NCBI GenBank assembly: GCA_020722015.1
Contig: DYLQ01000014.1
Span: 1-42,838 of the forward strand
Reading direction: 5' to 3'
Length of the DNA: 42,838 nt
DNA from: Thermotoga sp.
GTDB taxonomy: Bacteria; Thermotogota; Thermotogae; Mesoaciditogales; Mesoaciditogaceae
Part shown: positions 1 through 42,838 of the stretch, one piece after another
How the letters are laid out: every line of letters starts with the position of its first letter
Position numbering within the stretch: position 1 is the first letter of the stretch
The notes under the pieces: generated by a model
Told to the model about the DNA's origin: nothing
The model's input: the letters and a program-made list of their open reading frames with translations, nothing else
Database searches by the model: none
Position numbers and translations under genes: made by a program

Positions 1-204
1 ATTTCGAAGTGTCAGATGACGTCTTGGTTTGAAAAAAGAAGGTTGATCTACGGAATCTTGGATCATTTTAAAGAAGCTGAAGAGATTCACAAACGATTCC
101 ATGAAAAGATAAAATCCAACAGCGTGACGAACACGGACATTGAGATGATGCAGTCGGCGTTTTACAATTTGTACCTTGAAATTGCAAAAATGGCAGATGT
201 TTGA
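1..204 (+). CDS. Hypothetical protein, left-edge partial
   Basis: The reading frame is open from the first base of the window to a TGA at 202-204, so the gene probably begins outside. An internal ATG at 16 would give only 62 residues and has no convincing Shine-Dalgarno sequence. The visible part is predicted helical and charged (KEAEEIHKRFHEKIK), ending in KMADV. I recognise no family. It precedes the hemerythrin-like gene by about 90 bases in the same direction. Confidence 0.45.
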   Translation: MSKCQMTSWFEKRRLIYGILDHFKEAEEIHKRFHEKIKSNSVTNTDIEMMQSAFYNLYLEIAKMADV

Positions 205-297
205 AAGCTTTGGAATTAACTTCCAATTGCTATTTGATTAACAAATCAAGAAGCGGATTATACTATACTTGAAAGGTATAGATTGGAGGGATTTAAA

Positions 298-1311
298 TTG
301 GAACTGAAAAAAACGACAAAATTGGCTGAGGTTATCGATAATTATCCCAACGTTACGGAATATTTGTTTTCCATAAACCCAAGATACAAACTCTTGAAAA
401 ATCCGGTTATAGTCGAACTTATGTCAAAGAAGATCGATCTTGAGCACGTTGCAGAAAGAGGAGGGTGGACATTCGAAGAACTCTCTTCAAAGATAGTCGA
501 TGGAATTAAAGCGGGAAAGATCAAAAGTGGCGAATTGCCGACAACGAATACAAAAGAGATCAAAGAACGAATGAAAACGCTTTTGAAGATGCTTTATGAG
601 GGCAAAGACGTTGAAAATGTGAAAAAAGAGTTCAAAGAATTGATAAGCAAAGCCGATCCGATTTTAATAGCCGTTGTCGAAGGAGAATTGACGAAGGAAG
701 GATATACGGTCGAAGATCTCATGAAAGCCTGTGATGTCCACCTTGAACTTTTCAAAGATCAGATCTCGAGTTCGCGAAGAAGAGTATCGAAAGATCACCC
801 GCTTTGGAGATTTATAAAAGATCACGATGCCATGATGTTTTGGATCGAACAAGGCCGTGATTTAGTACACGAGATGAAAAAGCGGAAAGATTACGATGAC
901 GCATCTGATCTTATAAAAGAATTGAAGCTTACAATGGAACATTTGAAAGAATCGGAGAATCATGACGTAAGGCAGGAAAACACTTTGTTTCCGGTTGTCG
1001 AAAAGTACGGAGTTGAGGAACCTCCTTCGATAATGTGGGAAGAACATTACAACATGAAAAACAAAAGAGCTCAGATAGAAAAACTCATAGAAGGAATTCC
1101 TTCGAGACCTTACAATGAATTTATCGATATAATGGAAGGTAACTTCATCTACCTCGTTGAAACCTTTTCACAGCACACCAAAAAGGAGCAGGAAATACTT
1201 TACAACGTTGCCCTCGATCTTTTATCCGATCAAGACTGGAAAGACATCAAAAAAGAATCCGATGAAATTGGATATTTCGAATTGCCGAAGGAGGTTTTAG
1301 ATTATGAATGA
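298..1311 (+). CDS. DUF1858/DUF438/hemerythrin-domain protein
   Basis: The protein has 337 residues. The first ~60 resemble DUF1858 (TTKLAEVIDNYPNVTEYL), followed by a DUF438-like helical segment, then from about residue 165 a hemerythrin HHE domain with candidate diiron ligands in DHPLW, KDHDAM, ENHDVRQENTLFP, WEEHYNM and QHTKKEQE. Such proteins are thought to sense oxygen, NO or redox state. I choose the TTG at 298 because GGAGGG (285-290) lies 7 bases upstream; an in-frame TTG at 283 would overlap that site. Family members often carry a C-terminal PAS domain in the same chain; here it is encoded by the next gene, which overlaps by 8 bases. Family assignment is strong, function inferred. 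Confidence 0.85.
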   Translation: MELKKTTKLAEVIDNYPNVTEYLFSINPRYKLLKNPVIVELMSKKIDLEHVAERGGWTFEELSSKIVDGIKAGKIKSGELPTTNTKEIKERMKTLLKMLYEGKDVENVKKEFKELISKADPILIAVVEGELTKEGYTVEDLMKACDVHLELFKDQISSSRRRVSKDHPLWRFIKDHDAMMFWIEQGRDLVHEMKKRKDYDDASDLIKELKLTMEHLKESENHDVRQENTLFPVVEKYGVEEPPSIMWEEHYNMKNKRAQIEKLIEGIPSRPYNEFIDIMEGNFIYLVETFSQHTKKEQEILYNVALDLLSDQDWKDIKKESDEIGYFELPKEVLDYE

Positions 1312-1726
1312 AAGTTCGCAGGAATTATTTGGAGGCTTGCCGGTTGAAACTTTGTTGAAGCTCTTCGATGCGCTACCCGTTGATATTTCTTTCGTAGACA
1401 AAGATGATGTGGTCACGTATTTCAACCTTCCTAAAAGAGGCAGAGCTTTTGTCAGGACAAAATTGGACATCGGACGCAAGGTTCAAAAGTGTCATCCTCC
1501 AAAAAGTGTTCATGTGGTCCAGAAAATATTGGACGATTTCAAGGCGAAAAAGAGAGACTCAGCAGATTTTTGGATAGAAGGTAACGGAAAGTTTCTTTAC
1601 ATAAGATATTTCCCAGTTTACGATGAAAACGGTGAATATTTCGGTACGCTTGAAGTAACGCAAGATGTCACGGAAATACGTCAATTGAAGGGAGAAAAAA
1701 GACTCCTTGATGAAGAAAATAACTGA
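1304..1726 (+). CDS. PAS-domain protein, split partner of the DUF438 protein
   Basis: The 140-residue protein matches the C-terminal PAS module of DUF438-type proteins: LPVDISFVDKDDVVTYFN, the segment KVQKCHPPKSVHVVQKIL, WIEGNGKFLYIRYFPVYD and the closing EVTQDVTEIRQLKGEKRLL. It probably binds a ligand or cofactor and works with the hemerythrin protein. The ATG at 1304 has an AAGGAGGT site at 1288-1295 with 8-base spacing, so separate translation coupled to the upstream gene (ATGAATGA overlap) is more likely than a recent frameshift. The protein ends where the family normally ends, so it is complete. Confidence 0.8.
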   Translation: MNESSQELFGGLPVETLLKLFDALPVDISFVDKDDVVTYFNLPKRGRAFVRTKLDIGRKVQKCHPPKSVHVVQKILDDFKAKKRDSADFWIEGNGKFLYIRYFPVYDENGEYFGTLEVTQDVTEIRQLKGEKRLLDEENN

Positions 1727-1738
1727 GATGTAGATCGA

Positions 1739-1876
1739 AACGAAAGGTGAAGCGAGGAATTTGTTGAAGATTACGAAACCAATTGGGTTGTTTTCGTTTC
1801 TTATGATGAGGAATAGCAAATTATTGTCCTCTTTATGAGGATTGTAATGCTCCCCTATAGCGATACACTCAAAAGT
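1739..1876 (-). other. Unidentified coding-like fragment fused to the RT remnant
   Basis: On the minus strand the reverse-transcriptase frame continues without a stop past its homology, into about 46 residues including NNLLFLIIRNENNPIGFVIF. This is not RT-like. The run NENNPIGFVIFN resembles a central strand of GNAT acetyltransferases, but the match is too short to name. It may be a scrap of another gene joined at the truncation point near 1877. Confidence 0.2.
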
Positions 1877-2038
1877 AGAATCTTTTGTAACTTCGTCGAC
1901 ACCGGTTGCTTTGTTTCCGGATAGTTCTTTATGGCATTCAAGCAACATTTCCTCATCTATGAGATGGGCTAAACTTGTGAATTTCTCTTTCGGTCGTTCT
2001 TTTGCAATTTGTGCTATCCTCGCAAGTTTCGTTTCCAA
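1877..2038 (-). pseudogene. ltrA: Group II intron reverse transcriptase/maturase, N-terminal fragment
   Basis: About 54 codons match the N-terminus of group II intron-encoded proteins: RIAQIAKERPKEKFTSLAHL, then a segment like LLECHKELSGNKATGVDEVTK. The TTG start at 2038 follows GGAGGAC. All RT catalytic motifs (YADD), the maturase domain and any endonuclease domain are missing, since the frame runs into foreign sequence after TKDS. It is a dead remnant. Confidence 0.85.
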
Positions 2039-2537
2039 TTGTCCTCCACCTCTGTGTGCAGTAATTGTTTCTCTTACAAGGTCCTCCTAATGTAATTGCC
2101 TTTTCTCCACGGAAATTACTCCGCTTCACAGATACTACGCAACTATCCGACTTCCTGCCCGTCATTTGCCTTCCTTGCCGTTTACGCTTGTAGGGCATAC
2201 TCTTGTTAAGAGCACAGGCAGGATCTCCTGAGTTTCTGCTAACTCTCGATTATAACGTACCAGGTTCTCAGACACCGGAGGGTTTGTAAAGACTCACCAT
2301 ATCGCCTTTACAAATATTGCCTTCTGCATAGGATGAATGCATCGGCCATCCTCGTTTTATGACACATTTCGGTGCTCTATCACTTCAGCTCATCGCTTCC
2401 GGCCCGTTATTTTGTTTGTCTACGCTTTAAACATACAGTTACCTGGATGTCTACAAGACTAACTACGAAATTGCTGGTTAGGCGTTATTTCGACAGGACT
2501 TTCACCTATTAGAGTTAACACAATTTCTCAGCCGCAC
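1877..2537 (-). mobile_element. Truncated group II intron (5' portion)
   Basis: Read on the minus strand, the element appears to begin with GTGCGGC at 2537-2531, like the conserved group II 5' end. The domain I motif GGTGAAAGTCCT follows about 30 bases later. About 500 bases of structured RNA then precede the start of an intron-encoded protein at 2038. The catalytic domain V hairpin and most of the protein are absent; the element ends near 1877 in unrelated sequence. It therefore cannot splice or move by itself. The 5' boundary is my reading of the GTGCG consensus and was not tested by folding. Confidence 0.75.
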
Positions 2538-2650
2538 CATCCTAAGGTATCATGACACGAATAACGTAGTCTGAGACTTAGGCTAATCAACCAGGCTTAA
2601 TGCCTTCGACTTTAGTCGTGGGTAATTGACCTCAATTCACCTTTCTTTTC
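2538..2650 (-). other. 5' flank of the intron with small inverted repeats
   Basis: The flank just outside the intron's 5' end contains CGACTAAAGTCG (2609-2620) and CCTAAG/CTTAGG inverted repeats. The motif CCCACGACTAAAGTCG resembles terminal hairpins of IS200/IS605-family elements. No transposase gene is present. It may be the end of an older insertion sequence into which the intron inserted. Confidence 0.3.
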
Positions 2651-2658
2651 TCCAAATT

Positions 2659-2687
2659 AAAAAGCAGGGCTTTTGCCCCGCTTTTTT
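2659..2687. terminator. Bidirectional rho-independent terminator
   Basis: The stem AAAAAGCAGGGC / GCCCCGCTTTTT has one A-C mismatch, a TTTT loop and T runs on both strands. It ends the small minus-strand gene, whose TAA (2688-2686) lies inside it. Confidence 0.85.
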
Positions 2688-2799
2688 ACAACCTTGAACC
2701 GAATATCGTTATCTTTAAAAGATTCTCTACCATAACTCTTTGGGAAATCTCTTTCTTGCATATTCTGTCAGCCAACTCTTCTATGTCATGTTTTCTCAT
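2686..2799 (-). CDS. Small protein, 37 residues, unknown
   Basis: This ORF starts at ATG 2799 with AGGAGGT (2813-2807) 7 bases upstream and ends at TAA 2686-2688. It begins MRKHDIEELADRICKKEISQ and ends ITIFGSRL, with 37 residues, and is predicted mostly helical with mixed charge. It sits between a consensus promoter (2839-2867) and a terminator (2659-2687), giving a complete transcription unit of about 170 bases. I recognise no family. It could be a small regulator, a structural peptide or a remnant, but its signals are intact. It lies downstream of degV in the same direction. Confidence 0.6.
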   Translation of the reverse strand: MRKHDIEELADRICKKEISQRVMVENLLKITIFGSRL

Positions 2800-2838
2800 C
2801 TTTGAGACCTCCTTTGCTTTCAACTGCCCTTTGATTTT

Positions 2839-2867
2839 ATTCTATACCCTTTTAGTCTACTTGTCAA
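2839..2867 (-). promoter_or_regulatory. Promoter of the 37-residue gene
   Basis: On the minus strand TTGACA (2867-2862), a 17-base spacer and TAGAAT (2844-2839) form a near-perfect sigma70-type promoter, about 40 bases upstream of the ATG at 2799. Confidence 0.75.
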
Positions 2868-2886
2868 TACCCAAATCGATAAAAGA

Positions 2887-3741
2887 TTATTTCTCGATAA
2901 TCTCATAAAAAGATATTCCCACAAGTCCAGGACCTGTATGAACAACGAGCACCGGGCTTATCTGGCCAACGAAAAATTCATTTACATTTATTCCCGACTC
3001 TTTTACTTTGAGAATAAATTCATTTGCTTCTTCTTGATCTTCTCCATTCATGACGGCCAGATTCACTTTTTTGTTTTCAGTTTCCTTCGATAATATATCA
3101 AACATCTTATTCATGGCCTTACGCCATCCGAGAATTTTTGCGTAGGAATAATAAACTCCGTCTTTGTCTATCGATATTATCGGCTTGATGCTAAGGAATT
3201 CTCCAAGCGTTGTCTCAACGTTGCCTATTCTGCCGCCAGCTTTTAAATACTTGAGACTCTTTATCACGAAAAAAAGTTTTACGCTATTCTTAACGTTTTC
3301 AGCCAATAAGCAAACATCCTCAAAAGTTCTGCCTGCTTTTACCGCTTTTGCGGCTTCGTAGACTGTAAAGCCCAGGCCGATCGAAAGATTTTTTGAATCT
3401 ATAATCTTCATCTTCATCTCTTCGTATTCTTTGCAAACCATGTTGAGCATTCCATATGTCCCACTTAAACCGCTTGAGATGGTTATCACAAGTACGTGAG
3501 TATATTTCTCGTTTCTAAGGGTATCAAAAAGATTTTTAACATCGCCAATCAAAGGCATGGATGTTTTAGGTATCTCCGTCTCAAGCAATCTATAAACCTC
3601 CTGAGACTTTATTTCTGTTTTGTCTCTGTACGTTTTATCCTTGTAAACAATGAGTAAAGGCAAAATTTTTATGTCGTACTTTAAAATAAGTTCTTCGTCA
3701 AGATCGCAAGAACTATCCGTTACAATCGCTATTTTTTCCAT
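2887..3741 (-). CDS. DegV family fatty-acid-binding protein
   Basis: DegV proteins bind a fatty acid and can present it to fatty acid kinase (FakA) for phospholipid synthesis. Visible landmarks are IAIVTDSSCDL at the N-terminus, the KTSMPLIGD motif, ITISSGLSGTYG (head-group binding), IIDSKNLSIGLG, GGRIG and the C-terminal HTGPGLVGI. The 284-residue length is normal. I start at ATG 3741, preceded by GGGGGAGA, not at the in-frame codon 8 residues upstream. An extended -10 (TGC-TAAAAT, 3801-3793) lies in the leader. No fatty acid kinase gene is nearby. Confidence 0.92.
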   Translation of the reverse strand: MEKIAIVTDSSCDLDEELILKYDIKILPLLIVYKDKTYRDKTEIKSQEVYRLLETEIPKTSMPLIGDVKNLFDTLRNEKYTHVLVITISSGLSGTYGMLNMVCKEYEEMKMKIIDSKNLSIGLGFTVYEAAKAVKAGRTFEDVCLLAENVKNSVKLFFVIKSLKYLKAGGRIGNVETTLGEFLSIKPIISIDKDGVYYSYAKILGWRKAMNKMFDILSKETENKKVNLAVMNGEDQEEANEFILKVKESGINVNEFFVGQISPVLVVHTGPGLVGISFYEIIEK

Positions 3742-3792
3742 CGTATCTCCCCCAACAAAAGTCATTTGAATTTTTGAAATTCATTCAAAACA

Positions 3793-3801
3793 ATTTTAGC
3801 A
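3793..3801 (-). promoter_or_regulatory. Extended -10 promoter of degV
   Basis: TG-C-TAAAAT on the minus strand, about 50 bases upstream of the DegV start. No good -35 is visible, which is tolerated with an extended -10. Confidence 0.45.
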
Positions 3802-3860
3802 CATTCCGCTTTTTTTATTCGGATAAATTTTAACGGAACACAGGATCATCCTTATTATTA

Positions 3861-3910
3861 TAGGTTTACCTTTTATAAAAATAGGTTTACCATGTAAACC
3901 ATGGTAAACC
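3861..3910. repeat. GTTTACC repeat cluster with a perfect 11-bp palindrome
   Basis: TAGGTTTACC occurs as a direct repeat at 3861-3870 and 3882-3891, 21 bases apart. The second copy opens an inverted repeat, GGTTTACCATG (3884-3894), 5-base centre TAAAC, CATGGTAAACC (3900-3910). It lies 40-70 bases upstream of the patB -10. It could be an operator, a recombinase site or a partition-like site. A related inverted repeat occurs at 5782-5810. Confidence 0.8.
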
Positions 3911-3948
3911 AAAGATAGAAAATATGACATTTATTTCTTTTGATTTTA

Positions 3949-3957
3949 TGCTATAAT
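3949..3957 (+). promoter_or_regulatory. Extended -10 promoter of patB
   Basis: TG-C-TATAAT matches an extended -10 element. The -35 region is poor, which suggests dependence on the extended -10 or an activator. Confidence 0.6.
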
Positions 3958-4024
3958 TTTTTCAAAATCGAATTTAACATAAGATGCTTTTGTTAAATTC
4001 AAAATGACAACTACGGAGGACAAA

Positions 4025-5209
4025 ATGGAGCTCAAACGCTACAATTTCGATGAAAAAATCGACAGACACGGTACAAATTCGGTAAAGTGGGAAGGCATGA
4101 CGAAGATGTTCGGAAGAGAAGGTCTTTTCCCAATGTGGGTGGCAGATATGGACTTCAAAGTCCCTCAAGAGGTCATAAACGCCATAAAAGCTCGGGCGGA
4201 TCACGGAATTTTCGGGTATACCTTTAGATCAGAAAACTTTTACAACTCCATAATCGGTTGGATGAAAAGAAGGCACAATCTTGACATAAAGCGAGAATGG
4301 ATTGTCGATGGTGCCGGCGTTGTGTCTGCTATAACGATAGCGGTACTTGCATACACAAATCCAGGTGACGAAATCATAGTGCAGCCACCGGTTTACTATC
4401 CATTTTTCAGAGTCGTAAAAAACAACGGGAGGATCATCGTAAACAATCCGCTTAGATTTGAAAACGGCAGGTATTTAATGGATTTTGAAGATTTGAAAAG
4501 AAAGATAAGCAGAAGAACGAAGATGATGATCCTTTGCAATCCTCATAATCCCGTTGGCAGAGTCTGGACTCATGATGAACTTGAAACGCTTTTGAAGATA
4601 TGCAACGATAACGATTTGATCCTTGCATCGGACGAGATCCATTCTGACTTTATCTATGCTCCAAATATCCACACCTCCATTTTATCTCTTGATTCAAATA
4701 GGAATACTTTGACCTTCTTAGCACCAAATAAAACCTTCAACCTTGCAGGTATACCATCTTCGGTCGTTGTGATACCCGAAAAAAGATTAAGAGACGAATT
4801 TCAAACGATGGTTGAAAATCTTGACATCGAGACATCAAACATATTTTCCATGGTTGCTACCCAAGCTGCTTACACGTACGGCGATAAATGGTTTGATGCC
4901 TTGCTTGAATATCTTACCGAAAATCTGAATTTTTTGGAATCATTTATTGAAGAGCACATACCAAAGGTCAATTTGATAAAACCCGAAGGTACATACCTTG
5001 CGTGGCTTGATTTCAGAAAAATTGGACTTTCAGATGAAGATATCTCAAGGCTTATCATCGACAAGGCAAATCTTGCCCTCGACGATGGAAATCTTTTTGG
5101 CATCGGCGGAAGCGGTTTTCAAAGGATGAACATAGCCATGCCACGTGAATTGCTTTTGGCAGGGCTTAAGAAGTTGAACGATATCTTTGGAGATGAGAAA
5201 AATGCGTGA
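4025..5209 (+). CDS. patB: PLP-dependent cystathionine beta-lyase/aminotransferase (MalY/PatB)
   Basis: This 394-residue fold-type I PLP enzyme probably cleaves C-S bonds in cystathionine or cysteine conjugates, giving pyruvate, ammonia and a thiol. Family landmarks are DEKIDRHGTNSVKWEGM at the start, MWVADMDFKVP, the GAGVVSAI segment, CNPHNPVGRVW, SDEIHSDF and LAPNKTFNLAGIPSS, whose lysine is the expected PLP Schiff base. I choose ATG 4025, just after GGAGGA (4015-4020); an upstream in-frame ATG at 4004 would precede that site. It overlaps the recombinase gene by 8 bases (ATGCGTGA), so the two are probably cotranscribed. The exact substrate is unknown. Confidence 0.93.
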   Translation: MELKRYNFDEKIDRHGTNSVKWEGMTKMFGREGLFPMWVADMDFKVPQEVINAIKARADHGIFGYTFRSENFYNSIIGWMKRRHNLDIKREWIVDGAGVVSAITIAVLAYTNPGDEIIVQPPVYYPFFRVVKNNGRIIVNNPLRFENGRYLMDFEDLKRKISRRTKMMILCNPHNPVGRVWTHDELETLLKICNDNDLILASDEIHSDFIYAPNIHTSILSLDSNRNTLTFLAPNKTFNLAGIPSSVVVIPEKRLRDEFQTMVENLDIETSNIFSMVATQAAYTYGDKWFDALLEYLTENLNFLESFIEEHIPKVNLIKPEGTYLAWLDFRKIGLSDEDISRLIIDKANLALDDGNLFGIGGSGFQRMNIAMPRELLLAGLKKLNDIFGDEKNA

Positions 5210-5783
5210 AGTAAGTCCCATAAAAGATGTGAAAAAAATAAAAGAAGTGAAAAATTTGATGATCGCTAACGGAGATTTTAGGGATCTTTTGATATTCACG
5301 CTGGGTATAAATGCAGGTCTCAGAATATCAGATATCCTCAAATTGAGATGGGAAGATATACTGTACAAAAACGGAAAAATAAGAGAAGAAGTGCTGATAA
5401 AGGAGAAAAAGACCGGTAAAACGAAAAAATTTCCACTAAATGATGCCGTTATCGAGAGCATAAATGGTTACATGAAGAAGATCCAATCTTTCAAAATGGA
5501 AGATTGGATCTTCCCAAGCAGAAAGAAAAATGGAGGTGTGAAACCAATAAGCAGAATTGCAGCATGGCAGATGATAAACAAATACTGCAAAAGCGCTGGA
5601 ATAAAAGAAAATGTCGGGACTCATACACTTAGGAAGACATTCGGATATCACCAATACAAAAACGGAACGGATATCGCCATGCTTCAAAAAATGCTCAACC
5701 ACTCAAGTCCCAAAATAACCCTTAGGTACATAGGAATAGAGCGCGAAGAAATGAATGAGAGGTATAAGTCGGTTAATCTGTAA
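5202..5783 (+). CDS. Minimal tyrosine recombinase (phage integrase family)
   Basis: The 193-residue protein is essentially the catalytic domain of tyrosine recombinases. The active-site set is present: Arg41 (AGLRISDILKLRW), a lysine at 70 or 73 (KEKKTGKTKKFPL), His141 and Arg144 (HTLRKTFGYH), His167 (LNHSS) and nucleophile Tyr176 (ITLRYIGI). The N-terminal arm-binding and SAM-like core-binding domains of XerC/D or phage integrases are mostly missing. I choose ATG 5202 (GGAG 5189-5192, 9-base spacing) over an in-frame TTG at 5187. It overlaps patB and is followed immediately by a GTTTACC inverted repeat. It may act on those repeats; this is inference. Confidence 0.85.
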   Translation: MREVSPIKDVKKIKEVKNLMIANGDFRDLLIFTLGINAGLRISDILKLRWEDILYKNGKIREEVLIKEKKTGKTKKFPLNDAVIESINGYMKKIQSFKMEDWIFPSRKKNGGVKPISRIAAWQMINKYCKSAGIKENVGTHTLRKTFGYHQYKNGTDIAMLQKMLNHSSPKITLRYIGIEREEMNERYKSVNL

Positions 5784-5810
5784 GTTTACCTATATATACC
5801 TTGTAAACTT
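5782..5810. repeat. GTTTAC inverted repeat overlapping a promoter
   Basis: AAGTTTAC (5782-5789) and GTAAACTT (5803-5810) form an 8-bp inverted repeat with a 13-base centre. The left arm begins in the recombinase stop codon and the right arm overlaps the -35 hexamer of the next gene. The GTTTACC core is shared with the cluster at 3861-3910. Confidence 0.7.
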
Positions 5811-5829
5811 TAAAATATTTTGGTATACT
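5801..5829 (+). promoter_or_regulatory. Promoter of the RHH coiled-coil operon
   Basis: TTGTAA (5801-5806), a 17-base spacer and TATACT (5824-5829) with TG one base before the -10. The -35 lies in the inverted repeat at 5782-5810, so a protein bound there would block it. Confidence 0.6.
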
Positions 5830-5858
5830 AATTTTATACTAAGTCAAGGAGGTACTGA

Positions 5859-6740
5859 ATGACAGACACGACTTATTCCGTCAAAATAGACGAGGAGTTA
5901 AAGGAAAGAATCACGAACGCCATAAAAAACTCCGGGGTTACGGGAAAAGAATTCTTCGCAAAACTCATAGAAAGTTATGAAGCTCAGAACGCCGGTCATG
6001 AAGATCATGTCAAAGAATTTTCCGAACTTGAAGGTCATCTTTCAAGGATAAGATCGCTTTACGCTGGTTTGATAGAAGACTCAAAGCTCGAGCTCGAAAG
6101 TATAAGTTCAGAATACAAAAAGGAGAGCGAAGAAAAAGAAAAAACCATTGAATCGCTGACTGAAAAGCACAAAACCCTTTCAGATGAACTTTCGAAGGTC
6201 AAACTCTCAATTGAAGAGGCCAAAAATGAAAACAACATTCTCAAGAAGAATCTGAAAGATTTATCAGAAAAAGACGAAACAAATCTTGAACTTATAAAAG
6301 AATACAAGGAAAAAATAAAAAAAGTCGAAATGGAGATAGAGTCATACAAAGAGATAAAGGTGGAGAATGAATCTTTAAAAAAGCAGATTATCGAAATGGA
6401 AAAACACGTTGACGAAATTAGAAGAGAAAACGAGGAACTCTCGAATGAAATCGAAAGTTTAAAATCAGATCTTGAAAGAATTCAAGCCGATCACAAAAAA
6501 GAGATTGAAGGAATTTCGTTGAGATCCAACATGGAATATCAGACAGGGATTATGAAGGAAAAGCAGGAATGCCAGGATCGCATAAGAACGATAATAGACG
6601 ATCAGAGGAAACAATTTGAAGAATATAATTCAACCATAAAAAAACTTTACGCACAGATAGACGAAATGAGAGAAACCATACTTTCCTTGAAAACAAAAAA
6701 CATCGAAGGAAAAAACGAAAATGGGGGTGTCAAAAGTTGA
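5859..6740 (+). CDS. Ribbon-helix-helix-like protein with long coiled coil
   Basis: The 293-residue protein starts with a segment resembling a ribbon-helix-helix DNA-binding domain (residues 5-40: YSVKIDEELKERITNAIKNS, then GVTGKEFFAKLIESYE). From about residue 55 to 280 it is almost continuous heptad-rich coiled coil, rich in E, K and S. No transmembrane segment or catalytic motif is seen. The architecture recalls plasmid KfrA-like or nucleoid-structuring proteins, without clear homology. The ATG follows AAGGAGGT (5846-5853). RHH proteins commonly bind short palindromes near their own promoters, so the GTTTACC repeats are natural candidate sites. It overlaps the next gene by 4 bases. Confidence 0.7.
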   Translation: MTDTTYSVKIDEELKERITNAIKNSGVTGKEFFAKLIESYEAQNAGHEDHVKEFSELEGHLSRIRSLYAGLIEDSKLELESISSEYKKESEEKEKTIESLTEKHKTLSDELSKVKLSIEEAKNENNILKKNLKDLSEKDETNLELIKEYKEKIKKVEMEIESYKEIKVENESLKKQIIEMEKHVDEIRRENEELSNEIESLKSDLERIQADHKKEIEGISLRSNMEYQTGIMKEKQECQDRIRTIIDDQRKQFEEYNSTIKKLYAQIDEMRETILSLKTKNIEGKNENGGVKS

Positions 6741-7726
6741 AGAAAATTTCATTTGTCTTGATAGCCTTATCGTTGGGAATAACCATGGCTTTCGGTCAAA
6801 CTATAGAAGATCTCCTCAAATTGGCAGACAACATCTCATCTATAAATTATGTCAACGATATATCATCTTTATCCGGTGTTACTTCTTTTGGCATTTATGG
6901 ATCTGCCGGTTCAGTCGCGATCGGTTCAAATCCCATCTCTTACGTAGCAACAGGTATTGTGAGCGTGGGTATATACAAAAATCTCAAAGTCAACGTTGGA
7001 ATATCTTCTGACAATGAACTTTCGATCTCTGCGATCTTCGATCCAAATTCATATCAAAGAAGCCAATCTGCATTTTTGTATCGGTATATCAGCAACAAAA
7101 TCAAACTCAAAATTGATGTGATAAATTATTTTTTCGATGCCATGAAGATGATAACCATGACAAATTATGAAAGTGCCCAATCGACATCTCTTCAAAATCA
7201 AGCCAACGTTGCCCTCATGAAATCTCAATATGCTTACGATCTCAACATGGTAAATGTACTTTTGAACATCAACATGGGCAATTTCTCATTTCCCGCTTTA
7301 AATGTCCCTGAGATCCCAAAAACCTTTACACCGTATTATCAATACAACGAACCATCTCAAAATTCGGATTTGTCTTTCGGACTTAATGGTTCCATACTTC
7401 AAAATCAGAACGCTTCACTCTCGTTCTCCGTTCAATATTCATGGGATCAAACATCTCAACGAACTGTCCAAAACGTCGAAAATGTTCAGAAAAAGAAATA
7501 CTTCGATGATATGAGCATACTTTCAAATGTTGTCCGCCTTTACGATTCTAAGATCAACGGACTTTTGAAGACATACTCAACTGTTTATGGAAACTATCTT
7601 CAAGGTAAAACTACTTATACCGATGTAAAAAGCATCTCGAACGATATTTCTCGGTATGGTTATGAAAGAGATATGTTTTGCATAGAACTTTTAAGAGATT
7701 ACTATCTCTACGAAGTACTTAGTTGA
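6737..7726 (+). CDS. Secreted protein, possibly TolC/outer-membrane-efflux-like
   Basis: The TTG start at 6737 has GGGGGTG (6723-6729) 7 bases upstream and overlaps the previous stop (TTGA). The first ~21 residues are a signal peptide (MKKISFVLIALSLGITMAFG, cut before Q). The mature part alternates beta-strand stretches (VSVGIYKNLKVNVGISS and NASLSFSVQYSWDQ) with long helices (residues ~118-175 and ~250-329). That strand-hairpin/helix pattern, repeated twice, and a Tyr/Leu-rich final helix (LLRDYYLYEVL) resemble TolC-type proteins, but I cannot establish homology. It is probably cell-envelope located. It is followed by nnr after 15 bases. Confidence 0.65.
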   Translation: MKKISFVLIALSLGITMAFGQTIEDLLKLADNISSINYVNDISSLSGVTSFGIYGSAGSVAIGSNPISYVATGIVSVGIYKNLKVNVGISSDNELSISAIFDPNSYQRSQSAFLYRYISNKIKLKIDVINYFFDAMKMITMTNYESAQSTSLQNQANVALMKSQYAYDLNMVNVLLNINMGNFSFPALNVPEIPKTFTPYYQYNEPSQNSDLSFGLNGSILQNQNASLSFSVQYSWDQTSQRTVQNVENVQKKKYFDDMSILSNVVRLYDSKINGLLKTYSTVYGNYLQGKTTYTDVKSISNDISRYGYERDMFCIELLRDYYLYEVLS

Positions 7727-7741
7727 ACGGAGAAGATCGAA

Positions 7742-9271
7742 TTGAAAATAGTAAATGATGACGAGATGAGAGAAATAGAATCTAAAGCTTTGGATTACGG
7801 CATAGATGGCGCTTTAATGATGGAACATGCTGCTTCTTCATCTTACGTTGCCATTAAAGAAGAGTTGGAAAGTCTCGGGAGAAAGAAATTTCTCGTTCTC
7901 GCAGGAAAAGGCAACAACGGAGGAGATGCGCTGGCTTTGGCGAGATACCTGCTCGAATCAGGAGCCACAGTTAAGGTTTGTCTTGTACTTGGTGAACCGT
8001 CATCCGATCTTGCAAAACGAAATCTTTTGATTCTCACAAAATTGGGAGTGGAATGTGTGAGATACGCAAAAAATTACGATCTTGCCAAGGATATCATCGA
8101 TGCCGATGTGGTTGTAGATGGAATATTGGGTATTGGTTTTAAAGGTCAGATTGAAGCGGAATTATCGAAGGTAATAGAGATGGTAAATGCACATTCAAAA
8201 TACACCATTTCCATTGATGTTCCAACTGGCATAGACGCAAATACCGGTCAAATATCTCAAAATTGCATAAAAGCCGATATGACCATAACATTTGGGTTTT
8301 CGAAAACAGGTCTACTTTTGTATCCAGCAAGATCGTATTGTGGAAAGGTTAGGGTCGAAAAGATAGGCATACCTCAACAATTCCTTGAATCGATCGAACT
8401 TAAAGGAGAGGTAACGACTTTTGAAGATGCAAAAAAACTCGTCCCCAAAAGACCCGCATTTTCCAACAAAAGCACATTCGGGAAGGTACTTATTCTATCA
8501 GGTTCTTCAAATTACACAGGTACACCGTCGATGGTAGCCATGGGCGCTCTGAGGGTGGGAGCCGGACTTGTCATCGTTGCAACCCCTTCGCCTTTCAACA
8601 CGGTTGTCACGTCAAATTTACCGGAAGCGATAGCGATCCCATTGCCCGATGTGAATTTCATATCTTCAAAAAGCATTGACACCATAGACAAAATAGCGGA
8701 AAATGCCGATGTCATAGCCATAGGTCCGGGCATCGGTACAGAAAAAGCAACCGAAGCGGTTGTAGAGCATATCGTTAATACTTGGAAAGATAAATATTTT
8801 GTGATAGATGCCGATGGATTAAACCTCATTTCAAAAGCTTTCGATCGCTACAGATTCAACCAAAAAACGATTTTAACGCCTCACCCTGGAGAATTCGCAA
8901 GGCTTACATCGCAAAGTGTCACGGAAATAATCTCAGATCCCGTGAAACATGCTTTGGAACTTTCAAAGATGAAAAACGTAACCGTGCTTTTGAAAGGGCC
9001 TACAACCGTCATATCGAAGCCTGATGGAAAATATGCCATTAACGTAACTGGCAACAGTGCGCTGGCCAAAGGCGGAACTGGAGACATACTCACAGGTATG
9101 ATAGCGGGTTTTATGGCTCAAGGACTTTCTGCTTTCGATGCGGCCAAACTTTCTGCTTACGTACATGGAAAAGCGGCGGAAATTTATTCTCAAAACAAAA
9201 GTGAGGCCTCTATGCTTGTCAGAGACCTCGCTGATTTGATACCTCAAGTTCTAAAATCGCTTAGCCAATGA
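7742..9271 (+). CDS. nnr: Bifunctional NAD(P)H-hydrate epimerase / ADP-dependent dehydratase
   Basis: This fused enzyme repairs damaged NAD(P)H. The N-terminal YjeF_N domain epimerises NAD(P)HX, shown by GKGNNGGDALALARYL, DVVVDGILGIGFKG and ISIDVPTGIDANTG. The C-terminal ribokinase-like domain (from ~residue 235) dehydrates S-NAD(P)HX using ADP, shown by GKVLILSGSSNYTG, AIGPGIGTEKAT, LTPHPGEFARL and NSALAKGGTGDILTGMIAGF. The 509-residue length is normal for the fusion. The TTG start follows GGAGA. Its 3' end overlaps convergent speE by 11 bases. Confidence 0.95.
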   Translation: MKIVNDDEMREIESKALDYGIDGALMMEHAASSSYVAIKEELESLGRKKFLVLAGKGNNGGDALALARYLLESGATVKVCLVLGEPSSDLAKRNLLILTKLGVECVRYAKNYDLAKDIIDADVVVDGILGIGFKGQIEAELSKVIEMVNAHSKYTISIDVPTGIDANTGQISQNCIKADMTITFGFSKTGLLLYPARSYCGKVRVEKIGIPQQFLESIELKGEVTTFEDAKKLVPKRPAFSNKSTFGKVLILSGSSNYTGTPSMVAMGALRVGAGLVIVATPSPFNTVVTSNLPEAIAIPLPDVNFISSKSIDTIDKIAENADVIAIGPGIGTEKATEAVVEHIVNTWKDKYFVIDADGLNLISKAFDRYRFNQKTILTPHPGEFARLTSQSVTEIISDPVKHALELSKMKNVTVLLKGPTTVISKPDGKYAINVTGNSALAKGGTGDILTGMIAGFMAQGLSAFDAAKLSAYVHGKAAEIYSQNKSEASMLVRDLADLIPQVLKSLSQ

Positions 9272-10118
9272 GTTTTTCGAGAAAGGTCGGTATTACAAAA
9301 GCGGCATCGTGAATTTTTCTGTTGTAGTAGATCAAAGTACCATCAAGGGCTTTTATTCTCGATTCATCCCCTTTAAACGAAGGATCTACGTTTTTAGACG
9401 CATAAGCAAAGACCCAAAAACCAGATGGATACATCGGTACAAAGGCAACATAAGGTTTAACAATTGAAAAAGCACTTTTTATTTCTAAAAAACATCTTTC
9501 CATTTCTTTATAATCGTAAACAGGATTTTCTGCCTGAACTACCATTATGCCATCATCTTTGAGAGCATCCTTGCATGATGCGTAAAACTCACCGGTAAAA
9601 AGTGAATTGCCAGCACCTTTGTATGGATCGGTTGAATCGACAATTATGACATCATACTGAGAATGCTTGCCTGCAACGAAATTTTTACCATCTTCGTTGT
9701 GAATAAAAACCGAAGGATCGGTGATCTTTGATGCTATTGCCGGGAAATTTTCCTTGCATATTTTTATGATTTCCGGATCTATTTCCACAAGATCAACACG
9801 TTTTACCGATTTGTGTTTTAGGATCTCTCTTACAGCTCCGCCATCTCCTCCACCTATTACAAGCACATTCTCAGGATTGAGATGAGAGAAAAGCGGAACG
9901 TGAACTATCATTTCATGGTATGTGAATTCCCATCTTTCGTTGAGTTGAATCATTCCGTCAAGAGCCAAAACCTTACCGAGATCCGGTGTTGAAAAAATAT
10001 CTATCTTTTGAATGGCGCTCTGTTTTGAAAACTCTATCCTACTTACCTTGAATATGGTCCCAACATTTCCTCCAGCAACGGTTTCTTCAAAAAAGAAAGA
10101 CATGTTTTCTTTAGCCAA
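9261..10118 (-). CDS. speE: Spermidine (polyamine aminopropyltransferase) synthase
   Basis: It transfers the aminopropyl group of decarboxylated SAM to putrescine or another polyamine. Family marks are [20 protein letters not shown], the [18 protein letters not shown] cofactor loop, [10 protein letters not shown] and [20 protein letters not shown] with the catalytic Asp. The 285-residue length is normal. The first codon is TTG (10118), after GGAAGGTG and overlapping the speD stop by 8 bases; an ATG 15 bases later lacks a good Shine-Dalgarno. It is the last gene of the XRE-speD-speE unit. Substrate range (spermidine or longer polyamines) cannot be read from sequence. Confidence 0.94.
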
Positions 10119-10500
10119 CTTTTACACCTTCCATTTCTCCGATGCCAACTTTATCGTACTCCCCTCTTTGAAGCTCAAAAACGGATTCTCTTTTAGATTT
10201 CATAACATTTTTTAGATACTCGAAAGCCTTCCACGGATCTACAGAGTCACCGCACGTGAAAATATCAACAGCAGCGTAACCGTATTCTGGCCACGTGTGA
10301 ATGGACAGGTGCGATTCCGCTATTACGACAACACCACTTACTCCGTAAGGATTGAACCGATGAAAAGTGGAATTAACAATGGTAGAATTGGCCTTTCTTG
10401 CAGCCGTTCTCATGTGTTCCTCAATTTCGGCTATGTCATCAAGCACAGCCCCATCACAATCGTAAAGTTCAATAAGAAGATGCCTTCCGAGAGCCTTCAT
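10111..10500 (-). CDS. speD: S-adenosylmethionine decarboxylase proenzyme (SpeD)
   Basis: This pyruvoyl enzyme makes decarboxylated SAM for SpeE. The precursor has 129 residues and self-cleaves between Glu62 and Ser63 ([19 protein letters not shown]), turning Ser63 into the pyruvoyl group. His and Cys processing/catalytic residues lie in SIHTWPE and [13 protein letters not shown]. The start [16 protein letters not shown] matches short prokaryotic SpeD proteins; GGAGG (10512-10508) lies 8 bases upstream of ATG 10500, so longer in-frame starts are rejected. It is 14 bases downstream of the regulator gene. Confidence 0.96.
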
Positions 10501-10514
10501 ATGCGGCGCCTCCT

Positions 10515-11051
10515 TTAATCTATAGTTATCCATAACAATATGGCTTTTTTCGATTTAGAAATATTTCTTACCTGATGCTTTCTATCGGCCTTGTAATAGA
10601 AACAATCACCATTCCTTAATTTAAACCGTATGTCATCAAGCCACAGTTCAACATTTCCTTCTATTAAATACCCGAACTCTTCACCTTCATGATAATCTTC
10701 TGCCGGCGTTTCTCCTTCGGGCTTTATTATCACTATCTTTGGATCAATTTTCTTATCTTCAACGCCTGGTATTAAAAGCATTGACTTCATGCCTTCCGGT
10801 TCATCGTACAACGGAACTCTTTCCTTTTTCGTAAAAACAACCTTTGAAGGAACCTCTTCCGCAAAAAATTGCTTAAGACTCACTCCAAGCACATTTAAAA
10901 TTTGCTCAAGAGTTACTATCGATGGAGAAGTTCTATCTCTCTCAAGCAAAGATATGAATCCCTTTGTCAAATCAGCCCTCTCGGCAAGTTCTTCTTGGGT
11001 AAAACCCTTTGAGAGCCTTAATCTCTTCAATTTTGCACCTATTTCCATCAT
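10515..11051 (-). CDS. XRE-family regulator with cupin sensor domain
   Basis: The 178-residue protein has an HTH_XRE domain at residues ~5-62 ([20 protein letters not shown], then [22 protein letters not shown]) and a C-terminal cupin at ~105-175 ([35 protein letters not shown]). This is the layout of PuuR and related polyamine or amino-acid sensing repressors. It heads the speD-speE operon and is divergent from the proline-oxidation operon. A 14-bp palindrome inside its own promoter suggests autorepression. Tandem ATGs at 11051 and 11048 follow AGAGGA; the second is equally possible. A polyamine ligand is likely from context, not shown. Confidence 0.9.
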
Positions 11052-11079
11052 AATCCTCTTTAATGATGTTAGTTTGTTT

Positions 11080-11107
11080 AAAATATTAAACGTTTAATAA
11101 AGCACAA
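11080..11107 (-). promoter_or_regulatory. Promoter of the XRE-speD-speE operon
   Basis: On the minus strand TTGTGC (11107-11102), a 16-base spacer and TATTTT (11085-11080). The spacer is largely filled by the palindrome at 11085-11098. Confidence 0.5.
11085..11098. promoter_or_regulatory. Perfect 14-bp palindrome, candidate operator
   Basis: ATTAAACGTTTAAT is a perfect palindrome between the -35 and -10 of the regulator's promoter. A further GTTTA lies at 11076-11080, and ATTAAAC half-sites recur at 11173-11179 and 11195-11201, 22 bases apart. This fits a site for the XRE-cupin dimer that controls its own operon and perhaps the divergent one. Confidence 0.6.
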
Positions 11108-11297
11108 ACACAGGCCAAAACAAAATTTCAATTCTCAAAAGAGCAAATTTAGCATACACAAAAGTCTATATAATTAAACTATATGATTAATGACATTAAA
11201 CAGTATAACATTTTAGTTCGACTGTGTCAATAGGACGAATTGAATCATAGACAATGTTGTAGAACTGACAGGATTAAATCGGAACTATGCCTGTCGA
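11108..11297. other. Divergent intergenic region without a gene
   Basis: This AT-rich spacer between the divergent operons holds two ATTAAAC half-sites (11173-11179 and 11195-11201) and an inverted repeat GACAGG (11267-11272) / CCTGTC (11290-11295). I see no gene or tRNA in it. Confidence 0.6.
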
Positions 11298-11327
11298 TTG
11301 TCAAGAACATTTTCGACAAGATATGAT
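11298..11327 (+). promoter_or_regulatory. Promoter of the proline-oxidation operon
   Basis: TTGTCA (11298-11303), an 18-base spacer and TATGAT (11322-11327), about 50 bases before the first start. An inverted repeat TGTCGA (11292-11297) / TCGACA (11313-11318) straddles the -35 and could be an operator. Confidence 0.5.
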
Positions 11328-11375
11328 AGAATTGTATTAGGTGTATACAGAGAAATTGAAAAGAGGAGGAAGCGT

Positions 11376-11687
11376 ATGGAAGGAAGGATTTTAGAGCATC
11401 CTATCCTTAGTTTTACAAGACAAAAGCGTGTTAGAATCTTCTTCGAAGGCAATGAGATCGAGGCTTACGAAGGTGAGAGTGTTGCTGCTGCTTTACATGC
11501 TGCCGGAATAAAAGTCCTTAGGTATACTCCAATCAACGGAAGACCTGCCGGATTTTTTTGCGCTGTTGGTAAGTGCTCTTCGTGCCTTATGGAAATAGAC
11601 GGTGTACCAAATGTCAGATCCTGCATGACAAAGGTCAGAGATGGAATGCAAGTTAGGCGTCAGCACGGCAAAGGTGATCTTGTATGA
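11376..11687 (+). CDS. [2Fe-2S] subunit of an amino-acid dehydrogenase complex (HcnA/PDH-type)
   Basis: The 103-residue protein binds one [2Fe-2S] cluster through Cys62, Cys67, Cys70 and Cys83 (C-X4-C-X2-C-X12-C, in FFCAVGKCSSCLMEIDG and VRSC). It belongs with the small iron-sulfur subunits of hydrogen cyanide synthase, opine oxidase and hetero-oligomeric proline dehydrogenase, and relays electrons within the complex. I start at ATG 11376, directly after AGAGGAGGA; upstream in-frame codons would cross the probable promoter. It overlaps the next gene by 4 bases (ATGA). Confidence 0.9.
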   Translation: MEGRILEHPILSFTRQKRVRIFFEGNEIEAYEGESVAAALHAAGIKVLRYTPINGRPAGFFCAVGKCSSCLMEIDGVPNVRSCMTKVRDGMQVRRQHGKGDLV

Positions 11688-13477
11688 AAGAGTATGATGC
11701 TATCGTTATAGGCGGAGGACCTGCAGGCATGTCGGCCGCAAGTGTTCTTGGAGATCATGTTAAGACCCTGATTTTGGATGAAAACGATGCACTTGGTGGC
11801 CAACTTGTAAAACAAACTCACAAATTCTTCGGAGATCACGCACATTATGCTTCAAAAAGAGGCTTTGAAATTGCCAAAGAATTAACGGATGAGATTTACA
11901 AAAAGCCTGTCGATATTTCAACTGCTTCGACGGTTATAGGCATATATCCTCAAAACACGGTTGCCTACGTTAAAGATGGACGTGAAGAACTGGTAAGGTA
12001 CAAAAAACTTCTTATAGCAACGGGAGCGATGGAAAGGCAACTTCCTTTTATCAATTCAGATCTGCCTGGAGTTTATGGAGCAGGTGCAATTCAAACGCTT
12101 ATGAACCAATACGGCATTTTCCCCGGGAAGCGTTTTTTGATAATCGGTTCTGGAAATATAGGTCTCATATTGGCTTATCAACTTGCTCAAACAGGGGCCG
12201 AAGTAAGGATGATAGTTGAAGCCCTCGATAAAGTAGGTGGATACGAAGTTCATGCCAACAAGGTGAAAAGACTTGGAATACCAATTCTTCTAAAACATAC
12301 AATAGTCAAAGCAATGGGAGATGAATCGGTTCAAGGCGTGGTTATAGCAGAAGTTGATGATAAATTCGGGGTTATTCCTGGGACCGAGAAAGAAATAGTC
12401 GTTGATACAATATGCGTTTCAGTTGGCCTTATACCTCTTACCGAGTTAGCAGAACAGGCAAAATGTAAAATCGAATATATTCCTGAACTTGGAGGATATG
12501 TACCTGTAAGAGATGAAAGGATGCATACGACAAATTCGGATGTCTTTGTCGCCGGAGATCTTTCCTCAATAGAGGAAGCGACAACAGCTATAATAGAGGG
12601 AAAGTTGGCGGCAATGCAGATCGTCAAAGATCTGACAAAAACCGATTTGGGAAAAGAAATTTCAGATGAATTGAAAACACTTGATATCTTCAGGAGCGGT
12701 CCTAAATCTTTCAAGATAAGAAAAGGCCTTGAGAAGATGGGAATAAAAGTGCCTGAAATCGAAGTCCCCAAACTCTTTCAGACGCCCATCGAAAATGCAA
12801 AATCAAAATTACATGCCGTCATAGAATGTACAGAAGAAATACCGTGTAATTCCTGTGAATCATCGTGCAAATTTGATGCCATAAAGGTGGGAGAAAACAT
12901 AAACACACCACCGATATTTGATCCTTCAAAATGCACGGGCTGTGCGGTGTGCGTAACTGCCTGCCCTGGCCTTGCCATCTTCATGGAAAAACTGGATGAA
13001 TCTCCAAATGCAACAATTGGAATACCTTACGAATTTTTACCTCTTCCCAAATTCAACGAAAAAATGTGGGGAATGGATAAAGAAGGTAATTACGTGTGCG
13101 ATCTCACAGTTAAGAGGGTCGTTAAAAATCCAAACAAGACAAACATCGTGTACGTAGAATTGCCAAAAGAATTCGTTGACGATGTGAGACACGTGAGATA
13201 TCCTAAAAAAGAGAGTCCATTTGTTTGCAGATGCGAAGAGGTAACTTTAGATCAAATAGAAAAAATAATAGATTCCGGCATAACTGATTTTGAAGAAATA
13301 AAAAGGATGACAAGAATTACCATGGGACCGTGCGGAGGAAAAAATTGCAAGATGATAACCCTTGGCATAATTTCAAGAAAAACAGGTATTCCAATATCTA
13401 AACTTTCTCACGGAACATCAAGGCCACCTGTAAAACCCACGGAATTTTCTGCCTTCCTAAGAGGCGATGAAAAATGA
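11684..13477 (+). CDS. FAD/NAD(P)-binding, Fe-S electron-transfer subunit of proline dehydrogenase-type complex
   Basis: The 597-residue subunit starts with an FAD Rossmann site (AIVIGGGPAGMSAA) and has a second nucleotide site near residue 155 (FLIIGSGNIGLILA). A conserved DVFVAGDLSSIEEAT motif closes the flavin fold. Residues ~385-430 hold a ferredoxin-like cluster region (IPCNSCESSCKFDAI and CTGCAVCVTACPG). The C-terminus has a BFD-like cysteine set (VCRCEEVTLDQI and GPCGGKNCKM). It corresponds to HcnB or the PDH alpha subunit, extended by a built-in ferredoxin domain, and probably passes electrons from the substrate flavoprotein to NAD or ferredoxin. It overlaps both neighbours by 4 bases, so the three are a translationally coupled complex. 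Confidence 0.9.
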   Translation: MKEYDAIVIGGGPAGMSAASVLGDHVKTLILDENDALGGQLVKQTHKFFGDHAHYASKRGFEIAKELTDEIYKKPVDISTASTVIGIYPQNTVAYVKDGREELVRYKKLLIATGAMERQLPFINSDLPGVYGAGAIQTLMNQYGIFPGKRFLIIGSGNIGLILAYQLAQTGAEVRMIVEALDKVGGYEVHANKVKRLGIPILLKHTIVKAMGDESVQGVVIAEVDDKFGVIPGTEKEIVVDTICVSVGLIPLTELAEQAKCKIEYIPELGGYVPVRDERMHTTNSDVFVAGDLSSIEEATTAIIEGKLAAMQIVKDLTKTDLGKEISDELKTLDIFRSGPKSFKIRKGLEKMGIKVPEIEVPKLFQTPIENAKSKLHAVIECTEEIPCNSCESSCKFDAIKVGENINTPPIFDPSKCTGCAVCVTACPGLAIFMEKLDESPNATIGIPYEFLPLPKFNEKMWGMDKEGNYVCDLTVKRVVKNPNKTNIVYVELPKEFVDDVRHVRYPKKESPFVCRCEEVTLDQIEKIIDSGITDFEEIKRMTRITMGPCGGKNCKMITLGIISRKTGIPISKLSHGTSRPPVKPTEFSAFLRGDEK

Positions 13478-14616
13478 TAGATCGCGCATCTGTTGTCGTT
13501 GTCGGTGGTGGAATAGTCGGAAGTGCAATTGCTTTCAATTTGCTGAAGATGGGCATGAAAAACGTATGCGTGATAGAAAGATCTTATGTGTCATCGGGCT
13601 CAACCGGAAGATGTGCCGGTGGAATACGTCAACAATGGTCATCCTCTATGAATGTAAAACTTGCGATGAGGAGTGTAAAACTTTTCGAGCAATTTGAAAA
13701 AGAGGTCGGCATGAATATAGAGTATTACCAAGGTGGATATCTGCTTTTGGCTTACACCGACTCTGAAAGTGATGACTTTGTAAAAAACGTTAAAATGCAA
13801 AAATCGCAAGGTCTTGACGTTGATATATTGACTAAGCATGAGATAAAAGAGAAATTTCCATTCATAAACGTCGAAGGTGTGAAATTGGGTAGTTGGTGTA
13901 AAAGCGATGGCCATGCAAATCCTCAAATAGCCAATATAGCGTACGCTATTGCCATAAGAAAAATGGGAGGTGAATTCATAACCCATACGACAGTTACAGG
14001 TATAGACGTGCAAAACGGACAAATAGTAGGTGTGCAAACTGATAATGGATACATACACACGAATACCGTTATAGATGCTGCGGGTTTTGAGTCTCCCAAA
14101 ATAGGAGAAATGGTGGGAATCACAATTCCAGTTTACGGAGAACGCCATCAGATACTTGTTACTGAAGCTGTAAATCATTTCCTTGATCCGCTCGTCATAA
14201 ATTTCAACCACAATTATTACGTTAGACAAACGCGTCATGGCTCTTTGATAATGGGACAGGGCGACGTTAATCCTGCTCCGGGAGAGGATATTGGGAATAC
14301 CATAGAATTTTTAGAGGAAATGTCCGAAAAAATGGTAAGGGATTTTCCCATCATCAAAAACGTTCACATAGTAAGACAATGGTCAGGAGCCTACGATATG
14401 TCTCCGGATGCCCAACCCATAATAGATGAAAGTAAAAGTGTATCTCGTTTCATATATGCAACAGGTTTTAGTGGACACGGATTCATGCTTGCACCTGCAG
14501 TTGGCGAAGCCGTGGCAGAAATGATCATCTATGGTCGAACTGTCACAACAGATATAAGCAACTTAAAAATGGACAGATTTGCAATCGGAATCGAAAGAGA
14601 ACATAATGTCGTCTAA
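13474..14616 (+). CDS. FAD-dependent substrate-oxidising subunit (DadA/HcnC/PDH beta type)
   Basis: This 380-residue glycine/D-amino-acid-oxidase-family flavoprotein has the FAD site VVVVGGGIVGSAIAFNLL, followed by GSTGRCAGGIRQQW, where an RCxGG-type motif carries the flavin contact. The C-terminal FAD signature FIYATGFSGHGFMLAPAVGE is clear. It is the catalytic subunit that oxidises the amino-acid substrate. The adjacent P5C dehydrogenase makes L-proline the best guess; sarcosine, glycine or opines are alternatives for this family. It overlaps the upstream subunit by 4 bases and is followed after 14 bases by the aldehyde dehydrogenase. Confidence 0.9.
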   Translation: MIDRASVVVVGGGIVGSAIAFNLLKMGMKNVCVIERSYVSSGSTGRCAGGIRQQWSSSMNVKLAMRSVKLFEQFEKEVGMNIEYYQGGYLLLAYTDSESDDFVKNVKMQKSQGLDVDILTKHEIKEKFPFINVEGVKLGSWCKSDGHANPQIANIAYAIAIRKMGGEFITHTTVTGIDVQNGQIVGVQTDNGYIHTNTVIDAAGFESPKIGEMVGITIPVYGERHQILVTEAVNHFLDPLVINFNHNYYVRQTRHGSLIMGQGDVNPAPGEDIGNTIEFLEEMSEKMVRDFPIIKNVHIVRQWSGAYDMSPDAQPIIDESKSVSRFIYATGFSGHGFMLAPAVGEAVAEMIIYGRTVTTDISNLKMDRFAIGIEREHNVV

Positions 14617-14630
14617 AGGAGGAAAATCAG

Positions 14631-16181
14631 ATGAAACTTGAAACGTTTAAAAACATGAGAATCCTTGATTTTAAATCTTCCGAGGATAAATCGAGGATGT
14701 CGGAAGCACTTGGAAAGGCGAGATCGGAATTTGGGAAAACTTACAAAGCCTTTATAGGCGGAAAATGGGTAGACACAAATGATAAGATAACGTCTGTCAA
14801 TCCGGCAAACCCATCTGAAGTAGTCGGATACGTTGCAAATTGTGGTGAAAAAGAAGTTGATATGGCTTTTGATGCGGCAGAAAATGCTTTTGAAAAATGG
14901 AGATTCTCGAAGGCATCGGACAGGGCACAATATCTTGTCAAAATTGCCAAAATCATGGATGAGAGAAGGTACGAACTCGACAGTTGGATGGTTTATGAAG
15001 TCGGTAAAAATTGGATGGAGGCAGACGGAGATGTGGCTGAGGCTATAGACACGCTGAATTATTACGCTCACGAAGCTTTGAGATATTCAAGAGGGTATAA
15101 AACTTATCAGATTTACGGAGAAAAAAATGAAGTTAAATATATTCCGATAGGAACAGGTGTCGTTATTCCACCATGGAATTTTCCGGTTGCCATATTAACG
15201 GGAATGACTGCCGCCGCAATAGCCGCTGGTAATACGGTGCTTCTGAAACCGGCGTCCATCGCCTCCGTTATAGCGGCAAAAGTTGCCGAGATCTTCTCTG
15301 ATGTTGGTTTACCTGATGGCGTTTTTAATTTTGTTCCCGGATCCGGATCGAAAATAGGAGATTATCTTGTCAAAAGTCCGAGGACACGTTTCATAGCCTT
15401 CACAGGTTCAAAAGATGTGGGCTTAAGGATAAACGAACTTGCGGCAAACCATCAAAAAGGGCAAAAATGGATAAAGCGTGTCATACTTGAGATGGGTGGG
15501 AAAGATGCGATCGTTGTCGATGAAACGGCTAATCTCGATACTGCCGCCGATGGAGTAGTTGTAAGCGCATTTGGAAACCAAGGTCAAAAATGCTCTGCCT
15601 GTTCAAGGGTTATAGCCGTTGAAACCATCTATGATGAATTGCTTCAAAAAATAGTTGAAAGGGCAAAAAAGATAAAAGTTGGGGATACATCCAATTTTGA
15701 AAATTGGATGGGTCCTGTTTCGAGCGAAGAAGCTTTTAAAAAGATCATGAGTTACATAGAAATTGGTAAAAAAGAAGGGAAATTGGTACTTGGAGGAAGC
15801 AGAACAGGAAATGTTGGATTTTTCATAGAACCAACGATCTTTTCGGATGTGAACCCAAATGCCAGGATAGCGCAAGAAGAGATATTTGGTCCCGTGTTAT
15901 CGGTAATAAAGGCAAGAGACTTTGACGATGCCGTTGATATATTCAACTCCACCGAGTACGGCCTGACTGGAGGAATATACACAAAAGATAAAAGCAGGAT
16001 AAAAAGGGCAAAAGACGAATTCCACGTTGGAAATCTTTACATAAACAGAAAGATAACCGGTGCTTTTATAGGTGTTCAACCATTTGGCGGCTTCAACATG
16101 TCTGGAACAGATTCCAAAGCAGGAGGACGAGATTATCTTTTACTTTTCCTCCAAGCAAAATCAATAGCAGAAAAAATTTAA
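14631..16181 (+). CDS. pruA: L-glutamate gamma-semialdehyde (P5C) dehydrogenase
   Basis: It oxidises glutamate semialdehyde (from P5C) to glutamate with NAD+. The 516-residue length and key residues fit the Thermus/RocA type: general base Glu287 (ILEMGGKDAIVV), nucleophile Cys321 (GNQGQKCSACSR), cofactor-site segment PPWNFPVAILTG and the diagnostic C-terminus INRKITGAFIGVQPFGGFNM. The ATG has AAAGGAGGA upstream. As the fourth gene of the operon it completes proline catabolism to glutamate and identifies the upstream flavoproteins as a probable proline dehydrogenase. Confidence 0.95.
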   Translation: MKLETFKNMRILDFKSSEDKSRMSEALGKARSEFGKTYKAFIGGKWVDTNDKITSVNPANPSEVVGYVANCGEKEVDMAFDAAENAFEKWRFSKASDRAQYLVKIAKIMDERRYELDSWMVYEVGKNWMEADGDVAEAIDTLNYYAHEALRYSRGYKTYQIYGEKNEVKYIPIGTGVVIPPWNFPVAILTGMTAAAIAAGNTVLLKPASIASVIAAKVAEIFSDVGLPDGVFNFVPGSGSKIGDYLVKSPRTRFIAFTGSKDVGLRINELAANHQKGQKWIKRVILEMGGKDAIVVDETANLDTAADGVVVSAFGNQGQKCSACSRVIAVETIYDELLQKIVERAKKIKVGDTSNFENWMGPVSSEEAFKKIMSYIEIGKKEGKLVLGGSRTGNVGFFIEPTIFSDVNPNARIAQEEIFGPVLSVIKARDFDDAVDIFNSTEYGLTGGIYTKDKSRIKRAKDEFHVGNLYINRKITGAFIGVQPFGGFNMSGTDSKAGGRDYLLLFLQAKSIAEKI

Positions 16182-16200
16182 GGCGGTCTAACCGCCTTAA
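16178..16200 (+). terminator. Hairpin at the end of the proline operon
   Basis: TTAAGGCGGT, loop CTA, ACCGCCTTAA: a 10-bp stem that includes the pruA stop codon. Only a weak T stretch follows, so termination may be partial. Confidence 0.6.
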
Positions 16201-16214
16201 ATTTCAAAGTTAAC

Positions 16215-16367
16215 TATACTAAATCTTTTTTAAAACCAGCATATAAATTCAAATTTGACGGAGAGCAAATTGCCTTGCAGCTGATCTGCGCAGCGAAGCG
16301 AGGACCAGACACCGAAAGACAATTGCTGAAGTCAAATGACTTCGCTTTTTAAAGTTGGTTTAGTATA
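16215..16367. repeat. Imperfect palindromic element, MITE-like
   Basis: The ends are TATACTAAA (16215-16223) and its exact inverse TTTAGTATA (16359-16367). Inside, the two halves keep matching in inverted order with gaps: TTTAAAA, TTTGAC, AGCAAATTG/CAATTGCT and CTT. The middle is GC-richer than its surroundings. The whole could fold into a long hairpin of ~150 bases. No protein is encoded. It sits between two convergent genes, a common resting place for small non-autonomous elements. Confidence 0.5.
16328..16350 (+). terminator. Rho-independent terminator inside the palindromic element
   Basis: GAAGTCA, loop AA, TGACTTC, followed by GCTTTTT. It reads in the plus direction and would stop residual transcription from the proline operon. 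Confidence 0.55.
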
Positions 16368-16380
16368 CCATCGGCTTTAT

Positions 16381-17739
16381 TTAAATTTGATCGTAAAGCT
16401 CATACTCTATGGGATTTGGTATTGAATTGACTATCCTTATTTCTTTGCGCTTTTTCTCTATCCATGCTTCTATCAGATCTGAAGGAAAAGCTTGAGAAAG
16501 AAATTCATGATCTTTTTCAAGGGCATCAAGAGATTGTTCAAGGTTCGCTGGGAGATCTGGTGTGTTTGAAATATTGCCGTTGGAAGACCCAAACCCTTCT
16601 TTCTCGGGATCAAGTCCATCCTTTACGCCATCTATTCCCGCAAGTAGCATTGCAGCCATGGCATAATGAGCATTTGCAGTTGCATCCGGCATTCTGAATT
16701 CTATCCTTCTTACTTTTGCATCGTTGACGTATGCAGGAATTCTTATCGCCGAATTTCTATTTCCGAGAGCAAAAGAAGGCCTTGTAGGTGCTTCAAAGCC
16801 GGGTATAAGTCTTTTGTAAGAATTCGTCGATGGATTTGTGAAGGCCATGACGGCAGGTGCATGTTTTAAAAGACCTGTTATGTAGGAAAGCGCTATTTTT
16901 GAAAGTAAATAAAGTCCTTTCGGATCATCAAAAACGTTCTTCGTGCCTTTTACAAGATACTGATGAACATGCATACCATTTCCGGCATGATCGTGAAGTG
17001 GTTTTGGAAGAAAATTGGCGACATATCCATAATCGTTGACCACATTTCTGACAACGTATTTGAGGATAGGTATCCAATCAGCAGCCTCTAAAGCATCGAG
17101 AAGTTGAAATTCGATCTCGAATTGCGATATTCCCACTTCATGGTGATGGTATTTTATCGGCATACCGATTTTAGTCAAAACAGAAACTATCTCATTTCTC
17201 ATATCGTAGGTTGAATCGAAAGGTGGAATGGAATGATATCCTTTGTCTTTAGGAACAGCAGGTGCTTTCATAACAGGCCAATTTGTTTCATCGCTTCTTG
17301 TTTTAACGCATATAGCCCTTTGAGATACTTCATAAGTTATGCTTTTGAAGATGTTGAATTCCATCTCTGGCCCGACGATCATTTTGGATGCAATTCCAAG
17401 TTCTTTCATGTATTCTATGGCATTTTTAAGCACATTTCTGGGATACCAACTGAAAGCGGTGTTGTCTGTCAAGATCACGTTGCATAAAACTGAAAGTGTC
17501 GAATAGGCAAATGGTTCTTCCACGACGGTTGATAGATCTGGGATGGCAATCATATCGCTAAAAGTGGTGTGAGTGTAACCGAAATTCGATGCGTCAAAGC
17601 CCACGCCATTTTCCAAAACGGAAGATGTTACATAGCCCGAAGGTAAAGTCACGTGTTTTAAACTTCCGTTGATATCATAAATCTTTAAATCTAAATACTG
17701 ATAACCCTTAACTTTTTTAAGAAATTCTTCTGAGTTCAT
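16381..17739 (-). CDS. Type I glutamine synthetase-family ligase
   Basis: The 452-residue enzyme has the catalytic-domain marks of GS type I: VGPEMEFNIF and HHHEVGISQFEIEF (metal-binding glutamates), NGMHVHQYL, TNSYKRLIPGFEAPTRPSF, NRNSAIRIP and RRIEFRMPDATANAHYA. There is no adenylylation-site tail. Some canonical spots differ: FDASN replaces the usual FDGSS and HEVGISQ the usual HEVAPGQ. It may make glutamine or ligate glutamate to an amine, as PuuA-type relatives do. It is the last gene of a minus-strand operon after the cupin, with a GGAGGA site. It is convergent with the glutamate-producing proline operon, so nitrogen reassimilation is plausible. Confidence 0.88.
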   Translation of the reverse strand: MNSEEFLKKVKGYQYLDLKIYDINGSLKHVTLPSGYVTSSVLENGVGFDASNFGYTHTTFSDMIAIPDLSTVVEEPFAYSTLSVLCNVILTDNTAFSWYPRNVLKNAIEYMKELGIASKMIVGPEMEFNIFKSITYEVSQRAICVKTRSDETNWPVMKAPAVPKDKGYHSIPPFDSTYDMRNEIVSVLTKIGMPIKYHHHEVGISQFEIEFQLLDALEAADWIPILKYVVRNVVNDYGYVANFLPKPLHDHAGNGMHVHQYLVKGTKNVFDDPKGLYLLSKIALSYITGLLKHAPAVMAFTNPSTNSYKRLIPGFEAPTRPSFALGNRNSAIRIPAYVNDAKVRRIEFRMPDATANAHYAMAAMLLAGIDGVKDGLDPEKEGFGSSNGNISNTPDLPANLEQSLDALEKDHEFLSQAFPSDLIEAWIEKKRKEIRIVNSIPNPIEYELYDQI

Positions 17740-17764
17740 GCTTCCTCCTCCTGATATTTATCTT

Positions 17765-18112
17765 TTACTGCCCGTATTTCGGTATAACGCATATGAATTC
17801 AATAGGACCATCTTGAGCGCAAAATTGATGTTTTTCATTTTCAGAGATAAAAACATAATCTCCGGCTTTTATCGCTTTTTCCCCTTCGGATGTTTTCAAA
17901 ATTCCGTTTCCACTTAAAACGTAGACCTCATGTTCCCACGGATGTGCATGATCTGGCGTAAATCCACCCGAATTTATTTTGAAATGTCTCATGATGTAAT
18001 TCGGAGCACCCGCTTTTAAACCTATTAGAATGCGTTTCTCAACACCTTTTACCACTTTGCCGTCATTCATGATCTCGGGATTTATATCCTCATGTTTTCC
18101 AACCAGGATCAA
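17765..18112 (-). CDS. Small single-domain cupin
   Basis: This ~115-residue beta-barrel protein has the metal-binding cupin motif 1 HAHPWEHEVYVLSG and motif 2 GDYVFISENEKHQF, giving three His and one Glu as candidate ligands. It may be an enzyme or a small-molecule sensor; no substrate is implied. The TTG at 18112 lies 6 bases after AGGTG; an alternative GTG at 18121 overlaps the tdk stop but is too close to its Shine-Dalgarno. It sits 25 bases before the GS-family gene. Confidence 0.85.
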   Translation of the reverse strand: MILVGKHEDINPEIMNDGKVVKGVEKRILIGLKAGAPNYIMRHFKINSGGFTPDHAHPWEHEVYVLSGNGILKTSEGEKAIKAGDYVFISENEKHQFCAQDGPIEFICVIPKYGQ

Positions 18113-18113
18113 T

Positions 18114-18695
18114 TCATTCACCTACCTTCCAGCAATCTTTACATCTCGGTTCATACTTTGTTTCAACATCTGAGCCTTCAACTTTGAAGATGGGATCTTT
18201 TGTGGACGCAGGCCTCCACTTTCCATCTTTCATTATAAGCCTTTGGGTGAGCGTTGCATCTTTTCCACAAACAACACAAACAGCCTTTAAAAGTGCTATT
18301 TCATCGGCCATGGCTACTATTTTCATTACATTGTCAAATGGTTCAGATCTGAAATCAAGATTAAGACCAGAAGTTATAACATCCGTTCCCACATCGATGA
18401 AGCTTTTCACAACATCAACGAGATCCGATCCGAAAAATTGAATTTCATCAAAAGCAACGTAATCGAGTTTGTCGTTTATGTACATCCGAGCATCATCTGC
18501 TTTTGAAATCAATTTAGCCTCAAGATGTGTGCCAGCCCTTGAAATTATCATTTCTTCTGAATTTCTTGTATCAGAAGTTATTTTGAATATGATTCCATTT
18601 TGTTTCGCTATTTTCCTTCTCATAACACGTCTTATGAGTTCTTCAGTCTTTCCCGCGTACATTGGACCAATGACAGCTTCAAGAGTTCCTTTCAA
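18114..18695 (-). CDS. tdk: Thymidine kinase, type II
   Basis: It phosphorylates thymidine to TMP with ATP (salvage). The 193-residue protein has P-loop GPMYAGKTEEL (residues ~10-20), Walker B/catalytic segment YVAFDEIQFFG with the catalytic Glu, lid region NLDFRSEPF, and a structural zinc site formed by CVVCGKDATLTQR and CKDCWK. I use TTG 18695 after AGAGGTG, giving the usual short N-terminus before the P-loop; an upstream in-frame TTG at 18725 would overlap uvrC. It is part of the permease-uvrC-tdk-cupin-GS operon. Confidence 0.95.
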   Translation of the reverse strand: MKGTLEAVIGPMYAGKTEELIRRVMRRKIAKQNGIIFKITSDTRNSEEMIISRAGTHLEAKLISKADDARMYINDKLDYVAFDEIQFFGSDLVDVVKSFIDVGTDVITSGLNLDFRSEPFDNVMKIVAMADEIALLKAVCVVCGKDATLTQRLIMKDGKWRPASTKDPIFKVEGSDVETKYEPRCKDCWKVGE

Positions 18696-18711
18696 ATCAA
18701 ACACCTCTTTC

Positions 18712-20394
18712 TTAGAATTTACCAAGACTTTGGACTAATTTTTGGGCCAATTTTTCTCCGATAACTTTTTTGATATCCTCAAAAGATGCTTTTTTTATTC
18801 CGTTGATACTTTTAAATGTCTTCAAAAGCAATTTTTTTCTCTTTTGTCCTATGCCTTGAATTGAATCGAGTTCAGATTTGATCATATCTTTATCTCTTAA
18901 ACTGTAATGGTAAGAAGTTGCAAATCTGTGAGCTTCATCTCTGACGGCTATGATAATTCTCAAAGCTCCATCATCCATTTTGAGATGCAGATCTGGTCTT
19001 TCATCTGGAAAGACTATTCTTTCGTCCTCCTTTGCCAAGCCAACGATCTTCGCATCTACGCGAATTTCTTGAAGAGAATTTTTAACGGCATTGACTTGAC
19101 CCTTACCACCATCTATAAGAATCAAGTCTGGGACGGCATGCTTTGAATACCTGCGTCTGACAATTTGCCTCATGGATTCGAAGTCGTCTATTTTTGTGAG
19201 GTTCGAAAGTTTGTATTTTCTGTAAAACTTCTTGTTAGGTTTGCCATCTTCGAAAGTTACAACTGAAGCGACGGTCAGATTTCCATGAGTGTGGGAAATA
19301 TCAATTCCCTCTATGAATTTTGGAGGAGCGTTAAGAGAAAGCAACGACTGGAGTCTCTTAAGAGATTTGTTTATGAATTCAGAGCTTTTCACATGATCTT
19401 GCAAATTCTTGCATGCTATGGAAACAAGATGTTTTTCCATGTCGTTATCCGCAATTTTTATCCTTGTCGAAAGGATTTTAGACCATTCACTCATGCCTTT
19501 GAATCTTTCTTTTACCACGATCTTATCGACGATCTCTTCATTCCTTACGTAATAAAGTTTCATGAAATCATCGTAATTACCGTTTATTTCAAATTCAAGT
19601 TTTGCAAGCATCATGCCGTTTCTTACCTTCAAAAGCACTGCAATTCCGCTTTCAATGGCAATCACATCAAGGCTTACTGATTCCGGAAGTTCTACTCCTT
19701 GATCTTGCAAAAACCATTCAAGCTTTTCGTACATCCTCTTCAATCTAAGGGCTGATTCAAACATCTCTCTTTTAGAATAAAGGGATATCTTTTCCTCTAT
19801 CCATTTCTTCAATTCTTCGGAATTGCCTGTAAGAAAAGATCTTGCAAGCTCTATTCTTTTGACATATTCTTCCTTCGATATGAAACCCACACATGGTGCT
19901 GAACATCTTTTCATTCCGTATTCTATACATGGTCTTTTGATCTTCGCCAGATCGTAATTGCAGTTTCTTATCTGAAGAATTGGCTGGATTATCTCTATGA
20001 GAGTTTTCAAAAAATGCACGCTTGTGAATGGTCCTATTGCATCCGGAAGTTTATCGTGCGTTATCTCAATGTAAGGAAATTCATCTTTTGTGAAAACCAC
20101 GTAAGGATATACACGGGTATCTTTGAGTAAGACGTTGAACTTTGGTTTATTCGCATATATCAAATTTGCCTCTAAAAGTAAAGCTTCTCTTTCATTTGAA
20201 ACCATTATGTATTCCAACTTGTTTGCTTCCGAAACTATTTGTTTTGCCTTTTCAGAAGATCGTGATGAAAAATAAGAAGATATCCTTTTTTTCAAATTTT
20301 TCGCTTTTCCTACGTAAATGATCTTGCCATTTGATTTGAAAATGTAAATTCCCGGGTTATTTGGAATCTCTTTTGTCTTCTCGACCATGATCAT
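18712..20394 (-). CDS. uvrC: Excinuclease ABC subunit C
   Basis: UvrC makes both incisions around DNA lesions in nucleotide excision repair. The 560-residue chain has a GIY-YIG nuclease at ~12-90 (PGIYIFKSNGKIIYVGKAKN, AKNLKKRISSYF), a cysteine-rich segment near 160 (RPCIEYGMKRCSAPCVGF) that may hold an Fe-S cluster, a UVR helix pair, an RNase H-like endonuclease domain (GIDISHTHG, DLILIDGGKGQ) and a C-terminal helix-hairpin-helix (LDSIQGIGQKRKKLLLKTF). The ATG overlaps the upstream permease stop (ATGA). Uvr A and B are not in this window. Confidence 0.97.
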   Translation of the reverse strand: MIMVEKTKEIPNNPGIYIFKSNGKIIYVGKAKNLKKRISSYFSSRSSEKAKQIVSEANKLEYIMVSNEREALLLEANLIYANKPKFNVLLKDTRVYPYVVFTKDEFPYIEITHDKLPDAIGPFTSVHFLKTLIEIIQPILQIRNCNYDLAKIKRPCIEYGMKRCSAPCVGFISKEEYVKRIELARSFLTGNSEELKKWIEEKISLYSKREMFESALRLKRMYEKLEWFLQDQGVELPESVSLDVIAIESGIAVLLKVRNGMMLAKLEFEINGNYDDFMKLYYVRNEEIVDKIVVKERFKGMSEWSKILSTRIKIADNDMEKHLVSIACKNLQDHVKSSEFINKSLKRLQSLLSLNAPPKFIEGIDISHTHGNLTVASVVTFEDGKPNKKFYRKYKLSNLTKIDDFESMRQIVRRRYSKHAVPDLILIDGGKGQVNAVKNSLQEIRVDAKIVGLAKEDERIVFPDERPDLHLKMDDGALRIIIAVRDEAHRFATSYHYSLRDKDMIKSELDSIQGIGQKRKKLLLKTFKSINGIKKASFEDIKKVIGEKLAQKLVQSLGKF

Positions 20395-23318
20395 TCTCTG
20401 TACCTTAAAGCCTCCGCAGGCGGTACTTTAGTGGCATTTCTTGTTGGTATGAAAGTAGACAAGATAGATATAAGATAGAAAACCACACCGAGCAACAAAA
20501 ATTGTTGCCATGGTATATAAAGAGTACCGAGATTAAGCGTCGAATATATCAAATAAGACGTGATTATTCCAGAAATAAATCCTATCAGTATGCCAAGAAT
20601 AACCACGAAATTTATCTCAAGAAAGAAACTTCTGAAAATCATTCCACGGCTAAAACCTAAGGCCTTCAAAATTCCAACGGTTCTTCTTCTCTCATGCAAA
20701 GACTTAACTATGAGTATGGCAAGGCCTATTATTCCAACCGAAAGCCCAAAGTAGAGAAAAACGTTTATTATATTGACAAACCCGTTCAGGATGTTCGTGA
20801 ATATCTCTACGGTTTGTTTTGAAAACAAGGCAAAAATGAATCTCGTCTTCAGAAAAGCCGTTAATTTTTGAAAGTTATCGTATTGCTGTGCATCGCTGTT
20901 ACCCGCCAATTTCGTGAGTAAAAATTCCGTTGGTGAAATTTTACCTAAAGTTGAAGCCGTCTTCATAGATGTGTAAAAGCCCGCTGGAATGGCATTGTAA
21001 TTACTCTGACTTTGAAATATGCCGACAACGGTAAAGGATTTTGGATTTTTAAGTGCAGTTGATGAAGATGTAACGTTCTGAGATGATTGTGAAAAATTGA
21101 AATTGGAAGCTCCTTCATTCGATATCTCGACAGTTTGATTGATTTTCAAACCGTTCAAACCAAAAACAGCGACAGTCCCGGGATGTGCATCGATGTAATC
21201 AAAAAGTGTTTTAAGATCATTTATTCCGTCAATACCGCTTTTGACCTTCAAATCAAGTCCATCTACAAGCTTTTTGTTTAAAAATACCATCTGATAATCG
21301 CTTGAAATTTTTCCATTCGAAAGATACCTCACAGAGATCATGGACATGGTAGCGTAGTAAGTTATGTAATCAAGATTTGAAAGTTGGGCGGTGGTCATGT
21401 TTAAATTCCCAATTATCGGCATTCCAACCGTATCATATCCACCAAAAATTGTGGATTTGGCAGCATCTATTTGGAGAGTCTCAGAATAAGGTATAACGGT
21501 CATCAACGATATCACGAAGATGACTATTGAGTACATGGCTATTGTAAGACCAGTTCTTCTTTTATGCTGCGCTGTTTCTGCAACAGCAAGCTTTATAGAA
21601 GCACGATTTCTTTTGCTTGAAAACAAACCGAGAAAACTGTCGAAAATATCAAAATTGTAGGAAAGTAAAAACAGAGCTGCAAGTAATATCGAAAAGCTTC
21701 TAAGGCCAAGAAGCCAAAGCGACTTATCACTTTGAGATTCAATGTAGGGTATTAAATTCGATGCAAATGCAAAAATCACAACGCCGAGGGAGAAAAAGTT
21801 TCCAACGACGCGTCTTAACTTCTTTTTGTAAAAAAAGAAAGGAAAGATCAATGCCGCAACCATTATACTTGCGTAAGTCATTATGGAATTGGATGAGAGG
21901 ATCGCCAAAATTGAAAAAATAACGGTTAAAGAAAAAAGTGCAATAATTATTAAAAAACGCTGATGCTTTTTTTCACTCCTATCTTCTGAAATCTGTCTTA
22001 CGGCGCTGACTATGTTAAGACGACCTGTCCTGAAAGCCATGTAAATTAAGACAGCAGATGGTACTATCAAACCGACAAGAAACCCGTAGATAAGAGAAGT
22101 TATGCTGAAATGAAGTGAAAAGGAGAAATTTCCGGTATTCATAAGAGGCGTGAATTCGTTGCTAACGTTATTTGCAAGATTTGAGAATTCGTTTATCATA
22201 AACCATGCTATTCCAAGTCCAACAAAAACTCCTAAAAAAGATGCGATTAAAGAATAAACGAAACCTTCGAAGTAAAGTATGAATCCAACTTTCTCTCTTG
22301 AAAAACCTATTGCCCTCAAAGTTCCAAGATCACCAATTCTTTCATCTGAAAGCATGGTGTAAATGTTTATAAGAAGTAAAATACCCGCGGCAATAGAAAA
22401 ACCGCTTAAAATCAGAAACAGCCATCCAATTTGACCCTGATTGAGATTTCGAATTTGTTCTTCCTTTAAATTGTAAATTTTAATCGATACGCCAGCATTC
22501 TTGACGATTTGATCCACTTCGTTTGTGTATTGAGCACTGCTTATGTAATTGCCTTTGTTGGCAACAAGAATTTCATTGTAATTTTCCAAGTTGAAAATGC
22601 TTTTCATCTGCTCCGTCGTCATGAAGATCGGAGAGGTTATTCCTTGAATATCTTTATATCCGAGCACTCCATCTTCAGGTACAATGCCAACTATCTTGAA
22701 TTTTTGTGGGGTACCTAAGACAATTTGGAATGGATTTATTATGGCTTCAAAAGTATCCCCGACATGCAATTTAAGAGAATTGGCAAAAGCCTCACCTACA
22801 ACAACGTCATTTCCCGAGAGTGAGATATTTGGAAATAATTTCCCACTGCCAAAATTTCTAAGTTGACCGACATTTAAACCTATGAAACTAACTTGCGCTA
22901 TTTTACTCGGATCAAGAGATCTTATCTTACCAACAGGTGCGGCAACGGTGCTTTTGATCATTATCGGCAAAACAGATTCAACATATTTTGAAGTTGAAAT
23001 CGAATCAACCAATTTTGAAAGTTCATCTTGAGAAAAATACGCGTTTTTGTTAGGTGCTAAGACTTCATCTATGGTACCAAGATTTTGCCTTATGCCGGAA
23101 TACATGAAATACTGAAAAGAATCGTTTATGACGAAAGAACCTACTATGAACGCCGTACCGGTTAAAGAGCCAGCGATTATCAAGAACATAGTCATCTTCC
23201 GCCTTGTAGCATTTCTTATTCCCATTTTGGCAAAAATACGCCATTTCAAAGCCAAAATTAGAGTCACAACTATTATACCGATGGCAACTATCGAAAGAAC
23301 CAAGAAAGGAATTACCAC
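20391..23318 (-). CDS. Large FtsX-like ABC transporter permease
   Basis: The 975-residue membrane protein has two MacB/FtsX-type units. Each has an N-terminal helix, a large extracytoplasmic domain and an FtsX three-helix block; the last block ends LSTFIPTRNATKVPPAEALRY, a hallmark of the family. A run of extra helices lies in the middle (~460-560). Such permeases usually work in lipoprotein or peptide export, or mechanotransmission, with a separate ATPase. No ATPase gene is adjacent here. The start is GTG 23318, 8 bases after GGAGG. It is first in the operon with uvrC, overlapping it by 4 bases. Confidence 0.9.
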   Translation of the reverse strand: MVIPFLVLSIVAIGIIVVTLILALKWRIFAKMGIRNATRRKMTMFLIIAGSLTGTAFIVGSFVINDSFQYFMYSGIRQNLGTIDEVLAPNKNAYFSQDELSKLVDSISTSKYVESVLPIMIKSTVAAPVGKIRSLDPSKIAQVSFIGLNVGQLRNFGSGKLFPNISLSGNDVVVGEAFANSLKLHVGDTFEAIINPFQIVLGTPQKFKIVGIVPEDGVLGYKDIQGITSPIFMTTEQMKSIFNLENYNEILVANKGNYISSAQYTNEVDQIVKNAGVSIKIYNLKEEQIRNLNQGQIGWLFLILSGFSIAAGILLLINIYTMLSDERIGDLGTLRAIGFSREKVGFILYFEGFVYSLIASFLGVFVGLGIAWFMINEFSNLANNVSNEFTPLMNTGNFSFSLHFSITSLIYGFLVGLIVPSAVLIYMAFRTGRLNIVSAVRQISEDRSEKKHQRFLIIIALFSLTVIFSILAILSSNSIMTYASIMVAALIFPFFFYKKKLRRVVGNFFSLGVVIFAFASNLIPYIESQSDKSLWLLGLRSFSILLAALFLLSYNFDIFDSFLGLFSSKRNRASIKLAVAETAQHKRRTGLTIAMYSIVIFVISLMTVIPYSETLQIDAAKSTIFGGYDTVGMPIIGNLNMTTAQLSNLDYITYYATMSMISVRYLSNGKISSDYQMVFLNKKLVDGLDLKVKSGIDGINDLKTLFDYIDAHPGTVAVFGLNGLKINQTVEISNEGASNFNFSQSSQNVTSSSTALKNPKSFTVVGIFQSQSNYNAIPAGFYTSMKTASTLGKISPTEFLLTKLAGNSDAQQYDNFQKLTAFLKTRFIFALFSKQTVEIFTNILNGFVNIINVFLYFGLSVGIIGLAILIVKSLHERRRTVGILKALGFSRGMIFRSFFLEINFVVILGILIGFISGIITSYLIYSTLNLGTLYIPWQQFLLLGVVFYLISILSTFIPTRNATKVPPAEALRYRE

Positions 23319-23438
23319 AAAATTATCCTCCGAAGAACGCTTTTTAATAATTATATCATTTATCGATTGAAATCGTACTTTTTACCAAAGAAAAGTATAT
23401 AATTAAATGAACAGCGCAAAGCTCAAGGAGGGATTAAA

Positions 23439-24521
23439 TTGGTAAAAGACAAAGTTAGAATTGGAATAATAGGTTGTGGAGGAATTGCAAACGCAAAACA
23501 TTTGCCTGCACTTTCGAAAATTCACAATGTCGAGATCGTGGGATTTTGCGATATCGTGGAAGAAAAAGCTTCGAAAGCAGCTAAAGAATACGGATCCAAA
23601 GATGCCAAAATCTACACAAATTACAGAAAATTATTGGAAGATAAAACTATAAATGTGGTTCATGTATGTACTCCGAATAAATCCCACTCTGAGATCTCAG
23701 TTGCTGCCATGGAATACGGAAAACATGTCATGTGTGAAAAACCGATGGCGAAAGATTCAAAGGGAGCCGAAAAAATGGTTGAAACTGCCAAAAGAACGGG
23801 CATGAAATTAACCATAGGATATCAAAATCGCTTTAGAACTGATTCTCTTCATCTCAAAGAAATATGTCGCAGAGGCGATTTGGGAAAAATATATTACGCA
23901 AAAGCTCACGCCATAAGAAGGAGAGCCGTTCCGACTTGGGGTGTGTTTCTAAACGAAGACGAACAGGGAGGAGGACCTTTGATAGACATAGGAACTCACG
24001 CTTTGGATTTGACATTGTGGATGATGAATAATTATGAGCCCAAAAGCGTTGTTGGAACGATCTACCATGAACTTTCGAAGAAAAAGAACGCTGCAAATGC
24101 CTGGGGACCATGGGATCCGACGAAATTCACGGTAGAAGATTCGGCATTCGGTTTCATAATCATGAAAGACGGATCGACTATAGTTTTAGAATCAAGCTGG
24201 GCTTTGAATTCTCTTGATGTAGGAGAAGCTCAAACTGTGCTTTGCGGCACCGAAGGTGGGGCAGACATGCAAGACGGATTGAGAATAAATGGAGAAGAGT
24301 TTGGAAGACTTTTTGTCAAAAACGTTGCAGTCGATCTAAAAGGAGTTGATTTTTATTCTGGAGAAAGATTAGAGCCACAAGATGTTGAAGCGAGACAATG
24401 GATAGACGCCATCGTTAATGACAAAGCACCACTTGTAAAACCCGAAGAAGCTTTTGCCGTCACAAGGATTCTTGAGGGTATATACGAATCGGCAAAAACG
24501 GGAAAACAATTCAACTTTTAA
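23439..24521 (+). CDS. Gfo/Idh/MocA family NAD(P)-dependent sugar dehydrogenase
   Basis: The 360-residue protein has the N-terminal Rossmann motif IGIIGCGGIANAKHLPAL, the catalytic-site motif MCEKPMAKD and the substrate-domain run GGGPLIDIGTHALDLTLWMM, with the Asp/His pair used by this family. It oxidises a hydroxyl (often C1, C2 or C3) of a sugar or inositol. The TTG start follows AAGGAGGGA. It is followed by two TIM-barrel isomerase-like genes, so it probably performs the first or last redox step of a short sugar pathway. The substrate is unknown. Confidence 0.92.
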   Translation: MVKDKVRIGIIGCGGIANAKHLPALSKIHNVEIVGFCDIVEEKASKAAKEYGSKDAKIYTNYRKLLEDKTINVVHVCTPNKSHSEISVAAMEYGKHVMCEKPMAKDSKGAEKMVETAKRTGMKLTIGYQNRFRTDSLHLKEICRRGDLGKIYYAKAHAIRRRAVPTWGVFLNEDEQGGGPLIDIGTHALDLTLWMMNNYEPKSVVGTIYHELSKKKNAANAWGPWDPTKFTVEDSAFGFIIMKDGSTIVLESSWALNSLDVGEAQTVLCGTEGGADMQDGLRINGEEFGRLFVKNVAVDLKGVDFYSGERLEPQDVEARQWIDAIVNDKAPLVKPEEAFAVTRILEGIYESAKTGKQFNF

Positions 24522-24534
24522 GGAGGTTGGTATC

Positions 24535-25272
24535 TTGATTCCGATAGCGCTTCAACTTTACACTTTAAGGGAAGTAGCAGAAAAAGATTTTAGAGTGATT
24601 TTAAAAAAAGTTTCCCAAATAGGATATACGGGCGTTGAATTCGCCGGATATGGTGGAATGGAAGCAAAAGATCTTAAAAATTCACTTGAAGAATTGAACC
24701 TTAAGCCGGCCGGAAGTCACGTTAGCATAGAACTCTTGATGAATGACTTGAAAAATGTCATAGATTACAACTTAGAAATAGGAAATCAATTCATAGTCTG
24801 TCCATGGCAAAAATACACGGCAAAGGACGATTTTTTGTCGTTCGCGAAAGTACTTAACGAGATAGGAAAGAAATGCCATGATGAAGGACTAAAACTTTGC
24901 TACCACAATCATTCTCATGAATTTAAAAGATTTGGTGGTGTTTATGGCCTCGACTTACTTTTCGAAAACACGGATCCCGAACTCGTTGATTTTGAGATAG
25001 ATACCTACTGGGTTGAGTATGCCGGTGCCGATCCCATTTCATACGTGACAAAATTCGGTAAAAGGGCATCTTTACTTCATTTGAAAGACATGGAGAGAGT
25101 CGGAAAAGATTTTGCGGAAGTTGGAACGGGCATAATGGACATAAGGGGTATCATTTCAGCTGCAAAGTTAGCAGGGACGAAATGGCTTATAGTTGAACAG
25201 GATAAGTGTAAGAGAGATCCATTCGAAAGCATAAAGATAAGTTTCGATAACCTGAAGAAAATGAACGTATGA
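24535..25272 (+). CDS. Sugar phosphate isomerase/epimerase-like TIM barrel (1)
   Basis: The 245-residue protein belongs to the xylose-isomerase-like TIM-barrel family (AP_endonuc_2). Expected metal-site motifs are LCYHNHSHEF, LVDFEIDTYWVEYAG and LLHLKDM, ending with WLIVEQDKCKRDPFESI. I start at TTG 24535, preceded by AAGGAGGTT and 13 bases after the Gfo/Idh stop; earlier in-frame codons lie inside that gene. Relatives include inosose dehydratases, epimerases and 3-keto-sugar lyases, so chemistry beyond proton abstraction cannot be specified. Confidence 0.88.
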   Translation: MIPIALQLYTLREVAEKDFRVILKKVSQIGYTGVEFAGYGGMEAKDLKNSLEELNLKPAGSHVSIELLMNDLKNVIDYNLEIGNQFIVCPWQKYTAKDDFLSFAKVLNEIGKKCHDEGLKLCYHNHSHEFKRFGGVYGLDLLFENTDPELVDFEIDTYWVEYAGADPISYVTKFGKRASLLHLKDMERVGKDFAEVGTGIMDIRGIISAAKLAGTKWLIVEQDKCKRDPFESIKISFDNLKKMNV

Positions 25273-25285
25273 GGAGTGATGATGG

Positions 25286-26197
25286 ATGAAACTTGGATTT
25301 TTAACCGTACCGCTTGGAACTCTCGGACTTGAGGAAATCGCAAAATGGGCCTCTGAAATTGGATTTCAAGCGCTCGAAATCGGTGCATGGCCTATTGATA
25401 ACAAAAGAGATTACGCCGCTTCAACACTCGATGTCAAGACATTGGATCAAAAAAAGGCGAATGAGTTTAAAGCACTTTTCAAAAAATATGAACTTGAGAT
25501 TTCCTCTCTTGCTTACTACGATAACAATCTTGATGCAGATCAAAATATCAGATCTGCCCATATAGAACATTTGAAAAAGGTTATTGACGCGGCAAATCTA
25601 CTTGGCGTTAAATATGTTGGCACTTTCATAGGCAGAGATATAGAAAAGGATATCATCGGAAATATGAAAGAAATAGAAAAAGTCTTTCCCCCAATTTTAG
25701 AGTACGCAAAACGTAAAGGCGTCGAAATAATGATAGAAAATTGTCCGATGGTGGGATGGCAAAAAGCCGGCATACCGGGTGAATTATTCTATTCTCCCGC
25801 ACTTTGGAAAGAGATATTTGAAATCTTACCTGATTTAAAAATTAACCTCGATCCTTCTCATCTTTATTGGCTTGACATAGATTACGTTGACGTCGTAAAT
25901 GAATTTGCAGACAAAATAGTTCACACTCATGCGAAAGATGCGCAAATTCTGCAAGATGGACTTTACGAAAATGGGATCTTCGGACCGCTTTTTAAAGACG
26001 GTAAAAATTGGTGGAGATATAGAATTCCCGGTCTTGGTGAAATAGACTGGAAATCCTTCGTATCAGCGCTTCAGGAAAACGGATACAACGGTGTCATCAG
26101 CATCGAACACGAAGATCCGGTATGGGAAGGAAGCATTGAAAAAGTTAAAAAAGGTCTTATACTCGGCTACAGACATCTTTCACCGTTTATAATTTAA
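25286..26197 (+). CDS. Sugar phosphate isomerase/epimerase-like TIM barrel (2)
   Basis: The 303-residue second member of the family has metal-site motifs VEIMIENCPMVGW, INLDPSHLYWLDIDY, VHTHAKDAQ and VISIEHEDPVWEG. It starts like sugar isomerases (KLGFLTVPLGTLGLEEIAKW). ATG 25286 lies about 9 bases after GGAG. It differs clearly from its neighbour in length and active-site context, so the pair is more likely two successive steps than a duplication. It ends 25 bases before convergent trpB. Confidence 0.88.
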   Translation: MKLGFLTVPLGTLGLEEIAKWASEIGFQALEIGAWPIDNKRDYAASTLDVKTLDQKKANEFKALFKKYELEISSLAYYDNNLDADQNIRSAHIEHLKKVIDAANLLGVKYVGTFIGRDIEKDIIGNMKEIEKVFPPILEYAKRKGVEIMIENCPMVGWQKAGIPGELFYSPALWKEIFEILPDLKINLDPSHLYWLDIDYVDVVNEFADKIVHTHAKDAQILQDGLYENGIFGPLFKDGKNWWRYRIPGLGEIDWKSFVSALQENGYNGVISIEHEDPVWEGSIEKVKKGLILGYRHLSPFII

Positions 26198-26210
26198 AAT
26201 ACGCTAAAAC

Positions 26211-26238
26211 CATCAGAGGCGCTCATGCGCCTCTGATG
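26211..26238. terminator. Convergent terminator hairpin
   Basis: CATCAGAGGCGC, loop TCAT, GCGCCTCTGATG: a perfect 12-bp stem. It covers the trpB stop codon (TGA at 26225-26223). T-rich sequence follows on the minus strand; the plus side is weaker. Confidence 0.8.
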
Positions 26239-27500
26239 TATGAATTTAAATCGAGTAATCCGTGACCGCTGAAATTGAAAACTATGACCTTCTTTTCTCC
26301 CGTTTCACTACATGCTTTTGCATATCTCACAACTCCGGCGATGGCATGGCTTGTTTCAGGAGCGGGAATTATGCCTTCGCTCAACGAAAACAGTCTTGTC
26401 GATTCAAATGCTTCTTCTTGAGAAATGGCAATAGCCTTCATGTACCCTTCTTTTACAAGTCGACTTATTATCGGTGAAGCACCGTGGTAACGTAATCCAC
26501 CAGCGTAAATTGGGGGTGGAATGAATTCAGATCCTAACGTGTACATTTTCAACATTGGGGTAAGATGAGCCGTATCCCCATAATCGTATTTGTACTCTCC
26601 CTTTGTGAAAGAAGGACATTCGGTAGGTTCGCATGCCACTATCTCAAGTGATTCTTTTTTCATCTTCAACGGCATAAATGGCAAAGTAAAGCCGCCAAAG
26701 TTTGAACCACCTCCAAAACATCCTATGAGTACATCTGGTTCTTCTCCGGCAATTTCCATTTGTTTTTTGGTTTCCTGGCCTATTACCGTTTGATGAAGCA
26801 GCACGTGATCAAGCACGCTACCAAGAGAATAATGTGTTTTCTCCTTCGAAAGGGCATACTCGATAGCCTCACTTATTGCCATTCCAAGTGAACCTGTCGA
26901 GTTGGGAGTAACTTCAAGTATTTTCTTACCGTAATTGGTGAAATCGCTTGGGCTGGGATGAATTTTACCGTTAAAAAGGTTGACCATGTGCTTTCGTGCC
27001 GGTTTTTGTTCAAAACTGATTTTGACCATAAAAACATTGATGTCAAGTTTGAAATACGCTCCTGCAAATGCCAAAGCACTTCCCCATTGTCCTGCCCCTG
27101 TTTCCGTTGAGATCTTGGTCGTTCCTTCTTCAAGGTTGAAATACGCTTGTGCAAGGGCAGTGTTGAGTTTATGACTTCCGGTAGGACTGACGCTTTCGTT
27201 CTTGTAATAAATATGAGCGGGAGTCTTCAATGCTTTTTCAAGTCCGAAGGCTCTTATAAGCGGCGTAGGCCTGTAAAGTGCATAAGCTTCGCGGACTTTT
27301 TGCGGTATTTGAATATCCCTTTCTTTTGTTGCTTCCTGCATGATGAGTGCTTTGGGGAAAAGCAGCTCTAATTTTGAAGGATCGATGGGTTTCATCGTTT
27401 GAGGATCAAGTGGTGGATCCATGTCGAATGGCAGATCCGCTTTGACATTGTACCAGTACCTCGGTATATCTTCTCCCTTTAAATTTATGAACCTTTCCAT
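26223..27500 (-). CDS. trpB2: Tryptophan synthase beta chain, TrpB2 type
   Basis: The 425-residue PLP enzyme joins indole and serine to make tryptophan. It is the TrpB2 kind: a long N-terminus (GEDIPRYWYNVKADLPFDMD), PLP lysine Lys111 in SPTGSHKLNTALAQAY, TETGAGQWGSALAFAG, the phosphate loop GCFGGGSNFGG, and EGIIPAPETSHAIAG. TrpB2 proteins typically work without TrpA, and none is nearby. ATG 27500 follows GGGAGGA, which displaces an in-frame start six codons upstream. Expression is probably controlled by the tryptophan attenuator just upstream. Confidence 0.95.
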   Translation of the reverse strand: MERFINLKGEDIPRYWYNVKADLPFDMDPPLDPQTMKPIDPSKLELLFPKALIMQEATKERDIQIPQKVREAYALYRPTPLIRAFGLEKALKTPAHIYYKNESVSPTGSHKLNTALAQAYFNLEEGTTKISTETGAGQWGSALAFAGAYFKLDINVFMVKISFEQKPARKHMVNLFNGKIHPSPSDFTNYGKKILEVTPNSTGSLGMAISEAIEYALSKEKTHYSLGSVLDHVLLHQTVIGQETKKQMEIAGEEPDVLIGCFGGGSNFGGFTLPFMPLKMKKESLEIVACEPTECPSFTKGEYKYDYGDTAHLTPMLKMYTLGSEFIPPPIYAGGLRYHGASPIISRLVKEGYMKAIAISQEEAFESTRLFSLSEGIIPAPETSHAIAGVVRYAKACSETGEKKVIVFNFSGHGLLDLNSYIRGA

Positions 27501-27525
27501 GCAAATTCCTCCCTTCAAAATGAAA

Positions 27526-27554
27526 ATCGGGGATCTTTTCTAAAGATCCCCGAT
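27526..27554 (-). terminator. trp attenuator terminator
   Basis: Minus strand ATCGGGGATCTTT pairs with AAAGATCCCCGAT around a 3-base loop, followed by TTTTCATTTT, 26 bases before the trpB2 ATG. It is the intrinsic terminator of the trp leader. Confidence 0.92.
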
Positions 27555-27595
27555 GCTGAATACTTTATGGCAAAAAGCACACTACCCTTTCAGCA

Positions 27596-27658
27596 TCAGG
27601 GTTTGTGCCACCACCAGTTATTCTGAATTTTAAGACTCGATGTTCTTAAATCACACAT
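27596..27658 (-). CDS. trpL: trp leader peptide
   Basis: This 20-residue ORF begins MCDLRTSSLK and contains NNWWWHKP just before its TGA: three consecutive Trp codons. The ATG at 27658 follows AAGGTGG (27669-27663). The stop codon lies inside segment 2 of the attenuator, as expected. It is a regulatory peptide whose translation reports charged tRNA-Trp. Confidence 0.9.
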   Translation of the reverse strand: MCDLRTSSLKIQNNWWWHKP

Positions 27659-27675
27659 TTTACCACCTTGTAAGA

Positions 27676-27704
27676 AGTTTAGCACAAAATTACAAGTATG
27701 TCAA
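27676..27704 (-). promoter_or_regulatory. trp leader promoter
   Basis: TTGACA (27704-27699), 17 bases, TAAACT (27681-27676). It lies just past the dgkA stop, so trpB2 is an independent unit. Confidence 0.8.
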
Positions 27705-27725
27705 TATATCGAATTGAATCAAAGT

Positions 27726-28169
27726 TTAACTTTTCTTATCTTTAATGAAAATGGATATCAGGAAAACAAAAAAAAGATAAGCAAAGAGCACTATACTTGC
27801 GTAAATAGACAGATCAAATCCAAATCTCTTGCCAAATATTATGATGGCTACCGTTATTGCAAATATCGATGCAGTCAAAACACCACCTGCGGCCATGTCT
27901 TTCATGTGTTTAACCGATTCATGGTACTGTGGATTAACAAAATCAAGAAATTCTTCAAAGAAAGAATTAAAAATCTCAGAAACAAGGACAAGCGTTATGG
28001 CAAGAAAAATCCAAAGAAATTCATCTACCTCAAGTCTTAAAAATAAAGAAACAACTACAACTGCACCGGCCGTTGCAAAATGTATCTTCATGTTACGTTG
28101 GGTTTTTAACACATGACTTATGCCATTGAACGCGTATTTAAAACTGCTAATCAGACTTCTTCTTTTCAT
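27726..28169 (-). CDS. dgkA: Diacylglycerol/undecaprenol kinase (DgkA family)
   Basis: This 147-residue integral membrane kinase phosphorylates diacylglycerol or, in Gram-positive-type relatives, undecaprenol. The signature is visible as VSEIFNSFFEEFLDFV followed by VKHMKDMAAGGVLTAS, with the conserved Glu, Asn, Lys and Asp. Hydrophobic helices at ~32-50, 52-70, 95-112 and 118-142 give the usual bundle. It overlaps korC by 4 bases and ends the tsaE-lon-engB-korB-korC-dgkA string. Substrate is not decided by sequence. Confidence 0.9.
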   Translation of the reverse strand: MKRRSLISSFKYAFNGISHVLKTQRNMKIHFATAGAVVVVSLFLRLEVDEFLWIFLAITLVLVSEIFNSFFEEFLDFVNPQYHESVKHMKDMAAGGVLTASIFAITVAIIIFGKRFGFDLSIYASIVLFAYLFFVFLISIFIKDKKS

Positions 28170-28807
28170 TCAAAATTTATGTTTGTACCTTTTGAGTATG
28201 GAATTTTAAGATCTTTTCTTAATTCAAAAATGTTGTCCGACAATTTATATCCTTCATCAAGAGCTTTGAGATTTTGATCGATGTATTTGCTTGGCACGTG
28301 TTCATTGATGGATTTTTGCAAAGCATCATGATCTACTATTCTGGTTGTTGCCGCTATAAGTCCGAGACTCATGATGTTAGAAAAAACTTTTCTTCCGAAG
28401 AGCTCTTCGGCTTTTTGAGTTAAAGGAACAGAGATTATCTTCTTCGTTATGATCTTTACAGAAGCTGGTATCCCGGAACATGTCGATGAATCAACGAAAA
28501 GTATTCCGTTGTTTTTGAGGTACTTAAAATGTGCCTTAAGTCCTATGTCATGCATCGCAAAAAGTATGTCAAATGTTCTTGCCTGAGGGAAATCTATTGG
28601 TTCGTTGAAAAAAAGCACATCACAGTTTGTCAGACCACCTCTGACCTGGGCACCGTAAGACTGAGTTTGAACGACCCATTTTCCTTCTTTAGAAAGTGCA
28701 TCCGAGAGTATCGTCCCAAGCAAAACGTTGCCTTGTCCTCCTATGCCTGATATTCTTATGCTAAAAGGAATCTCTATGGACTTTGAAGTGTAAAGATTGA
28801 CGCTCAT
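28166..28807 (-). CDS. korC: 2-oxoacid:ferredoxin oxidoreductase, gamma subunit
   Basis: The 213-residue subunit has the family motifs ISGIGGQGNVLLGTIL near the N-terminus and VVQTQSYGAQVRGGLTNCDV, followed by FDILFAMHD. With the beta subunit it is part of enzymes that oxidise 2-oxoacids (2-oxoglutarate or branched-chain types) to acyl-CoA with reduction of ferredoxin. It overlaps korB by 4 bases (ATGA). The alpha subunit, which completes the active site, is not encoded next to it. Confidence 0.9.
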   Translation of the reverse strand: MSVNLYTSKSIEIPFSIRISGIGGQGNVLLGTILSDALSKEGKWVVQTQSYGAQVRGGLTNCDVLFFNEPIDFPQARTFDILFAMHDIGLKAHFKYLKNNGILFVDSSTCSGIPASVKIITKKIISVPLTQKAEELFGRKVFSNIMSLGLIAATTRIVDHDALQKSINEHVPSKYIDQNLKALDEGYKLSDNIFELRKDLKIPYSKGTNINFE

Positions 28808-29634
28808 GATTTCACCTTCAAATCCTCTCTCAGTTTTAAATACTCAGAAACATAACCAGGTTTTTGGATATCTACAAATTCTCCTATGATTATTTTCTCA
28901 TCAAGTGCTTTCTGATCCATGCTTTTTGCCTTTTCCAGTGAAATAGCATTCTCTTTGAAATATTGCATCATGCCTGGCCCGTCACCAGATTTGTTGTATC
29001 TTCCATAATACGTTGGACATTGAGTAACCGCATCGATGACGGACATGCCTTCATGGGCAATCGCCTTTTGCATGTATTTAACCATGAGCATGTAATGATA
29101 AGTTGTGGTCCGCGCAATGTAAGTAGCACCTGAGGTTTTTGCCATCTCGACTATGTCAAAGGGCGTCTCAAGGTTTCCATACGGAGCCGTTGCCGCCTTA
29201 TCACCAAACGGTGTCGTCGGCGAGTATTGTCCACCTGTCATTCCGTATATGTTGTTGTTGTAAATTATAACGGTCAGATCCATGTTTCTCCTGCAAGCAT
29301 GTATGAAATGGTTTCCTCCTATGGCCATAGCGTCACCGTCACCCGTTATGACTATGACCTTAAGATCCGGTCTTGCAAGTTTTACACCTGTTGCAAAGGC
29401 TATCGCTCTTCCGTGAAGTGTATGCATGGTGTTAAAGTCAATGTATCCCGTTGCCCTTGAAGAACATCCTATTCCCGATACAACTGCTATGTTATCTTTT
29501 TGAAGCCCAAGATTTTTTATGGCTTCTAACATAGCCTTGAGTACAATTCCATTTCCGCATCCCGGGCACCATACGGTTGGAAGGTGATTTTCCCTCAAAT
29601 ATTCAAGTGCTTGATCTTTGTTCAAAAACGCCAC
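28804..29634 (-). CDS. korB: 2-oxoacid:ferredoxin oxidoreductase, beta (TPP-binding) subunit
   Basis: The 276-residue subunit binds thiamine diphosphate. It shows WCPGCGNGIVLKAM, VSGIGCSSRATGY, HGRAIAFATGVKLA and the TPP/Mg motif GDGDAMAIGGNHFIHACRRN with NNNIYGMTGGQYSPTTP, the last typical of 2-oxoglutarate-type (KorB) proteins. The N-terminal Cys pair probably helps hold an Fe-S cluster. The GTG start at 29634 overlaps engB by 13 bases; a TTG nine bases later is also possible. Only the gamma subunit follows. Confidence 0.92.
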   Translation of the reverse strand: MAFLNKDQALEYLRENHLPTVWCPGCGNGIVLKAMLEAIKNLGLQKDNIAVVSGIGCSSRATGYIDFNTMHTLHGRAIAFATGVKLARPDLKVIVITGDGDAMAIGGNHFIHACRRNMDLTVIIYNNNIYGMTGGQYSPTTPFGDKAATAPYGNLETPFDIVEMAKTSGATYIARTTTYHYMLMVKYMQKAIAHEGMSVIDAVTQCPTYYGRYNKSGDGPGMMQYFKENAISLEKAKSMDQKALDEKIIIGEFVDIQKPGYVSEYLKLREDLKVKS

Positions 29635-30212
29635 CTCTTCTCCTCAAAAATTTCACGTAAAATTTCATCTATTTGTGTCAATCCGTCCTTCGTCACGGAT
29701 GAAAACGGTACGATATCTCTTATCCCTTTAAACTCTTGACGAACTGCTTCTATCTTCTTAGAAATTTGGCTTCTTTTGATTCTGTCGATCTTTGTAAGCA
29801 CTATGAAAACGTCTGAAAAATTTTTAAAAAAATCAAAAGCTTCTAAATCGGATCTCTGATTCGGTATCATCGAATCAACAAGTAAAAAAATACCACGCAC
29901 CGGACGTTTACTTTTAAAGTAACCATTCGCAAGGGATTGCCATTTTTGCCTTTCGTCCTTTGACACCTTCGCGTATCCGTAACCCGGAAAATCTACAAAA
30001 TGATAAAAACCATTCACTTTGAAAAAAAGTAAAGATCTCGTTTTGCCAGGCGTTGAACTTGTTCTCACGATTTGCCTGCCAAAGACTGTATTTAAAAGGG
30101 AAGATTTTCCGACGTTAGATCTACCTACAAATATAACTTCTCCTTTTAGCAACTCTGGAAAATCATCACAAGTATGTGCATCCACGCTTAATTCAACATT
30201 TTCAACGAACAT
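29622..30212 (-). CDS. engB: Ribosome biogenesis GTPase EngB/YsxC
   Basis: This 196-residue GTPase is needed for late large-subunit ribosome assembly. The GTP-binding motifs are complete: G1 GRSNVGKSSLLN, G2 threonine in SSTPGKTRSL, G3 DFPGYGYAKV, G4 TKIDR and G5 PFSSVTKDG. It overlaps the lon 3' end by 11 bases upstream and korB downstream, so it is translationally coupled in the operon. Confidence 0.96.
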   Translation of the reverse strand: MFVENVELSVDAHTCDDFPELLKGEVIFVGRSNVGKSSLLNTVFGRQIVRTSSTPGKTRSLLFFKVNGFYHFVDFPGYGYAKVSKDERQKWQSLANGYFKSKRPVRGIFLLVDSMIPNQRSDLEAFDFFKNFSDVFIVLTKIDRIKRSQISKKIEAVRQEFKGIRDIVPFSSVTKDGLTQIDEILREIFEEKRWRF

Positions 30213-32568
30213 GATCTATTCCCAAATCTATTTTCAAAGCCTCACTGACATCTTCAACGTAATTTATCTTGATATCCGCAATTACATCTTCTTTCATCTT
30301 TTTAACCATAGGCTCATTTGCTTTTGGAACTATGACTTCTTTTATACCAAATCTTTTTGCTGCAAGTAATTTTTCCTTTAAACCGCCGATCGCCAAAACT
30401 TTACCGTTAAGGGTTATTTCTCCGGTCATTGCGACATCACTTCTTACTGGCTTTCCCGTTACCACAGAACACAAAGAAGTAAGAATTGCAACCCCTGCGG
30501 AAGGACCATCTTTTGGGATAGCGCCTTCAGGTGCGTGTATGTGAAAATCGTGCGTTTTAAAGAATTCCGCCTTATCTTGACAAAGATTTTTGCAAAGTGT
30601 CATCGCGATCGTTACGGATTCTTTCATGACATTTCCAAGATTTCCGGTTATCAGAGTCTGAGAATTTCCAGGAACTGCCGTTGCCTCTATTACGAGTACT
30701 TCTCCGCCTGTAGGCGTCCATGCAAGACCAATGGTTTCGCCAACGGTTGGTACTTTTGGTATCTGAGATCTGACAAGCATGGGAGCGCCCAACATTTCTT
30801 CAACCGATTTTGATCCTATCTTCAGTTCAGAGTCTTTACCCATCGCATTTCTTGCAACTTTTCTCAAGAGTTTTGAGATTACCCTTTCAAGGTTTCTTAC
30901 CCCAGATTCAAGTGTGTAATCTTCGATCATCTTTTCAACGGCTTCATTTGTTATTTCAAGGTTAATGCCTTCCATTCCATATTCTTTTATCAACTTGGGA
31001 ATAAGGAATCTTTTCGATATTTCTATTTTTTCTTGAAAGGTATAACCGGGGATTTCGATAATCTCCATTCTATCTGCAAGCGCCGGTGGTATTGGTTCTA
31101 CCGTATTTGCGGTGGTAACAAATACAACATCTGATAGATCGAACGGAAGCTCAATGTAATTATCTATGAAATGAGAATTTTCCTCTGGATCGAGTACTTC
31201 GAGCAAGGCCGCAGCGGGATCACCTTGAAATGAAATTCCCATTTTGTCTATCTCGTCGAGAAGGATAACCGGATTTTTAACGCCAACTTTTACGATCGTT
31301 TGAATTAAACGGCCAGGAAGTGCACCGATGTAAGTTCTTCTATGACCTCTTATTTCTGCTTCGTCTCTCATGCCACCGAGTGTTATTTGACCGAACTTTC
31401 TGTTAAGTGCTTTTGCCAAAGACATACCAAGCGAGGTTTTCCCAACACCAGGAGGTCCAACAAGGCATAATATGGGCGATTTAGCCGTACTGCTGAAATT
31501 TTTGATCGCTATGTAATCCAAAATTCTATCTTTAACATCTTCAAGACCGTAGTGATCTGCTTCAAGCACTTTTGAGGCTCTGCTTATATTCACATCTTCT
31601 TTTGTTTTTTCGTACCACGGTATATCAAACAACCAGTCGATGTAATTTCTTGAAACGGTTGCTTCAGGTGAAGAAGGGTACATCTTTTCAAATCTATTTA
31701 TTTCTTTTTCTATTGTCTTTTTTACTTCTGTGGGATATTTTTTACGTTTCAATTTTTCTCTCAACTCGTCAGCTTCGGAAGTATCATCTCCAAGTTCACT
31801 CTTTATAGTTTCCATCTTTTCTCGAAGATAAAATTCTTTTTGACCTTTATCTATTTTCTCTTTCACCTTGTCGTCGATATCGGCTTCAATTTTCAAAAAT
31901 GCTATCTCTGAATTTAAATATCTAAGAAATTCTATGATTCTATCTTTCGGATCCACCATCTCAAGAAATCTCTGTTTGTTTTCCAAATTCATTTCTGTAA
32001 AAGAAATTATCGTGTCCACAAGTCTATCTGGATCATCGATAAGTGCGAGTTCTGATACAGCGTCTTCAGGAAGCTTTTTCGTCATCTCGAAATATTTCAT
32101 GGCTTTATTTTTCAGAAGCCTTATGACAGCCATAAGGTCTTTGGATTTTCTTACCTTTTTTTCAAGTGCTTCGTATTTGCAGAGCAAAAAAGGTTCTTTC
32201 TGAGTGTATTTGGTTATTTTCACACGAATTATGCCCTCGGCAATGGCTCTTATACTTCCGTCCTGAAGTTTGACAAGTTGAAGCAAACGTGAAAATGTTC
32301 CTATTTCGTAAAGATCTCCAACATCTGGAATCTGAACATTCTGGTTTTTTTGCGATACAAGTATAAGATAACGTTCTTCATTTTCAACAACTTTATCGAG
32401 TGCTTTTATGGCAGATTCTCTTTCTACATGAAAAGGTACCAGTGCTGTCGGAAAAGCAACATCATTGCCTTTTAAAGGTACACATGGAAGTTGTTCAGGA
32501 GGCATGGTTACTTTTTCTTTGTGATTTGCAATTCCATTTGATTTCTTATTTTTTGACAGAAAAATCAC
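30202..32568 (-). CDS. lon: ATP-dependent protease La
   Basis: This 788-residue LonA protease has an N-terminal substrate domain (LPCVPLKGNDVAFPTALVPF), an AAA+ module with Walker A LVGPPGVGKTSLG and Walker B ILLDEIDKMG, and a C-terminal Ser-Lys protease with nucleophile in EGAIPKDGPSAGVAIL and the lysine in GLKEKLLAAKRFGIKEVIVP. It degrades damaged and regulatory proteins in the cytosol. The GTG at 32568 overlaps tsaE by 23 bases; its Shine-Dalgarno is weak, and the true start is uncertain by up to 22 codons because the family normally begins close to LPCVPL. Confidence 0.95.
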   Translation of the reverse strand: MIFLSKNKKSNGIANHKEKVTMPPEQLPCVPLKGNDVAFPTALVPFHVERESAIKALDKVVENEERYLILVSQKNQNVQIPDVGDLYEIGTFSRLLQLVKLQDGSIRAIAEGIIRVKITKYTQKEPFLLCKYEALEKKVRKSKDLMAVIRLLKNKAMKYFEMTKKLPEDAVSELALIDDPDRLVDTIISFTEMNLENKQRFLEMVDPKDRIIEFLRYLNSEIAFLKIEADIDDKVKEKIDKGQKEFYLREKMETIKSELGDDTSEADELREKLKRKKYPTEVKKTIEKEINRFEKMYPSSPEATVSRNYIDWLFDIPWYEKTKEDVNISRASKVLEADHYGLEDVKDRILDYIAIKNFSSTAKSPILCLVGPPGVGKTSLGMSLAKALNRKFGQITLGGMRDEAEIRGHRRTYIGALPGRLIQTIVKVGVKNPVILLDEIDKMGISFQGDPAAALLEVLDPEENSHFIDNYIELPFDLSDVVFVTTANTVEPIPPALADRMEIIEIPGYTFQEKIEISKRFLIPKLIKEYGMEGINLEITNEAVEKMIEDYTLESGVRNLERVISKLLRKVARNAMGKDSELKIGSKSVEEMLGAPMLVRSQIPKVPTVGETIGLAWTPTGGEVLVIEATAVPGNSQTLITGNLGNVMKESVTIAMTLCKNLCQDKAEFFKTHDFHIHAPEGAIPKDGPSAGVAILTSLCSVVTGKPVRSDVAMTGEITLNGKVLAIGGLKEKLLAAKRFGIKEVIVPKANEPMVKKMKEDVIADIKINYVEDVSEALKIDLGIDHVR

Positions 32569-33019
32569 CTCTTAAAAACGATTGATCGTAAAGTTCGCCA
32601 TTTGAAGACAACTTTACATTTCTATGATTCTCATCGACAAACTCAAACTCTATTTTGAAGTAATTTGCAGGTGCATGAGTACCAAGTTTGTCAGGCCATT
32701 CTATAAGACAGATACCATCAGATTCAAGATAATCCTCTATTGGAAGTTCTTCAACCTCGTTTTCACTTAACCTGAAGAGGTCGATATGATGGATCTTAAA
32801 ACGGCTCTGATACTCATTTACTATGGTGAAAGTTGGACTCGTAACCTTACGTCCATTTCCATCGAGAGATTCAACCAAATAACGTACAAAAGTCGTCTTG
32901 CCGCTTCCCAAATCTCCTTTGAGAAGCACAATACTTCCGTTGAAGAGTATTTCAACTATTTTTTTTGCTATTTCTCTAAGTTCTTGCTCATCGACGTTTT
33001 GAAATAAAGCTATCATCAT
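32546..33019 (-). CDS. tsaE: tRNA threonylcarbamoyladenosine ATPase TsaE
   Basis: TsaE is the ATPase partner of TsaB/TsaD in making t6A37 of ANN-decoding tRNAs. The ~157-residue protein has P-loop KGDLGSGKTTFVRYL, SPTFTIVNEY, HIDLFRL and LIEWPDKL, all diagnostic. A much longer in-frame extension upstream is antisense to the next gene and is rejected. The start is ATG 33019 or 33016; a TATAAT (33029-33024) ends 4 bases before it, suggesting a leaderless or nearly leaderless message. It begins the long minus-strand operon. Confidence 0.93.
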   Translation of the reverse strand: MMIALFQNVDEQELREIAKKIVEILFNGSIVLLKGDLGSGKTTFVRYLVESLDGNGRKVTSPTFTIVNEYQSRFKIHHIDLFRLSENEVEELPIEDYLESDGICLIEWPDKLGTHAPANYFKIEFEFVDENHRNVKLSSNGELYDQSFLRGDFSVKK

Positions 33020-33026
33020 GTATATT
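32999..33026 (+). promoter_or_regulatory. Promoter of the hydrolase-gluconokinase operon
   Basis: TTGAAA (32999-33004), a 16-base spacer, TATATT (33021-33026). It overlaps the tsaE start codons and the minus-strand TATAAT at 33029-33024, so the two divergent promoters cannot easily be used at once. Confidence 0.5.
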
Positions 33027-33047
33027 ATAACAGAAGAGGTGATTTGA

Positions 33048-34333
33048 ATGAAAAAGTTTGTGTTTGTCCTTTTGACTTTAACTTTTCCCATGATCATCTT
33101 TGCAAATGACAACCTGCAAGTTGCCAAGGAATTCATGATGAATCTATCCACGGGAAATTTCACGTCGGCGGAATCCATGTACGATGAAGCCATGATGGCA
33201 GCATTACCGTTATCCAAAACCGAGGCTATCTGGAATCAAGTAGAAAGCCAGGTCGGGAAATTTCAATCCATAGAAGGCGTCAAAATATCTAACGTGGAAA
33301 ATTACACGGTCTTTGTCTTCACGGTTAAATTTTCAAGCGCATCGCTTGACGTGACAGTTACAATCGATCAAAACTCAAAAGTTGCAGGGCTTTTTTTAAA
33401 AATGCCACACCTACTTATTCAATCCCTTCTTACGTAGATCTGTCAAAATTCGAAATTAGAAAGATCACAATTGGAAATGATTTGAAAGTCCCAGCGGAGA
33501 TCACAATTCCACAAGGTAAAGGGCCTTTCCCCGCTGTTATCTTGATCTCAGGTTCCGGTCCGGAAGACATGAATGAGTCGATTGGCCCAAACAGACCTTT
33601 TGAAGATATCGCTTATGGTCTTTCTTCGATGAGTATAGTCGTTCTAAGGTACGACAAAAGTACTTACGTTTACCCCAAAGATTTTCAGGATGGGAAGATA
33701 TCGGTTAATCTTGAAAATGAATATTTCAAAGATGCCATCGACGGCATAAACTTTTTGAAAAACCAGAACTACGTTGGAAAGATATTTATCCTTGGTCACA
33801 GCGAAGGAGGTTATCTTGCACCGGAAATTGCCAAAATATCTGGGGATATGTCAGGAATAATCATGCTGGCCGCACCTGCAAGAAGTTTACAGGATTTAGA
33901 GATCGATCAGCTTGAATATCTCATCTCTTTGTCCCGCAATGCCACTGAAATATCCGTGATGAAATCCGTAATAGCCCAACTTAAGGGCATAAACGATCAT
34001 GCCCTTAAAAATTCCGATATGGTCATGGGCGCTCCTGCGAGCTATTATTATGAGCTTGGAAAATATAATCCCGTTGATATTTTAAAGACTTTGGACATGC
34101 CCGTCATTATAATGCAGGGCGGAAAAGACTATCAAGTGACAAAGAAAGACTTTGATATTTTCAAATCCACATTTGGTAAAGATGAAAATTATACATTTAA
34201 ATGGTATCCGGACCTTTATCACCTTTTCATAAAATGGGATGGTACGCCATCCCCGGATGAGTACCTTGTTGAAGGTCATGTCAGTGTTGACGTTATAGAC
34301 GAGATATCTACATGGATCAAAAATAATTCATGA
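33048..34333 (+). pseudogene. DUF3887-alpha/beta hydrolase, interrupted by a -1 frameshift
   Basis: Two frames make one recognisable protein. The first (33048-33437) gives a signal peptide (MKKFVFVLLTLTFPMIIFA) and a DUF3887 domain. The second, open from 33398 in the -1 frame, gives a secreted alpha/beta hydrolase with nucleophile GHSEGGYLAPEIA, Asp in MQGGKDYQV and His in PDLYHLF. They join without loss at T7A5 (33391-33402). The zero-frame codons TTT-TTA preceded by T form U-UUU-UUA (33392-33398). Frameshifted reading gives VAGLF(L/F)KNATPTYSIPSYVDLS and ~428 residues. It is a mutation, a sequencing error or programmed slippage. The 3' end overlaps gntK (ATGA). Confidence 0.8.
33392..33398 (+). 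other. Candidate slippery heptamer
   Basis: T TTT TTA in the correct X-XXY-YYZ phase, at the exact place where the reading frame must move by -1. It is the same heptamer used in HIV-1 gag-pol. The run T7 followed by A5 could also cause transcriptional slippage or a base-call error. Confidence 0.5.
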
Positions 34334-35808
34334 AGTGCATCATAGGTACAGACATCGGTACAACGACAACAAAAACGATGGCTTACGATTTGAACGGTAG
34401 GGTGGTAGCCAGGTCTGAACTTGGTTACAAGCTTTTGATGCCACAAATGGGAATGATCGAACAAGATCCAGACGAGATCTTCAAGTCTGTACTTGGTTCA
34501 ATCAAAGCAGTCGTAAGGCAAATAGGGAAAAACGGTACGATCGTCGGCGTGAGTTTCAGCGGTGCCATGCACAGTGTTATTCCCGTTGATGAAAACGGAA
34601 ATAAACTCATGAATGCAATGATCTGGGCTGATACTCGAAGTGTTAGGATATCGCAAAATCTTAGAAATAGCGATGAAGGTCTTTTGATCTACAAGCACAC
34701 AGGCACACCCATTCATTCCATGTTGCCGCTTTGCAAGATCATGTGGTTGAAAGACAACATGAATGAAATCTTCAAAAGGACGTCGAAGTTCATCTCCATA
34801 AAAGAGTATATCCTTTACAAACTTTTCGGTTTTTACGTGGTCGATCATTCAATGGCCTCTGGAACGGGTTTTTTGAATCTTAAAAAACTTAAATGGCACG
34901 ATATGTCTTTAAAGATTGCCGGTATAAGAGAAAACATGTTGTCAGAGCTCGTACCTGTGGATTACGTTTTAAGAGGAATCGATCGTGCGTACGCGTCCAA
35001 GATGGAGATAGATCCTGAAACTCCATTTGTCATCGGCGGGGCAGACGGACCATTGGCAAATCTCGGATCGGCTGCCATAAGTCAGGGTATAGCATCTGTA
35101 AGTTTGGGCACGAGTGGGGCAATAAGGACCATTTCCAACACGCCCATCGTCGATCCAAAGATGAGAACTTTTACCTATATACTTGACGAATCACATTTCA
35201 CCATAGGTGGTTCGATAAGTAATGCTGGGATTGCCCTTAAATGGTTTACGGACAACCTCATAGGCGGTGAAATCGAATCGACGATGAAAAGCATTTCAAA
35301 GGTAAAGGCCGGATCAGATGGGCTCATATTTTTGCCTCACATAACGGGTGAAAGGGCGCCATACTGGAACGCAAATCTAAGAGGGGCTTTTGTCGGTATG
35401 AACGTTTATCATAAAAGGCCGCATTTTTTGAGGGCTGTACTCGAGGGAATAGGTTACAGTCTTTACGATGTAAGCCTTGCTCTTGAGGATGTCTACGGAA
35501 AAATAGAGGAAATACATCTGACGGGAGGCATGACAAAATCGATCCTTTCTACGAAAATACTCATCGATATCCTTGGAAAAAGGGCAATGATCTTTAAAGA
35601 TAAAGATAGCTCTGCTTTTGGTGCCGCGATCGTTGGCATGAAGGCGCTTAATATCATAGATAGTTTGGATGATTCCAAAAAATTCTTTCATACCTCCAGG
35701 ATGTACCTTCCCAATGCGGAAAACCACGATATTTACATGAAGATCTTCAAAGCTTATAAAGCCCTTCACGAAGATCTTAAAAATGATTTTGAAAGTATAA
35801 TTGTATGA
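34330..35808 (+). CDS. gntK: FGGY-family carbohydrate kinase, probable gluconokinase
   Basis: The 492-residue kinase has phosphate motif 1 IIGTDIGTTTTKTMAYD, SFSGAMHSVIPVDENG, MIWADTRS, the gluconokinase-like TGTPIHSMLPLCKIMWL, the catalytic-site run IGGADGPLANLGS, SLGTSGAIR and adenosine motif HLTGGMTKS. It phosphorylates a sugar or aldonate; the PIHSMLPLCKI run points to gluconate, and the following lactonase gene agrees. Xylulose or another pentulose remains possible. Its ATG overlaps the hydrolase stop. Confidence 0.9.
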   Translation: MKCIIGTDIGTTTTKTMAYDLNGRVVARSELGYKLLMPQMGMIEQDPDEIFKSVLGSIKAVVRQIGKNGTIVGVSFSGAMHSVIPVDENGNKLMNAMIWADTRSVRISQNLRNSDEGLLIYKHTGTPIHSMLPLCKIMWLKDNMNEIFKRTSKFISIKEYILYKLFGFYVVDHSMASGTGFLNLKKLKWHDMSLKIAGIRENMLSELVPVDYVLRGIDRAYASKMEIDPETPFVIGGADGPLANLGSAAISQGIASVSLGTSGAIRTISNTPIVDPKMRTFTYILDESHFTIGGSISNAGIALKWFTDNLIGGEIESTMKSISKVKAGSDGLIFLPHITGERAPYWNANLRGAFVGMNVYHKRPHFLRAVLEGIGYSLYDVSLALEDVYGKIEEIHLTGGMTKSILSTKILIDILGKRAMIFKDKDSSAFGAAIVGMKALNIIDSLDDSKKFFHTSRMYLPNAENHDIYMKIFKAYKALHEDLKNDFESIIV

Positions 35809-35838
35809 AAGTGAATTTGGCGAAAGGAAGTGTAAGAC

Positions 35839-36719
35839 ATGGAAGAAGTGGAACTTTTGCTTGATGCAAAAGCGATCGTCGCCGAAAGTCCATCGTGGGA
35901 TGTTGAAAAACATCTGCTTTACTGGGTCGATATAGACGGGAAGAAAGTTCACATCTACGATCCGTCAAAGAATGAAGATAAGGCCATAGAGGCCGGTCAA
36001 TACGTTGGAGCCATCGCGCCGAAGAAATCAGGAGGTGCTATTCTTGCGATGCACCATGGGATTTATTTTCTCAACTTTGAAACGGAGAAATTCACCTTCG
36101 TATTCGATCCGGAAAGTGATAAACCAGACAACAGATTTAACGATGGAAAATGCGATGCGGCTGGCCGATTTTGGGCAGGAACTATGAGTTTTGGCGAAAA
36201 GGAACCCTTGGGTTCGTTTTACAGAATAGATCGAGATCGCAGTGTGACAAAGATGTTTGATAAAGTAACGGTTTCCAACGGAATTGCGTGGAATCCGGAT
36301 AACACGATCATGTATTACATAGATACGCCGACGAAAATTGTCTTTGCATTTGATTTCGATCTCAAGACGGGATCGCTTTCCAACAGACGAACTGTGGTCA
36401 GAGTTCCTGATGGTCAAGGCTCTCCAGATGGTATGACATCCGATTCAGAAGGAATGATATGGGTAGCTCACTGGGGCGGATGGCGGGTTTCAAGATGGGA
36501 TCCTCGTAATGGAAAATTGATGGAAGTCGTAGATATTCCCGTTGAAAAGGTAACTTCATGCGTTTTCGGAGGAGAAGATCTCGATGAACTTTACATAACA
36601 ACGGCAAGCCGCGGCTTAAGTTCAGAAGATCTAAAAAAGCAATCCCACGCAGGTGGTATTTTCGAATTGAAAACACACGTTAGGGGTACGCCAACTTATT
36701 CTTACGACGAAAAAAATAG
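35839..36719 (+). CDS. SMP-30/gluconolactonase family lactonase
   Basis: This six-bladed propeller hydrolyses aldonolactones. Metal ligands appear in VAESPSWD (Glu), RFNDGKCDAAGRFWAG (Asn/Asp), VTVSNGIAWNPD (Asn) and QGSPDGMTSDSEG (Asp). The normal family end is reached at THVRGTPTYSYD. There an A7 run (36710-36716) stands immediately before TAG (36717-36719), which is out of frame by one base; as written the frame continues to 36848 through a terminator and into the opposing gene. I annotate the expected end (about 293 residues). The ATG follows AAGGAAGTG. Lactonase and gluconokinase together convert an aldonolactone to a phosphorylated aldonate. Confidence 0.85.
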
Positions 36720-36744
36720 GCAGGTCATAGCCTGCCTATTTTTT
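36711..36744. terminator. Strong bidirectional terminator
   Basis: A 14-bp stem AAAAAATAGGCAGG / CCTGCCTATTTTTT with a 6-base loop, flanked by A and T runs on both sides. It serves the SMP-30 gene and the convergent HKD gene. Confidence 0.93.
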
Positions 36745-38814
36745 TCAATTCACCGATACGGCGTATATCTCATGTATGTCTTTGTATTGAACAGATATTC
36801 CTACGACCGTAACCGTACTTCCGTTTTTAGGCAAGGTGCCTTTTGACATATATACAGTTGCCGGACCGGATCCATCGTTAACGTCAAACATGGTTCCCTT
36901 TGCGTTTGAAACAACGCCCGTAACTTCAACCAAAATCTCGGAATATTTTGCAAAATCTCCGGTTTTTATGATTAAAGGCGTAGGTGCTGCAGTATGACCA
37001 ATCACTTTCACGGATGTCACATCAACTTCAAAAGAATTGTTGTATGAAGTGAAATTCCCCGAAAATTCGACTATATCTCCCGGCTTTATCTTTCCATATT
37101 GACCGTAAATTCTCAAACCATATCCATTTGAGAAAACGTAAGCGTTGGAAGCGCTCACAACGGCCGATACAACGCCTGTCGACTTAATGGTTTGGTTGAA
37201 ATACACCTGTACATTTGAAAGCAATTCTGAAAGTGTCGGACTTGTGTTCAGATGAATGGTTTCAAGGATGGGCGTGTAGGTGTTGGCGGCGTAAAAGTTG
37301 GTTGCCGCAAGTACGTAATTGCCATTGTCGTTTAATATTATTCCCTGAGCGTAAACATCGGTACCATCGCTAACCGGTGGCATCATACCGAGAGAAGAGA
37401 ATCTAACCAATTGACCATCTTTGTTCATCAGATAAGTGCCTGTGTCCGAAACCTTTACCGTTCCCTTCAAAAGTACGGATAAGCCATCGTAATTTGCCAG
37501 TTTGTCAAATGACGGTTGGAATGGAAAAGAAAGCAGGTTTTCAGATATGACTTCAGGTAATGTAACGGCCGCTATCTCGAGTTGGCCTCTGTAAGTATCA
37601 ACGGATCCTACCACACGAACGGTTTGACCGGGCTTGAGGACAAGTTCAGGATTGGCAACACTTCCGAGCCAAAGCTCTATTCCCGCTATCTTCCCTCCAT
37701 AAGAGTATGACATGAAGACCGTCGGCCCGAAGACGCCTTCGATTGTTCCGATGGTTTTGACGAGTTTATTTGCGTATGTGTAAGGGCTTGAAACTATTTG
37801 GGTCAAAAGTGCTGTCTGTGAAGTGGGTAATTCGGCAGGCATAATCGAAACGTCGGCCCATAACGCGTCAAATTGGGAGGTGGCCTGAGATATCAAAGGC
37901 TTATTCGAAAGTATTATTCCAACCTCTCTGTTTTGCATCATAGAAGTATAGGAGACATTTTCCGATCCTATGAAAAGATAATTGTCATCCGAAATGATCA
38001 TCTTGGCATGAACAAAAGGTTCTTTAAGAATTCCAACCTTTACACCTGCCTTTGCAAGTAGGGCAAGGTTGTATTTGTTTGACATGGATTTTACGCTTGT
38101 TTCAGGCTCTATGAGTCTGACATTAACTCCCCTTTGTGCCGCATTTTCAAGGGCTGTAAAGACCTTCCCTTCAGGTACCTCTTCTTCTGCCATTGAAATG
38201 GACGTTTTTGCGCTGTTTATGAGCCATACAAGGTCATTTTCACTTCCGGGGCTTAACACAAGATATTCTCTCGGAGCAGATCCGACCTTTGTGTTATTCC
38301 AATCGGCATGGAAGACCTGAAGCAACGCATTCACTATCTGCGGATCGGAGGTCATGACGTTTGCTTCGAAATTCTGTGATATACCGCTGTAAGTGAAGTT
38401 TGATGTGCCAAAAATAGCGTACGAATCATCCACAATCATTACTTTTGCATGGTCGAATGTAAACCGCGATGGCGCCCATTGGACCTGAGCACCCATCGAT
38501 GTGAATGTCTTGTAGGCAAAATCGGCTTGTGCCTGCATGTTGTAAGGATGTTGTTCGAGTATAACCTGAACTTTGACACCACGGTTTATCGCGCTTTGAA
38601 CGGTGTTGAAGATGTCATTTGCGGTCACAACGTACATTTCGATCTTCAAAGACGATTTCGCGCTTTTTATGGCACTTAGAAACGGTGTCTCACCCGCGGC
38701 CGGTTCGAAGAAGATACTCGTCACACTTGATGGTGAACTCACGATAGGCTGTGAAAAGGCCATTAGGCTTAACACAGCGGCAAGAAGAAAAACAAGAACG
38801 GACAACTTCTTCAT
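36745..38814 (-). CDS. Secreted phospholipase D-like (HKD) protein with OB-fold-like repeats
   Basis: The 689-residue protein has a signal peptide (KKLSVLVFLLAAVLSLMAFS). Two HxKx4D motifs follow, HAKVMIVDDSYAIFGTSN (~residue 123) and HAKMIISDDNYLFIGSEN (~270), so both halves of a PLD active site are present. From ~340 to the end are three or four beta-rich segments (VKTIGTIEGVFG, VLLKGTVKVSDTG, IKSTGVVSAVVSA, VEVTGVVSNAKGT) like the OB-folds attached to secreted nucleases of the YhcR type. It may cut nucleic acid or phospholipid outside the cytoplasm. ATG 38814 follows GGAGGTGG, 14 bases after sbcC. Confidence 0.87.
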   Translation of the reverse strand: MKKLSVLVFLLAAVLSLMAFSQPIVSSPSSVTSIFFEPAAGETPFLSAIKSAKSSLKIEMYVVTANDIFNTVQSAINRGVKVQVILEQHPYNMQAQADFAYKTFTSMGAQVQWAPSRFTFDHAKVMIVDDSYAIFGTSNFTYSGISQNFEANVMTSDPQIVNALLQVFHADWNNTKVGSAPREYLVLSPGSENDLVWLINSAKTSISMAEEEVPEGKVFTALENAAQRGVNVRLIEPETSVKSMSNKYNLALLAKAGVKVGILKEPFVHAKMIISDDNYLFIGSENVSYTSMMQNREVGIILSNKPLISQATSQFDALWADVSIMPAELPTSQTALLTQIVSSPYTYANKLVKTIGTIEGVFGPTVFMSYSYGGKIAGIELWLGSVANPELVLKPGQTVRVVGSVDTYRGQLEIAAVTLPEVISENLLSFPFQPSFDKLANYDGLSVLLKGTVKVSDTGTYLMNKDGQLVRFSSLGMMPPVSDGTDVYAQGIILNDNGNYVLAATNFYAANTYTPILETIHLNTSPTLSELLSNVQVYFNQTIKSTGVVSAVVSASNAYVFSNGYGLRIYGQYGKIKPGDIVEFSGNFTSYNNSFEVDVTSVKVIGHTAAPTPLIIKTGDFAKYSEILVEVTGVVSNAKGTMFDVNDGSGPATVYMSKGTLPKNGSTVTVVGISVQYKDIHEIYAVSVN

Positions 38815-38828
38815 ACTTCCACCTCCAT

Positions 38829-41510
38829 TTAATTTTCGACGGTTGTCACCCCGTCGATATTTTTAAGCATGATTATCTTTTCAGTCATTTCTTTGAAAGT
38901 ATCGTCATGGGTTACGACTATGACCTGATCCATATTTTCAAGCAATTTAGGTAAAGATTCGGAAAGTGTACCTCTTCGATCTGAATCGAGATTGACCGTC
39001 GGTTCATCAAAAATGGCAAATCCAGATCTTGAAAAGAAATTTACCATGGCCATTCTCATCGAAAGTGCAAGAGAGATTTGTTCTCCTCCGGAAAGCATTT
39101 CAAAGACCTTGTCCGATGGTGTGTTTCCGATGTACGTTAAAAGATGCAGCTCGTAATCTTGAGTCCATCTCACCATATCGGATCTCTTGGTCATCATGTT
39201 GTATTTATCGGTAGCCTCCGAGGAGATCAATTCACGATATGCCGATGATACCTCGGAACCCATGTTATCGAGCAAATTTCTTAAATAACCGGCAAAAGAT
39301 TTTTTAACCGTTTTCTTGTTTATGGCCTTCTTGATCTCTTCGAGTTGTGATTTCTTTTCTTCTATTTCCCTTTTGATCTTCAACTTTTCCGACATAGAGC
39401 CATTCAATTCGCCGAATTTCTGCCTGAGAGATCCGATCTTTTCGTTTATTCGGTCAAGCTCTAATTTTGCCTTTTGCAAATCTTGTTCTTTGTATGAATT
39501 ATCAAGCTCTTTGATCTCGGAGGTGATCTTTTGAATTTCAATCTCAAGTTCTGAACTTTGATCTTTTAAGACTGCCAATTCACGGTTTATCTCATCAAGT
39601 CTTGAAGCGGTTATCTTGTTTTGATTGTAAAGTTCATATCCCTTACTCACCTTTTGCATCTCTTCTTGATCTCTTGCCCTTTCTTCCTGAAGAAGTGCAA
39701 GCTTTTGCCTCAATTCCTTCTCTTCCACGATTTTTGCCGATAATTCATCTATATCTTTATCCACAAGATCGATCTTTTTTGACGTTTCCGAAATTTTCCT
39801 TTTGAGTTTGTCATTCATCGAATTAAGTTCTTCTTTTCTCTTTTGTAAAAGATCAACCTGTTTCATTTGAAATTCGATGTCGGACTTTATCTTCGTCACC
39901 TTTTGATATACCGCTTTTTCTTCTTGCTCCATTTCATTCAACAGTTTTTCCACGAGCGTTGCTCTTTCTTTTTCAATTTTTACATTTCTACTTATCTTAT
40001 CCTCAATCTCCGACTTCTGTTTTTCGAGATTCAGCAATTCATCTTTCAACTCTTTTATAAGCGGATCGAAGTAAGCAGCAGCGTCTCCCTTTATGTTGAG
40101 ACATTCCTCCTTAAGGTAAGGACATATTCCATCGGACAGCATCGATTTTGCTTTCGAGAATTCTTCAATCTTGGAGTTTTTTTCCATTATTGATCTGTGC
40201 TTTTGATCGAGAAGAGCTCGTAGTTTTTCTTCGTCTTCAATCTCACCGCAAAATTCATCAAAAAGCTTTTTGTCTTCAGAACGGAAAAAATTTGATATCG
40301 CGCTGTAATTCTTTCCATTCAAGTATGTCTTGACCTCTTCGATCCTTTCCACGATCGATTTGTACAAATTCTCCGATCTTTCCAATTCGGATCTCAGATC
40401 ATCGATCGTTTTTCCATAATTCACGATATCCTGAGATCGGGCCTCTATCTCTTTTTGGTTTTCAAGGATTTTACTTTTGTCTGCTTCCATAGTAGAGGAG
40501 ATCCTCTCTTTTTCCATCTTCTTTGAACTTATGTTATCCTTTACGACCGCGATTTCGTCGAGCAATTTCATGATCTTCGATATCTCATCGTTTGAGTTCT
40601 TGATCTTTTTGGACAATTCGACGTAACGGTTGTAATCTTGGAGGTATCTTTCGAGTATCTGGGAGGATTTTTTCGATTCATCAGCATCTTTTAGAAGTTT
40701 TCCCATTTGTTTTTGAAGGCCTTCTGCTTTAACCTGAAGCATGCTTCTCTTTGAAGAAAGTGTTTTTATTTCGTCACCGATCTTCGTTTGTTTATCGATG
40801 AAATCATTCGCATTAGATCTTTGCCCTTCCAACTCGTCAATTTCTCTTTGTACCTCGTTCATTTCATTTTTTGTCTGGATCATAACCTCATCGAGTGCTT
40901 TTTCCTTCTCGACTTCAGACGCCAGGTATTGCGCTTTTGCGTTTAGGTCATCCAATTCCTTCTGAAGCCTGTCGGCATAATTTTTAACATGCGTTGAGGA
41001 GATGGATTTGTATATTTCCGTGTTAAACAAAGCGTTAAAGAATTCATTTCTTTTAGACGGAGTACGTGCAAAGATGTCCGTTATATCATTTTGATAAGCC
41101 GTTATGACGTTCTTGTAGATATCTTCGGGATTGTTGGAACTGATTTGAAAGATTTGCCTTATTTTTTCATTTACTCTTGTCGCATTTTCAACGGCTATTC
41201 CACTTCCATCTACAAGGCTTACCCTTGACTGGCCGCGACCTGATATCTCTCGCGTTAAAACGTAATTCATTCCATCGTCAGTTTCGAACTCTATTTTTAC
41301 AGTTGCCCTGTTATTTTTCCCATCATTCGTTATGAATTTAGAGAGATTTATGTTGTTTGTAATACCAAAAAAGGCAAGCCCTATCGCCTGAAGGATGCTT
41401 GACTTTCCAGAACCGTTTGGACCGATTATCAGGTTAAGTCCGGGAGAAAAAGATATGTTAGAAGCCACATGACTCTTGAAATTTTCGAGTTTTACGGATT
41501 TTATCTTCAC
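38829..41510 (-). CDS. sbcC: SbcC/Rad50-type SMC-like ATPase
   Basis: The 893-residue protein works with SbcD to open and trim DNA hairpins and blocked ends. It shows Walker A LIIGPNGSGKSSILQ near residue 30, ABC signature EMLSGGEQISLALSMRM, Walker B SGFAIFDEPTVNLD and the switch histidine in VIVVTHDDTF. Long antiparallel coiled coils fill residues ~175-720. The central hook has Cys463 and Cys470 (ICPYLKEECLN), a CX6C arrangement and not the standard CXXC zinc hook. It begins 6 bases after sbcD. Confidence 0.95.
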   Translation of the reverse strand: MKIKSVKLENFKSHVASNISFSPGLNLIIGPNGSGKSSILQAIGLAFFGITNNINLSKFITNDGKNNRATVKIEFETDDGMNYVLTREISGRGQSRVSLVDGSGIAVENATRVNEKIRQIFQISSNNPEDIYKNVITAYQNDITDIFARTPSKRNEFFNALFNTEIYKSISSTHVKNYADRLQKELDDLNAKAQYLASEVEKEKALDEVMIQTKNEMNEVQREIDELEGQRSNANDFIDKQTKIGDEIKTLSSKRSMLQVKAEGLQKQMGKLLKDADESKKSSQILERYLQDYNRYVELSKKIKNSNDEISKIMKLLDEIAVVKDNISSKKMEKERISSTMEADKSKILENQKEIEARSQDIVNYGKTIDDLRSELERSENLYKSIVERIEEVKTYLNGKNYSAISNFFRSEDKKLFDEFCGEIEDEEKLRALLDQKHRSIMEKNSKIEEFSKAKSMLSDGICPYLKEECLNIKGDAAAYFDPLIKELKDELLNLEKQKSEIEDKISRNVKIEKERATLVEKLLNEMEQEEKAVYQKVTKIKSDIEFQMKQVDLLQKRKEELNSMNDKLKRKISETSKKIDLVDKDIDELSAKIVEEKELRQKLALLQEERARDQEEMQKVSKGYELYNQNKITASRLDEINRELAVLKDQSSELEIEIQKITSEIKELDNSYKEQDLQKAKLELDRINEKIGSLRQKFGELNGSMSEKLKIKREIEEKKSQLEEIKKAINKKTVKKSFAGYLRNLLDNMGSEVSSAYRELISSEATDKYNMMTKRSDMVRWTQDYELHLLTYIGNTPSDKVFEMLSGGEQISLALSMRMAMVNFFSRSGFAIFDEPTVNLDSDRRGTLSESLPKLLENMDQVIVVTHDDTFKEMTEKIIMLKNIDGVTTVEN

Positions 41511-41516
41511 ATCGAA

Positions 41517-42713
41517 TCACTCCGTTATCTTGTTGAAAAGTTCATCGATGATTTTAAAAGCATCCTCTGGAAGTTCTGTCCTTTTAAGTAGGTCTATGGT
41601 TTTAACCACATCGGCAGAATACTTCCCAAAATTTTCGTCTTTTGACACGATGGAACTTTCAATGTCGTAAAGATCCACGTAATCTCTATCCTTTTTTACA
41701 TGCTCGCTGAACTGTCTTACGGTGATCTTCCCTTTCAAAGCACCCATGTTTTCCAACTCATTCTCAAATTCGTTTATATTTATGCGTAAAAATGTGCCAA
41801 AGGGGATGTAGACATTTAGCATGTAAATGCAATTTGTTTGAACGGGATCTTCCCCGATCACCTTTGAAAAAGCGCGTTTAAACTCGTCTACACTTCCGGT
41901 CTCCAATTTAATCGTTTTTTCTATCTTCAATCTTTTTTGAGATTCAAAGAAATCAACACATCCTGTTTCGGTATCGTAGATCAAAAATCCCTTTTCTCCG
42001 GATTCTGAAAGATCCCAATACTCGGGAGCGCCTGGAATGAAAATCTTAGACATGCCAAGTTCGTAAATTCCCTTCTCGTGAGCATGTCCTGAAGCAATGT
42101 AAAAGCATTTACCATCAAGAGGGGCAAAATCTTTTAACTCTAAAAAGCCGGGTATGATCATCTCTTTTTGATTGGAAACACCTGCGTGAATCATGATGAT
42201 GTTAAGCGTGTTTTTATCGAGAATTTGACTTAGAGATTCTATGTATTCCGGGAAATTCACCCCCTGATATCCCAAGCCATAGAATCTCACACCATTAACT
42301 TCAAGTGTACCACCTTTTCTTCCATCCCATGATTCGAAAAATACCTTACCATCTTTGACAGAAGGCCTTAGAATTATCATGTAATCTTTATTTTTTAGGT
42401 AATCAAGCCATGAGGCATTTTCAAAATCAAACAACCTGTCATGATTTCCCTCAACGGCAATGATCTTTATACCGGCATCTTTTAAATCTTTGAAAATGTA
42501 TTCGGCCCTTTCAAGGGCATCTGGTGAGAGATCTTTTTTATCGAATATATCCCCAGATATCATCATGATATCTATATCTTTTGATATCGCAAAATCAGCT
42601 ATCCCACGAAAAGATGAAAAATAGTCTTCATATCTTGTTTTGAAGTACCGTGAATAAATGGAACCTGAAACTTTTCTTCCAAGATGAAGGTCTGAACAAT
42701 GCAAAATTTTCAT
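41517..42713 (-). CDS. sbcD: SbcD/Mre11-type exonuclease
   Basis: The ~398-residue metallophosphoesterase is the nuclease of the SbcCD complex. All metal motifs are present: MKILHCSDLHLGRK, SGDIFDKKDL, VEGNHDRLF, IIMIHAGVSN and ASGHAHEKG. I start at ATG 42713 after GGTGGG, as the family begins right at the SDLHLG motif; the frame is open upstream to the window edge but that part is not SbcD-like. Confidence 0.95.
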   Translation of the reverse strand: MKILHCSDLHLGRKVSGSIYSRYFKTRYEDYFSSFRGIADFAISKDIDIMMISGDIFDKKDLSPDALERAEYIFKDLKDAGIKIIAVEGNHDRLFDFENASWLDYLKNKDYMIILRPSVKDGKVFFESWDGRKGGTLEVNGVRFYGLGYQGVNFPEYIESLSQILDKNTLNIIMIHAGVSNQKEMIIPGFLELKDFAPLDGKCFYIASGHAHEKGIYELGMSKIFIPGAPEYWDLSESGEKGFLIYDTETGCVDFFESQKRLKIEKTIKLETGSVDEFKRAFSKVIGEDPVQTNCIYMLNVYIPFGTFLRININEFENELENMGALKGKITVRQFSEHVKKDRDYVDLYDIESSIVSKDENFGKYSADVVKTIDLLKRTELPEDAFKIIDELFNKITE

Positions 42714-42838
42714 AATCCCACCTTCTGCGGTGACACTCCGCCGGGGATAAATCCCCACAGCTTCTTCGGGCACCCGTGCGTATGCGTCTTTCACAGTATT
42801 TGCAGCGTAGCTGCTACTGTATTGAAAGCGTAATGGGC
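42714..42838 (-). other. GC-rich, hairpin-rich sequence upstream of sbcD, to window edge
   Basis: This segment is clearly GC-richer than its neighbours. It can form hairpins GGGGATTTATCCCC, GCGGAGTGTCACCGC and CAGTAGCAGC/GCTGCAAATACTG. The sbcD frame is open through it and reads NTVKDAYARVPEEAVGIYPR, which could be the C-terminal tail of a transposon protein (for example TnpB-like) or chance translation of a repeat. The element is cut by the window edge. Confidence 0.35.

Follow-up and report, generated by a model that had tools for sequence, protein, structure and literature searches.

What controls a TrpB2 gene that stands alone, and what does that control say about the job of the enzyme? 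The role of stand-alone TrpB2 has been debated: serine deaminase activity was predicted but proved poor (PMC1854888), and indole salvage is the other idea. The question arises at a trpB2 gene (26223-27500, minus strand) in the stretch of DNA analysed here, the window, which is 42.8 kb (42,838 nucleotides) long and in which an earlier note, written from the letters alone, had described a classical tryptophan-codon attenuator in front of the gene.

The product of trpB2, a protein of 425 residues, is a TrpB-like PLP enzyme, and its identification as TrpB2 holds: it matches the profiles NF009057 (676 bits, cut-off 366) and TIGR01415 (634 bits, cut-off 518.9), and its score with the TrpB1 model lies far under the cut-off of that model. 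The catalytic Lys111 (K111) and the PLP motif GGGSN are invariant across the TrpB2 proteins of the family, and among solved structures the closest chains are 6hul, 4qys and 6hte. Judged by the nearest named relatives of the protein (87% identical), Athalassotoga saccharophila NAS-01 and a metagenome-assembled genome labelled Mesoaciditoga, the genome of the window is an Athalassotoga (Mesoaciditogaceae, Thermotogota), as the phylum named in the earlier note would have it. Elsewhere in the window, at 2263-2502 on the minus strand, lies a match to a group II intron domain (RF02005, 154 bits).

Anatomy of the leader and a predicted switch

All elements described here lie on the minus strand, between the upstream gene and the ATG of trpB2 at 27500, which is preceded by the Shine-Dalgarno sequence GGGAGG (27513-27508). 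The sigma-70-type promoter, TTGACA-17-TAAACT with a TG preceding the second hexamer (27676-27704), matches the consensus, fits in position and has similar elements in relatives; a consensus scan over 350 bp found one promoter against 0.9 expected, which is not more than chance. The leader open reading frame, MCDLRTSSLKIQNNWWWHKP, has 20 codons (27596-27658), from the ATG at 27658 to the TGA stop at 27598-27596, with the Shine-Dalgarno sequence AAGGTGGT just 5' of it. Its putative sensor is a run of three consecutive Trp codons (TGG TGG TGG, 27608-27616), the only WWW run in the six frames of the window.

Arm 2 (CCCTGATGCTGAA, 27589-27601) begins at position +7 past the last Trp codon and forms the 5' half of the antiterminator, of which arm 3 (TTCAGCATCGGGG, 27548-27560) forms the 3' half; the two pair, 27601-27589 with 27560-27548, over 13 bp including one G-U. 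The intrinsic terminator (27526-27554), a hairpin of 13 bp with a loop of 3 and a folding energy of -19.2 kcal/mol, is followed by the U tract TTTCATTTT (27517-27525), and the terminator scan found one such element against 0.2 expected, more than chance. Seven nucleotides of arm 3 also belong to the 5' arm of the terminator, and by this overlap the 2:3 and 3:4 helices are mutually exclusive. The promoter, the leader and both 13-bp helices thus lie where the earlier note had placed them. Folding, one of the checks that it had proposed, adds an element absent from its list, a 1:2 (protector or pause) hairpin (27567-27614), which belongs to the minimum-energy fold of the leader and is an alternative to the antiterminator. 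This hairpin joins the last part of the Trp run, and the nucleotides following it, to sequence 3' of arm 2; four compensated pairs are found in it among seven Athalassotoga leaders. The features of a ribosome-mediated attenuator that can be read from DNA, i.e., an open reading frame with a codon run, exclusive helices, a 1:2 hairpin and suitable placement of the codons, are therefore all found in the window.

We propose that this region is a ribosome-mediated transcription attenuator that senses charged tRNA-Trp, and assign this reading a probability of about 0.92. From the anatomy given here and the conservation, covariation and gene content described below, we infer stalling, termination and a response to tryptophan in the following way. 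Transcription would start near 27669, and a ribosome would translate the 20-codon leader. When Trp-tRNA is scarce, the ribosome would stall on the WWW run with its leading edge about where arm 2 begins, and arm 2 would pair with arm 3, blocking the terminator so that trpB2 is transcribed. When Trp-tRNA is plentiful, the ribosome would reach the stop codon inside arm 2 and cover that arm, and the 3:4 terminator would form and end transcription near 27520. If no ribosome is present, the 1:2 hairpin would sequester arm 2, and termination would again be favoured. When the first Trp codon occupies the A site, the leading edge of the ribosome lies ~10 nt past that codon. Applied to the window, where arm 2 spans +7 to +19 after the WWW run and the stop codon ends at +12, a stall on the first Trp codon would leave arm 2 (from +7) free.

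Conservation and covariation of the trpB2 leader

Within the Mesoaciditogaceae, the WWW leader, terminator and antiterminator are present at nine of nine trpB2 loci with readable upstream DNA. The gene neighbourhood differs between genera and the attenuator stays; outside Athalassotoga, the leader lies directly behind a tRNA-Val(GAC) gene at five of six loci. At L026, L028, L029, L033 and L014, in the sister genera, the tRNA-Val(GAC) gene and the trpB2 attenuator seem to share a promoter. One Athalassotoga (G003) has lost trpB2 together with its leader by deletion, and two short gene remnants are left there, flanked by the genes that also flank the locus in the window (L108 4026-4238, G003:C65).

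The earlier note had proposed to look for Trp codons and compensatory pairing in the leaders of trpB2 orthologs, and both are found. Among 103 Thermotogota genomes searched, 68 trpB2 loci have readable upstream DNA (the nine of the Mesoaciditogaceae included), and 57 of these carry a WWW leader, with WYWW at one more; shuffled upstream sequences yield a WWW leader in 9 of 12,000 cases. The trpB2 attenuator is thus nearly phylum-wide and not peculiar to one genome. Ten trpB2 loci are without the leader: seven in one Thermotoga-type genus (G090-G096), one in its neighbour G089, and two in genomes of family f9. Its absence from eight Thermotoga-type and two f9 genomes means that the leader is not indispensable, and also that early work on T. 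maritima would have missed it.

The antiterminator was compared in 61 leaders, comprising the 57 of trpB2 and four of Athalassotoga trp operons. In these leaders, arm 2 starts 3-8 nt past the final Trp codon and forms 8-16 base pairs with arm 3 (median 13), a pairing that is kept despite changed sequence. A MAFFT alignment of the 13 leaders of the family put arm 2 in the wrong place between genera, and covariation was instead counted on the pairing registers, together with a swap control. Columns +7 to +16 each hold two to six canonical pair types and are 94-100% canonical over 52 distinct arm combinations, counts that lean towards structure because the register was picked to maximise pairing. 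The swap control addresses this bias: under the same search, the mean pairing energy is -25 kcal/mol for cognate arms versus -12.8 kcal/mol for swaps between families, and 47 of the 61 leaders pair better with their own arm 3 than with any from another family. The swap test also included ten trp-operon leaders, from families f6 and f7, whose geometry differs and whose pairing is mostly poor by that measure. In addition, the part of arm 3 that is common to the terminator covaries with arm 2 as well as with arm 4. Some families have longer leaders, in which the stop codon lies past arm 2, and the strict footprint rule for the stop holds in only 39 of the 61; in these longer leaders, the outcome may depend on how translation across arm 2 is timed relative to transcription.

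A reading without regulation would make the hairpin, a good intrinsic terminator, the end of the upstream gene, which stops at 27726, and the small open reading frame a product of chance, leaving trpB2 unregulated. However, in eight families trpB2 is preceded by a WWW run at the fixed distance from arm 2, even where another gene (tRNA-Val) lies upstream; shuffles almost never produce the run, and arms 2 and 3 change together. Exceedingly improbable in our estimate, this reading is already ruled out by the conservation, unless the 57 loci were artefacts. The covariation also bears on a proposal in which the terminated leader RNA, or the peptide, works in trans and attenuation in cis is secondary. 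The Sinorhizobium meliloti trp leader is reported to have trans roles of this kind (PMC7298713); here, the leader sequence is free to vary between families, the cis pairing is kept and no target is indicated, and we consider action in trans extremely unlikely. Anatomy and conservation agree on the classical Trp-codon attenuator that the earlier note had named.

The tryptophan pathway and the role of TrpB2

The earlier note had also described a lone TrpB2 and deduced from it a probable role in tryptophan or indole salvage. The gene does stand alone, but the pathway does not, since a complete trpDCFBAEG operon lies on another contig of the same genome, and the deduction does not follow for this genome. 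The operon has its own leader, MVSFLNGIFENNNWWWYRTRC, with a WWW run and with arms and terminator nearly the same as those of trpB2, and homologous attenuators are also found on the trp operons of three congeners. A full trp operon with a homologous WWW attenuator places trpB2 in a Trp regulon, and because of the homologous copy TrpB2 and the trpDCFBAEG enzymes should rise together upon tryptophan shortage. In the genome of the window, TrpB2 is most readily understood as a second beta enzyme under shared regulation.

The two attenuators of Athalassotoga are closely related. That of trpB2 is 73-86% identical over 84 nt to those of the trp operons of the genus, and 57-66% identical to the trpB2 attenuators of sister genera. 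In G007, of a sister genus, the trp-operon leader has arms of the Athalassotoga type and the trpB2 leader does not. The simplest reading of these sequences would be that the trpB2 attenuator of Athalassotoga was copied from, or homogenised with, that of the trp operon. WWW leaders also occur on trp operons elsewhere, in nine of nine examined in family f7 and in single genomes of f6 and f8.

For the idea of salvage, the relatives are more informative. We sought trpA and trpC in all 103 Thermotogota genomes. At 51 of the 68 readable trpB2 loci, the genome has no trpA above cut-off and trpC is absent as well; some genomes are incomplete, so that an isolated absence may reflect a gap in the assembly, but whole genera show the pattern and several of the genomes are rated 99% complete. 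The WWW leader is present in 48 of these 51, and in 9 of the 17 trpB2 genomes with trpA. Having neither trpA nor trpC, a cell could make tryptophan via TrpB2 only if indole came from outside; from this gene content together with the switch we infer that indole salvage is likely in these relatives, where the same switch would control the formation of tryptophan from outside indole. The role proposed in the earlier note thus gains indirect support in relatives. A switch that responds to Trp charging supports tryptophan synthesis as the probable job of stand-alone TrpB2, and its retention in 48 of 51 genomes without trpA and trpC argues that TrpB2 makes tryptophan, most simply from outside indole. 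If this is true, it is genomic evidence on a debated role.

Related leaders and known systems

The scaffold is not confined to Trp genes. A covariance model built from the seven Athalassotoga leaders finds, beyond the known sites, a similar scaffold with Tyr codons before DAHP synthase, MRTFTVENYYYYGRTRFVVCDL in the genome of the window (leader ENYYYYGRTRF, G000:C36:26995-27132, L221). Paralogous DAHP synthase scaffolds in Mesoaciditogaceae relatives (L201-L205, L209, L215, L220 and L225) hold runs of Tyr or of mixed Tyr, Trp and Phe codons, and in other Thermotogota families short aromatic-rich leaders (YYYFWF, YFWFYY, YFYYY and YYY) stand before DAHP synthase (L240-L248, L251 and L253 in f10 and f11, including the Thermotoga-type genus without the trpB2 leader; L255, L256 and L259). 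The codon run thus follows the pathway, and the Tyr-codon paralogue shows how such a switch can be re-specified. A literature search for leader attenuation by Tyr codons found no report.

Weak matches of the covariance model at C54, C25 and C88 of the same genome are not leaders. Two further loci were seen. At L210 (G003:C7:26880-27026), a gene that by sequence inspection resembles an AsnRS-type asparagine synthetase is preceded by a leader in which five Asn codons are consecutive and a terminator overlaps; L219/L229 (G006:C13:4402-4501) has the WWW leader MNYTTRTASKSIVENSMNWWWS before a permease-like protein, by inspection an amino acid permease and a candidate tryptophan transporter under the same control.

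The paralogues bear on what the leader might sense. TrpB2 uses indole and the peptide has Trp residues, and a nascent chain that senses free tryptophan or indole in the exit tunnel (TnaC-like arrest), rather than the charging of tRNA-Trp, would make sense on these grounds. However, the leader residues outside the WWW run lack the conservation between families expected of an arrest peptide, the codons lie directly next to arm 2, where tRNA sensing requires them, and the paralogues have YYYY in place of WWW; we regard TnaC-like sensing as very improbable and retain the sensing of charged tRNA-Trp. Taking the leaders together, we lean towards a broader account: leader-peptide attenuation would be an old, phylum-wide control of aromatic amino acid supply in the Thermotogota, with one scaffold copied between genes and given new sensor codons (Trp at trpB2 and at the trp operon, Tyr or a mixture of aromatic ones at DAHP synthase), and TrpB2 would be a regulated indole-salvage switch where trpA and trpC have been lost.

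Trp-rich leaders are also present at a few of the closest TrpB2 loci outside the Thermotogota, of Actinobacteria type (L039, L042 and L044; WWWRARRGGACPP) and of Deltaproteobacteria (L032 and L102), and possibly at L043 and L058. The terminator scan found none at L032, and at L044, L043 and L102 the arm pairing was not distinguishable from that of shuffles; we treat these loci as leads.

Rfam searches of the window at gathering and permissive thresholds gave no relevant match, and the Trp_leader family (RF00513) matches neither in the window nor, at E up to 10, in the attenuator region. Literature searches, which covered papers readable without subscription, found no report of attenuators of Thermotogota trpB2, of stand-alone TrpB2 or throughout the Thermotogota. 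A 2004 survey of amino-acid attenuators is said to mention Thermotogales in its abstract.

In sum, the mechanism is classical, its breadth is unusual, and the target gene and phylum-wide spread are unreported in the searchable literature. Trp attenuators are known in proteobacteria. Like the E. coli trpL attenuator (RF00513), the locus combines a short leader with consecutive Trp codons, exclusive 1:2, 2:3 and 3:4 helices, a U tract and a Trp gene downstream; unlike trpL, to which it has no sequence similarity, it has three Trp codons, belongs to the Thermotogota and serves trpB2 alone as well as the trp operon. The uORFC-8-2 of Rhodobacterales (PMC8632094) likewise places tandem sensor codons in a short open reading frame that controls a gene for the matching amino acid, but with Cys codons, before cysS and in alphaproteobacteria. 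Trp attenuators have also been predicted in Actinobacteria, where Corynebacterium diphtheriae has them in front of trpB1EDGC and of trpB2A (PMC1262725). These share leaders with double or triple UGG codons, terminator and antiterminator, and two attenuated operons per genome. They differ in phylum and sequence, and in C. diphtheriae trpA follows trpB2 in the operon, whereas here the TrpB2-family gene stands alone. An Rfam-based survey found amino-acid attenuators to be mainly gammaproteobacterial and suggested an origin there with very few transfers (PMC3766115); against this, leader-peptide attenuation is here a general trait of the Thermotogota, a phylum that branches deeply and is mostly thermophilic.
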